A program made the position numbers and the translations under genes. From the IMG/VR virus record IMGVR_UViG_3300045947_000115, positions 1-51,079 of that record: 51,079 nucleotides of DNA, one strand, 5' to 3'. Below, one piece after another: positions 1-51,079 of the stretch. Source of the DNA: a virus. The notes beneath the pieces are model-generated. The model saw only the letters and a list, made by a program, of their open reading frames with translations, made no database searches and was not told where the DNA came from. How positions within the stretch are numbered: the stretch's first letter is position 1; the number at the start of each line of letters is the position of its first letter.

Positions 1-227
1 ATCCTCCCTAGATTTGTGCAGGCGTCAGCGCTCCGCCAGGAGTGGGCCGGTAGTAACAGGTGATCGCCCAGACCGCGCCCATGCCCGCCGCCGAATTGCC
101 GATCTTCAACGCTTGGCCGGCGGTGATGGGGATGCCGTCCGGGCCGAAGTCCCAGTGGATCGGCCCGAGACCCGGTGACGCTTTGGACTTGGCGTACACG
201 ACCGGCGTCCCCGCGTCGTCCTGCAGC
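1..227. repeat. Left copy of terminal direct repeat
   Basis: Bases 1-227 match 50853-51079 at an offset of 50852 with one difference: C at 100 versus T at 50952. The simplest reading is assembly overlap of a circular or circularly permuted phage genome, with one polymorphic site. A true terminal repeat or a tandem gene duplication is less likely, because the repeat stops exactly at the window end, inside a gene. Confidence 0.9.
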
Positions 228-409
228 GTCTGGGTCGCGGCGTTGTCGGTCGTGACCGAGAGCAGGGCTTCGAGGATGTAGATCGTGTAGCCGGTCTTGG
301 CCGCCAGAATCGTCCGCGGCGCCCCCGACAGATCATCGGTCGTGGCGACCACGGATTTCTCCGTGGTCCCCTGGTACCGATTGAGGTTGATCGTCGCCTG
401 ATCGGACAT
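8..409 (-). CDS. Virion-associated beta-rich protein, 133 aa
   Basis: I do not recognise a named family. The protein is rich in Thr, Ala, Gly and Val with alternating hydrophobic residues, the composition of small beta-sandwich decoration or head-fibre proteins. It resembles in style the 112-aa protein at 44841-45179, which has a similar small single-domain layout. It lies between the beta-helix protein (413-1393) and, across the circle junction, the head-tail adaptor, so a virion role is inferred from context. ATG at 409 follows the upstream TAA by three bases, so translation is probably coupled. A G-to-S difference separates this copy from the partial copy at the right end of the window. 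Confidence 0.75.
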   Translation of the reverse strand: MSDQATINLNRYQGTTEKSVVATTDDLSGAPRTILAAKTGYTIYILEALLSVTTDNAATQTLQDDAGTPVVYAKSKASPGLGPIHWDFGPDGIPITAGQALKIGNSAAGMGAVWAITCYYRPTPGGALTPAQI

Positions 410-412
410 GGC

Positions 413-1393
413 TTAGCTCGGCTGTGCCGTCGAGACGCCGCCCGTGTGGAAGTTCGAGACCCAGTGGAGCGCCGTGGACACGAGGTTCAAGCCGCTGTTG
501 ATTGCGGTCGGGAACCGGCAGTTCGTGACGATCCCGTCGTTGCCGTTGTCGTCGTTCAGCGAGATGTACTTGGTCGGCGCCGTGCCGCCTTCGAGATCGT
601 CGAACGTGCAGTCTTCGATGTCGAGGTTGCGGAACCGGATGCTGACCGTGCCGCCCGCTTCCTCGAACGCGGCCGCGGTCAGGTTGTGGAACTTGCAGTT
701 CCGGAACCGGGCCTGCGTGACCGCGCCGAAGTCGGAGGCGGTGAGCACGACACCGTTCGTGCCCCAGCAGAACTCGCAGTCCACGAACAGCGCGTCGGCG
801 CCGTCGCCACGCGTGCCGGCCGCTTCTTCGGCGACGGTACCAGGACCGAGCACGAGCTGGGTCAGGCCGCCTTCGAGCTTGCAGCCGTAGGCACGGAACC
901 GCGCGCCGGTCACGGTGAGTGCGACCGCGGAGGTTTCGTCTTCGCCCGCGCAGCCGATGTTGACGATCGTCACGTCGTCGGCGTGGACCGTGAGGCCGCT
1001 GGCGTCTTCGGTGGACGGCTCGATGAAGACCGAGCCGCGCCCGCCGAGGCCGATGATCTGCAGGTTGTTCATCGCCGCACCGTCTGCGCCGGTACGGCCG
1101 ACAGTCGGCGACTCGTCGTAGGCGCCGGGCGCCACGAGGATGACGTCACCCGCGTTGGCGACGGCGATCGCGGCGGTGATCGTGCCGTAGATGCCGTTGT
1201 TCGGATCGGCCAGATCAGGGATGACGGGAATGACCTTGCCGTCGAGCGTGGACGGGGTACCCACCGGGATGGGCGCGGCGCCGGGCGCCAGATAGAGCTG
1301 GCCGGCGACCACGCCAATGCCGGCAGAGGCCCCAGGGACGCCGCGCGGGATCAAGCCGATGTTGCTGAACGCTGCGAGATTCTGTGTCGCCAT
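413..1393 (-). CDS. Right-handed beta-helix protein, putative tail spike or decoration protein
   Basis: A 326-aa protein. After a short N-terminal segment (about residues 1-60) it has the pattern of a pectate-lyase-like right-handed beta-helix: a GTITAAIAVA-type helix followed by D-V-I-L-V-A-P-G at about residues 75-95, then repeated short strands with N-C-x-F/D-C-x-F turns (VDCEFC, FRNCKFHN, IEDCTFDD, VTNCRF). Such folds are found in phage spikes and in polysaccharide-binding virion proteins. It is shorter than P22-type spikes and lacks an obvious enzymatic motif, so binding or decoration is as likely as depolymerase activity. ATG at 1393 has a CAGGAG ribosome site. Confidence 0.75.
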   Translation of the reverse strand: MATQNLAAFSNIGLIPRGVPGASAGIGVVAGQLYLAPGAAPIPVGTPSTLDGKVIPVIPDLADPNNGIYGTITAAIAVANAGDVILVAPGAYDESPTVGRTGADGAAMNNLQIIGLGGRGSVFIEPSTEDASGLTVHADDVTIVNIGCAGEDETSAVALTVTGARFRAYGCKLEGGLTQLVLGPGTVAEEAAGTRGDGADALFVDCEFCWGTNGVVLTASDFGAVTQARFRNCKFHNLTAAAFEEAGGTVSIRFRNLDIEDCTFDDLEGGTAPTKYISLNDDNGNDGIVTNCRFPTAINSGLNLVSTALHWVSNFHTGGVSTAQPS

Positions 1394-1443
1394 TGATCTG
1401 CTCCTGGCCCGGTCGTGCTGTCGTGTCTTGCACGGTCGCGGGC

Positions 1444-1490
1444 GAAAATAAGAAGGGGGTCACAGAGACCGAAGCCCCTGCGGCCCCCTC
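1444..1490 (-). terminator. Candidate leftward terminator between the 152-aa and beta-helix genes
   Basis: On the minus strand a GAGGGGG arm and a CCCCC arm enclose a smaller GC hairpin and are followed by a T-rich tail (TTCTTATTTT). It lies in the 141-base gap between two virion genes. The stem is imperfect, so partial termination or transcript processing is also possible. Confidence 0.45.
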
Positions 1491-1534
1491 GACACCGTCG
1501 AACACCTGACGAGGGAGTCGCGCGGTGAAGCTCG

Positions 1535-1993
1535 TTACGGGTTGCCGATGATCGCGAACCCTTCGCACCCGTCCGACCCGGACCCGGTACCGCCGTCCGC
1601 GGTCGTGTTGCCCTGCATCGTGATGCCGTTCGCAAACGGCTGACCGCTCGGGTAGAGCAGTGCATGCTGATTGCCGGCGCCACTCGACCACACGCGGATC
1701 TCAGAAGCCGCGTCCGAACTCGTGGTCGCCGAGTCGGTGGCCTTCGTGAAGGTCGCCGTCGCCGTGACCTTGTTGAGCACGAGCGCGTAGAGCTTGCACG
1801 CCGCGTTCGCGATGACCACCTCGGTGGAGCTGAGGTTGTCGAACGGCACGACTTCGAGATCCGGGTTGCCGCCCTGCTGCGCCAGGAACGTCTTCAGCGA
1901 CTGGAGCAGGAGCTGAATCTGCGGCTTGAGTGAGAGAACGTAGTTACCGACTCGTCGCCATGCGAGGACGGGGTCTTGCGGAGCAATCGCCAT
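1535..1993 (-). CDS. Putative head or tail completion protein, 152 aa
   Basis: Unrecognised. The N-terminal half is helical (LSLKPQIQLLLQSLKTFLAQQ), and the C-terminal half is beta-rich with Ser/Thr/Gly repeats ending in a short Gly-rich tail. The ATG at 1993 is preceded by GGAGG at optimal spacing, which favours it over a TTG twelve bases upstream. Position downstream of the coat gene and upstream of the beta-helix gene suggests a virion or head-completion role by context only. Confidence 0.7.
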   Translation of the reverse strand: MAIAPQDPVLAWRRVGNYVLSLKPQIQLLLQSLKTFLAQQGGNPDLEVVPFDNLSSTEVVIANAACKLYALVLNKVTATATFTKATDSATTSSDAASEIRVWSSGAGNQHALLYPSGQPFANGITMQGNTTADGGTGSGSDGCEGFAIIGNP

Positions 1994-2074
1994 CGGAACC
2001 TCCAAGCCTCGGCGGTGCCAGCGTTGGGGATCACGGAAGTGTGACCGGCCACCGGGGGCGCCGAGGGAGTGGGC

Positions 2075-2689
2075 TTACTTCACAGCGCGGGACGGTACAC
2101 GATTTTGTAATCGAGTGTCAATTTTCGTGTACTTGCCGGCCAGCTCGATGCGGCCTCGGGACGGGGCCGGGACCGGCCGCAGGGGCTGACGCGCGAGGCG
2201 GCGCCGCCGTTCGCCTTTGGGGCCGCCTTCGAGGTGGACGTGGCCGGGGCGCCCGAATTTGACGGCGCGAAACGCGTTGGTCAAGAGTGCATCCTGCTCG
2301 GCGTCGGCTAGATGCTGCTGCTGGGCTTCAGCTTCCCGTTCCTGTTTCTCGATCTTCTCGACGACCTTCTCGGCGCCACCCTGGAGCCATGTGTCGCGCG
2401 CCTGCAGATCGCGAATGATCTTGTTCGAGCGAATCGCCCACGGGAAGACCGCGGCGACCGGTACCGTGCCGTGTTTGATCATCTGCACGGTGTCGGGGTG
2501 CTCGTGGATCACCATCGCCTGGAGGCCCAGCCGTGCCTCGCGCCTGACGAGCCGGCAGAGGCGGTACATGTTCTCGATCTGCGACGGCATGATGCGGAGC
2601 ATCTTGTCGTAGTCGAAGACGAGCTGCTGCCACCAGAGCGGCGGCGCTTCGAGTTTGAGTGGGTTGGGGGTCTTCAGCCAGATCCGCAT
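2075..2689 (-). CDS. Conserved-looking helical virion-region protein, 204 aa
   Basis: No family recognised. It starts MRIWLKTPNPLK and has a W-W-Q-Q-L-VF segment, then long amphipathic helices with a charged region (KVVEKIEKQEREAEAQQQ, about residues 115-135) and a very basic Arg/Pro-rich tail from about residue 160. The start ATG overlaps the upstream TAA (TAATG), so it is coupled to the 63-aa gene. The C-terminal coding bases include an AT-rich CGATTACAA element (complement of 2105-2113) that also occurs in the control region. Confidence 0.7.
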   Translation of the reverse strand: MRIWLKTPNPLKLEAPPLWWQQLVFDYDKMLRIMPSQIENMYRLCRLVRREARLGLQAMVIHEHPDTVQMIKHGTVPVAAVFPWAIRSNKIIRDLQARDTWLQGGAEKVVEKIEKQEREAEAQQQHLADAEQDALLTNAFRAVKFGRPGHVHLEGGPKGERRRRLARQPLRPVPAPSRGRIELAGKYTKIDTRLQNRVPSRAVK

Positions 2690-2880
2690 TACGGCGTCAT
2701 CGCGGCGACGATCAGATCGAAGAAATTGTTGCGCTTGGCCTTGGTCTCGAATGTCATCGTGAACGGCGCGCACGGCGTCTGCATCTTCACGACGACCCAA
2801 AGCTGGGTCTCACCGATCTTCGTCGCGGCGACGACCGCGGACGGATCGACGAGGTTATCGCCGTCGTGGACGCAGGGCAT
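2689..2880 (-). CDS. Small virion-region protein, 63 aa
   Basis: Unrecognised. The sequence ETQLWVVVKMQTPCAPFTMTFETKAKRNNFFDLIVAAM suggests a small alpha/beta domain. Its C-terminal half resembles in pattern the end of the 167-aa protein at 11940-12443 (hydrophobic strand, F-x-A-K/Q-A-x-R, terminal helix), a weak similarity that could be coincidence. It overlaps its neighbours on both sides (start over the upstream stop, stop over the downstream ATG), so it is translated as part of a tightly coupled set after the coat gene. Confidence 0.6.
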   Translation of the reverse strand: MPCVHDGDNLVDPSAVVAATKIGETQLWVVVKMQTPCAPFTMTFETKAKRNNFFDLIVAAMTP

Positions 2881-3296
2881 CAGTCGCCGCCCTTTTGGAT
2901 GAGATCGCGGAAGCCTTCGGTCGGCGCTTCGACGCCGACGCGGCCGCGCGGGAACTGCGTGGCGCGTTCCTCGGTCGCCTGTCGGCTCGGATCGAGCAAG
3001 CTGCGGTTGATGCGCTCGATCGGCATCGCCCGGATCACTTCAGCCGGCAGCGCGTCGAGTGGATCGCGCTGCACGCGCTTCGGGTCGCCGGCCGGAATGA
3101 CGACGCTGATGAGTGACTCAAACTGCAAGGTGTTGGGATCCTCGGACCCCATGAGCGGGTTCTGCAGCTTCGCGAACGGCACGACATCGGCCGTCATGTG
3201 CGAGAAGCCCACTGGAATGTCGTACGTGCGGCCGTCCTTGATGGCCTTGAGGGGCCACGGCGCGCGGTTGAAGATTTGCACAATCGGGCCAGTCAT
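2880..3296 (-). CDS. Putative coat-associated protein, 138 aa
   Basis: No named family. It begins MTGPIVQIFNRAPWPLKAIKDGRTYDIPVGFSHM, a typical opening for small phage head proteins that supply a beta domain, and then has a hydrophobic core and a charged C-terminus. The chosen ATG has GGGAG at good spacing; codons upstream of it read through the coat terminator and are not used. It lies first after the coat terminator, so its expression probably depends on read-through or a local start. Confidence 0.7.
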   Translation of the reverse strand: MTGPIVQIFNRAPWPLKAIKDGRTYDIPVGFSHMTADVVPFAKLQNPLMGSEDPNTLQFESLISVVIPAGDPKRVQRDPLDALPAEVIRAMPIERINRSLLDPSRQATEERATQFPRGRVGVEAPTEGFRDLIQKGGD

Positions 3297-3309
3297 AAAG
3301 TCTCCCGCT

Positions 3310-3322
3310 GCTCCCTCGTCAG
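3310..3322 (-). promoter_or_regulatory. Gene-junction motif CTGACGAGGGAGC
   Basis: On the minus strand this motif sits 13 bases upstream of the ATG at 3296. The same core is found before the genes starting at 8686 (minus) and 21351 (plus). It contains GAGGGAG, a usable Shine-Dalgarno element, so it may be a shared translation-initiation or junction sequence. Confidence 0.5.
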
Positions 3323-3360
3323 AAAAAGCACGGGGGGAAGCCGGTCGTCGGCCTCCCCCC
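3322..3360 (-). terminator. Rho-independent terminator after the coat gene
   Basis: On the minus strand the arms CGGGGGGAGGCCG-type (3349-3360) and CGGCTTCCCCCC (3332-3343) form an 11-of-12 bp stem with a five-base loop, followed by GTGC and a T5 tract (complement of 3323-3327). It lies directly after the coat stop codon, which is usual for a highly expressed coat gene. Confidence 0.8.
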
Positions 3361-3373
3361 GGTCGAGCTGCGA

Positions 3374-4684
3374 CTAGTCGCCGGCCGGGCGCACGATGAT
3401 GATCGTCTGACCGGTGATGCCGTCCAGGCGCCAGTTCACCGCCGGGAAGCGCATGTGGTACTGGCGACGGATCCGGTACCACGCCTCGAACGCGTCACGC
3501 GCGCCCGAGCCGGTGCCGACGCGCACCAGTACCCGGCCGTCCTCGTCCACCCACTTGCCCGGCTCGGACTCGTACTTCACGGCCTCGCTGTTGGCCGTGT
3601 CGAGTCCGAAGACCATGTCGAGCGGGAGATCGCGGATGGCCTTGATGGGTACCTCACCCATCGTGAGATCGCCCTGCTGGAACGCGGCCGTGCCGCCATC
3701 CGGTCGCTGCGTGGCCGCGCCGATGTACCGGCGGTCGGCCTGCAGGATCGTGATGTAGACCCGGCGGATCGCGTGATGCATGCAGAGCAGGTTGGTTTTG
3801 CCGTTGAGCTTCTGATCAACGACGTCGGCCGCCTGCTGCATGACGTCCAGCGAGAGCGCTCCGGTCGCGGCCTTGACGTACGACTTGAACGCGTCGTAGA
3901 TGTCGCGGTCCACGCCGAAGTAGTTCGTGCGGTACGTCCCGTCATCGACGAGCGCCACGATGCCCCAGAAGGCATTCTCGTAGCTCGTGTCGAGGACGTC
4001 GGTCACGCTGTTGTTGGCCGCCTGGACGATGTAATCGCTGTCGGCGACCGACGCGTCGGCGGCCGAGTCGAGCACCACGCTGGTGCCGTCAGCCGAAACG
4101 CTTGTGACCTTTCGGATTCCGGTACGGAGCGCGCCTGTCGCCGGGTTGACGAACCCGATGAAGGTGTTCCGCATGATGAACCGGTTGCCGAAATTGTCGT
4201 TCGCGATCCCGCCAGGGGCGTCCACGGTCAGCGTGGTCGAACCGGACGGAGTCGCATCATCGACGAGCGCGAGGACGCCGCGGCCGTCCAGCGTCAGCGC
4301 GTATTCCTCGCGCCGAGCCAGATCCTTGATCAGCCCGTCCATCTCGTCCTTGCGCGCCTGCTTCCAGGCGTACTCGCCCTTGGACGTGTCGTAGATCGCC
4401 TCGGGGGTGATCCGGACGCGGCCCATGAGCTTCTTCTGTCCGACGCGCACTTCGACGTGCCCCTGCGCGCCCGCTTCGGCGAACGCGCCGTCCTCACCCG
4501 TGAACATGGGCGAGGTGTTGCGCGAGACGTGCGCCGTGTAGACGGTTTCGCGGCCGCCGTACGGCACGCTCTGCGTCTTGTAGACGTCCTTGAAGGGGTT
4601 CTTCTGGTTCACCTGTTCGGCGACGAAGGACTCGTAGTTCTCCTTCAGCAAGCCGTCGATGGTGACTGTGTTGGCACCGGTCAT
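3374..4684 (-). CDS. Major capsid protein (HK97-fold type)
   Basis: A 436-aa protein, the usual length for an unprocessed HK97-fold coat protein. It starts with an N-arm (TIDGLLKENYESFVAEQVNQKNPF), then a segment with VRITPEAIYDTSKGEYAW and a central helix with many charged residues (ARKDEMDGLIKDLARREEYAL, like the spine helix). A domain with GVDRDIYDAFKSYV and RDLPLDMVFGLD follows, and a C-terminal beta strand region (GQTIIIVRPA). It is preceded by the scaffold gene and followed by a terminator, the standard coat position. The N-arm is partly duplicated in the small protein at 13117-13431. Confidence 0.9.
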   Translation of the reverse strand: MTGANTVTIDGLLKENYESFVAEQVNQKNPFKDVYKTQSVPYGGRETVYTAHVSRNTSPMFTGEDGAFAEAGAQGHVEVRVGQKKLMGRVRITPEAIYDTSKGEYAWKQARKDEMDGLIKDLARREEYALTLDGRGVLALVDDATPSGSTTLTVDAPGGIANDNFGNRFIMRNTFIGFVNPATGALRTGIRKVTSVSADGTSVVLDSAADASVADSDYIVQAANNSVTDVLDTSYENAFWGIVALVDDGTYRTNYFGVDRDIYDAFKSYVKAATGALSLDVMQQAADVVDQKLNGKTNLLCMHHAIRRVYITILQADRRYIGAATQRPDGGTAAFQQGDLTMGEVPIKAIRDLPLDMVFGLDTANSEAVKYESEPGKWVDEDGRVLVRVGTGSGARDAFEAWYRIRRQYHMRFPAVNWRLDGITGQTIIIVRPAGD

Positions 4685-4705
4685 TGGTACTGCCTCTGGT
4701 ACTGA

Positions 4706-5743
4706 CTACCCGCCAGCGGCCGCGCGACGGCCCGCCTGGAACGAATTCCAGGCCGCATCATGCACCTGATCGGCTGTCAGTGGTTGACCGCCTCCGGCTC
4801 CCGCTCCGCCGCCCGCGCCTGCTGCGCCAGCGCCGCCGCCACGGGGCGCACCCGGCAGATTGCGATTGCCGGCGCCCGTGCCAGCGTCACCCGCTTGTGA
4901 CGCGCGTCGAATCGGATCGAGGAATCCCGAGCGGTACTCGGTGAGAAATTCTTCCGTGAGCTTCGGATCCTGCATCATGTAGCGGTCCATGAGCTTGTCA
5001 TCGCTCTTGAGCCAGCTCATGAAGCTGTTGCCGATCGAGGCCCGCTGGAAGGTGGAGAGTTCGTTGACGCCGTAGTCCTTCTGGAGCGCCGTGTAGATCG
5101 ACGTCATCGTCTGATGTCCACGGCTGGCCCAGATGGATTCGTGCGTGGAGGCCAGTTCGGGAAGGCGCCCGAGCAGCTCCGCCGGATCGCCGCCGCGGCT
5201 GAGCGCCGAGACGATGCGTTCGAGCGATTGGGCGTGCTGTTCGAGCTTGGCGAGACCGGGGAACACGGTGGCAAAGGTCTCGCGCGCTTCACGAATCTCC
5301 GGCGCCACTTCGGGTTCGCGCCCCGGAAAGTTAACGCCGGTCCCGGCTTCGAGCATGCGCCGGTACCGCTCGGCCTCAGCCAAGGCGGTCCGATGCGAGG
5401 CGGTCAGCCGGTCGTATCCCGCAATCCGTGGATCGTTCGGGTCGATCCAGTTGGCGCGGCCTCCGAACTCCGAATCGTACGCAAACTGTCGGCCTCCCGC
5501 AGCACCCGCACCGCCTGCGCCGGCACCCGCAGGACCGGTACCGGCAGCGCCGGCCCCCGCTCCTGCGCCTGCCGCTCCTGCGGCCGCGCCGGCTCCCGCG
5601 CCGGCCCCTGTGGTGGAAGGTCCGCCTTGCCCGCCTGCTGAGCCGGCGCCAGCTCCCGATCCTGCGGCTGCGCCTACACCTCCGGCGCCGGCACCGCCAC
5701 CAGCGTCCGTGTTGAACAGTTTCTGAAACGTGGGAATACGCAT
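4706..5743 (-). CDS. Capsid scaffolding protein with silk-like Gly/Ala arms
   Basis: A 345-aa protein between portal and coat, the classic scaffold position. Residues about 15-88 and 292-330 are almost pure Gly/Ala with few other residues, whereas the centre (about 90-290) is helical and charged (AEAERYRRMLEAG, EIREARETFATVFPGLAKLEQHAQSLERIVSAL), as expected for a scaffold core. A short ordered C-terminal helix (TADQVHDAAWNSFQAGRRAA) could be the coat-binding hook. The ATG has AGGA upstream; promoter and terminator elements lie between it and the portal gene. Confidence 0.8.
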   Translation of the reverse strand: MRIPTFQKLFNTDAGGGAGAGGVGAAAGSGAGAGSAGGQGGPSTTGAGAGAGAAAGAAGAGAGAGAAGTGPAGAGAGGAGAAGGRQFAYDSEFGGRANWIDPNDPRIAGYDRLTASHRTALAEAERYRRMLEAGTGVNFPGREPEVAPEIREARETFATVFPGLAKLEQHAQSLERIVSALSRGGDPAELLGRLPELASTHESIWASRGHQTMTSIYTALQKDYGVNELSTFQRASIGNSFMSWLKSDDKLMDRYMMQDPKLTEEFLTEYRSGFLDPIRRASQAGDAGTGAGNRNLPGAPRGGGAGAAGAGGGAGAGGGQPLTADQVHDAAWNSFQAGRRAAAGG

Positions 5744-5754
5744 TCGGTGTCCTG

Positions 5755-5765
5755 CCCTTCGTCAG
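5755..5765 (-). promoter_or_regulatory. Variant gene-junction motif CTGACGAAGGG before the scaffold gene
   Basis: The minus-strand sequence CTGACGAAGGG sits about 11 bases upstream of the scaffold ATG and is followed by CAGGA, which probably serves as ribosome site. It is a one-base variant of the CTGACGAGGGAG motif found at several other gene junctions in this genome. Confidence 0.4.
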
Positions 5766-5799
5766 CGGGGCCTGAGAGCCTGCAAACTGAGGCGGGAGG

Positions 5800-5826
5800 G
5801 TATTACGGATTTGTCAGAGGTGTCAA
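5800..5826 (-). promoter_or_regulatory. Candidate promoter for scaffold and coat genes
   Basis: The minus strand has a perfect TTGACA (complement of 5821-5826), 15 bases, then TAATAC (complement of 5800-5805). The spacing is two bases short of the sigma-70 optimum. It immediately follows the terminator after the portal gene and would give a leader of about 50 bases before the scaffold ATG. The interval also carries ACAAATCCGTAA, a copy of a motif shared with the control region. Confidence 0.5.
5802..5814 (-). promoter_or_regulatory. ACAAWTYCGTAA motif, scaffold copy
   Basis: The minus strand reads ACAAATCCGTAAT. Related copies are ACAATTTCGTAAG at 14132-14144 (plus strand) and ACAATTCCGTAAG at 44586-44598 (minus strand). 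It overlaps the candidate scaffold promoter spacer and -10 region. A regulator-binding or phage-specific promoter element is inferred. Confidence 0.45.
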
Positions 5827-5832
5827 GAAACG

Positions 5833-5871
5833 GGCGCGACACAGGTACGAAAAGTGTACCTGTGTCGCGCC
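5833..5871 (-). terminator. Strong hairpin terminator after the portal gene
   Basis: A perfect 16-bp inverted repeat: 5833-5848 pairs with 5856-5871 around a seven-base loop. It lies five bases past the portal stop codon. In the leftward transcript the stem is followed by CGTTTCTT, a short U-rich tail. The stem is also capable of folding on the other strand. It would isolate portal/terminase transcription from the scaffold/coat unit. Confidence 0.8.
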
Positions 5872-5875
5872 GGTA

Positions 5876-8191
5876 CTAGGCGGCTTTGCCGGCGTCGGCC
5901 CCGCCGCCCGGCTTGCCGCTTTCACGATTGGAATTGCGGGCCGCACGGCCGGCCCCGACACCGCCACCGTCTCGACCCTGGCCGCCACCCGGCGCGGGGG
6001 GCTGCGGGTTCTGCGCTTCGGCCTGGAGCTGCATCTTCGCGAGGGCCGCCATCTCGTGCTCCTGCAGATGCTGCCCGAGCTGCGCGACGATCTGCATGCC
6101 CTGCGGACCGGCCATCGCCAGGATCTCGCGCACGCGATCCGAATTCATCCACTTTCGATTTTCTTGAAGGTGAACGTCGTCCTGATGCCAGGGCATGCGA
6201 ATGAGCGGCATCGGTCCCTTGAAGCCCGCGGCGGCCCAGTCCTCGAAGGCTTGCTGTTCCTGCAGCGCCGATTTCACGTCGGCGTCGAGCGACGGTACCA
6301 GCCGCGTCAGGCCCAGCTCCTGCATGATGCCGTAGAGCTGATCGGGGTTCGACGCGTCGATGAGGCCGAGCTGGTTGGCGTGCTCGATAGCGGCGCGGCG
6401 ACCGAGCGCGGTCTTGGGTACGTTCGAGCCGTCTTCGATAACGATCTTCACCGGACCGTCGAGCTTGGCCTTCTGGAACGTCTTGAAGACCCAGGAGCCG
6501 TTCGGCCCCATCGCTTCCTTGACGCGCTCGGCCGGTCCGTGTTTGCGCTCCAGCTCCAACGCCACCTCGTACCACTGTCGGTACGCCAGCCCGCGCGATT
6601 TGAAGACCTTGGTGAAACGCGACTGGCTGCGCTCGACGAGAAGCTGCAGCGCCGAGAACGCTTCGACGCCCGAGGGCTTGGCGCCCTTCACGACGTCGTA
6701 GGTACCGGCGCCGTCTTCGATGTCGGCCATGTACTGCTGGCGGAGTTTGAAGAAGGCTTCGGGCGGATTCTCGCCGCTGAGCCGTTCGGGCTTGGCGCCC
6801 TGCGATCCGACCGGCTGCCATTTGATCACGAGACCCTGCTGGCCGGTGAGGCGCTCGACTTCGGCGCCCTTCGGTTCGAGCCACACGGCGTTGCCCATCC
6901 GGTTGACGGCCATCATCACGCTGCTGTCGTTGCGGTTGATCTGATCCTGCTTCCCCAGGATCATGTCGATCGCCGACATGCCGTAGATGCGGCCGCCAAT
7001 GCGTGAGTAGTTATAGTGAACCCAGGGCCAGAGGGCGGTACCCTCGAAGTTCTTGAATGGAATTTCCGGGCGGCCGCCTTCCATCGACGACGGGACCGGG
7101 ATCGCGTTCTCGCCTTCGCCGATGAACTGCACGAAGATGCCCTGCTCGAACTGGTTGTTCGGGCGAATCCACAGGTACTGCCGCGTGGCCCCGTCCGTCT
7201 CGCCCATGTTGGCGCTGCTGTTCCACTGCTGCGGCGTGATGGGCAGATCAGACTGCACCGCGAGACTGCGGTAGAGCTGGAGCGATCGCTGCTCGGGCGT
7301 TTTCGTCCACTGGACGTTCTTGAGCAAGTCGCTGCCGAATTCCGCTTCGAGTTCGTGCCGCGGCGACCAATCGAGATAGATCAGGCGATCGGCGCGTTTG
7401 AAATTCGACGCGTAGAGCGGCAAGAGGATTTCGAGCGGAGACGCGACGATCGTACGGCCGCGGCCGAGCACGATGCGCTGGGTCGCCGGGCTGCCGTCCG
7501 GGTTCATCGCCGGGCGGAGCGCGCCGGATCCGCAATTCGGGCAACGGTTCTGCGCCTGCTGGATCTGATCGGGCGAGAAGACGCCTTTGCAGAGCTGGCA
7601 CTGATCAAGCTGCACCATCCGGATGTTGCGCGGATCGTCCTTGTCCCAGTGCGGGTGGAGAAACGCCGAACCCAGGAGGGCCGCCCAGAAGTCCGCGTCG
7701 GTCAACACCTCGTCCATCTGGTGCTCGTCGTGGACGAGCGGCGCGATGTCGTCGGCGACTTGTGCAGTCAACACGTTCCTCGGGCGCTGCCCGACCGGGC
7801 GCGCGTCGATGCCGGGCGCGATGTCGGCCAGGAGCGCCAGGACGGTTTCGAGGGTCTCGCGGACTTTGTTCGTGACCGGCTTCGGTACCCAGATCGCTTG
7901 CCGTACGTCTTGGAAGGTGCGCGAGGTGGGATTCCAGTAGATCCACTGGCGCCCGAGCAGATACATGAGCGCCCGCCACCAGCCCTGCTCGAAGACTTCG
8001 CGGCCCGTGTCGCAGAACTCCCGCGTCTTCTTCAGCAGTTCGAGCTGCGCGCGGGGTTCCTTGATCGCCTCGTAGGGGTCTGTCGGGCCGGTACCGGTAC
8101 CGGTATTGCGCCCGAAGATCCGCTGCGCGACGGCGTCCGCAAATCCCGGCGGTTCGGGGCCACTGTTGGGAGGACCGACGTCGATCGCCAT
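5876..8191 (-). CDS. Portal protein with inserted zinc ribbon
   Basis: A 771-aa protein in the portal position right after the large terminase, of the large P22-like portal class. Features include an N-terminal helical region (RAQLELLKKTREFCDTGREVF), WNPTSRTFQDVRQAIWVPKPVTNKVRETLETVLALL, a central segment (HYNYSRIGGRIYGMSAIDMILGKQDQINRND) typical of portal stem approach, and a long C-terminal helical barrel region with a Gly-rich tail. At about residues 215-245 there is a Cys4 motif (CQLC ... CPNC), an unusual zinc-ribbon insertion. The ATG has TAGGAGCAG upstream. The portal forms the dodecameric DNA channel at one capsid vertex. Confidence 0.88.
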   Translation of the reverse strand: MAIDVGPPNSGPEPPGFADAVAQRIFGRNTGTGTGPTDPYEAIKEPRAQLELLKKTREFCDTGREVFEQGWWRALMYLLGRQWIYWNPTSRTFQDVRQAIWVPKPVTNKVRETLETVLALLADIAPGIDARPVGQRPRNVLTAQVADDIAPLVHDEHQMDEVLTDADFWAALLGSAFLHPHWDKDDPRNIRMVQLDQCQLCKGVFSPDQIQQAQNRCPNCGSGALRPAMNPDGSPATQRIVLGRGRTIVASPLEILLPLYASNFKRADRLIYLDWSPRHELEAEFGSDLLKNVQWTKTPEQRSLQLYRSLAVQSDLPITPQQWNSSANMGETDGATRQYLWIRPNNQFEQGIFVQFIGEGENAIPVPSSMEGGRPEIPFKNFEGTALWPWVHYNYSRIGGRIYGMSAIDMILGKQDQINRNDSSVMMAVNRMGNAVWLEPKGAEVERLTGQQGLVIKWQPVGSQGAKPERLSGENPPEAFFKLRQQYMADIEDGAGTYDVVKGAKPSGVEAFSALQLLVERSQSRFTKVFKSRGLAYRQWYEVALELERKHGPAERVKEAMGPNGSWVFKTFQKAKLDGPVKIVIEDGSNVPKTALGRRAAIEHANQLGLIDASNPDQLYGIMQELGLTRLVPSLDADVKSALQEQQAFEDWAAAGFKGPMPLIRMPWHQDDVHLQENRKWMNSDRVREILAMAGPQGMQIVAQLGQHLQEHEMAALAKMQLQAEAQNPQPPAPGGGQGRDGGGVGAGRAARNSNRESGKPGGGADAGKAA

Positions 8192-8200
8192 CGCCTGCTC

Positions 8201-8686
8201 CTATGTCTTCACCGTCTGCTTGTTGACGACTTCACCCGCCAAGCCACCGAATTCGAGCGCATCGGGATCGAGCGGCTCGGACTCGCCAGCCGGCGCGTCG
8301 ATCCCGTGTACGGCCGCCGCGGCATCTCCCATGTCCTCGAACGTCGCCCCCGGCGGCGCCAGCACCGGCTCGTAGCCAATGTGCGGCGTGGAGATTTTGA
8401 GTTCAGGAACGATTTTCGTCAAGAACTGATCGCGCTCGGTCTGCACTTGGTTCAGCCGGGCCATCAGGAGTTCGAGTTTGAACTGCAGCGTCGAGTGACG
8501 CTCCTTTTGCTGACCGAGCGCGTGCGCCTGGGTCACGAGTTCACGGCCCTGCGCGGCCAGATGCGCGTCTCGATCGGCCACGAGGCGATCGCGTTGGCTG
8601 AGCTGATCGCGGAGACTCTTGATCTCGTCGCGTTGGGTCGCCACGAGATCCCCGAGCTGCGCCCAAACGTGCTTACTGATCCACAT
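8201..8686 (-). CDS. Coiled-coil protein between terminase and portal, 161 aa
   Basis: No named family. Residues about 10-95 form an almost continuous heptad-rich helix (ATQRDEIKSLRDQLSQRD, then LQFKLELLMARLNQVQTERDQFL), and the rest is acidic and probably disordered. It sits between the terminase and portal genes, so a packaging or head-assembly helper is inferred. The ATG at 8686 is preceded by two GAGGGAG elements, the distal one in the shared gene-junction repeat. Confidence 0.7.
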   Translation of the reverse strand: MWISKHVWAQLGDLVATQRDEIKSLRDQLSQRDRLVADRDAHLAAQGRELVTQAHALGQQKERHSTLQFKLELLMARLNQVQTERDQFLTKIVPELKISTPHIGYEPVLAPPGATFEDMGDAAAAVHGIDAPAGESEPLDPDALEFGGLAGEVVNKQTVKT

Positions 8687-8695
8687 AGCTCCCTC

Positions 8696-8714
8696 GCTCC
8701 CTCGTCAGGGTTTC
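8696..8714 (-). repeat. 19-bp gene-junction repeat, minus-strand copy
   Basis: The minus strand reads GAAACCCTGACGAGGGAGC, starting within the terminase stop codon and ending nine bases before the next ATG. The identical 19-mer occurs on the plus strand at 21327-21345, also between a stop and a start codon. Confidence 0.8.
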
Positions 8715-10299
8715 AAAAGCCGGGGTACATGCCCAGCATGGCCTCTTCGTCACCCGGTACCATCGGGTAGGAGTCGCCCATGTCGAGCTGGCGTTCCTCT
8801 TCGGTCTTCTTCCGCTCCAATTCTTCGATCCGGCGCATGCGTTCGAGTTCGAGTCGCGTGTTGTCGGGCATGCCGGAGAGATCCCGCGACTTCGTGTGGA
8901 TCGGATCACTCTTCGGCCGCTCCGGATAGAGCATCAGCGCGTACCGGAGCGCGTCGGGCAAATCGTCGTGCTTCTTATACACGAGTTCCCGGTTGTGGGT
9001 CGAGCCGTCGCGCTTATCTTGCTCGGCCCAGCGGTACGACTTCAGCCGCTTGATGAGTTTCGGGCAGCACGAGCGCGGCAGGACAAGGCCCGCCGGGAGC
9101 TGACCGGGCTTGTGCTTCGAGGCGATCATCCACGAGGCGACTCGGTTGATGCCGGCGACGACGTCGTTGTCGGCCTCGGTCGTGAAGAGACCGTACATCG
9201 CCAGTTCGAGCATGGCCTGGGCCTGCGATCGATCGATACCGACACGGCAGCCGGAGAAGCCGCGGCGCATCTGCTGGATCTCAGCCGAGTGGAGCTGGTA
9301 GACGCGGTTGCGTTCTTCGTACTCGCCGACGACGACGAGGCCGCGGGGCGAATGGACGAGATGGACACCCGCGAAGGGGTGATCGGTACCAGGATCGAGG
9401 CCCGTGATGGCCGGCCGCGACAGATCGAGATTCGGCCACTCAGGAAAGTAGTGCTTCATTTCCTCGTCGGTACCGGCGATCTCGCAGTGCGGCACGTACT
9501 CGCCGTAGATGGCGCCCGTGAAGGTGACGATGTCGGCGAGGTACTCTTGCCGGAACATCAGCTCCGACATCGAGCTGCGCGCTTCTTCGACTTCCTCGGG
9601 GTCGATGATCGGGTTGTCGAGCGTCGTGTAGTGGCACGCCCAGTAGCCGGGGCGGCCTTCTTCGGCCGGGACGTAGAACGCTTCGTGGACCCAGTCTTCG
9701 CCCTTCGGCGTCGTGGTACCGATGAGAATGCCGCGCTGCTCGGTCAGCGTCGGGCGAATCGTTTCCCAGTGCTTGAGCGTGAGCTTGCAAATCTCATCGA
9801 TCCAGAGCCAGCCGAGGCCAGGGCCGCGGCCGCGCTCGGGATCTTCGAGCGACCGGAACTGCGTGATCGCGCGATTGGGGAGGATGAGCGTGTATTCGGA
9901 CTCTGACCAATCGGTGCGCGGGTCGTCGAGCCACACCTGGGGAATCTGTTTGAAGAAGGCCGGCAAGACGAAGTCTTCGAGTTCGGTGTAGGTCGGCGCG
10001 CAACACCAGCCAGTGGAGAGTGGTACCGACGTTTCGCGAATCGACGCGACCGCGCCGATGCGGGTCTTGCCGCCGCGGCGCCCGGCACGGAGCAGGAAGC
10101 GTTTGAAGCCGCGCTGCCCGCCGGTCTTGCAGATCGGGCAGATCATGGTGGCCGTCGTGCCGTCGTACGGGTGGACCCACTTGTGGCCGGCGGCGCACGT
10201 CCGCACCGCGACCGCTTCCATGAACGCGACCTGATACGGATTGTGTTTGAGCGCAACCAGCGGATGCGGGTTGGCGAGTTTGAGACGCTGAACCGCCAC
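8713..10299 (-). CDS. terL: Terminase large subunit with N-terminal zinc motif
   Basis: A 528-aa packaging ATPase/nuclease. The Walker A motif AGRRGGKT is at residues 72-79 and Walker B LGWLWIDE ends at D168-E169. TTTPKG follows as the coupling motif. The RNase-H-like nuclease has its acidic residues in GLDPGTD, GIDRSQA and the C-terminal DDLPDALRYAL. Between the N-terminal NPYQ (adenine-binding Q motif, residues 20-23) and Walker A lies a C35-x3-H39 ... C54-x2-C57 motif that looks like a zinc-binding insertion. The start is a GTG at 10299 with no good ribosome site; it lies six bases after the preceding stop. Confidence 0.95.
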   Translation of the reverse strand: MAVQRLKLANPHPLVALKHNPYQVAFMEAVAVRTCAAGHKWVHPYDGTTATMICPICKTGGQRGFKRFLLRAGRRGGKTRIGAVASIRETSVPLSTGWCCAPTYTELEDFVLPAFFKQIPQVWLDDPRTDWSESEYTLILPNRAITQFRSLEDPERGRGPGLGWLWIDEICKLTLKHWETIRPTLTEQRGILIGTTTPKGEDWVHEAFYVPAEEGRPGYWACHYTTLDNPIIDPEEVEEARSSMSELMFRQEYLADIVTFTGAIYGEYVPHCEIAGTDEEMKHYFPEWPNLDLSRPAITGLDPGTDHPFAGVHLVHSPRGLVVVGEYEERNRVYQLHSAEIQQMRRGFSGCRVGIDRSQAQAMLELAMYGLFTTEADNDVVAGINRVASWMIASKHKPGQLPAGLVLPRSCCPKLIKRLKSYRWAEQDKRDGSTHNRELVYKKHDDLPDALRYALMLYPERPKSDPIHTKSRDLSGMPDNTRLELERMRRIEELERKKTEEERQLDMGDSYPMVPGDEEAMLGMYPGF

Positions 10300-10305
10300 G
10301 GCAGG

Positions 10306-10458
10306 TTACGCCGGGCGCGTGAGGGCCTCGGGCTTCAGCGTCTTCTGCTCGACGATCCGCCGCCACATGCGGACGACGGCTTCGGTGCGCGGGCACGGAT
10401 CGGCGGCCGCGGCGCGTCGAGCTTCTTCGAGATACGTCTGAGCATCGGAGAGCGTCAT
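10306..10458 (-). CDS. Small helical protein upstream of terL, 50 aa
   Basis: A short gene starting MTLSDAQTYLEEARRAAAADPCPR and ending KTLKPEALTRPA. Two helices are predicted, and one Cys is present. Its ATG overlaps the TGA of the preceding gene, and the terminase GTG follows seven bases after its stop, so it fits the operon frame. No function is recognised. Confidence 0.6.
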   Translation of the reverse strand: MTLSDAQTYLEEARRAAAADPCPRTEAVVRMWRRIVEQKTLKPEALTRPA

Positions 10459-10643
10459 GACCGCATCGCCTTTCGCAGCCCGCGGACGGCCGCTTCGCGC
10501 GACTCTGAACCTGAGCTGCGCTCGGGGAGATCGCGGCCGCGCGAGGTGCGATCGAATTCCTTCACGGTGTCGGCGGTGATGCCCTTCCGACGCGCGGTGT
10601 CGGTGTGGAAGAAGCGGCGCTGGGCGTCAGACTTGTACGGCAC
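10455..10643 (-). CDS. Small MPYKS...LPER protein, 62 aa
   Basis: The sequence MPYKSDAQRRFFHTDTARRKGITADTVKEFDR ... DLPER belongs to a type of small basic protein often seen near phage terminase genes, with a conserved M-P-x-[KR]-S-x-A-x-R start and an LPER end. A second protein of the same design is at 11722-11934. The function is unknown. The start is a GTG at 10643; its stop overlaps the next ATG. Confidence 0.65.
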   Translation of the reverse strand: MPYKSDAQRRFFHTDTARRKGITADTVKEFDRTSRGRDLPERSSGSESREAAVRGLRKAMRS

Positions 10644-10646
10644 GGC

Positions 10647-10967
10647 CTAGCTCCGCGGGCGGGCCTCGCCGAAACGAATCGTGAGGACGCCAGCCGCGCC
10701 GCGGATCACGTCGATTTCGCGCGTGTCGCTGATTTCCGCGCCACCGCCTTCCGGCTGCGCGTGGACCGTGACGGCCACGGTGCCGAGCGCGCCGATCGGA
10801 GTGAAGATCGCGGAAAGCCCGTCCGCGGCCACGGCCATATCGACGAGCGTCTGACCGGCTGGAAGACTCCAACGCGGCACGCCGACGATCGGGGCCGGGT
10901 TGCCCAGAATGTCGGTGATTTCGAGGGTGGCCGGCAGCTCATGCGTGGTCGGAAGGGGGGCGCCCAT
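10647..10967 (-). CDS. Putative Ig-like beta-sandwich protein, 106 aa
   Basis: The protein (THELPATLEITDILGNPAPIVGVPRWSLP ... AVTVHAQPEGGGAEISDTREIDVI) has the strand pattern of a bacterial Ig-like domain and resembles small phage proteins that place such a domain on virions. I chose the ATG at 10967 because GGAG lies seven bases upstream. An in-frame GTG at 11057 would add 30 Arg-rich residues but has no ribosome site. The function is not known. Confidence 0.65.
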   Translation of the reverse strand: MGAPLPTTHELPATLEITDILGNPAPIVGVPRWSLPAGQTLVDMAVAADGLSAIFTPIGALGTVAVTVHAQPEGGGAEISDTREIDVIRGAAGVLTIRFGEARPRS

Positions 10968-11058
10968 GCGTTTTCTCCACAGATACCCGTAAGCGTAGAA
11001 GCGAATGCGTCGAGCACGGCGGAGCCGACGACGTATCCGCCACCAGTTCGGCGTCACA

Positions 11059-11715
11059 CTACATCGACCCGCCCGCGATCGTCAATAAACCAGGGGTCGT
11101 GTCGGCGTCTTCGAGGGCCATGTCGATCGCCATCTTGTCGGTCATGGGCCGGAGCGATCGATACACTTCCTGGCCGTTGCGGAGGTAGGTGACGACGCCG
11201 TCGCGGACCATGACGCGCACGAGGGTACCGTTCACCGCCGGCAGCGTCACGCGGATCTCGAAGTTCTCGATGACGTACATCTTGCCGAACGAAATGACGA
11301 TCGAGTACGCGAAACGCTCGGTGTCGGTCGAAAGGCCGAACTGGCGGCGCTTCTGATCGCGGACAAGGAGTTCGAGATAGCCGGCGGTGGGGTAGAGCTT
11401 CAGCGGCGACCGCATGTTGATCATCGGCAGCCGAATTTCGTTGATGACGACGACGGTACTGGACGAGGTACCGACGTTCTGAGCCTGATCGCGCGCCTGC
11501 GCGGTCAGCCGATAGCTCATGTTCGGGCATTTCGTCGTGTCCCACTGAAACGACACGTCTACACTGCTGGCGGGCGGCGTGATCGGCACGTCGCGGTTGA
11601 AGCTGTCGAGGCAGCTTTGCGGAATCAGGAGCTGCACACCGCGCCGGGGCGATTCGACGACAGGCCAGTTCACGAGCAGGATGGTGGCGACCGCCAGAAT
11701 GCGAATTTTGAACAT
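11059..11715 (-). CDS. Exported or membrane-anchored protein of unknown function, 218 aa
   Basis: The N-terminus MFKIRILAVATILLVNWPVV is a short basic n-region followed by about 13 hydrophobic residues, so a signal peptide or anchor is likely. The rest is beta-rich, with two Cys in the first 65 residues (SCLD, KCPN) that could form a disulphide in the periplasm. It also has a jelly-roll-like C-terminal half (VIENFEIRVTLPAVNGTLVRVMVRDGVVTYLRNGQEVYR). No family is recognised. An exported product inside a head-gene operon is unusual. Confidence 0.65.
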   Translation of the reverse strand: MFKIRILAVATILLVNWPVVESPRRGVQLLIPQSCLDSFNRDVPITPPASSVDVSFQWDTTKCPNMSYRLTAQARDQAQNVGTSSSTVVVINEIRLPMINMRSPLKLYPTAGYLELLVRDQKRRQFGLSTDTERFAYSIVISFGKMYVIENFEIRVTLPAVNGTLVRVMVRDGVVTYLRNGQEVYRSLRPMTDKMAIDMALEDADTTPGLLTIAGGSM

Positions 11716-11721
11716 GGGATC

Positions 11722-11934
11722 CTAGTAGAGACGCTGTTTCTCAGCCGTGCGGTACCGTTCCGAGCCGCCGGTTGAGAGTTTGACCGGGCCTTTGGCCTTT
11801 TTCGACGGGCCGAGGCGCTCGGGCAAGTCGCCCGTCGTCTCGGCATCGAGCCGATCGTAGTCTTGCTGTGGAAATTTGCCTTCCTGGGTGAGTTTGCGGA
11901 GCCGTTCGCGCTCGGCTTGGGACCGGAAGGGCAT
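11722..11934 (-). CDS. Small MPFRS...LPER protein, 70 aa
   Basis: The sequence MPFRSQAERERLRKLTQEGKFPQQDYDRLDAETTGDLPER shares start motif, spacing and the DLPER box with the 62-aa protein at 10455-10643, suggesting old paralogues or two members of one phage family. The C-terminus is Lys/Arg-rich. It sits six bases before the exported-protein gene in the same operon. The function is unknown. Confidence 0.65.
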   Translation of the reverse strand: MPFRSQAERERLRKLTQEGKFPQQDYDRLDAETTGDLPERLGPSKKAKGPVKLSTGGSERYRTAEKQRLY

Positions 11935-11939
11935 GACAG

Positions 11940-12443
11940 CTACAAACCGGGCTGGAGCACGTCGAGAATCGAGCGCAAGACGGTGTCGCGCTCGGCCTGG
12001 GCATCGAAGTTCAGGACGATCGGCGCTCCAGCGGGGAAGTAGAGGACGATCGAGAACGTCGCCTGCGCGGTACCGTTGTCGATCGAGTGGATCGCGTGCG
12101 CCTCGCGCAGTTTTGCCAGCGACAGGTGCAGTTCTGACGACTTCCCCTTCACCGTCAGCACCTTGTCGCGCATGAGCGGACGGTTCGGATCGGGCAGCGG
12201 CACGATCGGTTCGAGTGAGAGGCCCGTGGCGCCGCGCTCGATTTGCCACTGCAGCATCGCGAGGCGAATCTGATCGGCCTCGAAGCGTTGTTCGGCGGTG
12301 GCAACGCCGGCCGTCGCTTCGATCCAGCGCTGCACGATGCGCGGGCCGTAGCGGTCCTGGGCGCGCAGAATGAAGACGGGTTCGTCGGGCGCCGTGGTGT
12401 TCCAGACGGAGCGCGGATCGTCCTGCTGCTGCTGCTTGGTCAT
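11940..12443 (-). CDS. Virion-region protein, 167 aa
   Basis: Unrecognised. After a Gln-rich start (MTKQQQQDD) comes a helical region (RIVQRWIEATAGVATAEQRFEADQIRLAMLQWQIERG). Then a beta region follows with KGKSSELHLSLAKLREAHAIHSIDNGTAQATFSIVLYFPAG and a final helix (ERDTVLRSILDVLQPGL). The ATG overlaps the stop of the small terminase gene, so the two are coupled. Confidence 0.65.
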   Translation of the reverse strand: MTKQQQQDDPRSVWNTTAPDEPVFILRAQDRYGPRIVQRWIEATAGVATAEQRFEADQIRLAMLQWQIERGATGLSLEPIVPLPDPNRPLMRDKVLTVKGKSSELHLSLAKLREAHAIHSIDNGTAQATFSIVLYFPAGAPIVLNFDAQAERDTVLRSILDVLQPGL

Positions 12444-13120
12444 GAGCTGGCTCCTACGATCTCGCGCTCGACGACGTCGGCGTCGATGACTTGCCCGTCC
12501 GTGATCTGCTTGGGCTGGGCCGCAGTTCCGTGGATGCTGCCCGCGGCCGAGTGGACCCGTACCTCCTGCCCGTTGGCATCGCGCATCAGCTCGGGCGTCT
12601 CGAAGCGCACCACCAGCGCCGGCAGCTCGACGGCCAGCTTGCCTTCCCCTTCGCTGTGGCGCTTGAGTTTGCCGCGGCCCTTGAGCGTCTCGATGGTGTA
12701 GTCCTTGTCGCCGGCCAGCAGGCCATGCACGAGGTTCTCGGCGGCGAGTGGTACCGCCGTCTCGTCGAGCATCTGATCGATGGACCCTTCGGCCACGAGG
12801 CGGCGGTGCTGCACGAACCACTGCGTCACGGTCGGCGTGGTGACGCCCAGCTCGGCGGCGATCTCGTTCATCGAGTGGCCGGCGGTGAAGAGAGCCAGGG
12901 CCTTCTGCGTGAGCGCGCGGCGTTGCTTCGAGCGGCCGCTGACGCCCGGCTTCTTGCGGAGCTGGCGGTCGAGTTCGAGCTGGTTGTCGGGGTTCGACGC
13001 GTGGAGCAGCGGGGACGCGCCAAGGTACGTGCGGCCGTTCTCGTCCTCGAATTCCTCTTCGTCGGGCCGCCGATGCGGGTTGAGCTGCGGCTTGCCCTTG
13101 CCGTTGAGCTGCGGCTTCAC
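12440..13120 (-). CDS. Putative small terminase subunit (HTH DNA-binding)
   Basis: A 226-aa protein with a clear helix-turn-helix at about residues 72-108 (ALALFTAGHSMNEIAAELG, then TTPTVTQWFVQHR). A central helical region and a C-terminal beta part follow (KLAVELPALVVRFETPEL). Small terminases bind the packaging site through such a domain and sit upstream of terL, as here, though seven small genes intervene. The N-terminus has an internal repeat (KPQLNGKGKPQLN). It starts at GTG 13120, overlapping the upstream stop. An alternative is a transcription regulator. Confidence 0.65.
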   Translation of the reverse strand: MKPQLNGKGKPQLNPHRRPDEEEFEDENGRTYLGASPLLHASNPDNQLELDRQLRKKPGVSGRSKQRRALTQKALALFTAGHSMNEIAAELGVTTPTVTQWFVQHRRLVAEGSIDQMLDETAVPLAAENLVHGLLAGDKDYTIETLKGRGKLKRHSEGEGKLAVELPALVVRFETPELMRDANGQEVRVHSAAGSIHGTAAQPKQITDGQVIDADVVEREIVGASS

Positions 13121-13431
13121 CAGTGGCCTCGCGCATTCTGGACGTCGAGCACGAGCTGATCCATATCCTCGCGGACGACCCGCGCGAGTGAGCCGCTGCG
13201 GACGCGTTCGAGATCCTCGCGGCTGAACGTGACAGTGGTCGTGCCCGTGCGACGTCCGACAATGTAGAGCGGGTTGCGCGCCTGGAGCTGCTCGATCGTC
13301 GGATGGCTGTAGGCTTCCTTGAGCAGCCCGTCCACCTGGGCTGTCGTTAGACCGGTACCGCGTGGCCGCGGCGCCGCCTTCGGCACGACAATGAGCGCGA
13401 CGAGTGAGGCGAGGAACCCTCGGCGGTTCAT
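13117..13431 (-). CDS. Exported-looking protein that copies the capsid N-arm, 104 aa
   Basis: The N-terminus NRRGFLASLVALIVVPKAA has twin arginines, Phe-Leu and a hydrophobic stretch, the form of a Tat or Sec signal. Residues 33-55 (VDGLLKEAYSHPTIEQLQARNPL) align without gaps to coat-protein residues 9-31 (IDGLLKENYESFVAEQVNQKNPF), with 11 identities and several conservative changes. A possible further match is TTTVTFSRE to the coat TVYTAHVSR. It could be a partial coat paralogue, an assembly factor or a decoy. It overlaps its neighbours by ATGA junctions. The function is unknown. Confidence 0.65.
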   Translation of the reverse strand: MNRRGFLASLVALIVVPKAAPRPRGTGLTTAQVDGLLKEAYSHPTIEQLQARNPLYIVGRRTGTTTVTFSREDLERVRSGSLARVVREDMDQLVLDVQNARGHW

Positions 13432-13640
13432 GGCTCGGCCATTCTAACCCGCTTCGGGGCGGGGAGCTGCAGGAGCGTGCGGCCGGTCATGGCGTCGATG
13501 ACCCGGACCCGCCGATGCCACTCGCGGCGGAGGCGCATGGCGGCAATGGCGGCGTCGTCGAGCGTGTCGTGGTGACTGTCGCTCGACCACTCCCGGTGAT
13601 GCCCCCGGTCCGATGCCGCCTGCACCCAGTACGGCTTCAC
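13428..13640 (-). CDS. Small Arg/His-rich protein, 70 aa
   Basis: The sequence MKPYWVQAASDRGHHREWSSDSHHDTLDDAAIAAMRLRREWHRRVRVIDAMTGRTLLQLP has the shape of a small alpha/beta domain in which a helix (DDAAIAAMRLRREW) precedes a strand pair (RVRVIDAMTGRTLLQLP). Such a layout is seen in small proteins of unknown function in many phages. It starts with GTG overlapping the previous stop codon (GTGA). No function is assigned. Confidence 0.55.
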   Translation of the reverse strand: MKPYWVQAASDRGHHREWSSDSHHDTLDDAAIAAMRLRREWHRRVRVIDAMTGRTLLQLPAPKRVRMAEP

Positions 13641-13906
13641 GGTTCGAGCCCCACTTCACGCAGCAGCACGTTCCGCATCCACGTCGAGAGCGTCAGCCCG
13701 GCGGCGTCAGCGGCCGCCAGCATCACCGCCCGTTCGCCGTCGCGGACCACGGCCGTGACGAGCTTCGAGCGCGCGTCAGGCCGGTGCGCCCGGCTGTGGA
13801 AGGGCCGCGGACGGCGGCGCCGGTCCCCCAGGAAGTAGCTGCGGGACGGTGGCGGCTGGTTCGGCGGCAGCCCACCGCGGCCCCCCTCGTCAGGTGTGTC
13901 AGGCAT
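13637..13906 (-). CDS. Ribbon-helix-helix-like DNA-binding protein, 89 aa
   Basis: The C-terminal half (KLVTAVVRDGERAVMLAAADAAGLTLSTWMRNVLL) has the strand-helix-helix pattern of MobC/RHH-type proteins, with the typical A-G-L-T-L-S-x-W-M-R turn. The N-terminal half is Pro/Arg-rich and probably disordered. It is the first gene of the leftward block, next to the repeat-rich control region, so it is a good candidate for the regulator that binds there. A TATAAT lies nine bases before the ATG, implying a leaderless or nearly leaderless mRNA. Confidence 0.65.
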   Translation of the reverse strand: MPDTPDEGGRGGLPPNQPPPSRSYFLGDRRRRPRPFHSRAHRPDARSKLVTAVVRDGERAVMLAAADAAGLTLSTWMRNVLLREVGLEP

Positions 13907-13914
13907 GTCAGAAA

Positions 13915-13942
13915 CATTATATCTAAACCCCCTGAAGATCAA
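13915..13942 (-). promoter_or_regulatory. Candidate leftward promoter of the virion block
   Basis: The minus strand reads TTGATC, 15 bases, TATAAT, then GTTTCTGAC and the ATG at 13906. The -10 is a perfect consensus and the -35 matches 4 of 6, with short spacing. The expected start is only two or three bases upstream of the ATG. The ten bases TTTAGATATA just upstream of and overlapping the -10 (complement of 13918-13927) recur before the gene at 20024. Confidence 0.55.
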
Positions 13943-13983
13943 CACCCTATATATAAAAGGGTAGATGGGTTTCGATGTTTGTT

Positions 13984-14073
13984 GGTGCGTTGGTGCAAGG
14001 TGCGGGAGTGGACAGTGCGCTAGTGCATGGTGCGCTGAACCGTGGTGCGGCAGTGCGCTAGTGCGTTGATGTT
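13984..14073. repeat. Three 30-bp iteron-like tandem repeats
   Basis: RGTGCR hexamers start at 13984, 13992, 13999, 14014, 14022, 14029, 14044, 14052 and 14060. The spacings run 8, 7, 15, 8, 7, 15, 8, 8, so the whole is an imperfect 30-bp unit repeated three times with three boxes per unit. A longer identity, AGTGCGCTAGTGC, appears at 14014 and 14052. Regular helical phasing suggests cooperative binding by an initiator or repressor. Confidence 0.7.
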
Positions 14074-14126
14074 TATATGTTATGAGCGGCATTTGGGAAA
14101 CAGGAAAAATTCTCGGAATGACCCCC

Positions 14127-14144
14127 CGATTACAATTTCGTAAG
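14127..14144 (+). promoter_or_regulatory. CGATTACAATTTCGTAAG element in the control region
   Basis: This 18-mer differs in one base from the complement of 44586-44603, which lies just upstream of the gene starting at 44569. It contains the imperfect palindrome TTAC-N6-GTAA and a TACAAT that could act as a -10. It lies in the loop of the GACCCCC/GGGGGTC hairpin. Confidence 0.55.
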
Positions 14145-14192
14145 CCGGGGGTCGCGAGGGCCTCCCCCCCCCCCGCCTGACCTACCAGGAAT

Positions 14193-14276
14193 GTAATCAC
14201 GATCACGGGCCTGTCGTTACAAGTTTATAACTATCGCTAACTGTAAGCACAGTATTGTAACCAGGTGATTACAGTT
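14193..14276. promoter_or_regulatory. Inverted GTAA/TTAC repeats, probable operator cluster
   Basis: GTAATCAC (14193-14200) is the inverse of GTGATTAC (14265-14272), and AACTGTAA (14239-14246) is the inverse of TTACAGTT (14269-14276). GTTA-N8-TAAC lies at 14216-14231. Such a density of short palindromic elements in an AT-rich island is typical of repressor/operator regions. Confidence 0.5.
14225..14241 (+). repeat. 17-bp direct repeat, copy 1
   Basis: TTATAACTATCGCTAAC. The second copy at 14356-14372 differs only by C to G at one position. The copies are 131 bp apart and each is preceded by a GTTACAA element. A regulator-binding site or a promoter -10 region is inferred. Confidence 0.7.
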
Positions 14277-14355
14277 TTGGTTTGGCGCCAGCAGGTAGAG
14301 GGCGGGGGGTCTATCACCATGCCGGCCGGGGATAGTTACAAACTTAGGCGCAACA

Positions 14356-14372
14356 TTATAACTATGGCTAAC
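14356..14372 (+). repeat. 17-bp direct repeat, copy 2; possible rightward promoter
   Basis: TTATAACTATGGCTAAC. TTACAA at 14336-14341 is 15 bases upstream of TATAAC at 14357-14362, a possible though short-spaced promoter for the rightward genes that begin at 14444. Confidence 0.5.
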
Positions 14373-14443
14373 GTCTTAACCTGTATACCTCAGCTCTACC
14401 CTAATGCCGATCAGCCTATGTGCCGATAGCTAGATTGAAGACC

Positions 14444-14536
14444 ATGAGCGACTACCACATTAGAGACGACGGCGCCGAGCGCATGATAACCGGTATGCTA
14501 CTACTTGCAGTACTGGTACTTGCATTGGTAGCCTAA
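14444..14536 (+). CDS. Small single-pass membrane peptide, 30 aa
   Basis: MSDYHIRDDGAERM followed by a wholly hydrophobic stretch (ITGMLLLAVLVLALVA) to the C-terminus. The stop TAA is 18 bases before the next ATG. The ribosome site is weak (GAAG). It is the first rightward gene after the control region. Small early membrane peptides can act in exclusion or host takeover, but no family match is recognised. Confidence 0.5.
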   Translation: MSDYHIRDDGAERMITGMLLLAVLVLALVA

Positions 14537-14554
14537 TTGATCAAGGATAAGCAC

Positions 14555-14965
14555 ATGCTTAACCCTGCCGCCTATCGTTGCCCGACATGCGAAGACGTAT
14601 TACCGGCTCCGGTTACGCTGCCGCTGACGTTGTTCTACTCAAATGCTACCGAAGGCAGCCGGCCCGTGTGCCCGTCTTGCCATGCCTCCGCAGTAGAGCA
14701 CGGCAAGCGCCACGCGGACGATCCGGAGCCGGGTGATCTGCTCGAACTGCAGATAGACCTATACGGCCCGGTCTCATTCGACGACTATCAGACGGCCGTG
14801 GCGCGCGTGTTCAATTCGGCCGATTACATGGCAACGGGCACACGCCTAGACCGGTTTGGCAACGTCTCGACCACGGCCCGATACTGTGACGACGAAGAAG
14901 AACCGGGCTGCCCGGAGTGCATCCGATCGAACGGACCGCACTACACCGGGCCGTGTGTTCACTAA
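14555..14965 (+). CDS. Zinc-ribbon-like accessory protein, 136 aa
   Basis: The start MLNPAAYRCPTCEDV is followed by a second CPSC at about residues 40-43, giving a Cys4 zinc site. The C-terminus has another pair of Cys (GCPEC and PCVH). The ATG at 14555 has AAGGA at seven bases and is preferred to the upstream TTG. No family is recognised. It may bind nucleic acid or protein through zinc. Confidence 0.7.
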   Translation: MLNPAAYRCPTCEDVLPAPVTLPLTLFYSNATEGSRPVCPSCHASAVEHGKRHADDPEPGDLLELQIDLYGPVSFDDYQTAVARVFNSADYMATGTRLDRFGNVSTTARYCDDEEEPGCPECIRSNGPHYTGPCVH

Positions 14966-14977
14966 CCGGAGGCAGCC

Positions 14978-15343
14978 ATGGCGAAGAGACCGACAAGCCA
15001 CGCGGACAACCTACGGGCCTTTATGGCGCGGCATGGGTTCGAGCTGCAGGGAACGGGCGGCAATTGCACGGCGCTTGTACGTGTGTCGCCCGATGGGGAG
15101 ATTGAAGAATTGATCACGCTGCAGCAGGAAAGCGCCGCGCCAGAGGCAATTACCGATCTAGTCCACGTCTCAACCAATAACCGGATCGACGGAGTGCAGG
15201 ACGATCACCCGACACCGGCCCGCATGTGTGAGATTGTCGCGGCGCTTGAAGACCCGAGCGAAGAGTACGCACTGCTGGATCTACGGCTGCAGAATGGCAT
15301 CGGGCAGCGTGTGATCCCGTCCGCGTGGCGGGTACGGAGGTAA
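14978..15343 (+). CDS. Accessory protein of unknown function, 121 aa
   Basis: Starts MAKRPTSHADNLRAFMARHGFELQGTGGNCTALVRVSPDGEIEELITLQQESAAPEAITDLVHVS. The pattern of strand, turn and charged helix suggests a compact alpha/beta domain. A good GGAGG lies six bases before the ATG. No homologue is recognised. It is part of the short-gene cassette. Confidence 0.65.
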   Translation: MAKRPTSHADNLRAFMARHGFELQGTGGNCTALVRVSPDGEIEELITLQQESAAPEAITDLVHVSTNNRIDGVQDDHPTPARMCEIVAALEDPSEEYALLDLRLQNGIGQRVIPSAWRVRR

Positions 15344-15349
15344 GCGCCC

Positions 15350-15505
15350 ATGCTCCGCCAATTGATAGCACACATCGTCACGCGCGTGACGCGCGGGCGG
15401 TACCGGCTGCAGGTTGTCCACGTTTTCGACGGCGCCGTAATTACCCGTCGAACCCGGACCGGATCGGCCCGTTCCATACTCCGGAGGGTACGCGCATGCG
15501 CTTGA
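15350..15505 (+). CDS. Short basic protein, 51 aa
   Basis: MLRQLIAHIVTRVTRGRYRLQVVHVFDGAVITRRTRTGSA and so on, Arg-rich. The stop TGA lies inside the start of the next gene (ATGCGCTTGA), and the start is four bases after the previous stop, so the arrangement fits the coupled cassette. The ribosome site (GGAGG at 15336-15340) spans the previous stop region. The function is unknown. Confidence 0.5.
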   Translation: MLRQLIAHIVTRVTRGRYRLQVVHVFDGAVITRRTRTGSARSILRRVRACA

Positions 15506-15816
15506 TCCTTGCCGATACGCTGCCAGGTTTGTTAGTTCCGGCCCGTATGACGGTCTTCGGTACCGTCATTCGGCCCGGCCGGCGGTACAAGCGCTTTACC
15601 GAGCTGCAGTACCTACAGGCCGGGTGGAACGGGTGGAACCCGGATCCGGGCATGGAGACCGCCATGGCCAGGCTGCCGGGTTCCGGATCGTTTTATTGGC
15701 CGTCCGCGTGGCGTCTCTACCTTGCCGCGCGCCGTCTCATGATCACGGATCCGACAGTCCGCCAGATCAAGCTGGAGACGATCAGTGGGCGGGAGATTGC
15801 CCGGATCTATCGGTAG
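15496..15816 (+). CDS. Accessory protein of unknown function, 106 aa
   Basis: MRLILADTLPGLLVPARMTVFGTVIRPGRRYKRFTELQYLQAGWNGWNPD, later FYWPSAWRLYLAARRLMI. It is rich in aromatic residues. The start ATG has GGAGG nine bases upstream and overlaps the previous gene. No family is recognised. Confidence 0.6.
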   Translation: MRLILADTLPGLLVPARMTVFGTVIRPGRRYKRFTELQYLQAGWNGWNPDPGMETAMARLPGSGSFYWPSAWRLYLAARRLMITDPTVRQIKLETISGREIARIYR

Positions 15817-15830
15817 CTAGGTTGTGATAT

Positions 15831-15848
15831 GGTACCGGTAGCGGTACC
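15831..15848 (+). promoter_or_regulatory. GGTACCG hairpin before the gene at 15864
   Basis: GGTACCG and CGGTACC form a perfect 7-bp stem with a four-base loop just upstream of the GGAGG at 15854-15858. It sits in a 47-base gap after the previous stop. It could modulate translation, or be an accident of the abundant GGTACC in this genome. Confidence 0.35.
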
Positions 15849-15863
15849 GCATTGGAGGTACTT

Positions 15864-16127
15864 ATGGTCAGGCTTCGCGGACATGCGGCGTTAGTGGATT
15901 GGGTGGAACTTGAACGCCAGGCACACGCCACAAGCGCCAAGATCCAGTACCGCCGGGCACGGTGCGAGCACGGCAAGACGCGCGAAGAGACATGCCGGAG
16001 CTGTGAGGGCGGGTACGTGCAGGACACATCCGAGTACGCCAGGCTGCCGGAAACCGTGGCGGCCGTGGCCGTCTCCGACGACGGGTACGACGTGGCATTT
16101 ATTCAAGGGGGCGGCCGTGGACGCTGA
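15864..16127 (+). CDS. Small Cys/His zinc-motif protein, 87 aa
   Basis: Residues about 30-45 read RCEHGKTREETCRSCEGG, a C-x-H-x8-C-x2-C zinc motif common in small phage proteins. The N-terminal part is a charged helix (VDWVELERQAHATSAKIQYRR). GGAGG precedes the ATG at 15864. The function is unknown. Confidence 0.65.
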   Translation: MVRLRGHAALVDWVELERQAHATSAKIQYRRARCEHGKTREETCRSCEGGYVQDTSEYARLPETVAAVAVSDDGYDVAFIQGGGRGR

Positions 16128-16329
16128 TCGGTTGATCGGTTTGGCGTATGTCGCCGAGCGGCGCCATTCCGGGCAATGGTCGCGCGGGTACCGGTTGTTA
16201 AGCCGGATCCGGTGGCGGCCAGGCACGGATCGCGCGTCCCGGTTACTGCCGCGCGAAGAATGGCACGGCGCGCGGCAATGGGCGGCGCACTATACGCGGT
16301 TTGCCCGTCGTCACCCGAGAGCCTTCTAA
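16117..16329 (+). CDS. Accessory protein, 70 aa
   Basis: Starts with GTG at 16117 (VDADRLIGLAYVAERRHSGQWSRGYRLLSRIRWRPG) behind an AAGGGGG ribosome site and overlaps the previous gene by eleven bases. Basic, Trp/Arg-rich C-terminal half. No family is recognised; nucleic-acid binding is possible from charge alone. Confidence 0.55.
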   Translation: MDADRLIGLAYVAERRHSGQWSRGYRLLSRIRWRPGTDRASRLLPREEWHGARQWAAHYTRFARRHPRAF

Positions 16330-16339
16330 GGGGGATCCC

Positions 16340-16690
16340 ATGGCGCGCGAACGTTTCCGCGTAACGTACGACACGGTGACACCGGAGTCCGCCGAGCAGG
16401 GGGATTATGCCGATAGCAGCTTCGCTCATCCTGGCGGGTGGAAGTTTGACGCCACCGATCCCGGTCCGCACGATCTGACACTCCGCGAAGCGCTCCGCGC
16501 GTGCGGGTTCTACGGCAAGCCGGCGCGCGGCGCGTTCGAGGACGGCGGCCGGGGATTCTATGCGGCCGATAGCGAGACCAATTATCGGACGGGTGAGGAT
16601 ACGCGGTACGCGATCCATCCGCCCGACACAATCACGCCGGCCAGCTACGCGCGAGTGGCGCGGGTACTCGGCGCAAGGGGGCGATCATGA
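16340..16690 (+). CDS. Accessory protein of unknown function, 116 aa
   Basis: MARERFRVTYDTVTPESAEQGDYADSSFAHPGGWKFDATDPGPHDLTLREALRACGFYGKPARGAFEDGGRGFYAADSETNYRTGEDTRYAIHPPDTIT. The T-x-E-S-A-E-x-G-D-Y-x-D-x-G/S-F pattern and the DLTLREA helix resemble a group of small uncharacterised phage proteins. GGGGGAT lies before the ATG. ATGA overlap with the next gene. Confidence 0.65.
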   Translation: MARERFRVTYDTVTPESAEQGDYADSSFAHPGGWKFDATDPGPHDLTLREALRACGFYGKPARGAFEDGGRGFYAADSETNYRTGEDTRYAIHPPDTITPASYARVARVLGARGRS

Positions 16691-16983
16691 GCGCGTACGC
16701 GGATTTCCTGGCCCGTGCCACCCGTACCCACGGGGATCGGTTTACGCCGCCACTGGAGGCGGATCGGTTTGCGCGGTACCTGCACGATTATACCGTCCGC
16801 GTCACCGTGGAACGGGTATACCCGAGCGGGGAAACGTGGCGCCGTACCGGGTACATCGGCGTGACGACCGGATGGAGTCCCGCGTTTCTGCTACTCACGC
16901 GGATCACAAGTCGGGGATCCTCCGACGTCCTCGGCGCGGGGGATCGGATCGTATCGGTCAAAACACGGAGGGCGCGATCATGA
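16687..16983 (+). CDS. Accessory protein of unknown function, 98 aa
   Basis: MSAYADFLARATRTHGDRFTPPLEADRFARYLHDYTVRVTVERVYPSGETWRRTGYIGVTTGWSPAFLLLTR. A helical start followed by a small beta-sheet domain. Overlaps both neighbours by four bases (ATGA), so it is translated by coupling. No family is recognised. Confidence 0.6.
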   Translation: MSAYADFLARATRTHGDRFTPPLEADRFARYLHDYTVRVTVERVYPSGETWRRTGYIGVTTGWSPAFLLLTRITSRGSSDVLGAGDRIVSVKTRRARS

Positions 16984-17438
16984 GTGCCACGCGGTACCAG
17001 TGTGCGAATTGTGAAACGGTGTACAGCCATCCCGACGACTACGACGGGGCACCGGATGCCGGCATGCCGCCGCCGTTCGAGCTGGAGGTAAAGGATCTCG
17101 CCGAGCGCCTGACGCCTGGCGATACGGTGCCGGAGGGACAGTGTCCGGGTTGCGGGGCTATGGTCTTCGAGGTACCCGCCCCGCCCGCGCGACAACCGCG
17201 CCAGCGGCGGAAGGCGGTACCGAAGGAACGCCCGGAACAATTCGCGGACGCGTACCACGCTATCGCGCGGGTAAACCATTATCTAATCGGACTGGCGGAG
17301 CGTCCGACGACCGAAGAGCTGCAGGAGGCGTACCGGCTCATGGTGGATCGTGACTTGGCGAAGAGCACGACAAGTACCCGCCTAGCGCTGGATCTCATGG
17401 AGCACGACGCGCGCCTGTATCACCGGATCACGCTGTAA
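16980..17438 (+). CDS. Zinc-ribbon accessory protein, 152 aa
   Basis: The N-terminus is a zinc ribbon: YQCANCETVY at residues 6-15 and QCPGCGAMVFE near residue 55, with an acidic loop between. The C-terminal half is helical (RPEQFADAYHAIARVNHYLIGLAERPTTEELQEAYRLM). Overlaps the previous gene by ATGA. It is the second zinc-ribbon protein in this cassette; such proteins often bind RNA polymerase or other host proteins, but no target can be inferred. Confidence 0.65.
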   Translation: MSATRYQCANCETVYSHPDDYDGAPDAGMPPPFELEVKDLAERLTPGDTVPEGQCPGCGAMVFEVPAPPARQPRQRRKAVPKERPEQFADAYHAIARVNHYLIGLAERPTTEELQEAYRLMVDRDLAKSTTSTRLALDLMEHDARLYHRITL

Positions 17439-17456
17439 AGGGGGAGGTACGGAGCC

Positions 17457-17756
17457 ATGAAGTACCAAGATGATCGCCAATTCGAGCCGGCCACCGGAGT
17501 CAACGAACATGAGACGCTGCCGATCATTATCTGGGGGCGGGATCGTTTTATGTCCGGCTGGGGGGGCGCCGAAGGCGGCTATAGCTGGGCCGGCTGGGCG
17601 TGCCCGTTCGAGGCTGCGGATCGGGTCGAGCGGTGGGTACGGCGCCGCGGGGACATGCAATACGTACGCGTCGGGGGAGACCGCCCGCGCGGCCGCAACG
17701 TGGCACACGTCCATGTGTACGCATGCCGGGACGGACACCCGGCGTTAGGGGGTTGA
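17457..17756 (+). CDS. Accessory protein of unknown function, 99 aa
   Basis: MKYQDDRQFEPATGVNEHETLPIIIWGRDRFMSGWGGAEGGYSWAGWACPFEAADRVERWVRRRGDMQYVRVGG. Trp/Gly-rich and probably a compact beta domain; the WGRDRFMSGWG and AGWACPFEAADRVERWV segments suggest a small conserved fold. GGGGGAGG-type site upstream of the ATG. No family is recognised. Confidence 0.65.
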   Translation: MKYQDDRQFEPATGVNEHETLPIIIWGRDRFMSGWGGAEGGYSWAGWACPFEAADRVERWVRRRGDMQYVRVGGDRPRGRNVAHVHVYACRDGHPALGG

Positions 17757-17758
17757 TC

Positions 17759-18181
17759 ATGGTCGAAGAGCTGAGCGAGTACGATCGCCAGGCGGAGACG
17801 TTCCTGGCCCGGTTTGGGTTGAGCGTTCGCATGGTACACGCGCGAGAACGCCGGCCCGATTGGAAAGACACGCCGCACGCCAGCCCCGATCAGCATTGGC
17901 GCATAACGATTGTCAAGAACAACGACAAGCGGCGCCGGCTGTCGTTCGATTTCTGGAACTCCATACACGACACCGAACACGGGATCGCACTGCGCCCGTA
18001 CAGCGTCCTCGCGTGTCTCGGATCGGACGCGTCGATGGACGAGAACCCGGACGAGATCGCGCGGGAGTTCGGGCCAATGATGCCCAGCCAGGCGTACGCG
18101 ATTGCCGCGTTTGGCCGGAAGATCCGTACCTTCTTCGGTACCATGCCCGGCGCGCTCGACGCGCTGCAGGAGATCCAATAA
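17759..18181 (+). CDS. Conserved-looking phage protein, 140 aa
   Basis: The central part, HWRITIVKNNDKRRRLSFDFWNSIHDTEHGIALRPYSVLACLGSDASMDENPDEIAREFG, resembles a widely seen but uncharacterised phage protein with the pattern Y-x-V-L-x-C-L, P-x-x-x-E-F-A/G near the C-terminus. The ATG at 17759 is three bases after the previous stop. The next gene starts two bases after its stop. The function is unknown. Confidence 0.65.
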   Translation: MVEELSEYDRQAETFLARFGLSVRMVHARERRPDWKDTPHASPDQHWRITIVKNNDKRRRLSFDFWNSIHDTEHGIALRPYSVLACLGSDASMDENPDEIAREFGPMMPSQAYAIAAFGRKIRTFFGTMPGALDALQEIQ

Positions 18182-18183
18182 TC

Positions 18184-18852
18184 ATGAACGTCTTGATCGG
18201 GTGTGAATTCTCCGGCATTGTGCGCGAGGCATTCCGCCAGCGGGGACATGAGGCATGGAGCTGTGATCTGCTGCCGGCCGAAGACGACAGCCCGTACCAC
18301 CTGCAGGCCGATCTCAATTACGTGCTCAATTACCCGGATCGGGTACTCGGCGGGCGCCCGCGATGGATGCGGGATCGCCAGTGGGATCTGCTGATCGCGC
18401 ACCCGCCGTGTACGTATCTCTGTAACTCCGGCGTCCGGTGGCTGTACGGCGGCAAAGGCACGACGCCGAATCCCGAGCGCTGGCGCGCGATGGAAGCGGC
18501 GGCGGCGTTCTTCGGCATGCTGTGGGCGCAGCGGCTGATCCGCATCCCCAAGGTGTGCATCGAAAACCCGATCATGCACCGCCACGCCAGGGATCGGATC
18601 TTCGGCAAGACCACGAACGGGACGCAGACGCAGACGATCCAGCCGTGGCAATTCGGGCACCCGGAGATCAAAGCAACGTGCCTCTGGCTGTCGGACACGC
18701 TGCCGGCACTCACGCCGACGAACATCGTCGAGGGGCGGATCGCACGAGTGCATCGGGCCTCGCCCAGTCCGGACCGGTGGAAGGAACGAAGCAGGACGCT
18801 CCAAGGCATCGCCGACGCGATGGCCGAGCAGTGGGGAGGGTTGCGGGTATGA
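18184..18852 (+). CDS. Putative DNA cytosine-methyltransferase-like protein
   Basis: A 222-aa protein. The start MNVLIGCEFSGIVREAFRQRGHEAWSCDLLPAED is the SAM-binding motif I (E-F-S-G) with an acidic end of the next strand. WDLLIAHPPCTYLCNSG (about residues 67-83) carries P-P-C, the catalytic motif IV of C5-methyltransferases. VCIENPIM supplies the E-N-P motif VI. It is shorter than typical modification enzymes and the target-recognition part is small. Proteins of this type are common in phages and may protect phage DNA; actual activity is not shown. Confidence 0.75.
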   Translation: MNVLIGCEFSGIVREAFRQRGHEAWSCDLLPAEDDSPYHLQADLNYVLNYPDRVLGGRPRWMRDRQWDLLIAHPPCTYLCNSGVRWLYGGKGTTPNPERWRAMEAAAAFFGMLWAQRLIRIPKVCIENPIMHRHARDRIFGKTTNGTQTQTIQPWQFGHPEIKATCLWLSDTLPALTPTNIVEGRIARVHRASPSPDRWKERSRTLQGIADAMAEQWGGLRV

Positions 18853-19007
18853 CGCGCTGGCGCTGGCCGAGAGAGTACCGCCGCCGGAGAACGTACGGCA
18901 TGAACCCGCTCGAAGCGCTCATGTGGTCGCTCCCGACGTCGGTACTCCTGATCCTGGCGTGCCTCTTCACCGCCGGGATCATTGCGGGGATGCTGTGGAG
19001 ACGGTAG
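18849..19007 (+). CDS. Small membrane protein, 52 aa
   Basis: MTRWRWPREYRRRRTYGMNPLEALMW is strongly basic, then residues 27-49 (SLPTSVLLILACLFTAGIIAGML) are one transmembrane helix, ending in WRR. Its start overlaps the methyltransferase stop (ATGA). The basic N-terminus predicts an N-in topology. The function is unknown. Confidence 0.6.
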   Translation: MTRWRWPREYRRRRTYGMNPLEALMWSLPTSVLLILACLFTAGIIAGMLWRR

Positions 19008-19102
19008 CCGAGCTGCTCACAGGCGCGGCCGTGGTCGTGGGGCTGAACCTCGCGATCCGCGCCGGGTGTTGGACGGTGGAGGTATGGAGGGGGAGACGAT
19101 GA
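18995..19102 (+). CDS. Possible small hydrophobic protein, 35 aa
   Basis: GTG start after GGGGA; sequence VETVAELLTGAAVVVGLNLAIRAGCWTVEVWRGRR with one central hydrophobic helix. It overlaps the end of the previous membrane protein and its TGA overlaps the next ATG, which fits coupling. It is short and could be a chance frame. Confidence 0.35.
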   Translation: METVAELLTGAAVVVGLNLAIRAGCWTVEVWRGRR

Positions 19103-19413
19103 GCGACCCGAGACACGCGCACGCGTTCGATCCGAACCGGCACGGCTACTGCAAAACAATCGTCGGCGCCGCGCATTGCGGGCTGGGGGTTGACGCGCCG
19201 GTACATACCCGCTACCTCGCCGCCCTGGCCCGCGGCGACAGGCCCACCGAGGGCGAGGAGACACCCGAGCAGTGGGCAAAACTGAAGAAGTACATCGAGC
19301 AGCAGCGCGACTGGCACAAGCGTGAACGCAACGCGTGCGAACGCGGTACCGAGGAATGGCGTGTGCTCGATGCGTACGTGGACGCGTACAACAACGTGCT
19401 GGCGGCTATGTGA
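19099..19413 (+). CDS. Accessory protein of unknown function, 104 aa
   Basis: MSDPRHAHAFDPNRHGYCKTIVGAAHCGLGVDAPVHTRYLAALARGDRPTEGEETPEQWAKLKKYIEQQRDWHKRERN. The N-terminal C/H pattern (H, H, YC, HC) may bind a metal, and the C-terminal half is a long charged helix. GGGGAG precedes the ATG. No family is recognised. Confidence 0.6.
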   Translation: MSDPRHAHAFDPNRHGYCKTIVGAAHCGLGVDAPVHTRYLAALARGDRPTEGEETPEQWAKLKKYIEQQRDWHKRERNACERGTEEWRVLDAYVDAYNNVLAAM

Positions 19414-19433
19414 ACGATCAAAAAGGGGGGACG

Positions 19434-19655
19434 ATGAGGGCCAACGAGGTACGCGACAACGGACGGGTGAAGTACATGGCGCCCAACGGGCGCATCTACA
19501 CAGGAGTGATCTGGCGCCGGTTGATGAGTTCGGCCCTGGAGGTATGGGTCAAGTTCGACGAGTGGCCGCCACACCTCAAACACCACTTCGGGGCTGACGA
19601 CAGCCGGCACAATCACGCACTGATGGACATCGAAGATTTGGACGTCGTGCGATGA
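19434..19655 (+). CDS. Small accessory protein, 73 aa
   Basis: MRANEVRDNGRVKYMAPNGRIYTGVIWRRLMSSALEVWVKFDEWPPHLKHHFG. The strand pattern suggests a small SH3-like beta barrel. A GGGGGG stretch lies six bases before the ATG. ATGA overlap with the DUF4326-like gene. The function is unknown. Confidence 0.6.
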   Translation: MRANEVRDNGRVKYMAPNGRIYTGVIWRRLMSSALEVWVKFDEWPPHLKHHFGADDSRHNHALMDIEDLDVVR

Positions 19656-19945
19656 GCGATCAGCCGCGCGTCTGGAACAAGAAGGATCCCAAGACCCCCG
19701 CCGACGCCGTCTACGTGGGGCGGCCGACGAAGTGGGGGAACCCGTTCAAGATCGGCCGGGACGGTACCAGGGCCGAGGTACTCGCCAAATACCGGTGCCT
19801 GTTCGCCGAGCTGCGACTGTGGACCGTGGCGCGCGAGGAACTGAAGGGCAAGCACCTTGTCTGCTGGTGCGCGCCGGCTCCGTGTCATGCCGACTTCCTG
19901 CTCGAAGTGGCGAACGCGCCACCGGGGTCTGCAATCAAGCTATAG
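19652..19945 (+). CDS. DUF4326-like protein, 97 aa
   Basis: The order V-Y-V-G-R-P-T-K-W-G-N-P-F-K-I-G (residues 20-35), A-K-Y-R-C-L-F, E-L-K-G-K-H-L-V-C-W-C-A-P-A-P-C-H-A-D-F-L-L is the signature of DUF4326, a small family common in phages and plasmids. The invariant WGNPF and CWC-x3-x-CH segments are intact. The biochemical role is unknown; the conserved Cys/His suggest metal or nucleotide binding. Confidence 0.85.
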   Translation: MSDQPRVWNKKDPKTPADAVYVGRPTKWGNPFKIGRDGTRAEVLAKYRCLFAELRLWTVAREELKGKHLVCWCAPAPCHADFLLEVANAPPGSAIKL

Positions 19946-19998
19946 AGAACGTTTACAGCGCACGAGCGCACCACGGGACATTCAAACCCGGCTACCTG

Positions 19999-20008
19999 TT
20001 TAGATATA
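19999..20008 (+). promoter_or_regulatory. TTTAGATATA element before the gene at 20024
   Basis: The ten bases match the element at the leftward promoter (complement of 13918-13927). Here it is followed by GGGGATC and the ATG sixteen bases later. It sits in the 78-base gap after the DUF4326-like gene. A -10 role is possible, but I see no good -35. Confidence 0.35.
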
Positions 20009-20023
20009 GGGGATCTTGATCTT

Positions 20024-20536
20024 ATGGCGTCACCGATTCGGCAACACGCCCAGGCACTACTCGGGTTGCGGCGCACGCTCCGCGAAGAGACCGCACGCGA
20101 GGCCAAGCGGCGCCGGCAGCGACAGCAGGACGCCCGCGCCAGGAGCGCCGCCCGCGGCCCACGGTGGCGCGGCACGGCCTATCAGGAGCGCGCGGGGCAG
20201 GAAGGGCTGATCGCGCGCCTCGGGCTGCCCCTGGCGCCCGTCAGGCGGGCGAAGGCCAGCTTCTGGCACGAGCTGGGACCGCCGCCCGAGTGTCGGCCGG
20301 GCGAGTTCGACAAGGCCAAGATATTCGAGCGCCGGGTCATGGAGCTGCTCGACCGCGGCGGGTGGCCGAAGGTGGAGTACATCACGCTCCGCAAGCTGGC
20401 GGTCAAGTGGGGACGCCGAGCGCGCGGCGAGGATTTCAGATTTGTCATCGCCGGTACCGCCGCGGGCCGGTTGCCGAAGGAGCTGGATCAGGACGTGCGG
20501 GCGGTCCGCGCGGCGAAGGAGGCGGAGCATGGCTGA
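20024..20536 (+). CDS. Basic accessory protein, 170 aa
   Basis: The N-terminal 55 residues are nearly all Arg/Ala/Gln helix (TLREETAREAKRRRQRQQDARARSAARG). The rest contains FDKAKIFERRVMELLDRGGWPKVEYITLRKLAVKWGRRARGEDFRFVIAG, perhaps a small nucleic-acid-binding domain. First gene after a small gap, so possibly from its own promoter. No family is recognised. Confidence 0.65.
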   Translation: MASPIRQHAQALLGLRRTLREETAREAKRRRQRQQDARARSAARGPRWRGTAYQERAGQEGLIARLGLPLAPVRRAKASFWHELGPPPECRPGEFDKAKIFERRVMELLDRGGWPKVEYITLRKLAVKWGRRARGEDFRFVIAGTAAGRLPKELDQDVRAVRAAKEAEHG

Positions 20537-20642
20537 AGGTTGGGAGGCACGCATGGCGTTTCTTGTGGGGGTGCTTGTTGGTCTCGCGCTATCGCACTGG
20601 AGAGCACGCCCGAGCCATCGGGCGCTCCGGTTCTGGCTCTAG
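20529..20642 (+). CDS. Small membrane peptide, 37 aa
   Basis: MAEGWEARMAFLVGVLVGLALSHWRARPSHRALRFWL, with one short hydrophobic helix at residues 10-22 and a basic C-terminus. It overlaps the previous gene by eight bases. Third small membrane peptide of the rightward block. The function is unknown. Confidence 0.4.
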   Translation: MAEGWEARMAFLVGVLVGLALSHWRARPSHRALRFWL

Positions 20643-20751
20643 TGGCTCGGCGTTTGTCAAGCACAATAAATAGGGGGTTGCATCTGGTACCGGATCGTGT
20701 ACCCTACACCTCCTTTTCCGTGGTGCGTGTTCAGGTCTCCAGTGCAGGCGA

Positions 20752-21324
20752 ATGGGACACTTTGACGACGAAACGGCTGACGCGGATCCCGGCCCGGTCG
20801 AGACCGAAGTCGGCTTTGGGTTGCCGGCCAATGAACGTGAGTACATCATCCCCGCGCAAGACGCCAAGGGCCACAACACGCGGCTGTACTGCCGCGCGCC
20901 GCCGGCCGTGGGACGCATGGCGAGTGACGTCCTCCAGAGCAAGAAGTACCCGTTTCGGACGATGGGGGATCTCGTGCGCTGGTGCATCGTCACCGGCACG
21001 AAGCGGCTGGCGTCAGGCAAAGGGATCAAGAGCGTCACGGCCCAGGCCGATGCGATCATCGACATCTTGCGCGACGAAGTCTTCCAGCTCGACTTCTTGG
21101 AAGTCTTCAACAACCTGCGGTCCGTCGTGGACTCGTACCTCGCCAGCAAAGCCTCGGGCGAGGCGCGGCGGGTCGTGGCGCAGATGCGGGCACAGATCGA
21201 AGCCATGCCGGATGGCTACTGGAAGACGCGGTACCAGGATGAGCTGCTGACCCGGTACGGCAGTCTGCTCGACGCGCAAGGCGAGACGGGATCGTGGCAT
21301 CACGACGACGACGAGAGTGAGTGA
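20752..21324 (+). CDS. Early protein of unknown function, 190 aa
   Basis: After an acidic N-terminus the sequence (REYIIPAQDAKGHNTRLYCRAPPAVGRMASDVLQSKKYPFRTMGDLVRWCIVTGTKRL) is followed by long helices (DILRDEVFQLDFLEVFNNLRSVVDSYLASKASGEARRVVAQMRAQIEAMPDGYWKTRY). The C-terminus is His/Asp-rich. The segment PFRTMGDLVRWCIVTGTKRL has some likeness to ribbon-helix-helix helices. It opens the DNA-metabolism block after a 109-base gap. Confidence 0.7.
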   Translation: MGHFDDETADADPGPVETEVGFGLPANEREYIIPAQDAKGHNTRLYCRAPPAVGRMASDVLQSKKYPFRTMGDLVRWCIVTGTKRLASGKGIKSVTAQADAIIDILRDEVFQLDFLEVFNNLRSVVDSYLASKASGEARRVVAQMRAQIEAMPDGYWKTRYQDELLTRYGSLLDAQGETGSWHHDDDESE

Positions 21325-21326
21325 TC

Positions 21327-21345
21327 GAAACCCTGACGAGGGAGC
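21327..21345 (+). repeat. 19-bp gene-junction repeat, plus-strand copy
   Basis: GAAACCCTGACGAGGGAGC is identical to the complement of 8696-8714. It starts three bases after a stop codon and ends five bases before the ATG at 21351; its GAGGGAG acts as the ribosome site. Confidence 0.8.
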
Positions 21346-21350
21346 ACGAC

Positions 21351-21758
21351 ATGGCACAGCGGCAAGGGGATCGGCGGAAGGTCGAACGACGCACACCGAA
21401 GCGCGGTGTCAACGTGCGGCACACGGATGCACGCCCGGAATCCGTCAAGCGTATTCGACGCGGCCGGCCGGCGCCGCCGATCCCCTCGCCCACTGCCGGT
21501 TCATTCGATCCGGCCGATCACCGGTCGGATCTGTCGCCGTTCCAAACGCTCGTCAGCGCGGAACTCGCGAAGGCGCGCACGACGAACGGCGACATGCATT
21601 CAACGCACGAAGCATTCGGCGTCGTGCTCGAAGAGGGCGTCGAGTGGTTCATCGAGATCATGGCGAACAACGCCGTGCTCGGTCTCAAGGAACTGGTACA
21701 GGTGGCCGCCATGTGCCAACGCGCGGCTGAAGACGTGTACGGGGTGAAGAAGGAGTAG
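21351..21758 (+). CDS. Early protein of unknown function, 135 aa
   Basis: A basic N-terminus (MAQRQGDRRKVERRTPKRGVNVRHTD) is followed by Pro-rich linker and a helical C-terminal half (FQTLVSAELAKARTTNGDMHSTHEAFGVVLEEGVEWFIEIMANN). The T-H-E-A-F-G-V-V-L-E-E segment resembles a class of phage proteins sometimes placed near replication genes. The ATG at 21351 has GAGGGAG from the junction repeat and is preferred over a GTG at 21321. Confidence 0.65.
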   Translation: MAQRQGDRRKVERRTPKRGVNVRHTDARPESVKRIRRGRPAPPIPSPTAGSFDPADHRSDLSPFQTLVSAELAKARTTNGDMHSTHEAFGVVLEEGVEWFIEIMANNAVLGLKELVQVAAMCQRAAEDVYGVKKE

Positions 21759-21762
21759 GACG

Positions 21763-22086
21763 ATGACGCGAATCGAGAAGGCCGCAAGGCAGGTACTGCA
21801 GGATCGCCACAAGCGGGCACGCACGATCGCCGGCCTCAAGCGGACCAAGACGCTGCTGAAGCGCCGGGGCTGGATCAAGCACACTGCTGAAACGCAGAAG
21901 GGCTATGACTTGGTCCGGGCACTGCGGCGGTCACGCGTGACGCCCGAGGGCGTGGCCTTGGTGAAGACTCAGACGAAGGTCAAGACGCTCGTGGCGTTCA
22001 ACGATCATCCCCATCGCCGGCTGCGCGACGTCATCGATCTGCTCGATCGCAGCGTGGCCGTCCTCGAAGCGGGACCGCGGCGGTAG
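21763..22086 (+). CDS. Basic helical protein, 107 aa
   Basis: MTRIEKAARQVLQDRHKRARTIAGLKRTKTLLKRRGWIKHTAETQKGYDLVRALRRSRVTPEGVALVKTQTKVKTLVAFNDHPHRRLRDVIDLLDRSV. Strongly basic, mostly helical, and could bind nucleic acid. AGGACG lies before the ATG. No family is recognised. It abuts the next gene (the stop is followed at once by ATG). Confidence 0.65.
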   Translation: MTRIEKAARQVLQDRHKRARTIAGLKRTKTLLKRRGWIKHTAETQKGYDLVRALRRSRVTPEGVALVKTQTKVKTLVAFNDHPHRRLRDVIDLLDRSVAVLEAGPRR

Positions 22087-22611
22087 ATGGAGGCGATCTA
22101 CCGGATCCTCGGGATCCCGCCGGAGGCCCGCGAAGCGCGCAGGGCAGTCGGTGTGAAGATCCATACGGTGCGGCGCCGCCTGATTGAGCTGGCGCACGAC
22201 GACAGCGAGATCCCCGTCGTGCTGCTCATGCTGGCGATGAGCGAGTGCCGCGTGTCGGGGGCGTCTCCGGCCGGGATCATCCTGGGGCTGTCGCTGATCT
22301 ACGGCGTCCCGATCGAAGCACAGTTCGGCGACCCGTGGATGGCACCCGCGTTGCCACACGGACAAGACGGGAAGCCGGTACCGCAGGAGGTACCGCCGCC
22401 TGACGCCGCCCTGCGGCCGCTCGATGAGATCCAGCTTGTCGATACGCTCGTGACCGTGGTCCGCGACTGGATCGATGCCGATCGGCGGAGCGGGGTAGAT
22501 GGCCCGCAGCCGTTGAACATGAACTGGCGCGCACTACGCGATCGCTTCGTCGTGGCCCTGCAACACGCGCCGGCTGTCGAGCCGGGCGACACCGGAAAGC
22601 GGACGCACTGA
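22087..22611 (+). CDS. Protein of unknown function upstream of helicase, 174 aa
   Basis: MEAIYRILGIPPEAREARRAVGVKIHTVRRRLIELAHDDSEIPVVLLMLAMSECRVSGASPAGIILGLSLIYGVPIEAQFGDPWM: helical N-terminal half with a hydrophobic middle; then a Pro-rich linker and a helical C-terminus. It begins directly after the previous stop and ends by overlapping the helicase ATG. No family is recognised. Confidence 0.65.
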   Translation: MEAIYRILGIPPEAREARRAVGVKIHTVRRRLIELAHDDSEIPVVLLMLAMSECRVSGASPAGIILGLSLIYGVPIEAQFGDPWMAPALPHGQDGKPVPQEVPPPDAALRPLDEIQLVDTLVTVVRDWIDADRRSGVDGPQPLNMNWRALRDRFVVALQHAPAVEPGDTGKRTH

Positions 22612-24281
22612 TGCTGCCCGATCCTGTCGATCTCGGATTGCCGCCGCAGTTCAGCGCGTGGCGCGCGGGTCAGGTCGAGGCCATCTTGACGGCGATCGAT
22701 CGGCCCGAGCGCTTCAAGGGGCTGGTGTTGCCGACTGGGTTCGGCAAGTCGCTCGTCTACATGGCAACCGCGGCGCTCACCGGCCGGCGCACCGTGATCC
22801 TCACCGCCACGAAGGCGCTGCAGAAGCAGCTCATGCGGGACTTCCGCGCCCTGGCCGGCACGGCGCTCGTGCAGGGACAGCGCGCCTACGTCTGCAAGGC
22901 GCTCGATCCGGGCGGGGAGCTGTTCGGCCTGTTTGGGACCGAGAGTACCGAGCGCCGCATCACGATGGTGGATCACGGCCCGTGTCATCTCGGCGTGGAC
23001 TGCAGTCTGAAAAATCACGGCTGCACGTACTTCGACGCGCTCCGCGAAGCGATGCGGGCGCAGATCGTCATCACGAATTACGCGTGGTGGTTCACGCTCT
23101 ACAAGAAGGCCATCATTCCGCTGCGTCCCGAGCTACTCGTGCTCGACGAAGCCCACGACGCGCCGGATGCACTGTCGGAGGCGCTCGGGGCCACGGTTTC
23201 ACCCGAGCTGGTGGGCAAGGTGCTCAACGAAAAACTGCCCGTGGCCGACAAGCTCACGAAGGAAGACTGGATCAAGTGGGCCGAGCATCGCGCGTTGCAC
23301 TTGAAGCCCTTGCTCGAAGGCACGAAGCCGCGGAGCCGCGAGGCCGTCGCCCAGGTCCGGAAGGCCCAGACGCTGCTCTACGCGCTCGAACAGATCAGCA
23401 CGATGGACCCGCGGCTCTTGCTCGTCTCGGACAAGCCTGACGGGGTCCGGTTCGACGTCGTGTGGGCCGCTGAGTATGCCGAGCGCTGGCTGTTCCGTTC
23501 GGTACCGTCCGTGGTACTGACGAGCGCCACCATGACGCGTCACACCGCCGATCTGCTCGGCATCATGGAGAAGGATCTGCATCTCCACGAAGCCGGCGAA
23601 GGGTTCGACGCCAAGCGCCGGCCGGTCTACATCGCGCCGGCCAAGCTGCCGCCGTTCGGGCAACCCGTGCGCGTCGATCACCGCATGACGCAGGACGCCG
23701 AGCTGGCACTGCTGGCGCATATCGATCAGATCATCGCCGCGCGGCCAGGGCGCTCGGCCATCATCCACACGATCAGCTACAAGCGGCGCGATCTGGTGAT
23801 TGCCAAGTCCCAGCACCGCGAACGCATGATGACCCACGGCCGGCACGACACGGCCGCGCAGATCCTGAAGTTCAAGTCGGCCCAGCGGGGCACCGTGCTC
23901 GTGTCGCCGGCCGTCACCACGGGCTACGACTTTCCCTACGATCAGTGCGAGTACCAGATCATCGTCAAGATTCCCTTTCCAGACGGACGCGACCCGGTGA
24001 CGGCCGCGCGGTCGCTCGTGGACAAGCGGTACCCGAGTCACTTGGCGATGCAGACGCTCGTGCAGTCGGTGGGCCGCGGCATGCGCGCGGCCGATGACCG
24101 CTGCGAGACGTTCATTGTTGACGCGCACGCGGTTTGGTTCTTGTCCAAGCATGCCGATCTGGCGCCGAAGTGGTTTCGGCGTGCAGTGAAGAAGCTGGAC
24201 CCTGGCGTGGTACCACAGATGCCGCCGCCTGTGGATGCCCATCTCGTGGAATCGGCGGAAGGAGTAGGAGACACCGTATGA
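22611..24281 (+). CDS. DinG/XPD-like SF2 helicase with Cys4 (Fe-S type) insertion
   Basis: A 556-aa ATP-dependent DNA helicase. The Q-type start (AWRAGQVEAILTAI) is followed by Walker A PTGFGKS (residues 41-47), motif Ia (ILTATKALQKQ), DEAH at 179-182, and SAT motif III (LTSATMT). The C-terminal domain has QSVGRGMRAADD (motif VI). Between motifs Ia and II lie four Cys (YVCKAL, GPCHLG, VDCSLK, HGCTYF), the pattern of the iron-sulphur cluster in XPD/DinG helicases. It could open DNA in replication or recombination; a 5'-3' polarity is assumed from family only. Confidence 0.85.
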   Translation: MLPDPVDLGLPPQFSAWRAGQVEAILTAIDRPERFKGLVLPTGFGKSLVYMATAALTGRRTVILTATKALQKQLMRDFRALAGTALVQGQRAYVCKALDPGGELFGLFGTESTERRITMVDHGPCHLGVDCSLKNHGCTYFDALREAMRAQIVITNYAWWFTLYKKAIIPLRPELLVLDEAHDAPDALSEALGATVSPELVGKVLNEKLPVADKLTKEDWIKWAEHRALHLKPLLEGTKPRSREAVAQVRKAQTLLYALEQISTMDPRLLLVSDKPDGVRFDVVWAAEYAERWLFRSVPSVVLTSATMTRHTADLLGIMEKDLHLHEAGEGFDAKRRPVYIAPAKLPPFGQPVRVDHRMTQDAELALLAHIDQIIAARPGRSAIIHTISYKRRDLVIAKSQHRERMMTHGRHDTAAQILKFKSAQRGTVLVSPAVTTGYDFPYDQCEYQIIVKIPFPDGRDPVTAARSLVDKRYPSHLAMQTLVQSVGRGMRAADDRCETFIVDAHAVWFLSKHADLAPKWFRRAVKKLDPGVVPQMPPPVDAHLVESAEGVGDTV

Positions 24282-25087
24282 ATACGCAAGCGGCGGGCAG
24301 CTTTGACCCGCAAGACCACACAGTCGGGGGATTCCTCGACGATGCGGACGTGTCGATCACGAAGGCCGAAGTGGTGGAGTTCGACTATGCGGGACAGCAG
24401 GACGCCGTCTGCGCGGTCGCCATCAATTTTCGACCTGACACGGCCGAGACGGACGAAGACGAGCGCACCGAGTACTACCGCATCGGGCCGCTGAGCAAGT
24501 TCACGCCCAGCGCCGATCGCAACAAGTACGTCCCGGTCGGGTCCGCGACCCACATGAACCGCAACAGCAAGGCGTCTCTGTTCATGGCGGCGCTCAAGGA
24601 CAAGGGCTTCCCGATGGCGAAGCTCAACACCGACGGCCTCGCGGCGCTCGTCGGCCTGCACTGCCACGTCAACCAAGTCCCGATGCCGGAGATGAAGGGG
24701 ATCGACAAGAAGGATCTGAAGATCCTGATCGTCACGAAGATCCTCGACACGCCGGCCCCGGCGGCGGGTGCGGGCGGTGGCAAGAAGCGGGGACCGAAGG
24801 CGGCAGCGGCACCGGCTGCAGCGGCGCCGGCCACACCCGTCTCGACCGCTCCGGCGGCCGCGGCGGCGGTGGAAGGGGCCGAGGACGAGGCGGTCTCGAC
24901 GATCCTGACCGTGCTCAGCGAGAAGGGCGGCAAGGCCAACAAGAGCCTCCTGCCGGGCGAGGTGTTCCGTCGTGTCACCGACACGAAGCAGCGGAACGCC
25001 ATCATCCAGCTCATCTCGAACGCGGCGTGGATCGGCGGGGCGGATCGGCCGTGGAAGATGAACGGCGGCGAACTGTCGATCGAGTAG
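24278..25087 (+). CDS. Candidate ssDNA-binding or recombination accessory protein, 269 aa
   Basis: The N-terminal 160 residues form a beta-rich domain (ITKAEVVEFDYAGQQDAVCAVAINFRPD ... YVPVGSATHMNRNSKASLFMAALKDKGF). A low-complexity Ala/Pro/Lys linker (about 165-205) follows, and then a C-terminal helical domain that looks like a winged helix (AVSTILTVLSEKGGKANKSLLPGEVFRRV ... NAAWIGGADRPWKMNGGEL). Position between the helicase and nuclease genes and the two-domain form suggest DNA binding. No family name is claimed. Confidence 0.6.
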   Translation: MNTQAAGSFDPQDHTVGGFLDDADVSITKAEVVEFDYAGQQDAVCAVAINFRPDTAETDEDERTEYYRIGPLSKFTPSADRNKYVPVGSATHMNRNSKASLFMAALKDKGFPMAKLNTDGLAALVGLHCHVNQVPMPEMKGIDKKDLKILIVTKILDTPAPAAGAGGGKKRGPKAAAAPAAAAPATPVSTAPAAAAAVEGAEDEAVSTILTVLSEKGGKANKSLLPGEVFRRVTDTKQRNAIIQLISNAAWIGGADRPWKMNGGELSIE

Positions 25088-25103
25088 GCAGGGTCAACGC
25101 ATC

Positions 25104-25826
25104 ATGATCCTGTTCCGGGGTCCGTCGCTGCTCGAACCCGCCGCCGAAATTGTGGTGGTGGCGACGACAGCGACGGACAACCGGAAGACCGGGCCGATGT
25201 TGCAGACATGGATTCTACGAACCGATCGGCATCCCGTGCAGGCCGTCAAGGACGGCAGCGATCGCGCGATCTGCGGAGACTGCAGCTTCCGCGGCAGCGA
25301 CGAGGAAACGCGACTGTGTTACGTGCAGGTCGCGTTCGCGCCAGGGGCGGTGTACCGGGCGCTCCAGAAGGGCGAGTACGAGGATTGGACGGGGCGCCCG
25401 CAGCAGGTACTCGCCGGCCAGCTCGTGCGCGTCGGCGCGTATGGCGACCCGGCGGCGGTACCGTTTCTCTGGTGGCGCGACAACCTGATGCACGCCAAGG
25501 GTCACACGGCGTATACGCACCAGTGGCGAACGTGCGATCAGCGGTTTCAAGAAATTGCGATGGCGAGTGTCGAGAGCGTCGAAGAACAGATCCAGGCGCA
25601 GGCGCGTGGCTGGCGCACCTACCGGGTACGCCGGAACGACGAGAAGCTCTCGCTGAACGAGATTACGTGCCCGGCCAGCGACGAAGCGGGACACCGTACG
25701 ACGTGCGCCCGTTGCTTGCTGTGCGACGGGGCGCATTGGCGACACGACCGGCGGAAGTCGATCGCCATTCAGGTTCACGGTACCGAGCTGCCGTTCTATG
25801 ACCGGCAGCAGATGAGGTTGCTATGA
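25104..25826 (+). CDS. Conserved phage protein (DUF7227-like), 240 aa
   Basis: Recognisable features: LFRGPSLLEPAAEIVVVATTATDNRKTGPMLQTWIL, DRAICGDCSFR, VRVGAYGDPAAVPF, HTAYTHQW and MASVESVEEQ, in that order, then a Cys-rich C-terminus (CPASDEAGHRTTCARCLLCDG). The same order is seen in a widespread uncharacterised phage protein, which I believe is DUF7227. The Cys residues suggest zinc binding. The biochemical function is unknown; the gene often sits in replication regions. Confidence 0.7.
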   Translation: MILFRGPSLLEPAAEIVVVATTATDNRKTGPMLQTWILRTDRHPVQAVKDGSDRAICGDCSFRGSDEETRLCYVQVAFAPGAVYRALQKGEYEDWTGRPQQVLAGQLVRVGAYGDPAAVPFLWWRDNLMHAKGHTAYTHQWRTCDQRFQEIAMASVESVEEQIQAQARGWRTYRVRRNDEKLSLNEITCPASDEAGHRTTCARCLLCDGAHWRHDRRKSIAIQVHGTELPFYDRQQMRLL

Positions 25827-26128
25827 ACATCATTGTCGGCGCGCGGCGGAGCGGCAAGACCACGGAGATCGTGAAGGAATGGCTGCTCGGGGGGCCGACT
25901 GCGGTCCTCATGGTGATCGATGAGACGGACCGCGCCGCTCTCATCCAGCGGTACGAGCTGACGCCCGAGCAGCAGGCGCGCGTGGTCTTGCCGCACCGAT
26001 CCCTGCAGGGCCGCACCGGGCCGCTGTACATCGACAACCTCGCGCTCGTGCTGGCATCGAAGTTCGGCATCACGGTGTTGACGGCGTCGGACACGTTCAG
26101 CGACATTCGTACGGCGAGTCAGCGGTGA
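25823..26128 (+). CDS. Short P-loop NTPase-like protein, 101 aa
   Basis: The start MNIIVGARRSGKTTEIVKEWL has a P-loop (G-A-R-R-S-G-K-T, residues 6-13). VLMVIDETDR could be part of a strand, and GPLYIDNLALVLASKFGI has a Walker-B-like strand ending in D. Very short for an ATPase, so it might be a minimal NTPase domain acting with a partner. Overlaps both neighbours by ATGA/GTGA. Confidence 0.65.
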   Translation: MNIIVGARRSGKTTEIVKEWLLGGPTAVLMVIDETDRAALIQRYELTPEQQARVVLPHRSLQGRTGPLYIDNLALVLASKFGITVLTASDTFSDIRTASQR

Positions 26129-26733
26129 CGTGCCCCAAATGCGGCGCCCCGTGCGACCGCGACGAAGTAGACATTGGGGTGGGTACCCAGTGCGGCCCGT
26201 GGCAGTGCAGCGAGTGCCCTTGGGTCGAGTGGGGCGGCCTCGGGCCAGAACTGGGGCCGATGACGTTTGTAGACGATCTTGCAGCGATGACCGACGAGCA
26301 GTGGGAGTACTTAGGCATCGACAGGAGGATGTATCCGATGAACGCACGCGAAATCACCATGCACCACGACGGCCACGGGCTGAACGAGTCGATCGCGATT
26401 CGCAGCGACGAGCCTGACCACGAGAAGGGCGGCGGCGCCGCGCACCGGTACGAGTTCACGATGGGGCCGGGGACCGAGACGACGACGCCGACCGTCGTCG
26501 GCTTCCTGCAGTTTCAGCACGGGCCGCGCAAAGATCCCGCCTCGACCCCTGGCGTGACCGAGGCGGCCGTCCTGGCGATCCTGATCGATCGGCTCCGCGG
26601 CTTCCAGGCCGGGCCGTTCAAGTGCCGTGAGAACGCCATCATCATCACCAAGCTCGAAGAGTGCCTGCTGTGGACGAAGGCCCGCGCCGACGAACGCGCC
26701 GGGCGCGGCGTCCTCGGGAAGAACGAGAAGTAA
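26125..26733 (+). CDS. Zinc-ribbon protein continuous with an Acb2/Tad1-hairpin-like domain, 202 aa
   Basis: The GTG start gives TCPKCGAPCDRDEVDIGVGTQCGPWQCSECPW, a Cys-rich zinc ribbon (residues about 3-32). From M72 the sequence (REITMHHDGHGLNESIAI ... VGFLQFQHGPRK, TPGVTEAAVLAILIDRLRGFQAGPFKCRENAIIITKLEECLLWTKARADERAGRGVLG) resembles the paired-helix domain of Acb2/Tad1-type proteins, many of which occur in phages. A strong internal ribosome site precedes ATG 26338, so two products (202 and 131 aa) are possible. A role in trapping cyclic nucleotides is a family-based inference only. Confidence 0.6.
   Translation: MTCPKCGAPCDRDEVDIGVGTQCGPWQCSECPWVEWGGLGPELGPMTFVDDLAAMTDEQWEYLGIDRRMYPMNAREITMHHDGHGLNESIAIRSDEPDHEKGGGAAHRYEFTMGPGTETTTPTVVGFLQFQHGPRKDPASTPGVTEAAVLAILIDRLRGFQAGPFKCRENAIIITKLEECLLWTKARADERAGRGVLGKNEK
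26323..26340 (+). promoter_or_regulatory. Internal ribosome site and in-frame ATG
   Basis: AGGAGG at 26323-26328 lies nine bases upstream of the in-frame ATG at 26338, a near-perfect start site in the middle of the 202-aa gene. It would make the 131-aa C-terminal domain on its own. Confidence 0.6.
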
Positions 26734-26744
26734 GGACGTCGATC

Positions 26745-27398
26745 GTGCAGCTCGTCGAACTCCCCGCGTTCACGCTCCGCGACTTCGCGGACGTCTCGAT
26801 CTTCGAGCGCTCACCGGGCCTCCACCTGACCGACATCACGGGCCTGATCATGAAGCGGGTGGACCCGAAGCGGTACGCGCGGGAGTTCGACGAGGCGGAT
26901 AGCGAGAACTGGCAAGAAGCGGGGTTCATCTGGGAAGAGATCCTCGGGGAAGCGTTGGCCGCCCGTGCGCTCCGGAACAACGTGCTGCCGTGGGGTGAAC
27001 TCGGCGAGGTGCGGTTCCGGCCCGGTGAAGTCGAACTCGACGGCATCACGATGTCACCCGACGCCCTGGCGTTCCTCCCTGGCCGCGACGAGCCGGTACT
27101 GGAAGAGTACAAAGCCACATGGAAGTCGATGACGCCGTGGATGACGATCGAGGATCCAGACGAGCGCAAAGTGGCGGCGCTCGAAGACACGCGGTTCCTG
27201 CCGTACCTCTTGCAGATCAAGAGCTACCTGAAGGGCGTCGGCGGCCGGCGCGCTCGACTCGTGATCTTCTTCATCAACGGCGACTACAAGGCGTACATTC
27301 CCCGCGCCCGCGGGTTCGAGCTGACGTTCACCCAGCGGGAACTCGATGAGAACTGGACGATGATCAAGAACACCGCGCGAAAGGAAGGCTGGTTATGA
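26745..27398 (+). CDS. PD-(D/E)XK nuclease, Cas4/RecB-like
   Basis: A 217-aa protein with the nuclease signature: an early Glu helix (WQEAGFIWEEILGEAL), S-P-D-A-L-A (metal-binding Asp), E-E-Y-K-A-T-W-K-S (E-x-K) and LLQIKSYLKG (Q motif with helix). Phage enzymes of this type process DNA ends for recombination or degrade host DNA, and it lies next to the Sak4-like ATPase gene. The GTG at 26745 has AAGGA upstream. It lacks an obvious Cys cluster, unlike Cas4. Confidence 0.8.
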   Translation: MQLVELPAFTLRDFADVSIFERSPGLHLTDITGLIMKRVDPKRYAREFDEADSENWQEAGFIWEEILGEALAARALRNNVLPWGELGEVRFRPGEVELDGITMSPDALAFLPGRDEPVLEEYKATWKSMTPWMTIEDPDERKVAALEDTRFLPYLLQIKSYLKGVGGRRARLVIFFINGDYKAYIPRARGFELTFTQRELDENWTMIKNTARKEGWL

Positions 27399-28636
27399 GC
27401 GCAACCGATCGGCTCGACATCCCGAATGGGTACCAGGCGCGGGTGAGTCCGGACGGGCAGTACCTGACATCCTCGAACGTCGAGTGCCTGCTGACGACAC
27501 TCGTCCGAAACGGGGAGAACGTCGTGGCCGCTGGGACGCGGAGGCTGAGCTACCTCGGCGGAGGGCAGTCCTACGGCGGCTGGTGGCTGACCCGATTCGT
27601 GCTGCGGTACGTGCAGGATCGCGCCGTCGATGACCGTCTGCAGTTTCTGTACGACACCCGCACGCTGCTAACCCAGCAGGCGCCGAACGCGCCGTACGTC
27701 AACGACACGATGGCGCGAGACAATCACGTTGCCGATTCGGTACCGGGTATCTGGTACGACGGCCAGTTCTGGCCCGACTCCGTCAATCGGCCGCCCGAGG
27801 ACGTGTGGGGACCGCTCCGGGTCTGTGAAGGCTGGACGGCTAACACCGAAAAGAACAATCGATCGTTGGTCGTGAGGACCGCCAGCGGCGCCGTCTCGGG
27901 GCGCCTGGACTTCCCCGTCTTCATCACGAACTACATTCTCGGTCCGGACGGCTGGGTGATCTTCTACAAGGAAGGCGACCCGAGGCTCTACGCGTGGAAC
28001 GCCGTCACCAATCGAACCATCGACGCCACCATTCAACCGATCGGGCCAAACTCGCCGTGGGGCGAGGGTCTCGGGTGGTGCTTCCGCCGAACCAACGGCG
28101 AGATTTGGCTGGCGACGTGGACGATCGTGCAGCCAAGCGGTAAGTGCTACGTGCTCGTGCGGCCGCTGCTCGGGCTGCCTCCGGATTTCTGCTTCTGGCG
28201 CGAGTTTGGCGGCATCAATTACATCTCGGCGGCGGAGGATCCGGACGGGTTCCTGATCGTCGCGGGCGCGTTCAACGCGGACGCCTACGCAACGGCATTC
28301 GCGCCGGGCACGTCGATGACCAAGTTCACACCCGACTACGGTACCGGCGGTGGCGGTGGAAACGGAGACGAGGACGATATGACACCTGAAGAGAAGGCCC
28401 TGCTGTTTCAGAAACTCAACGACATCGAAGCCGAAGCGATCGCGGCCAAGCTCGAAGCCAAGGCGGCGAAAGAGGCCGCGCGAGACGCCCGAGCCGAAGC
28501 CGAGCAGGCCAAGATCAACGCCGCTACGGCTGCGGCACTCGCCAACAACGCCCCCATCACGGGTACCGCGCGGGTACTCGGATTCTCGACGACACTCACG
28601 GCGACCCTCAACCCGCCGCCCAAGAAGGAGCAGTAA
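27395..28636 (+). CDS. Beta-propeller/coiled-coil protein inside the recombination block, 413 aa
   Basis: Residues 1-310 carry repeated short strands with W/G turns (GYQARVSPDGQYLTSS, GWVIFYKEGDPRLYAWN, NGEIWLATWTIVQ, DGFLIVAGAFNADAYATAF), a propeller-like repeat. Then comes a Gly-rich linker (GTGGGGGNGDEDD) and a coiled coil (KALLFQKLNDIEAEAIAAK and onward). The overall plan matches the tail-region protein at 37305-38531, though sequence similarity is faint. It looks like a virion or receptor-type protein inserted between nuclease and ATPase genes. ATGA overlap with the nuclease gene. Confidence 0.65.
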   Translation: MSATDRLDIPNGYQARVSPDGQYLTSSNVECLLTTLVRNGENVVAAGTRRLSYLGGGQSYGGWWLTRFVLRYVQDRAVDDRLQFLYDTRTLLTQQAPNAPYVNDTMARDNHVADSVPGIWYDGQFWPDSVNRPPEDVWGPLRVCEGWTANTEKNNRSLVVRTASGAVSGRLDFPVFITNYILGPDGWVIFYKEGDPRLYAWNAVTNRTIDATIQPIGPNSPWGEGLGWCFRRTNGEIWLATWTIVQPSGKCYVLVRPLLGLPPDFCFWREFGGINYISAAEDPDGFLIVAGAFNADAYATAFAPGTSMTKFTPDYGTGGGGGNGDEDDMTPEEKALLFQKLNDIEAEAIAAKLEAKAAKEAARDARAEAEQAKINAATAAALANNAPITGTARVLGFSTTLTATLNPPPKKEQ

Positions 28637-29560
28637 ATGAGCTACCTCCCTGGTGTCGAAGTCCTCATCAACGATCTGGCGCTGGCCGGCGAATCGGCGC
28701 TCAAGCCGCGGATCGTCATCGCCGTCGATGGTCTCGACAAGCACGGCAAAACCCGGTTCGCGTTCTCGGCGCCCAAGCCGCTCATCTATCTCGACTTCGA
28801 CATCGGGAAGGAAGGGGTCATCGAGAAGTTCATCAAGGAGAACCCGTTTATTTTGTCATCGCCGCCGTTCCTGTTCCGCCCGAGCGAAGTCGGCTTCGGC
28901 GAAGAGGACAGCGAGAAGCACAGCGCGAAGATCGTTGAGGCCGCGTGGCCGGTCCTGCAGCGGTTTCGCGACACGTACCTGCGGGCGCTCCGTGAGCCGT
29001 GCCTGAAGGTGGCCGGCCAGAAGGTGATGGCGCGGACGGTCGTCGTCGATACCGGGACCGAGGCGTGGCAGCTCCTGCGGCTGGCCGAGTTCGGCAAGAT
29101 CAGTCAGGTCAAGCCGCACCACTACGTACAGGTCAACGGCCTCATGCGCGACATCGTGCGCGCCGGCTTCGACTCGAACGTCAACGTGATCTGGCTCCAC
29201 AAGCTCAAGGCCGAGTGGAAGGACAACGCCGAAGGCAAGGGCCGGAAGACGGGCACGATCGAGCGCGACGGGTTCGACGGCATGAGCTATCTGGTGCAAG
29301 CCAATTTGCTGGCGTACCGGGTGCAGGCGAATCTGCAGCAGACGTCGAGCGTGAAGTGGAAGTCGGGCGAAGGCGTGTTCGAGGTGCAAGTCGAGCCGCG
29401 CGAAGCGGACGACCTGGGCTTCCGGTTGATCGTGGGCAACAGCCGGCACGACCCGAGCCTGGAGGGCATGACGCTCTCGAACGACATGATCAATTTCCGG
29501 ACGATCGCGCAGATGATGCTGCCCGAGACGACGCCGGAAGATTGGGCCGATGCGGTATGA
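28637..29560 (+). CDS. Sak4-like RecA-fold recombinase ATPase
   Basis: A 307-aa AAA/RecA-fold ATPase. Walker A is GLDKHGKT (about residues 32-39), LIYLDFDIGKEG is the following strand with acidic residues, and TVVVDTGTEAWQLLR is Walker B. NVIWLHKLKAEWK resembles the next motif (sensor strand with His). This layout is that of phage Sak4-type single-strand annealing ATPases (AAA_24). It sits among nuclease genes in a recombination module. It starts one base after the previous stop. Confidence 0.8.
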   Translation: MSYLPGVEVLINDLALAGESALKPRIVIAVDGLDKHGKTRFAFSAPKPLIYLDFDIGKEGVIEKFIKENPFILSSPPFLFRPSEVGFGEEDSEKHSAKIVEAAWPVLQRFRDTYLRALREPCLKVAGQKVMARTVVVDTGTEAWQLLRLAEFGKISQVKPHHYVQVNGLMRDIVRAGFDSNVNVIWLHKLKAEWKDNAEGKGRKTGTIERDGFDGMSYLVQANLLAYRVQANLQQTSSVKWKSGEGVFEVQVEPREADDLGFRLIVGNSRHDPSLEGMTLSNDMINFRTIAQMMLPETTPEDWADAV

Positions 29561-29817
29561 GCGCCACAATCCGGTACCGGCCGGTGGTCAAGCAGGATCA
29601 CCGGTATATCCGCACCGGGGCACCGAGCGCGGCACTGGCGGCTCTGTCGATTGCGTTCGGGGAGCGTACGCCGTGGCGGCTCAGCAGTGAAGAAGTCAAC
29701 ACGCTGCGGGGCATGGCGGCGGCGTTCGGGCACGGGCGCCCCGACGAGAACCCGTACACCCAGATGTTGAGCCTGATCGAGCACTACGGCGAAATTGAAG
29801 TGTGGCCGGAGTACTGA
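29557..29817 (+). CDS. Small protein in the recombination block, 86 aa
   Basis: MSATIRYRPVVKQDHRYIRTGAPSAALAALSIAFGERTPWRLSSEEVNTLRGMAAAFGHGRPDENPYTQMLSLIEHYGEIEVWPEY. The helical middle with W-x-L-S-S-E-E-V-x-x-L-R-G-M pattern is typical of small regulators, but no family is recognised. It overlaps both neighbours (ATGA and TGATG). Confidence 0.65.
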   Translation: MSATIRYRPVVKQDHRYIRTGAPSAALAALSIAFGERTPWRLSSEEVNTLRGMAAAFGHGRPDENPYTQMLSLIEHYGEIEVWPEY

Positions 29818-30557
29818 TGCCCAAGCTCGACGCCCCCCAGCCGGTCTACGTCGATTCGCGCGTCGGCTCGAAGGACATGATCCTGCCGCTCCAGCAGCGG
29901 CGGGTACCGGTCGAACTCACTACACTGCTGTTCGGGGATCTCGCCATCGTCGGCAACGGCGCCGATGGTCCCGTCATGATTGGCGTCGAGCGGAAAAAAA
30001 TTCGGGATCTGCTGAACTCGCTGACCACCGGCCGCCTCAGCGGACACCAGCTTCCCGGCCTCGTCGAGCACTACGCGCACCGCTGGCTGCTCGTCGAAGG
30101 CATCTACCGCGAATCAGTCGATGGCCTGATCGAAGTCCCGTGCGGCGGCCGCGACTGGGAAACGATCCGGTTCCAGTGGAAAGCACTCGAAGCGTACCTC
30201 GTCACGCTCACGATGCGCGGCGGCCTCCATGTGCAGCGGACGTACAGCCAAGCCGAGAGCGCCGGCTGGATCGAAGCGCTCTGGCGGTGGTGGACCGGCA
30301 AGGACTGGGACGAGCACCGATCACACCTCGCGCTGCATCAGCCGGAAGATGCGGCGGTGTGGTTCAAGCCGAACCTCGTGCATCGCTGGGCCGCGCAGCT
30401 CCCAGGGATCGACGAGAAGGCCGCGATGGTCGCGCGGGTGTTCAAGACGCCACTGGAGATGGCGCTGGCAGGAGAAACCGAATGGCGAACGATACCAGGG
30501 ATCGGGAAGGTGACGGCGCAGCGGGCAGTGAAGGCGATCCAAGAGGGGAAGGAGTAG
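29817..30557 (+). CDS. XPF/ERCC4-type nuclease with helix-hairpin-helix
   Basis: A 246-aa protein. The nuclease fold shows VYVDSRVGS, LLFGDLAIVG, and the family signature V-x-x-E-R-K as IGVERKKIRDLLNSLTTGRLSGHQ. The C-terminal end has a helix-hairpin-helix (TIPGIGKVTAQRAVKAI), the DNA-binding element of this family. It probably cuts branched DNA (flaps, forks or junctions). The ATG at 29817 has GGAG upstream and overlaps the previous stop. Confidence 0.85.
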   Translation: MPKLDAPQPVYVDSRVGSKDMILPLQQRRVPVELTTLLFGDLAIVGNGADGPVMIGVERKKIRDLLNSLTTGRLSGHQLPGLVEHYAHRWLLVEGIYRESVDGLIEVPCGGRDWETIRFQWKALEAYLVTLTMRGGLHVQRTYSQAESAGWIEALWRWWTGKDWDEHRSHLALHQPEDAAVWFKPNLVHRWAAQLPGIDEKAAMVARVFKTPLEMALAGETEWRTIPGIGKVTAQRAVKAIQEGKE

Positions 30558-31267
30558 CCCAGCCTGACATCTTCGACCAAATCGCCGAACGGGCGCTCGA
30601 CGCCATCGACGCAGCCGGGTTCGACACGCGCGAATGGCACCCCTCCGTGCGACAGGAAATGCGGGATCTCATGGCGGCGGAGTACCGCGCAGCCATGCAG
30701 CAGCTCGACGTCGAGGTGAAGCCACACGGCGCCCGGCCGAAGCCTAACCGTACGAAGACCGGGCGCCTGCTCCTGCTGTTCGCCGCGCTCGAAAACAGCG
30801 ACGTCTACCCGCGGACGTGCAGCCTGCCCGTGATCGCCGAGAACGGCACGCCGCGGCTGCCCGTGCAGACGATCTACCCGATCGAATTCGACTGTGGGCT
30901 GTTCCGCGTGGTGATCGAGTACCACTCGACCACGAACGCGTACGGCGACAAGGTGTGGCGCTGGGGTCAGATCACGCGCGTGTACCTCGACACCGGGCAG
31001 TCGCACACGGTACCGGACTGGCAGGATGTCTCCGACGTCGAGCACCCGCTGGCGTGGCTGGCGAACTACATCCCGGCGCCAGAGCTGGACCGCTTCAGCC
31101 CGCTCGTGCAGTTGGCCCTAGCCGATCTGGCAAACCAGCGCGGGGAACCGACGAGCCTGTACCCAATCGTCGAGCGCGAAGATCACGAGACCCGCACCTA
31201 CAAGTGGGTGAACGACACACTCCGTATCTGGCGCGATGCCCGCGGGCGCTTGGTCTATGAGGGCTAA
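30482..31267 (+). CDS. Protein of unknown function overlapping the nuclease gene, 261 aa
   Basis: From ATG 30482 (GGAG upstream) it overlaps the previous gene by 76 bases. The sequence has a helical region (DIFDQIAERALDAIDAAGFDTREWHPSVRQEMRDLMAAEYR), then a beta-rich part (IAENGTPRLPVQTIYPIEFDCGLFRVVIEYHSTTNAYGDKVWRW). The first 30 residues (MANDTRDREGDGAAG) are out of phase with a conserved sequence and may not be used, so the true start is uncertain. No family is recognised. Confidence 0.6.
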   Translation: MANDTRDREGDGAAGSEGDPRGEGVAQPDIFDQIAERALDAIDAAGFDTREWHPSVRQEMRDLMAAEYRAAMQQLDVEVKPHGARPKPNRTKTGRLLLLFAALENSDVYPRTCSLPVIAENGTPRLPVQTIYPIEFDCGLFRVVIEYHSTTNAYGDKVWRWGQITRVYLDTGQSHTVPDWQDVSDVEHPLAWLANYIPAPELDRFSPLVQLALADLANQRGEPTSLYPIVEREDHETRTYKWVNDTLRIWRDARGRLVYEG

Positions 31268-31688
31268 TCTCCACCCGCGCGCCGAGCGCGGCCGCTTCTC
31301 GCGGCAGTCGCTCATCGATCGCATTCTCGAAAAAATTCAGGCGCCGGCTGGCGGGTCGCGTCTCGACGGGTTTCCGTTCGACGAGAAGCCCTGCTGGATC
31401 TGGCACGGGGCGATGTCGAAGAAGCGTCACGACGGCCGCCGGCCAGTGATCAGCATCGGCTCGAAGCCGTGCCTCGTCGTCGGCGTCCTCCGCATCAACC
31501 TGTCGCTGCTCGACGGCGTCCCGCTCAGCGAACGCGACGGGTACCACGCCTGCCACGCCGAAGGCTGCGACAATCCTCTCTGCGTCAATCCGTTCCACGC
31601 GTACTGGGGCACGCCGGAACAGAATCGACGCGATCGCGCCGTCAGACAGCCCCACTCATTCTTGCGAAAGGACCGACGACCATGTTGA
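31257..31688 (+). CDS. HNH endonuclease-like protein, 143 aa
   Basis: CWIWHGAM (about residue 45), then H-A-C-H-A-E-G-C-D-N-P-L-C-V-N-P-F-H-A-Y-W-G-T-P-E-Q-N near residues 95-120, the form of phage HNH homing-type nucleases (H-x-C ... C-N-P-x-C-V-N-P-x-H-x-x-x-G-T-x-x-x-N). The Cys-rich part binds a structural zinc. It overlaps the previous gene. It may be a free-standing homing nuclease or a packaging/host-DNA nuclease. Confidence 0.75.
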   Translation: MRANLHPRAERGRFSRQSLIDRILEKIQAPAGGSRLDGFPFDEKPCWIWHGAMSKKRHDGRRPVISIGSKPCLVVGVLRINLSLLDGVPLSERDGYHACHAEGCDNPLCVNPFHAYWGTPEQNRRDRAVRQPHSFLRKDRRPC

Positions 31689-32092
31689 AAGATCCTCGAA
31701 TCGAACTCGGCACAAGCGGCCTCTGGTACTTCCAGGGCGCCAAGTACCAGACCTACGGGCTGGCGAAGACGGCCGCCGATCAGTACGACGCGGCGCACCC
31801 CGAGACGCCACCGCCCGCCCCCGTGGAGGCGCCTGACCCGGCAGACGGGGCGGGCGGGCCTGCCGAGCCGCCTGCGACCCCGCCAGCGGCCGCGGAGACC
31901 CCCCAGGAGGCGCCGACTGGACCCGGTACACCCGTACCCTCACCCGAACCCTCAGCCGAACCCAACCAGCAGGAGCTGACGCGCCCTACGCAGGACGCCA
32001 CGTTCCCACCGCCCAGCGACCCGGCCCCCGCGCCGGCTGGAGAGCCTGCCACACCGGCCCCGGCCGCCACTGACACGGAGCAGCCGAGCTAG
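31682..32092 (+). CDS. Pro/Ala/Glu-rich protein, 136 aa
   Basis: The N-terminal 40 residues (MLKDPRIELGTSGLWYFQGAKYQTYGLAKTAADQYD) form a small domain, and the rest is a low-complexity Pro/Ala/Glu/Thr tail. The tail is probably disordered. It overlaps the HNH gene and sits two bases before the polymerase ATG. No function is recognised. Confidence 0.55.
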   Translation: MLKDPRIELGTSGLWYFQGAKYQTYGLAKTAADQYDAAHPETPPPAPVEAPDPADGAGGPAEPPATPPAAAETPQEAPTGPGTPVPSPEPSAEPNQQELTRPTQDATFPPPSDPAPAPAGEPATPAPAATDTEQPS

Positions 32093-32094
32093 TC

Positions 32095-34725
32095 ATGCGC
32101 GTCTACGGCGAAGGGCCGATCCCGTGTTCGCTCGTCTTCATCGGTGAGTTTCCAGGCATCGAAGAAGGCAGGCGGGGTCGTCCCTTCGCCGGCAAGTCGG
32201 GCAAGGAGCTGCGGCGGTACCTGAACGGGTACGAGCTGCCAGAGGCCCATGAAGTCTATCTGACGAACTTCTCGAAGACGGTCGCGCCGAGCGCGAAGGA
32301 GTTTACGTTCGACGACGAAGACGAGCGGGATCTGTTCGTCGAGCTGGAAATGTTGCGGCCGGCAACCATCGTCACGCTCGGGGCGCATGTCACCAAGTTC
32401 TTCCTCGGTGATGTCACGCTCGAAGCGGTCCACGGGATCCCGCACCAGCCGAACGGGAAATTCTCGGTACCGGCGGGCGATGACGTCGTGATCTTCCCGA
32501 TGTACAACCCCGCGGCGATGCTCCACTCGCCGACGCTGCAATCGCACTTCGCGCAAGACATGCGGTGGCTGTCGGCGTTCCTCAAGGGCAAGCTGCCGCC
32601 GGCTCCGGTCGATCAGAAGCCCGGCCGCTACGTCGAACTCGCCCCCGGCACGCCCTTTGATGCCGTGGTCGCATCGAGCCTCGCACGGGCGCCGATCGCC
32701 GTCGATACCGAAGGCGTGCGCGGGCGGGCCTGGGGGTTGAGCTACACGGCGGTCCCGTACCACGGGGTCGTCGTTCGGACGGACCGGGCCGCCGAGTGGG
32801 GTCGGCTCGTGATGCAGCATCGACCCCGTCTCGTCCTCCACAACAGCCTGCACGATCTCGGCATCCTGCGTGAGCTGGGCTGCGATCTCGACGAGGCCGG
32901 TGTGCCGTTCGACGACACGATGATTATGGCGTACCTGCTGGGGCTAGAGCCGCAGGGCCTGAAGCCGCTGGCGTACCGGCACGCCGGCATGCAGCAGGAC
33001 GATTACAGTGACGTCGTGGCGGTACCGAACGCGGCGATTGCCGAACAGTGGATGATGGCGCTGTACGATCGACTGCCCGACAAGCCGGTCAAAAAACTTG
33101 CGAAGAAACCCAAGGGCGCCATCCATTACGACGAGTACACCGCGGCCGCCTACAGCGACGACATGCTGGAGATGGCGCGCGTCAAGGGCCTCGTCGGCAA
33201 GATGATCTTCAAGGGCGAACCCGAGACGCTCCGCAAGCGCTGGGAGGCGTGTCGATCGCGCGAAATCCTGCTCGACGAGCTGGAGGTGCCGGTCCTGACG
33301 CCGTACGACGCGGACCCGCCCGAAGCCACGCTCGACGACGTGCCGCTCGAACAGGCGGTGAACTATGCGGGCCGCGATGCCGACTGCACGATCCGGATCT
33401 ACCCCAGGCTGAACGAGCGCATCGACACGATGGGGCTGCGCGACGTCTACGAGACCGACATTGGGGTCGTGCCCGTGTTCGAGCGCATGCAGATTGTCGG
33501 GCTGAAGGCGGATCTGGATCACTTCAAGAGCCTGTCGCTGATGCTGGCCGTCGAGGAATCGATCAACCGTGAGGACATTGCGCGCATGGCTGGGCGGCCG
33601 GTGAACCCGAACTCGGGGGATCAGGTGGCGGTCCTGCTGTTCGACGAGCTGAAGCTGCACGAGAAGGCGCCGAATCTTCGGCTGAAACGTACCGACTCTG
33701 GTACCCGGTTCTCGACCAATGACAAAACGCTCGAAGCGCTCGAAACGGTCCACCCGATCGTCAAGCTCATCACGGACGGCCGCGAGATCAGGAAAATCAA
33801 GGGTACTTACTGTGATCCTATGCCCGGCCTTGTCGCCCGTGACGGCCGACTTCATCCGCGCTATCGCATCACTCGCACGGACACCGGCCGTCCGAGCGCT
33901 GCTGAGCCAAACGTCCTCGCCTTCCCTAAGCATTCAAAACGGGGGAAGAAGGTACGGGATGGCTTTGTCGCCGATGACGGCCGCGAGATGGGGGAATGGG
34001 ATCTCGACCAAATCGAAATGCGGGTCTTCGCGTCCGACAGCCAAGACGAGGCGATGATCGCCGAGTTCCTGTCGGGCATCGACAAGCACGCCGGCACCGC
34101 GGGAAAAATTTTCGGGCGCGACCCGATCATCATCTACGAAGAGTACAAAGCCGACGAGGGGAAGGGCGGCGAAGAACGGTTCGCAGCCAAGGCGGTCAAT
34201 TTCGGCATCCTCATGGGCATCACGCCCTTCGGCCTGCTCGATCAGTTCCACAAGAACGATCAGCTCCAGTGGACACTCGAAGACTGTGAGAAGCTCCTGC
34301 AGGAGTGGTTCAAGGCGTACCCGCAGGGGAAGACCTACATCGACTCGAAACACGCCGAGGCCCGGCGCTACGGCTACGTGCGGGATATGTGGGGGCGGCT
34401 CCGCTGGCTCGAAGGGATCCACTCGACGGACCTGTACATCCGAGCGGAAGCGGAACGGCAGGCCCAGGCCACGCCAACGCAGTCAGGCGCCCAGGGCATC
34501 ATCAAGCGGGTCATGAAGGCCGTGTGGCCGGCGATGAAGGCGCTCCGGCAAGACTTCTGGGTCGAGCCGCTCCTGCAGATCCACGATGCGCTCATCACCG
34601 AGCACGACGCGCGGCGCCGGGCGGAGATCGACGGTGTTATGATGGCGGCCATGCACACGACGGTACAGCTTCGGGTACCGGTGACGGCGAAAGCGAAGTT
34701 CGGGCAGCGGTGGGGGGATCTGTGA
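32095..34725 (+). CDS. Uracil-DNA-glycosylase-like / 3'-5' exonuclease / family-A DNA polymerase fusion
   Basis: An 876-aa replicative polymerase. Residues 1-165 resemble a family-4-type uracil glycosylase (GEFPGIEEGRRGRPFAGKSG at 17-36; MYNPAAML at 136-143, where Asn138 replaces the usual His). The exonuclease has D204-T-E206, HNSLHDL and YAGRDAD (Exo I-III). The polymerase has motif A DLDQIEMR (D636), motif B KAVNFGILMG (K699, F703, with Met707 where E. coli Pol I has Tyr766) and motif C HDA (H830, D831, Ala832 instead of Glu). The two catalytic Asp are present. No primase or replicative helicase is seen nearby. Confidence 0.92.
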   Translation: MRVYGEGPIPCSLVFIGEFPGIEEGRRGRPFAGKSGKELRRYLNGYELPEAHEVYLTNFSKTVAPSAKEFTFDDEDERDLFVELEMLRPATIVTLGAHVTKFFLGDVTLEAVHGIPHQPNGKFSVPAGDDVVIFPMYNPAAMLHSPTLQSHFAQDMRWLSAFLKGKLPPAPVDQKPGRYVELAPGTPFDAVVASSLARAPIAVDTEGVRGRAWGLSYTAVPYHGVVVRTDRAAEWGRLVMQHRPRLVLHNSLHDLGILRELGCDLDEAGVPFDDTMIMAYLLGLEPQGLKPLAYRHAGMQQDDYSDVVAVPNAAIAEQWMMALYDRLPDKPVKKLAKKPKGAIHYDEYTAAAYSDDMLEMARVKGLVGKMIFKGEPETLRKRWEACRSREILLDELEVPVLTPYDADPPEATLDDVPLEQAVNYAGRDADCTIRIYPRLNERIDTMGLRDVYETDIGVVPVFERMQIVGLKADLDHFKSLSLMLAVEESINREDIARMAGRPVNPNSGDQVAVLLFDELKLHEKAPNLRLKRTDSGTRFSTNDKTLEALETVHPIVKLITDGREIRKIKGTYCDPMPGLVARDGRLHPRYRITRTDTGRPSAAEPNVLAFPKHSKRGKKVRDGFVADDGREMGEWDLDQIEMRVFASDSQDEAMIAEFLSGIDKHAGTAGKIFGRDPIIIYEEYKADEGKGGEERFAAKAVNFGILMGITPFGLLDQFHKNDQLQWTLEDCEKLLQEWFKAYPQGKTYIDSKHAEARRYGYVRDMWGRLRWLEGIHSTDLYIRAEAERQAQATPTQSGAQGIIKRVMKAVWPAMKALRQDFWVEPLLQIHDALITEHDARRRAEIDGVMMAAMHTTVQLRVPVTAKAKFGQRWGDL

Positions 34726-34904
34726 AGGGCGACCATTTTCTCGATCCGCAGGACGAAATGAAGGTGCTCTGCGGCCGCGGCAGTGACTACCGGCGGGGCT
34801 ACGACGAGACTGACTGGCGCCGGCCGGTCCGCTGCCCCGAGTGCGAAGCGGAGCGGCTGAGGCGTGACACGCTCGTGCAGACGCGCATGGTACGGGTCCG
34901 ATGA
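34722..34904 (+). CDS. Small Cys-pair protein, 60 aa
   Basis: GTG start overlapping the polymerase stop, with GGGGGGATC upstream. MKGDHFLDPQDEMKVLCGRGSDYRRGYDETDWRRPVRCPECEAERLRR, where RCPEC suggests a half-zinc-ribbon. Short and unrecognised. Confidence 0.5.
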   Translation: MKGDHFLDPQDEMKVLCGRGSDYRRGYDETDWRRPVRCPECEAERLRRDTLVQTRMVRVR

Positions 34905-35257
34905 GGATCATCCTCGTGGACGGGCTGGGGAACTTTGTCGAGCGCGACATCCCCTTCTTCGTCATGCGCTACCAGTCGGTGAGGCATCGTGCGAGGATCG
35001 AATGGTTCTTCGGCCGCGCCTTCCTGTCGGTCCCCCGAGAGCCGGATGTCGTCACGTTCGAGTTCGCTCGTGAGGTAGACTGCTTCGGGCGCTACGTGTA
35101 CCGCCAGATGGGAGTGCCGCCGGTACTCATTCGGTACCCTCGCACCGAGCCTGACGACGATATGGACCGCGCGCTCGATACGATCATCGCGCACGAGCGC
35201 GAGAAGGCCATCAACCGTGGACTGAACGACCTACTAGGAGGACTCGATGGAGACTGA
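34901..35257 (+). CDS. Protein of unknown function, 118 aa
   Basis: MRIILVDGLGNFVERDIPFFVMRYQSVRHRARIEWFFGRAFLSVPREPDVVTFEFAREVDCFGRYVYRQ and a helical charged C-terminus. It overlaps the upstream gene by ATGA and the next gene by eleven bases. No family is recognised. Confidence 0.65.
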   Translation: MRIILVDGLGNFVERDIPFFVMRYQSVRHRARIEWFFGRAFLSVPREPDVVTFEFAREVDCFGRYVYRQMGVPPVLIRYPRTEPDDDMDRALDTIIAHEREKAINRGLNDLLGGLDGD

Positions 35258-35576
35258 CGCGTTGGATCCCCAGGCCCTGATCGATGAACTGAACCTCGAC
35301 TGCGCGAAGGCCGCCAAGCTCCGGCAGCAGATCAAGACGCTCGAAACCGAGCTGGAGCCGGTCAACAAGCGCATCATCGCTGGCTGCTTCGCCTCCGGCA
35401 AGACCGATCACGTCATCGAGGGGTGGAAGGCCAACATCGAAAACCGGGTGACGCGCACGATCTCAGCGGCCAAGCTGATCGCGCGGGGCGTGTCGGCCGA
35501 CGTCATCGCCGAATCGACCGACGTCACGACGAGCGAACCGTTCGTGAAGTTCTACGCGATCAAGGCCAAGTCCTAG
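35247..35576 (+). CDS. Protein of unknown function, 109 aa
   Basis: An N-terminal coiled-coil helix (ALIDELNLDCAKAAKLRQQIKTLETELEPVNKRIIA) followed by an alpha/beta part (VTRTISAAKLIARGVSADVIAESTDVTTSEPFVKFYAIKAKS). The sequence resembles small phage proteins with a siphovirus Gp157-like helical core, but no assignment is made. Last rightward gene. Confidence 0.6.
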   Translation: METDALDPQALIDELNLDCAKAAKLRQQIKTLETELEPVNKRIIAGCFASGKTDHVIEGWKANIENRVTRTISAAKLIARGVSADVIAESTDVTTSEPFVKFYAIKAKS

Positions 35577-35789
35577 TACACTCGCTCTCGCACGACGGGG
35601 CTTCATGAGACAGCCACGGTGTCGGTGGCGCGGGAGCAGCCGCGGCCGTCGTGCGGCGCCTGACTCTTCCGCGCGCTCCCCACTCCTTCCCCCGGCCGAG
35701 CGGGGCGGCATGAGCCTCGGACGTCAACCACGGCTGGCGAGAGCTTCCCTGCGCCGCAGACGTAAATGAAGGGAGCTGCCGTGGGGACT
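35577..35789. other. Convergent intergenic region with several stems
   Basis: A 213-base gap between the rightward and leftward blocks. It contains an outer 10-bp inverted repeat CGCACGACGG/CCGTCGTGCG (35589-35598 and 35646-35655) enclosing GCCAC/GTGGC (35613-35617 and 35625-35629), plus the terminator-like stem below. No gene is convincing here. A structured noncoding RNA or a bidirectional terminator is possible. Confidence 0.5.
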
Positions 35790-35797
35790 TTATTTGA
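35728..35797 (+). terminator. Candidate rightward (or bidirectional) terminator
   Basis: CCACGGC (35728-35734) pairs with GCCGTGG (35778-35784), and AGCTTCCCT (35742-35750) pairs with AGGGAGCT (35770-35777) with a bulge, giving a long stem. In the rightward direction it is followed by GGACTTTATTTG, a U-rich tail. It also lies just past the last leftward stop codon. Confidence 0.55.
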
Positions 35798-36305
35798 TGC
35801 GCTCGACGACGGTGTAGACCCGCGCCCGCTGCCGGCGGCCGGTGAACACCCCGACCACGGCTACCTCGCGCGCTGACTTCGGGACCGCCGGCCATTCGTA
35901 ATGCAGCATCCCCGCGCGGCCACCCACGGGCAGCGCGTCGAGCATCGCCTGGAGCAGCAGCGAAGCGCTCGGGAAGGGCAAGTCGCCGTACTTCAGCGCG
36001 TCCTGCGGCGTGTACGGCGGATCCGCGAGGTGCGCTTTGAACCCGCTAGGTAGCGGGTCGATTGTGACGTCGAGCGTGTAATCAGGTCCGAGCAGGGCAT
36101 TGCCATCGACCATGCGATCTGCAGGCCCCAGACCCTTGAACGGATAATCACGGAGGGCACCACTGCACACATGCAGGACCGGATCGGCGATCGACACGCC
36201 GAGCAGGACACGCGCACGCGAGAGGAATCCAGACGGGTAGGCGCCATAGTACTTGACCTTGGGGCGGGCCAGGATCCAGACGTCGGTCAGCGGGCGATAA
36301 CTCAT
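35790..36305 (-). CDS. DPPY-type DNA methylase-like protein, 171 aa
   Basis: The protein starts MSYRPLTDVWILARPKVKYYGAYPSGFLSRARVLLGVSIADPVLHVCSGALRDYP and has ADPPYTPQDALKYG (about residues 92-105), the D-P-P-Y catalytic motif of amino-methyltransferases. It lacks a clear FxGxG SAM motif, though VLHVCSG could replace it. Family members are found next to Dam genes in phages, as here. Possibly inactive or a base-modification partner. Confidence 0.6.
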   Translation of the reverse strand: MSYRPLTDVWILARPKVKYYGAYPSGFLSRARVLLGVSIADPVLHVCSGALRDYPFKGLGPADRMVDGNALLGPDYTLDVTIDPLPSGFKAHLADPPYTPQDALKYGDLPFPSASLLLQAMLDALPVGGRAGMLHYEWPAVPKSAREVAVVGVFTGRRQRARVYTVVERIK

Positions 36306-36538
36306 CGCCGCTGGCGCTCGACGCTCTCGCGGATGTTGTCGATCGCCTGACGCTGCCCGATGGTGACGCGGCCGCTGTTCTCCACCGTCGTATGGATGCC
36401 TTCGAGCGTGTCGGCCGCGAACCCGTAGCGGTCGTCGTTCTGTAGATCCTCGATCTCTTCGAGGAACTCGACGACGCCGCCCGCGTCTTCGGTGCGACTG
36501 TCATCTTCCGGATCCCAGCTTCCGCTACTCATCGCCAT
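36302..36538 (-). CDS. Small acidic protein, 78 aa
   Basis: MAMSSGSWDPEDDSRTEDAGGVVEFLEEIEDLQNDDRYGFAADTLEGIHTTVENSGRVTIGQRQAIDNIRES. The start at 36538 has AAGGA eight bases upstream. The pattern of two helices with the VTIGQRQAIDNI end resembles small phage proteins without known role. It overlaps both methylase genes. Confidence 0.6.
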   Translation of the reverse strand: MAMSSGSWDPEDDSRTEDAGGVVEFLEEIEDLQNDDRYGFAADTLEGIHTTVENSGRVTIGQRQAIDNIRESVERQRR

Positions 36539-37154
36539 TGTCGTCATCCTTCGCCGTGTACAGTTCCCGGCGGCCCGGATAGTTCTCCGGAATCCAGTAC
36601 CGTTCATGTGGTACCCAGATGCCGTTCTGATATTCGGCGGTGGGTTTCCAGATCGCCACGACGCTGTTGACGTTGGCCCCCGTCGCGTCCCCGACGTAGT
36701 CCGGGGGTGGCTCGAACTTCAGCCGGAAGGGGAACTTGCGGATCTCGGTCGCGCGGTGCATGTCGCCGACGACGAACTTCCGCCACCACTTGGTCTGCGG
36801 CGAGAACGGCAGGATCGCGACGACGGTCCCCTGTTCCCCTTCGAGCGCGCACTGCTCGACCCACGGTGCGATCGGGAGATTGAGTTTGCGTGAATAGGGC
36901 GGGTTCAAGAAGATCGCCAGCTCGTTGCCGCCGAAGCACACGCTCCGAGCGACCTCGAACCACGAGACGCCGCAGAGCGCGTTGTCGAGCAGCCCGCCAG
37001 GGCCGAGCCAGTACGCGCACTTGGCACTCTCGGGATCCGCGGCCGCGTCGAGGACGAAGCGGAACTCGCGGGCGAGGGCCTCGTACAGCCAGGACGGCGT
37101 GCGCCAGTTTGGGTTGACGGAAGACGTGAGCACGGCGTGGGTCGATTCGGCCAT
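36525..37154 (-). CDS. Dam-type N6-adenine DNA methyltransferase
   Basis: A 209-aa protein of the phage Dam family: NWRTPSWLYEALAREFRFVLDAAADPESAKC, LDNALCGVSWFEVAR, and the catalytic LNPPYSRKLNLPIAPWVEQC (N-P-P-Y) followed by GTVVAILPFSPQTKWW. All expected motifs are present and the length is typical. It probably modifies phage DNA against restriction or regulates packaging. It lies at the end of the leftward block. Confidence 0.88.
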   Translation of the reverse strand: MAESTHAVLTSSVNPNWRTPSWLYEALAREFRFVLDAAADPESAKCAYWLGPGGLLDNALCGVSWFEVARSVCFGGNELAIFLNPPYSRKLNLPIAPWVEQCALEGEQGTVVAILPFSPQTKWWRKFVVGDMHRATEIRKFPFRLKFEPPPDYVGDATGANVNSVVAIWKPTAEYQNGIWVPHERYWIPENYPGRRELYTAKDDDNGDE

Positions 37155-37408
37155 TACCAGCTCCCCATGACCATCACGCGGCCGCTGACGTCGCCGCCCC
37201 AGCGTGTTTCGAGATCCGCGCCGAGCTGCCAGTTCGTGCCGATCCTCACGGCGATGCCGGCGACGACACCGGTTGTGGTCACGACGCCAACGACGGCGCC
37301 GACTTTACCCGGCGGAAGGATCGCGTCGATCGCGGTCTCGATCGACTGCTTGAGATCGGGCGTGATCGGGCCGGGGGGAAGTATTGGCGCGTCGAGTGTC
37401 TGTGGCAT
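37154..37408 (-). CDS. Small protein overlapping the beta-rich protein gene, 84 aa
   Basis: MPQTLDAPILPPGPITPDLKQSIETAIDAILPPGKVGAVVGVVTTTGVVAGIAVRIGTNWQLGADLETRWG. A Gly/Val-rich hydrophobic stretch (VGAVVGVVTTTGVVAGIAVRI) could be a membrane helix or a beta-hairpin. It has no good ribosome site and overlaps the 3' end of the upstream gene by about 100 bases. It may be a downstream reading frame joined to it by frameshifting or by an unseen indel. Confidence 0.5.
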   Translation of the reverse strand: MPQTLDAPILPPGPITPDLKQSIETAIDAILPPGKVGAVVGVVTTTGVVAGIAVRIGTNWQLGADLETRWGGDVSGRVMVMGSW

Positions 37409-38531
37409 AAGGTTTGGGAAGGACCGCAAAGTCGCGGCCGAGGAAGCGGAACGTGAACCCGCGTTCGAGTTTCTCGCGCAGTACCAGGCCCGTGGCCCAG
37501 CTCTGATCGGCGGTGCGCTCGATGTCGATCAACCGGTTGTCGATGGTCCGGAGACTGATTTGCAGCGCTTCGGTCAGGATATTGATTTGACCGTGGATGG
37601 TTCCGAGCTGGTTGACGATGTTGTGCAGGAGCGCTTCGAGCTGGGATTGTTCGCGAGGCGGTGACGGTACCGGCGCCGGCCCGACTGCGCCGCCCCGCGC
37701 GGGCTGCTCGGGCACGTACTGCGTGTCCCGATTGATCCGTTCCTCGACTGGCCCCGCCGGAACCGCCGGCTCCACGGGTTCGAGCGCGATCGGACGCTCC
37801 TTGACCGCCTCCAGCCCGAACGGCGCGACGTCGTGCTGTTCCAGGGTCAGAGCGAACATCGGCGTGCCGTCGTCGTCCACGGCCACGCGTGGGGGCATGC
37901 CGGTGGTCACGGGGCCGGCTAGGAGGTACGCGCGGCCGTCGCCCATGTTCACGGCCACGGGCTGCCCGAGCGTAGACAAGCCCACCGTCCAGGCGCCGCG
38001 TGTCATCCAGCCGGCCAGCTTGGCGTTGCCGATCCCGTCGTCGGAGCGCAGGTAGGTCAGGTCAATCTCCGACCGGCTCCAGATCGCTTCGTCCTGATCC
38101 TCGATGAGATCGAGAATGCCGACGTGCGGCGGGGCGTCCGGGGGGACGTCGAGCAGCACCGGGTCGTCGGTCTCGTTGAGATCAGCGTCGAAGCGGTACT
38201 TGATCCACACGAGCGGATCTTTGACCACGAACACCTCGAAGACGCCTTCGCGGTACCGGATGGCGACCGGCCAGGAGCCGTAGCCGGCACCGAGGATCCG
38301 CTGCCTCCCTTCGTCGTTGACGAGCAGCACGTCGAGATCCCGCCGGCACCCCACGGCCACGAGACGGCCGTTGCCGCCCGCAAGGCGACCGCAGATCAGG
38401 CCGACGAGGTTGATGACAGGATTGTCATCAAACTGGACCGAGTCGCGCGGCAGGGCAGAGGGTTTCTCGTTGATGACAGTTTTGAGCGTGTGGAACGCGC
38501 CGTCCGCGAAGATGACATCGGTGAAGACCAT
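37305..38531 (-). CDS. Beta-propeller/coiled-coil tail-region protein, 408 aa
   Basis: Residues 1-260 have repeated short strands (LICGRLAGGNGRLVAVGCRRDLDVLLVNDEG, YGSWPVAIRYREGVFEVFVVKDPLVWIKYRFD, GRAYLLAGPVTTG), a propeller-like pattern. A Pro-rich linker and a coiled coil (about 300-355) follow. The last 30 residues are Arg/Asp-rich and look like out-of-phase coding sequence of the next gene, so the true end may differ. A CACCTGACGGGGGC motif precedes the ATG. The function is unknown; receptor binding is possible by architecture. Confidence 0.6.
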   Translation of the reverse strand: MVFTDVIFADGAFHTLKTVINEKPSALPRDSVQFDDNPVINLVGLICGRLAGGNGRLVAVGCRRDLDVLLVNDEGRQRILGAGYGSWPVAIRYREGVFEVFVVKDPLVWIKYRFDADLNETDDPVLLDVPPDAPPHVGILDLIEDQDEAIWSRSEIDLTYLRSDDGIGNAKLAGWMTRGAWTVGLSTLGQPVAVNMGDGRAYLLAGPVTTGMPPRVAVDDDGTPMFALTLEQHDVAPFGLEAVKERPIALEPVEPAVPAGPVEERINRDTQYVPEQPARGGAVGPAPVPSPPREQSQLEALLHNIVNQLGTIHGQINILTEALQISLRTIDNRLIDIERTADQSWATGLVLREKLERGFTFRFLGRDFAVLPKPYATDTRRANTSPRPDHARSQAVDRDRDRRDPSAG

Positions 38532-38534
38532 GTA

Positions 38535-38545
38535 GCCCCCGTCAG
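38535..38545 (-). promoter_or_regulatory. Variant junction motif CTGACGGGGGC
   Basis: The minus strand reads CTGACGGGGGC three bases before the ATG at 38531. It is a variant of the CTGACGAGGGAG motif found at other gene starts after a gap. Confidence 0.3.
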
Positions 38546-38573
38546 GTGAAGACGGAGGGGTTGTACCACGAAC

Positions 38574-39080
38574 TCAGGCGAGACGCAATTCAAAATGCGG
38601 ACGGTCGCGCAGCTCGGGCCAGTCGCCACCCCATACCAGTCTCATGGTACCGGCGATGAGCTGATTGCCGAACGCCTTCCCGAGTTCACCGTACAGATCC
38701 CACGGATGCGACTCGTCGAAGCTCGGCGTGTCGAGTTCGTCGTCGTGATCGGGACCGTCAACCAAGAAGGCCATATCGAACGCGTAGCCGAGACCATCGT
38801 CCTTGAGCTGATGATTCGAGCGGCGCGTCTTGCCATCTGCATTGGTCACGATGCCGGCGCGCGTCTGCGGATTGATCGGTACCCAGATTCCGTTCTCCAG
38901 TTTGCGGCCCTTGGCGAAGAGGGCAAACTGTTCCTCGAACGTGCGGCTGCCGGCTGACACGAACATCGGGAAGCCTGCCGCGTCCATCGTCACGAGGATC
39001 TTGTGCCCGATCGCGCGTAGCGTCGGATGGAGCGGCGCGAGGCGGAGATTGTCGCGGCTGATGATGTCGGCGCGCGTCAT
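38574..39080 (-). CDS. M15-family peptidase, endolysin (L-alanyl-D-glutamate/VanY-like)
   Basis: A 168-aa zinc peptidase. SAGSRTFEEQFALFAKGR (residues 42-59) is the family's first motif. RRSNHQLKDDGLGYAFD supplies the zinc ligands His90 and Asp102, and DRPHFEL near the end has the third ligand His162 in the R-P-H-F-E motif. WGGDWPE precedes it. It cleaves peptidoglycan cross-links at lysis. No signal peptide, so release would need the holin-like neighbour. The ATG overlaps the neighbour's stop (ATGA). Confidence 0.88.
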   Translation of the reverse strand: MTRADIISRDNLRLAPLHPTLRAIGHKILVTMDAAGFPMFVSAGSRTFEEQFALFAKGRKLENGIWVPINPQTRAGIVTNADGKTRRSNHQLKDDGLGYAFDMAFLVDGPDHDDELDTPSFDESHPWDLYGELGKAFGNQLIAGTMRLVWGGDWPELRDRPHFELRLA

Positions 39081-39475
39081 TTGCCGAACTGCATGAAGAT
39101 CCAGGCCGTGAGGCCGGCCCCGAGCGAGGCGGCCGTGAGTGCCGCCGCAATGAGGTGCTTGAGATCCGCCCGCGTCAGGTGCTTGCCATCGTCGCTGGCC
39201 TCGTGCGGCCACGTCTGCATCCGCTGGGCGATGTCGTGCCAACGCGTGCGGGCCTCCCCGAGCAGCTTGTCGATCGACCGGTGGCCGGCTTCGAGGAAGC
39301 TCACGCGTTCGGCTGTATTGTTGACGCGCCCGTTGATGAGATCGAGGCGGTCCACGACCGAGTCGAGCCGGTCGTTGGTGTCGGCGCGGTGATTGTCCAT
39401 GCGCTGGTTCATGTTGGCGAACCCGCTCTCGACGGTCGCCCGCAGGACGCGCAGTTCGACTTCCACGCCGTTCAT
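39077..39475 (-). CDS. Holin candidate (XhlA-like), 132 aa
   Basis: Residues 1-100 are a coiled-coil helix (VEVELRVLRATVESGFANMNQRMDNHRADTNDRLDSVVDRLDLINGRV), and residues 108-128 (HLIAAALTAASLGAGLTAWIF) are one transmembrane helix near the C-terminus. This plan matches XhlA-type holin-associated proteins. It lies directly upstream of the endolysin with an overlapping stop/start. A spanin-like role is an alternative. Confidence 0.7.
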   Translation of the reverse strand: MNGVEVELRVLRATVESGFANMNQRMDNHRADTNDRLDSVVDRLDLINGRVNNTAERVSFLEAGHRSIDKLLGEARTRWHDIAQRMQTWPHEASDDGKHLTRADLKHLIAAALTAASLGAGLTAWIFMQFGK

Positions 39476-42435
39476 CGTCGCACCTTTCGCGGCAGCACCG
39501 CTTCGTTGAGGACCGGGATTTTCGCGATCGACGGATCGAAAATCGACCCGGACGTGTCGAATTCGTTGGGCGCGACCAAACTCGCGTCACCCAGAATACC
39601 GGGGACGAAACTCGCCAGGAACCGGCCCGGATCGTAGTCGAACGCTTCGTTCGGCAGCGGCAGCGCGCTCATCAGGAGCTTGGCTTCCTCACGCGCAATC
39701 TTCGAGAGCGGATCGCCCTTGCCCTTCTTCTCCAACGCGCGCCGCGCCGCCCCGCCCGCCTCGTACGGGAGCGCCAGCGGCCCGAGCGCGGCGCCGACGT
39801 ACGGATTGTTGCTCCCGACCGTCGCGCCCGCGGCCGCGGCCAGAGCGCCCATCGCCTGCCGCGCGACGAGCTGCCCCGTGTTGGGGTTCCGCATCGCACG
39901 CACCGCCGGCAGCATGCCAATGCCGGGCGTGTGTTCGAGGCCACGTTCGCCGAGATTGACCGCGGTGCGGACGAACGGCATGAGCGCGCTCATCGCCTGC
40001 GGTCGGGACGCGATCCAGCGTCCGGTCTTGGACTTGGGCATCCCGGTGAACAGAATGTCCTTGGCTTCGGTCGGATCGATGCCGGCCTTCTTCAGTGAAT
40101 CGGTGATGCCCTCATCGACGGCGTGCATGACGCGCGACGGAATTCCGAGCGGTCCAGCCGTCGATCCCCATCGGGTATCCGGTTCGCGGCCGGCCTTCTT
40201 GAACGCCGCCACGACTTTGTTGGCCGTCTCCGGCGTGAACACGTTCGACAAGATCGACTTGGCCTTGTCGGTGTTGCCCTGCATCAGTTCTTCGCCGGCC
40301 CGGATGGTCACGGTCCCCGCGTTACCGATGATGTTCTTTGCCTGCGCGCTCGTCTTGCCGAGCATCGAGAAGTAGCGGAGCTGGCCGAGCTTCTCGCCGA
40401 GCTTCGAGGCGGTACCGCCCCCGCCCTTCATGAAGAGAGACGGCGACAAGGCGCCAAGCGTGCCGTAGCCGAGCGCGCCGCGCAGCGGGTTCTCGTCATC
40501 CATCGCTGCGCCGGTCAGGGCACCGGTTGCGCCGAGACCCAGACGCATGAGTGCTTCGGTGCTGATCTGACCGGAGTCGTCGCCAGGGCCAGCCCCGAGC
40601 GCGACACCGCCGCCCTCGTCGCCAGTTTGCGTCGTGCGCGCCGCCCGAGCCGCTTCGCCACGCGCCCGAGCCGCCTCGCGCGCCTGCTCTTTCACCGTCA
40701 GACGGCCTTCAGCTTTGCGCCGCTCGTAGCTCTTGCGGAAGCTCGACCCAGCCGCGATCTCGTCGCCTTCTTCGCCGCCGTACTGACCCGGCCGACGCAC
40801 GCGTAGCGTCTGCATCGACTCCAGAGCCTGCGGCCGCCCAGCCGGCGCCGGCAGTCCTTCAGCGGTACCCGGCAACACGGGCTTGCCAGCGGCGCGAATG
40901 TTCCGCATCGCCGCGCGTTCGCCGCCCATCAGGGCGCGCTCGTTGGGTTCACCGAGAATGCGTCGAGCAAAGGGCAAGAGATCCTCACCAGCCCTGACTC
41001 CAGTGGTCGCCTCGGTCTCTGCCCACTGCGGAGCGAGTCGCGATCGGAGCGCCACGAGTTCAGCCGGAATGAATGTCTTGCCCTTGGCCCGCGCGATCTC
41101 AGCGGCCGTTTGCGGTGCAGCCGCAGCCGGCGCCGTCGCGTGCGGCGGTACCCGCCCGCCGCGATTCTCCAGTACCCGGAAGCCGCCCGGCCCCTCGACG
41201 CCAAACACTTCCCCCTCGCGCATGCCACTCACGGGGTAATCGACGGCATCGGCGCCCGTCAGGATCTTCTTCTCGCCCGTGCGCGTGTAGGCGACGAACT
41301 GCTCTCCCTTGGCCCGCATGCTCTGGTTGCGGCTGATGGCTTCCAAGGACGCCATCGACTCGCCCGAGGCATTGTTGCGAATCGCGGCTTCCGGATCGAT
41401 CAGCTCGACCGACTGCCGGCCCGCGCGGGCCACGTCGTCGCCAGTACCCGATTCGATCTCACGGAGCGCACGAGTGAGCGGATCTTCAGCCGCTTCGGCC
41501 GCGCGTGTCGCTGCACGCGGCGCCGCTGTCATGAAGTCCAGCGGCCGCTGAGAGGCCGCCGAGAGCGACGGGGCAGCACCACTGACGCCTTCTTCGGCTC
41601 GACGCACGCGCCCGAGCAGAACGTCCATGCGGCGGTTCATGTCGGCCACGGTCTTCGACGTCGCCGCTTGCTGCGTCTGTCCCCGCAGGATCGTCTCGCG
41701 CGCCGTACGCTCGATGTCTTCCTCGGGCAGATCGAACGGCAGGAGTTTCTGCTGCCCGCGCGCCATCGCCAGCGGATCCGGCGGCGCCGCGGCGACCGGG
41801 GCCGGCGTGGGATCGAAGCCGCGTGACTGACGATACGCGGCGCGCTTCGTCGCCATCTCTTCAGCCGAGGCTGCCGCCCCGCGCCCGCGGTTGAGGAACT
41901 TCCCGGCCAGCCCAGCACCGAGCGCACCGCCGCCAGCGCCAATGACGCCGCCCGTCGTGGCTGCGCGTCCGATGCTCCCGAGATCGATGTCCTCGTTGGC
42001 GCCGAGCTGCCGCGTCAGCTCCGTAGACGCCGCACCGCCCGCCCCGAGCGTGGCACCCTTCCCGCCGGCCGCCAGCAGCGCCTTGGCCCCCTTGGCGGCC
42101 CCAAGCACCTTGCCGAAGGGGATCGCCCCGAGGCCGGCTTGTGTGGCAACCTGCAGCGGCTCGTAGGACTCGCGGCTGCCAAACGTGCGCTCGAAGAACT
42201 GGGCCGGCAGCTCAGCCGCACCGGAGGCCAGAGACCCGATGACCCCGCCAGGGGCACCAAACACGCCCGCGAGGCCACGGAGCGCGAGGCCGGCGTAGTC
42301 GCCCCAGCCGCGCCGCCTGGAGCCGCCAGCCGCACCTCCAGCGTTCGGGTCCGTCGAGAGGTACTGACGGCCCGACCCGCCCGAGCTGCTCATGCTCTGG
42401 CCGGCGTTGGGGTCTCGCGAAAGATACTGCGGCAT
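39472..42435 (-). CDS. Large Ala/Gly-rich candidate ejection protein, 987 aa
   Basis: The N-terminus has two copies of QYLS[RT]DPNAG (residues 3-12 and about 24-33) around a Ser/Gly linker. Then hydrophobic Gly/Ala-rich segments (GLALRGLAGVFGAPGGVIG, GGVIGAGGGALGAGLAG) that could enter membranes. The rest is long, charged and helical with Ala/Arg/Glu stretches, and the C-terminus has short Gly/Ala helices. Podovirus internal (ejection) proteins are large, helical and membrane-active, and lie downstream of tail genes as here. No enzyme motif is seen. Confidence 0.65.
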   Translation of the reverse strand: MPQYLSRDPNAGQSMSSSGGSGRQYLSTDPNAGGAAGGSRRRGWGDYAGLALRGLAGVFGAPGGVIGSLASGAAELPAQFFERTFGSRESYEPLQVATQAGLGAIPFGKVLGAAKGAKALLAAGGKGATLGAGGAASTELTRQLGANEDIDLGSIGRAATTGGVIGAGGGALGAGLAGKFLNRGRGAAASAEEMATKRAAYRQSRGFDPTPAPVAAAPPDPLAMARGQQKLLPFDLPEEDIERTARETILRGQTQQAATSKTVADMNRRMDVLLGRVRRAEEGVSGAAPSLSAASQRPLDFMTAAPRAATRAAEAAEDPLTRALREIESGTGDDVARAGRQSVELIDPEAAIRNNASGESMASLEAISRNQSMRAKGEQFVAYTRTGEKKILTGADAVDYPVSGMREGEVFGVEGPGGFRVLENRGGRVPPHATAPAAAAPQTAAEIARAKGKTFIPAELVALRSRLAPQWAETEATTGVRAGEDLLPFARRILGEPNERALMGGERAAMRNIRAAGKPVLPGTAEGLPAPAGRPQALESMQTLRVRRPGQYGGEEGDEIAAGSSFRKSYERRKAEGRLTVKEQAREAARARGEAARAARTTQTGDEGGGVALGAGPGDDSGQISTEALMRLGLGATGALTGAAMDDENPLRGALGYGTLGALSPSLFMKGGGGTASKLGEKLGQLRYFSMLGKTSAQAKNIIGNAGTVTIRAGEELMQGNTDKAKSILSNVFTPETANKVVAAFKKAGREPDTRWGSTAGPLGIPSRVMHAVDEGITDSLKKAGIDPTEAKDILFTGMPKSKTGRWIASRPQAMSALMPFVRTAVNLGERGLEHTPGIGMLPAVRAMRNPNTGQLVARQAMGALAAAAGATVGSNNPYVGAALGPLALPYEAGGAARRALEKKGKGDPLSKIAREEAKLLMSALPLPNEAFDYDPGRFLASFVPGILGDASLVAPNEFDTSGSIFDPSIAKIPVLNEAVLPRKVRR

Positions 42436-42441
42436 CGACCG

Positions 42442-43638
42442 TTACCGGACGGCGACCCAGCCCTGGCCGTCCCACTCGGCGTTCTGACCGTTGATGACAG
42501 CACGCGTGCCGACTGCCGGCCCACTCGATCGCGTGGTGGACTGCGTTAGGCTGCCGGGCTGCTGCATGCCAACGCCGAGGCGCCCGGCCAGGGCGTCGTA
42601 GTGCTGCTGGTACTTCTGCGCGTTGGCGCGATCGCCGCGCGCCGCGTAGCCGTCGATGATCCGTTGCAGGGTGCTCAGCGCGGTCTGCGCGTTCTCGCCC
42701 GAGACGCGGCCCGTCATGACGTCACGATCGGCGGCGCCTCGGATGTTGGCGACGTCACGCGCGCCCTGAGCACGGATGGCATCGTCGTAGCCGGCTGCTT
42801 CGCCTCGGGTGCGCGCCAGCCGTTCGTCCAGCTCCAGCTCCTGCTGCATCTTCGGCAGGCCGCGGCGCCAGAACTCGTGACTCCGCTGTTGCCCGATGAT
42901 GTCTTCGCCGCGCGCCTGCGCCATCGCCGAGCGCTCGGCGCCAGGTACCTCGAAACGGCCCGCGATGTCATCCATCTCGGCCGCGCGATCCATCGGCGTC
43001 ATCATCGATCGACGCGCCGCGTTGCCGCGCGCCCGCTCGATGTCGATCTCCGACTGCTCATCGAACTGCGGCATGAGACCGAGGCGCCGTGCTTCGGCGA
43101 CTCCGCCCTCGACGGTGCGGTTCGAGAACAACCGGCCCATGACGTCGGCACCGCCGCCTTCGTTCTGCGCCTGGAGGAAGCGGTTCTTGCCCTCCATGCC
43201 GCCTTCGCGGAACGCGTCTTCGGCGTCGTCGAAGCCAACACCGGCCGCGCCCGCCAGTCCACGCATTGCTGACCCGCGCTGCATACGCCCCCCTCGATCA
43301 CTGCCGCCAAGCACCCCGCCGCTGTAGCCCGCGAACGCCGTTCGATCGGCCATGCCGGTATCGAATGCGTACTGCGCGCGGCGTTCCAGCAGATCGCTCC
43401 AGCCCTTCGCGTCGGTCGGCGACAACCCGGTCTTGCCCGTCCCGCCAGGAGCCGCACCGGGGTTCTCACCCATGTAGGACTCGAACGCGCCGATGCGCTC
43501 ACGGCGCCGCCGCTCCCGATCCATCAGATCCTGTTCGCTGCCCTCGACACCCTGGCCGGAGAATCCCCCGACCGGCATACGCAGTCCCTTGGTACGATCG
43601 CGCCCCGCCGTGTAGGCCGAGTAGGCATCGCCGTACAT
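42442..43638 (-). CDS. Candidate ejection/internal virion protein, 398 aa
   Basis: Gly/Arg/Ala-rich N-terminal half and long charged helix (ARGDERREE-type) in the middle (NAARRSMMTPMDRAAEMDDIAGRFEV, ARGEDIIGQQRSHEFWRRGLPKMQQELELDERLARTRGE). The C-terminus has a compact tail ending GQNAEWDGQGWVAVR. No family is recognised. Same gene order as ejection proteins of P22-like phages suggests an internal virion role. The next gene starts at its stop. Confidence 0.6.
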   Translation of the reverse strand: MYGDAYSAYTAGRDRTKGLRMPVGGFSGQGVEGSEQDLMDRERRRRERIGAFESYMGENPGAAPGGTGKTGLSPTDAKGWSDLLERRAQYAFDTGMADRTAFAGYSGGVLGGSDRGGRMQRGSAMRGLAGAAGVGFDDAEDAFREGGMEGKNRFLQAQNEGGGADVMGRLFSNRTVEGGVAEARRLGLMPQFDEQSEIDIERARGNAARRSMMTPMDRAAEMDDIAGRFEVPGAERSAMAQARGEDIIGQQRSHEFWRRGLPKMQQELELDERLARTRGEAAGYDDAIRAQGARDVANIRGAADRDVMTGRVSGENAQTALSTLQRIIDGYAARGDRANAQKYQQHYDALAGRLGVGMQQPGSLTQSTTRSSGPAVGTRAVINGQNAEWDGQGWVAVR

Positions 43639-43934
43639 CAGTACACCCGCCCCTGCTTCTGGAAGACGCGCCGCAGCGTTTCCATCGGCGTCCCCATCGT
43701 GCGATCGCCCAATCCCTGCATCGTGCTCTGCGCCGCTTGATCGTCAGCCCAGCCCGGTCCCGGCGGCGCCGGAATGGACTGCTGCAGCATCGTCATGGCG
43801 GTTTCGCGCTCGGGGGCTGGTGCCTGTGGTGGCGGCGGCGGTACCGGCGCCATCATTTGCGGCGGCGGCGCCTCCGGTTCTGGCTTCGCGTCCGGATCCC
43901 AGACTTGCAACGACGCCGATTGCCTCCGGGCCAT
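43638..43934 (-). CDS. Pro-rich small protein, 98 aa
   Basis: MARRQSASLQVWDPDAKPEPEAPPPQMMAPVPPPPPQAPAPERETAMTMLQQSIPAPPGPGW. Low complexity, probably disordered. It lies between two virion candidate genes. The function is unknown. Confidence 0.55.
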   Translation of the reverse strand: MARRQSASLQVWDPDAKPEPEAPPPQMMAPVPPPPPQAPAPERETAMTMLQQSIPAPPGPGWADDQAAQSTMQGLGDRTMGTPMETLRRVFQKQGRVY

Positions 43935-44569
43935 TAGTAGAAGCTCCCGTAAATCTGCGTGAGCAACGACATGCGCCGGTTCTGCGCGTCGATCCGCTGG
44001 TTCTCGTACTGCAGATCGAGATCGGCGTTGTACTCTTCGTTGCGATTGCGGCGATCGACGTTCCGCTGCTCGGAGTCGTACGCGCGACCCGCGGCGGCCT
44101 CGGCCAACGTCCGATCGGCTTCTCCGAGCTGCCCGAGGCCCGCTTCGTACAGGCCGCCCGTGCGTTCGGCCTCGATGCCCGATCCGCCAATGCCGCGCCG
44201 GGCCATCGAACCACGCAGGCCCTTCATGGCCGCCTGCATCGCCATCCCCGTACGTTCCTTGGCTCGACCGTAGCTGGCCGCCTCAGCCGCGCGATCGTAC
44301 GGGTCCGTCACATTGCCCGTCTGGTGGACCGGAATGTGCGGTACCCGATTGGGATCGACGTTCTGGTTCGTGCCTTCCTGTTGGCCGTACTGGTTGTCGG
44401 GGTCGTACACCTGCAGGGCAGGGCCGCCCCCGAGCGGCATCTTCAGATTGATGCCCGCCGCCCGCGCGAGGCTCTCCATCGCACGGCCCTTCCGATAGGA
44501 GTCGCCCTGCTGCTTCCGGGTCTCCATCTGCTGATCGAACATCCGGCGGCGGTAATAGGACGCGGACAT
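43934..44569 (-). CDS. Helical virion-region protein, 211 aa
   Basis: MSASYYRRRMFDQQMETRKQQGDSYRKGRAMESLARAAG, later YDRAAEAASYGRAKERTGMAMQAAMKGLRGSMARRGIGGSG, then a long C-terminal helix with NADLDLQYENQRIDAQNRRMSLL. Positively charged and helical throughout, like the internal ejection proteins downstream. It starts an AT-rich transcription gap carrying CGATTACAATTCCGTAAG. Confidence 0.6.
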   Translation of the reverse strand: MSASYYRRRMFDQQMETRKQQGDSYRKGRAMESLARAAGINLKMPLGGGPALQVYDPDNQYGQQEGTNQNVDPNRVPHIPVHQTGNVTDPYDRAAEAASYGRAKERTGMAMQAAMKGLRGSMARRGIGGSGIEAERTGGLYEAGLGQLGEADRTLAEAAAGRAYDSEQRNVDRRNRNEEYNADLDLQYENQRIDAQNRRMSLLTQIYGSFY

Positions 44570-44585
44570 AGTCGGCCCCCTGAAA

Positions 44586-44603
44586 CTTACGGAATTGTAA
44601 TCG
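44586..44603 (-). promoter_or_regulatory. CGATTACAATTCCGTAAG element before the 211-aa gene
   Basis: The minus-strand 18-mer matches 17 of 18 bases with the plus-strand element at 14127-14144. It lies 16 bases upstream of the ATG at 44569 and contains TACAAT, a possible -10, and TTAC-N6-GTAA. No -35 is evident, so it may be a regulator site or a phage-specific promoter. Confidence 0.55.
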
Positions 44604-44605
44604 AC

Positions 44606-44827
44606 TTATCCCTCGGGCGTGCCAGCCAACCCGCTGAGGCCGATGGCGCCCGCAAACGCCCCCGTGACCGCCCCGTAGAGCGCCCGGCGGCCGACGACGC
44701 TGAAGCCGAACTTCGCATCCGGCTCGACTTTGCGCGTCTTCTTGAACACCTCGACGTCAATCGTCACGGCGGCGACGGCGCCTGAGATGGCTCCGAAAAT
44801 TGCCTTCTGCAACAGGTTTTCCAACAT
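44606..44827 (-). CDS. Small two-helix membrane protein, 73 aa
   Basis: MLENLLQKAIFGAISGAVAAVTIDVEVFKKTRKVEPDAKFGFSVVGRRALYGAVTGAFAGAIGLSGLAG has two Gly/Ala-rich hydrophobic segments (about 8-22 and 48-66) with a basic linker, the layout of a small holin or pore-forming protein. Alternatively it is a virion membrane protein. AAGGAG lies before the ATG. Confidence 0.6.
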   Translation of the reverse strand: MLENLLQKAIFGAISGAVAAVTIDVEVFKKTRKVEPDAKFGFSVVGRRALYGAVTGAFAGAIGLSGLAGTPEG

Positions 44828-44840
44828 CGGTCTGCTCCTT

Positions 44841-45179
44841 TTAGAGAGTGATTTCGTCGCCGAAGAGGGTCAGCACGAGCTGCGATCCCACGCTGGCGTG
44901 TGCGGCGATGATCTCGGCCGCCGTCAGCACCCAGTACACCGGAATGATGCGAACGCTGGCCGGCTGCCCGGCCGCGGCCGCAGGAATCGAGTACCCGTCG
45001 AACATGCGAACGCCGGCCGCGTCGGATCCGATCGACATGGTGAGCGTGATGACCGCGCCAGGGTTCGAGAGGTGGATTTCCCGAATGATGGCCTTCGTGC
45101 TCGACGGGACCGTGTACTTCGTCGCGGTCGTGTTCGTGAGCTGTGCCGGTCCAAACAGCCGCTTTGGCGTCACTGCCAT
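44841..45179 (-). CDS. Beta-sandwich tail-associated protein, 112 aa
   Basis: MAVTPKRLFGPAQLTNTTATKYTVPSSTKAIIREIHLSNPGAVITLTMSIGSDAAGVRMFDGYSIPAAAAGQPASVRIIPVYWVLTAAEI. The T-x-Y-T-V-P-[AS]-[GS]-x-x-x-I-I-R-E-I-H-L-x-N segment recurs in many phage and virion proteins that add a single beta-sandwich. It probably decorates the tail or head. Good context among tail genes. Confidence 0.75.
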   Translation of the reverse strand: MAVTPKRLFGPAQLTNTTATKYTVPSSTKAIIREIHLSNPGAVITLTMSIGSDAAGVRMFDGYSIPAAAAGQPASVRIIPVYWVLTAAEIIAAHASVGSQLVLTLFGDEITL

Positions 45180-45183
45180 GAGT

Positions 45184-45885
45184 TCACCCTGCCACCAGTT
45201 CGCACACCATATTCCAGATCACGCCCGTGTTATCACCGGCTGTGATCGTCCAGGCCGTGCCGTCGCGCTTCTTCATGGTCAAGAGGTTCGTCGAGACGCG
45301 CGAGATCGACTGCCCTGTGTCCTGAGTCGCAAAGCCGGTCGCATCCGTGTAGACGTTGAACCCGAACGAGTCGTTGGTTCCAAACGTCCAGCCAGTCGGC
45401 GCCGTCAGCCGCAGCTCGGTGGGGCCGGCCACCGTCACGTCGGTGTTGATGATGGCCCCTTTCACGAACCCCTTCATGCCGACACGCGCGTACTTGTAGT
45501 ACGCCAAGTCGCCTGAGTCCACTGTCCACGTCGCCCCGTTGTTGGCGGTGAACGTGAGATCCGCGTACGCCATGTCGCGCCACTCGACGTGATCGAGGAT
45601 GTCGAACAGCGATCGCTGCAGTCGGCACATTTCGCCGTAGAGGATCGGATCCTCGTCGAAAATCTGGCGCGGCGGCTGATCGAAGACGAGCGACTGCAGC
45701 AAGCTATTTGGTGACGGAATCTGCGCTTCGACGTCGCCGATCGCATTGGCAATCTGATCGCTCAGAGCCTGGATGCGGCGGAACAGGTTCTCGAAGTTCT
45801 TTTCGATGATCTCCATCGCGTGCGGCGTGGCCTCGCGCGGGATCTTGTCGGTGAGCGAGAACTTCCGGAAGGTCGGGGTCGCCAT
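45184..45885 (-). CDS. Tail fibre/appendage protein candidate, 233 aa
   Basis: The N-terminal part (FSLTDKIPREATPHAMEIIEKNFENLFRRIQALSDQIANAIGD) is helical/coiled-coil, and the rest is beta-rich (ANNGATWTVDSGDLAYYKYARVGMKGFVKGAIINTDVTVAGPTELRLTAPTGWTFG). This helix-then-beta plan is typical of short fibre or baseplate-like proteins. The gene overlaps the preceding hub-like gene by one base. Confidence 0.65.
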   Translation of the reverse strand: MATPTFRKFSLTDKIPREATPHAMEIIEKNFENLFRRIQALSDQIANAIGDVEAQIPSPNSLLQSLVFDQPPRQIFDEDPILYGEMCRLQRSLFDILDHVEWRDMAYADLTFTANNGATWTVDSGDLAYYKYARVGMKGFVKGAIINTDVTVAGPTELRLTAPTGWTFGTNDSFGFNVYTDATGFATQDTGQSISRVSTNLLTMKKRDGTAWTITAGDNTGVIWNMVCELVAG

Positions 45886-47498
45886 TACCGACGCCCCACT
45901 TCGTTGAACGGCAGCTCGAAGCCGTAGAGTTCGACGTCCTGATTCTCGACGTCATGCGTGAAGCGGAGCTTCAGCAGACGGCCGACGCCGAAGCGCGACA
46001 GCCGCGTGCGGAATGCCGTGAGCGCGATGTTCCGGTTCGTGCTTGACGACGCGCTGAGATCGCCGACAAACGGGGTGAGGATCAGGATACCCGCGCCCTG
46101 GGGCTTGGTGAAGATCGTCGGCTGATCCCAGAAGTGCGTGATGTCCGGGGCGCCGCCCGAGAAGAACTTCGTGATCCAGTCGATCGCAATGCCGGTGGCG
46201 TTGCCGCTCGAATCCTGATCAGCCGCGCCCGACTGGTTCATGAGGTACAGGATGCCGTCTGTGCTGCCCACGAGCGGCCGCGGCTGGCCTTCGTCGTCCG
46301 TCACTAGCCCAACGGCGGTCGGGGTGAACGCGGCCGTCCGATGCGGTCCGAGCCACTCCTTCTTGCGAATATCGTACGCGACCCAGCGGTCGAGATTCGA
46401 GGAATTCACAGCCGCCAGATGCAGCTCGTACGTATCCTTGATCGGGTTATAGTGCGCCCGTGCATTGGGGAACTGTTCGCGATTGAAATAGCTGTCGGAT
46501 TTGAACCACGGATCGACCTTGTCGAGCGAGAGCGGCATGACACCCTGCGGCCCCACGGCATAGACGCCGTCCGACGACAGGAAGTAGCCGACGTCGCGGA
46601 TCACGACGCAGGTATCCGGCGCGATGATCCCGACACCTTCAGCCACCACGACGACTTCAAAGTCGCTCTCGTCGTAGCCGATCATCTTGAGCAGCCGCTG
46701 GCGCTTGCCGAAGATCAGCTCGTCGCGACGGGGCAGGAAGCCGGTGACGCCGTACGCGTCCTCGCCCTTGGGTTGCGCGAGGAAGAGGTTTCCTTCGGAC
46801 CACGTATAGAAGAGATCCTCGTCGGTGTGCCGCAGCTTGTCGATGTCCTCCGGCTCGGACCCGACCCCCCAGATGCGATTCCGCCACACGGCCATCAGGG
46901 TCATGTAGGTACCGGGCACGGTACCGGGCGGATTGCCGAGTTCGGGGTTGGCCGGCAGCAGCTCCAACGCCGCATCGGCCATCGTCGTCGTGTACGTCGT
47001 CGTTGTGATGTCGTCGAGATCGGCCATCGCGAAGAAGACCGAGCCGTTCGAGACCGTACGGTAGAGCCGGCGACCCGTGGCCGGCGATCCAGACGGCGGC
47101 AACCCGATGGCCGAGATGGCGAGGCCGGTATTCGACAGCGAGATTTCGGCAAACTCCGAGAGCGGTGATTCGTTGACGGTGTTCCCGTCGCCGTCCTTCT
47201 GGATGAACGAGTATTTGACCCGGTACGTGCCAATCAGACCTGTTCCAGCGCCGGCCGCCAACGTCACGGGCGTAACCGGAGCCGCCATCGTCGCCAAAGC
47301 CGTCGAGAGATCGACCGGGTTGACGATGATGTTCTGCGAGACCGCGTTCGTGCAGAGAATCTTCTGCCCGAGGATCGCAAAGCGCATCCGGCGTGTCGAG
47401 TCGATCGTGACGCCTGACGGCAGCGTCAGCGTGACGATCGTCCCGGCCGAGTTCACAGCCTGGAGCGACGTGCCCGCGTGGACGAGGGTGAAGATCAC
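45885..47498 (-). CDS. P22 gp10-like DNA-stabilisation/tail-hub protein, 537 aa
   Basis: Strand-rich protein with a central portion MAVWRNRIWGVGSEPEDIDKLRHTDEDLFYTWSEGNLF, then YGVTGFLPRRDELIFGKRQRLLKMIGYDESDFEVVVVAEGVG and DVGYFLSSDGVYAVGPQGVMPLS. These are typical of phage tail stabilisation proteins with a propeller-like domain. The start GTG at 47498 overlaps the previous stop (GTGA); an earlier in-frame methionine would read across that gene. It lies downstream of the adaptor gene in the tail module. gp10 in P22 closes the packaged head. Confidence 0.7.
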   Translation of the reverse strand: MIFTLVHAGTSLQAVNSAGTIVTLTLPSGVTIDSTRRMRFAILGQKILCTNAVSQNIIVNPVDLSTALATMAAPVTPVTLAAGAGTGLIGTYRVKYSFIQKDGDGNTVNESPLSEFAEISLSNTGLAISAIGLPPSGSPATGRRLYRTVSNGSVFFAMADLDDITTTTYTTTMADAALELLPANPELGNPPGTVPGTYMTLMAVWRNRIWGVGSEPEDIDKLRHTDEDLFYTWSEGNLFLAQPKGEDAYGVTGFLPRRDELIFGKRQRLLKMIGYDESDFEVVVVAEGVGIIAPDTCVVIRDVGYFLSSDGVYAVGPQGVMPLSLDKVDPWFKSDSYFNREQFPNARAHYNPIKDTYELHLAAVNSSNLDRWVAYDIRKKEWLGPHRTAAFTPTAVGLVTDDEGQPRPLVGSTDGILYLMNQSGAADQDSSGNATGIAIDWITKFFSGGAPDITHFWDQPTIFTKPQGAGILILTPFVGDLSASSSTNRNIALTAFRTRLSRFGVGRLLKLRFTHDVENQDVELYGFELPFNEVGRR

Positions 47499-48733
47499 GT
47501 ATCCGACCCCGTGACGCCCGCGATGGGCGCCAGCTCGGTCAGAGTCACGGGCCGCGACCACACGCCGCCCGTTGTGCGCTTGATGGTGTAGCCCGTGGCG
47601 GCCGCAAGCGACCCGTACGGGTAGTAGAGTGCGTCGTCGAAGACGTACGGCGTGCCGGGCATTTCAGCCGCGTTCTCGCCGAACGTCGCGACGAGATCGA
47701 GGTTGACGGCCCACGCGCCGGCATTCAACCGGTAGATCCGCTGCGCCACGTTGACGGTGTCGTACCACGAGACGTAGAGATCGCTGTTGAACTCGCAGAA
47801 GCCCCAGAAGATACCGTCGTCGGTGGCGCCCGTGAAGCTCGTTGTCCAGGTACCGGCGGCGTCCCGCGTGAGGATCAGACTCAACGTGCCGACGCCGTCG
47901 CCGAGCGTGCCCGCGTAGAGCACGCCGTTGAACGTGATGAGCTGGTAGCACGTCAGGCCGGCGGCGAACGTCTCGTCGAGCGTCCACGTCAGCTCGGTGT
48001 CCGGATCGATCGAGTAGACAACGCCCGGCGTTGTGTTGAACCCGGCGAAGAGTCGGCCGTACGCGAACGCCAGAGACGCCGTCGCCGCGATGGACAAGGC
48101 GTTGCCGACTTGGCTCAACGCGCCCGTCGAGGGACGGTACGCGTAGATCCGCGCGAGGCCACCGCTGTCATAGGTGGCGATGTACACGACGCCGTTGGCA
48201 ACAAAAAGATCGGTATTGAACACGGTGCTGATCGCGCCGAAATCTTTGAGCATCACGAACGTGGTCCCGTCCCACGAGTAGAGCCGGAGGTTCGTCGTGA
48301 GGCCATTGGTCGTCGTGAAGTACATCTTCCGGTTGACAGTCGCGGTCATGCGGCCGTTGTTGACCACCGGGAAATCGGGGAAGTTCGTGATCGCCGCGAC
48401 CGCAGCGTAGGTCGTTCCGTCGCTCGACGCGCGCCACTGGTTCGGCACGCCGGCTGTCGAAGCACAGATCAGGTGCCGGTACGGGATGATGCCGGCTCCG
48501 CCGAAGGCTTCGGTGTCGAGCGGAACGTTGGTGAAGGACTGAATCGAGCCGGCCAGGGCGGTCGTGTTCAGCCGCGTCAGGCTGCCGCGCTTCTTCAGGC
48601 CGCCTTCGCCCTCATCATCGGGAAATTCGGCGTTCTGTGCCTGCCGCCACGCGCCATCAGGAATGTGCAGCGGCGACCGGACGAGATCAACGCCCAGCGT
48701 CCCGAGATTGTAGACATTGATCTTGCCGCCCAC
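47495..48733 (-). CDS. Tail-hub/stabilisation-type beta-propeller protein, 412 aa
   Basis: MGGKINVYNLGTLGVDLVRSPLHIPDGAWRQAQNAEFPDDEGEGGLKKRGSLTRLN is the N-terminal form seen in phage stabilisation proteins. The rest consists of repeated short strands with NGRMTATVNRKMYFTTTNGLTTNLRLYSWDGTTFVML-type turns, a beta-propeller. With the 537-aa neighbour it forms a pair of related hub-like proteins, possibly one gene split or duplicated. Stop overlaps the next start. Confidence 0.65.
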   Translation of the reverse strand: MGGKINVYNLGTLGVDLVRSPLHIPDGAWRQAQNAEFPDDEGEGGLKKRGSLTRLNTTALAGSIQSFTNVPLDTEAFGGAGIIPYRHLICASTAGVPNQWRASSDGTTYAAVAAITNFPDFPVVNNGRMTATVNRKMYFTTTNGLTTNLRLYSWDGTTFVMLKDFGAISTVFNTDLFVANGVVYIATYDSGGLARIYAYRPSTGALSQVGNALSIAATASLAFAYGRLFAGFNTTPGVVYSIDPDTELTWTLDETFAAGLTCYQLITFNGVLYAGTLGDGVGTLSLILTRDAAGTWTTSFTGATDDGIFWGFCEFNSDLYVSWYDTVNVAQRIYRLNAGAWAVNLDLVATFGENAAEMPGTPYVFDDALYYPYGSLAAATGYTIKRTTGGVWSRPVTLTELAPIAGVTGSDT

Positions 48734-48736
48734 GCG

Positions 48737-50125
48737 TTAGCCCCCAATGCCAACAAAGCACTCGAAGGACTGCCAGAGGAACTGCCGCGCCACGCCCGAC
48801 TCTTTCGTCGTCGCGCCCCAAATATGAAACGCCGTGACGCCGGTCACGGGGACGTTGTCGGTCTTCGCGACTTCGGTCCCGTCGTTCACCGAGTAGTAGA
48901 TGGTGGGCGTCCCGGTCCGCACGAACCGGATGCGGAGCTTGTAGGTGGTGCTGGCCTGGATCGATCCCAGGTTGCCCGAGGTGGCGGTCGAGGCGCCGTT
49001 GATCGAACTGTAGCCCATCCAGCCGGTGTCGCTGGCCGGCGTCGAGTACCGGATGAACATGGCACCGTTCGAGGCCGTGCCAAGCGTCTCGCTGTCCGTC
49101 ATCGCCACCGACGAGAGACCCGCAATCAGGCGGATCAGCGTGATCGTCGCGGGCGTGCGAACCACGTAGCTGCAGTCGATGTCGTCTTCCCACCACCGGA
49201 GCTGGCTGCCCGTCGTGCTCATGTACGACGTGTTGCCATCGACGGTACCGGTGCTCCATGTGCCGAACGACCCCTGGCCGGTCACGAAGGTGCGCGTGTG
49301 GCTGTTCAGGGAGTTCCCAGTCGGCGCCGCCGAAAACCCGATCCAGCCGGCGCCGAGGCCCGGTGTCGAAGAGTCGTTCACGGCATGGCGGAAGTGCTGA
49401 TAGGGCGCCGTGTCGCCGAAGCCCATCATCGGGTACCAGCCGTACGCCGTCGAACCGCCGCCCCGCTTGAGATACATGCGGCCGTTGGTCGTGTTGCGGT
49501 ACATCCGGCCGGCCGCGCCCGTCGTCACGCCTTGAGGGTTGCCGGCGCCGGTCAAGATCATTTCCGCGTTCGTGACGGAGATCGCCGCAAACGTCGGGCT
49601 GTCCGTCGTTCGCACGTTCTGATCCATCGCGTATAGCTCGTTGGCACCTTGGCCGGTGTTCAGGGTCGCGGCCGCCCACGCGCCGGTACCCGTCAGCGCG
49701 CCCGTGACTTTGTTGAAAATCAGCGCGGCGACTCCGCCGAAGCTGCCGCCGTCGTTGAACTGCACCATCGTGTCGGAGCCGCCAGGGGTGCCGGCGACGT
49801 CGTCAGCACACGTCCAACCGCCCGCACCGTCCGACGCCGGATGCTGACTGAGCGTGCAGCCAGTGGGGAGCGACTGACCGGCCGGCAAGACAAACGGGAA
49901 TGCCGTTGTCCCAAGCGCGATCCCCGTCCGTGACGGCAGGAGCGCCGACGTCGTGACTTGCAGCATCGAGCGGCCGCCCGACCAAATTTCGGTGGCGCGC
50001 TGATCGGCGGTACCCAAACAGACACCGGGCGGGCAGAGATTCGTGACGAAGTTCTGGCGCGCATCGGCCGGCATCGCGAGTGCGACGAACGCAGCGATGA
50101 GTACCGCTTTCGTGAGTCGAGACAT
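48737..50125 (-). CDS. Tail/fibre protein with N-terminal signal peptide, 462 aa
   Basis: MSRLTKAVLIAAFVALAMPADARQ looks like a cleavable signal peptide (basic start, hydrophobic core, A-D-A cleavage). The Cys pair CPPGVC follows, which may form a disulphide. The middle has GGSDTMVQFNDGGSFGGVAAL, a phage tail-fibre stalk pattern. The C-terminal half (SSTPGLGAGWIGFSAAPTG ... TATSGNLGSIQASTTYKLRIRFV) is beta-sandwich-like. A signal on a virion protein is unusual. The ATG at 50125 overlaps the previous stop. Confidence 0.7.
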   Translation of the reverse strand: MSRLTKAVLIAAFVALAMPADARQNFVTNLCPPGVCLGTADQRATEIWSGGRSMLQVTTSALLPSRTGIALGTTAFPFVLPAGQSLPTGCTLSQHPASDGAGGWTCADDVAGTPGGSDTMVQFNDGGSFGGVAALIFNKVTGALTGTGAWAAATLNTGQGANELYAMDQNVRTTDSPTFAAISVTNAEMILTGAGNPQGVTTGAAGRMYRNTTNGRMYLKRGGGSTAYGWYPMMGFGDTAPYQHFRHAVNDSSTPGLGAGWIGFSAAPTGNSLNSHTRTFVTGQGSFGTWSTGTVDGNTSYMSTTGSQLRWWEDDIDCSYVVRTPATITLIRLIAGLSSVAMTDSETLGTASNGAMFIRYSTPASDTGWMGYSSINGASTATSGNLGSIQASTTYKLRIRFVRTGTPTIYYSVNDGTEVAKTDNVPVTGVTAFHIWGATTKESGVARQFLWQSFECFVGIGG

Positions 50126-50847
50126 TAGAACCCCCAGCCCCAGTCGTCCTCTTCAAACACGCCTTGAACGACTTCCGGCTCTTGAATTTGCCGCGGCGTC
50201 AGCTCACGGCAGAGCGCCGCTTTGTCGGTCGCGTAGACCGCCAGCCATTCGGCATCTGGCGCGCGGTCTTCTCGTTCCTTCGCGCGGGCGTAAGCCACGA
50301 TCCAGGCAATAAGCGCGTTATCCGATCCGCCAGGAATCGGATTGTTGCTGGCGGCGACGACGGCCGACAGCACTTGGTTGTACGCCACAGCAAGGTTCGC
50401 GGCCGAACTGATCTGGGGCGCCACGCGAATCGTCGGCGCTCCGACCGGCGCCCCAGGGTTCATGACGTCGTAGTACAGCACGACGTTCTTCGGCTCGACC
50501 GGGCCGCGCGCACGCGCGGACACGAAACGCGGATCGTTGTAGTCGGCCGGGACGAAGATCAGGCCAGGGTTCGGGTTCTGCTGGCCGACGACGCGCGGTT
50601 CGATCGAGACGATCCGGAAGACGTCAGTCGGCACGCCCGTGATCGACGACGAGCTGGCCGCCAGCGACATATTCGTGATGTCGATGGTGATGAAGTAGTG
50701 CTGGTACAGGTCGTTGATCCGCCGCCACAGATCCGTGATGCCGTTGTTGGCGATCAGGAGCAGCTCATCATCGGTCCAATACACCGCAGTCGTTTCGTTC
50801 AAGTGACTGCGGGCTTGGGTGAGGATCGACGACATCAGGGTCGCCAT
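50125..50847 (-). CDS. Head-tail adaptor (gp4-like)
   Basis: A 240-aa protein. MSSILTQARSHLNETTAVYWTDDELLLIANNGITDLWRRINDLYQHYF is the helical start found in podovirus adaptors and connector proteins (E-x-x-x-x-W-x-D-x-E-L-x-x-x-x-N-x-G-I-x-D-L-W-R-R). The C-terminal helical part ends in an acidic tail (EEDDWGWGF). It attaches to the portal ring after packaging. The ATG has GGGAGG at good spacing. It is the first full gene on this side of the circle junction. Confidence 0.8.
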   Translation of the reverse strand: MATLMSSILTQARSHLNETTAVYWTDDELLLIANNGITDLWRRINDLYQHYFITIDITNMSLAASSSSITGVPTDVFRIVSIEPRVVGQQNPNPGLIFVPADYNDPRFVSARARGPVEPKNVVLYYDVMNPGAPVGAPTIRVAPQISSAANLAVAYNQVLSAVVAASNNPIPGGSDNALIAWIVAYARAKEREDRAPDAEWLAVYATDKAALCRELTPRQIQEPEVVQGVFEEDDWGWGF

Positions 50848-50852
50848 CGTCG

Positions 50853-51079
50853 ATCCTCCCTAGATTTGTGCAGGCGTCAGCGCTCCGCCAGGAGTGGGCC
50901 GGTAGTAACAGGTGATCGCCCAGACCGCGCCCATGCCCGCCGCCGAATTGCTGATCTTCAACGCTTGGCCGGCGGTGATGGGGATGCCGTCCGGGCCGAA
51001 GTCCCAGTGGATCGGCCCGAGACCCGGTGACGCTTTGGACTTGGCGTACACGACCGGCGTCCCCGCGTCGTCCTGCAGC
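50853..51079. repeat. Right copy of terminal direct repeat
   Basis: Matches 1-227 with one mismatch (T at 50952 versus C at 100). See the left copy. The window ends inside this copy, so it is an overlap rather than a closed element. Confidence 0.9.
50860..51079 (-). CDS. Partial second copy of the 133-aa virion protein gene
   Basis: The 3' part (72 complete codons plus the stop) of the gene that is complete at 8-409, with one amino-acid change (Gly to Ser in the ALKI[GS]NSAAG segment). The 5' end is cut by the window end. It is best read as the same gene on a circular molecule, not a paralogue. Confidence 0.8.
   Translation of the reverse strand, partial: LQDDAGTPVVYAKSKASPGLGPIHWDFGPDGIPITAGQALKISNSAAGMGAVWAITCYYRPTPGGALTPAQI

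Follow-up and report, generated by a model that had tools for sequence, protein, structure and literature searches.

Several phage systems are known in which a small protein acts on a virion protein, or in which a host protein recognizes one. Tab, from the Pseudomonas prophage JBD26, is a protein of 83 aa whose gene lies next to the terminase genes in the late operon; it acts on a virion protein, the tape measure, at tail assembly, and has its own promoter and an anti-Tab partner (PMC10884400). The Ltp-type lipoproteins of Streptococcus thermophilus phages are also small, carry a signal sequence, are found at the membrane and are linked to the tape measure, and they are made in the prophage state, from genes of the lysogeny module (PMC3952083). 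On the host side, coat proteins directly trigger immunity through CapRel, and Lit recognizes the Gol peptide of the T4 coat, a segment inside the coat protein that activates defence (PMC9712102). Lastly, the Tat pathway exports partners that are bound to a leader-bearing subunit (PMC4273604). The class of genes considered here, which join an export-type leader to a piece of one of the phage's own structural proteins, was not found in the open-licence literature on phage-encoded Tat proteins, capsid decoys or dominant-negative fragments, which agrees with the preliminary description of the locus, where the gene type was said not to be a known one.

The gene that introduces this class, P0001, encodes a 104-aa protein at 13117..13431 on the minus strand of the window, the whole analysed stretch of 51,079 nucleotides, and its ORF translation begins MNRRGFLASLVALIVVPKAAPRPRGTGLTTAQVDGLLKEAYSHPTIEQLQARNPLYIVGRR.... 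We take it to be a real gene because its start and its stop each overlap an adjoining gene: the start ATG is shared, as ATGA, with the TGA stop of the preceding 70-aa ORF (13428..13640, minus; from the ORF list), and the TGA stop is shared, as GTGA, with the GTG start of an HTH protein (12440..13120, minus; Pfam HTH_23 above cut-off) that is probably the small terminase subunit, having weak matches to terminase small-subunit families. With overlaps at both ends, P0001 is arranged as translationally coupled genes are, here in the packaging and head operon, as the same strand continues with the genes for the large terminase subunit (8713..10299, minus; PHROG 2, E 3e-37), a P22-like portal (5876..8191, minus; PHROG 156, Pfam P22_portal) and the major coat protein (3374..4684, minus). 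A probable scaffold (4706..5743, minus) is assigned by its position between portal and coat, and matched none of the families searched. The operon also holds a 218-aa protein (11059-11715, minus) with a hydrophobic, signal-like N-terminus (MFKIRILAVATILLVNWPVV), for which the family search likewise found no match, and elsewhere in the window a tRNA-Ser (CGA) is predicted at 48890-48979 on the plus strand, antisense within a long minus-strand ORF.

The leader of P0001, MNRRGFLASLVALIVVP (13381..13431, minus), consists of an RRxFL motif and one hydrophobic stretch (hydropathy peak 2.17 over 14 residues), and fits the M(N/S)RRxFL start of the class proposed below. The motif and stretch are thus present as expected for the Tat- or Sec-like signal of the preliminary description, but P0001 gave no match to the Tat model TIGR01409 at E<=5 and so does not reach its curated cut-off of 16.7 bits, which four analogues in other phages (L052, L070, L171 and L077) pass with 17-22 bits. 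A relaxed leader scan of the window listed no other protein with an RRxFL leader motif.

Behind this leader, residues 26-56 of P0001 (13264..13356, minus) align with residues 2-32 of the coat protein (its N-arm, 4589..4681, minus) over 31 residues without gaps and with 45% identity, so that the build first reported, a signal-like leader followed by an ungapped coat N-arm segment, stands. The parent gene is recognized as a coat gene by NCBIfam capsid_maj_Podo (NF033394, 83.7 bits, cut-off 80) and by PHROG 14242, major head protein (E 6.6e-28). The earlier view that the similarity is above chance is borne out by a profile comparison of P0001 with 18 coat relatives (hhalign P 2.7e-5, probability 74%) and by shuffling the post-leader part of P0001, which reached the observed score in none of 5000 trials against the coat protein and in none of 300 against any gene of the window. 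Within the window phmmer gave the pair a local E-value of 4.7e-4, and across 129 records the own-coat match ranked first, at 13.7 bits compared with 8.5 for the next best. Taken alone, these comparisons give good though not overwhelming support for a copy; what makes it convincing is that the same design occurs, with much stronger matches, in independent phages. P0001 holds only these 31 N-arm residues and had no family match as a full coat protein, and the source of its C-terminal 48 residues (13120..13263, minus) is not recognizable, as comparison with the window returned only P0001 itself. Structure prediction, proposed earlier as a check, gave helices in both proteins, including one at residues 6-28 of the coat N-arm, but at low confidence (mean pLDDT 55 for the coat protein and 43 for P0001); a helical N-arm and a helical copy would be mutually consistent, which is not evidence for copying, and a fold search placed phage capsids as its top four matches with poor TM-scores.

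Relatives of P0001 itself are few. The only one among viral contigs is a sister contig, identical over 13,355 bases, which therefore adds no evolutionary evidence; none was divergent, a search among cultured phages gave nothing meaningful, and no curated family matched. The check proposed earlier, whether relatives keep both halves, comes out negative for close relatives: L005, the closest in terminase and coat with a readable region, has no leader gene upstream of the small terminase gene, and the P0001 gene is lineage-specific within its own phage group. A scan of 46 loci with related coat genes found a small MNRRSFL protein in one further phage, L052, whose coat is 49% identical; the second half of this protein is similar to another part of the L052 coat (E 2e-9). 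Other features of these loci were also seen. The L052 coat ORF carries a signal-like stretch, MRRFSLSPLFMLLGVFAVMPVGTLWAG (9917-9990), directly ahead of the N-arm, and the 124-aa gene before the L052 leader gene (5548-5922) starts like the next coat stretch, RSDHPFFRSYVQSSSGALTLDMM, its whole protein matching the coat at E 0.014. The coat proteins of L014, L015 and L030 have unusual, partly hydrophobic N-terminal extensions, while those of L037 and L050 start with a common extra module (INTKVVIDMxTGD...GY.Y.GPVA), which suggests that N-terminal modules are swapped on phage coat proteins.

We surveyed the design in small phage ORFs chosen by leader spelling alone (MNRRxFL, MSRRxFL). The leader proteins are among the matches listed of a pattern scan and thus not a strictly random sample. 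The first 22 residues were cut and the remainder was compared with all ORFs >=180 aa of its own record and of all other records; expected counts are matches to mismatched genomes, and E-values are local. In the first set, 10 of the 83 leader proteins among the matches listed had an own-genome match of at least 10 bits, where 0.40 was expected, while small same-strand genes around the leaders matched in 4 of 241 cases (1.05 expected), mostly to small paralogues. Leaving out the cases that prompted the survey, an own ORF >=300 aa was matched by 8 of 80 leaders and by 1 of 241 neighbours (Fisher p 8e-5); other small genes matched an own gene product of that length in 4 of 1750 cases. A larger set of 130 proteins, nearly all but not all chosen by the M(N/S)RRxFL start alone, gave 16 own-genome matches of at least 10 bits among the matches listed, compared with 0.77 expected, and the rhizobial tape-measure cases, being mutually related, should be counted as one. 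In ~85% of leader proteins no structural cargo is recognizable, partly since many records are fragments, and as records are often partial the recognizable fraction is a lower bound. A PHROG scan of all 83 cargoes yielded just five families at E<=0.01, of which three are structural; pieces so short and diverged call for a finer tool than family models, hence our use of own-genome comparison. Cargoes seen only by eye and not confirmed by the tools (TerL in L352, a decoration protein in L376 and L385, LamG in L151 and L154) were left uncounted. Leader genes usually occur once per record, with few exceptions; G015, the record of L089, may encode two leader proteins, a second ORF at 19639-20142 having a WPFRKIFLPA leader-linker. 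By eye, the leader proteins of L344 and L393 each seem to join two separate coat segments, a build partly supported in L393 by a cross-genome match.

Among 14 classified targets nine are coat proteins, which take up only ~2-6% of coding length (p 3e-9 to 3e-11), and the remainder are mostly tape-measure proteins (L080, L084, L104, L105, phiLM21 and S. medicae L533). The coats belong to several unrelated families and are copied in diverse places: P22-type coats at the N-terminus (L171, L077, L330), the insertion domain (L177) or the C-terminus (L320, 8.6 bits), an HK97-type coat (L414), a Phage_capsid_4 coat (L103) and a T4-like PHROG 138 coat (L531) at the C-terminus, coats of PHROG 267 (L363) and PHROG 9953 (L529) at the N-terminus, and NF033394 coats at the N-arm in the window and in the middle in L052. 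At least six phages have copied the coat N-terminus independently of each other. Thus the coat N-arm copy of the preliminary description is present but is not special to the N-arm, as other coat and tail segments are copied too. Weaker cargo matches lead to portal and tail-fibre segments of the same phage; in L070 the leader protein carries a portal-like segment, the majority of whose cultured-phage matches lie in portal proteins, and its own portal matches weakly.

The copies are about 45-60% identical to their parent proteins and stand behind leaders with several linker types (SSLM, LLWVPG, RVWSFP, PFRKIF, FFLPPAGGW). Two leader proteins with the FFLPPAGGW-type linker carry the N-termini of different coats, each the phage's own (P22-type in L171, 39.8 bits; PHROG 9953 in L529, 44.4 bits), and a third leader similar to that of L171, in L531, lacks this linker and precedes the C-terminus of its own T4-like coat (20.6 bits). 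Related leaders with differing own-coat cargoes indicate that the leader is kept constant and the cargo replaced from the phage's own genome. In one rhizobial family (five genomes including phiLM21) leader and cargo are both under purifying selection, the leader strongly conserved (dN/dS 0-0.2, near zero for most pairs) and the cargo evolving faster (0.15-0.58). P0001 is one case of a single-copy class that recurs widely, in unrelated phages, and in which an RRxFL leader precedes a cargo from one of the phage's own structural proteins, mostly the coat.

What such proteins do is suggested by their build. We favour, at a probability of roughly 35%, the reading that P0001 is a membrane-directed self-mimic that would occupy a host factor or partner recognizing the copied segment. 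A decoy for host sensors was one of three roles put forward in the preliminary description, beside an assembly competitor and a membrane tether. The leader would bring P0001 to the inner membrane or across it, by Tat or Sec, and the cargo would there bind whatever normally binds the coat N-arm, probably something that varies among hosts, such as a host sensor of coat or other structural proteins. The decoy would then keep this partner at the membrane, or export it as Tat passengers do, while free coat protein proceeds to assembly; Tat carrying a bound partner out would be a concrete if speculative route, by analogy with the export of bound partners noted above. A partner that varies among hosts is likelier than one fixed assembly partner because the copied segments, and even the copied proteins, differ, and a single fixed assembly partner is unlikely because these segments have no common structural role. 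Similarly, the class as a whole is unlikely to act specifically through N-arm contacts, as other segments are copied as often. In favour of the decoy stand the excess of own-genome matches, the bias towards coat proteins, the differing own-coat cargoes behind related leaders, the selection seen in the rhizobial family, the direct triggering of host immunity by coat proteins (PMC9712102) and the export of bound partners by Tat (PMC4273604). Against it stand the ~85% of leader proteins in which no structural cargo is recognizable, the lack of a divergent relative of P0001 and its failure to reach the Tat cut-off; moreover, tape-measure and fibre segments are not the commonest triggers known. For the class at large, we regard as doubtful, though worth stating, the reading that many tailed-phage lineages keep a dedicated gene in which the export-type leader alone is constant, while coat or tail proteins of the same phage serve time and again as the source of the cargo, and that the products are exported self-mimics by which host sensors of virion proteins are blinded or removed.

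The main rival, itself unlikely but the strongest of the alternatives, holds that the work is done by the leader, as a small membrane-active or translocase-occupying peptide, and that the cargo is filler, picked up from late genes through illegitimate recombination. A soluble tail of any kind would then suffice, so the recognizable structural fragments would be young, decaying captures. Leader dN/dS near 0 with clearly higher values in the cargo fits this, as do the majority of cargoes without a recognizable source, the lineage-specific occurrence of the gene in the window's phage group, and the several leader-linker types each found with unrelated cargoes. Yet the coat bias is strong and goes beyond the genome share of coat genes, several leaders lie kilobases away from the copied gene or on the opposite strand, the copies are old by their divergence but still recognizable, and cargo in the tested rhizobial family remains under purifying selection.

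An improbable third explanation, close to the membrane tether once suggested for proheads, is that the copy docks like its parent segment and the leader ties particles to the inner membrane during assembly or entry. Every confidently identified target is indeed a virion protein, the coat N-terminus recurs as cargo, and the L052 coat has its own signal-like stretch ahead of the N-arm; but the copies also include pieces of the coat I-domain and C-terminus and the tails of tape-measure proteins, which share no docking role, and most phages lack such a gene. It is more improbable still that the fragment is dominant-negative or excludes superinfecting phages, stopping the assembly or entry of relatives as Tab and Ltp do through tape-measure proteins. 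A small late-operon protein beside terminase genes resembles Tab (PMC10884400), tape-measure tails are recurrent cargo, and an Ltp-like action would fit a protein placed at the membrane or surface (PMC3952083). However, a P0001-type protein would hit its own phage, since its best match is that phage's own protein; coat segments of an incoming phage stay outside the cell; neither Tab nor Ltp has been described as a structural-protein fragment; and no integrase was found among the tested window proteins, so lysogenic expression is doubtful in the window phage. That a short helical segment is similar merely by chance, for which one could cite a single pair of only 13.7 bits over ~31 residues, is very improbable given the shuffles (0/5000), the hhalign P of 2.7e-5 and the surplus of own-genome matches across the class.

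Hypothetical proteins of small size with a leader occur here and there in phage genomes and seldom receive attention. If many of them copy coat or tail proteins of their own phage and are directed to the membrane, they form an unrecognized gene class. In that case the copied segment would mark the part of each virion protein that some partner recognizes, and so offer a sequence-based route to such partners, be they host sensors, entry factors or partners in assembly. Should the cargo be filler, the class would still reveal a conserved phage leader peptide. A cultured example, gp60 of Sinorhizobium phage phiLM21, makes the class testable.

Compared with the systems described at the outset, P0001 shares with Tab its small size and late-operon position beside terminase genes; unlike P0001, Tab was described without similarity to known proteins and hence is no fragment of its target (PMC10884400), and it acts through the tape measure where P0001 copies the coat protein. 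The likeness to Ltp lies in small size, a signal-like sequence, a presumed membrane location and, for the class, a tape-measure link, but Ltp is a lipoprotein expressed in the prophage state and not a copy of one of the phage's own structural proteins (PMC3952083). With Gol and CapRel the parallel would be a defence protein that recognizes the coat or a short segment of it, although the Gol segment acts from inside the coat protein and that of P0001 is separately encoded behind a leader. Finally, the class resembles twin-arginine leader proteins (TIGR01409) in its RRxFL motif and hydrophobic stretch, several analogues but not P0001 passing the cut-off; known Tat substrates are mostly folded enzymes, whereas the cargoes of these leaders are virion-protein pieces of 40-110 residues.
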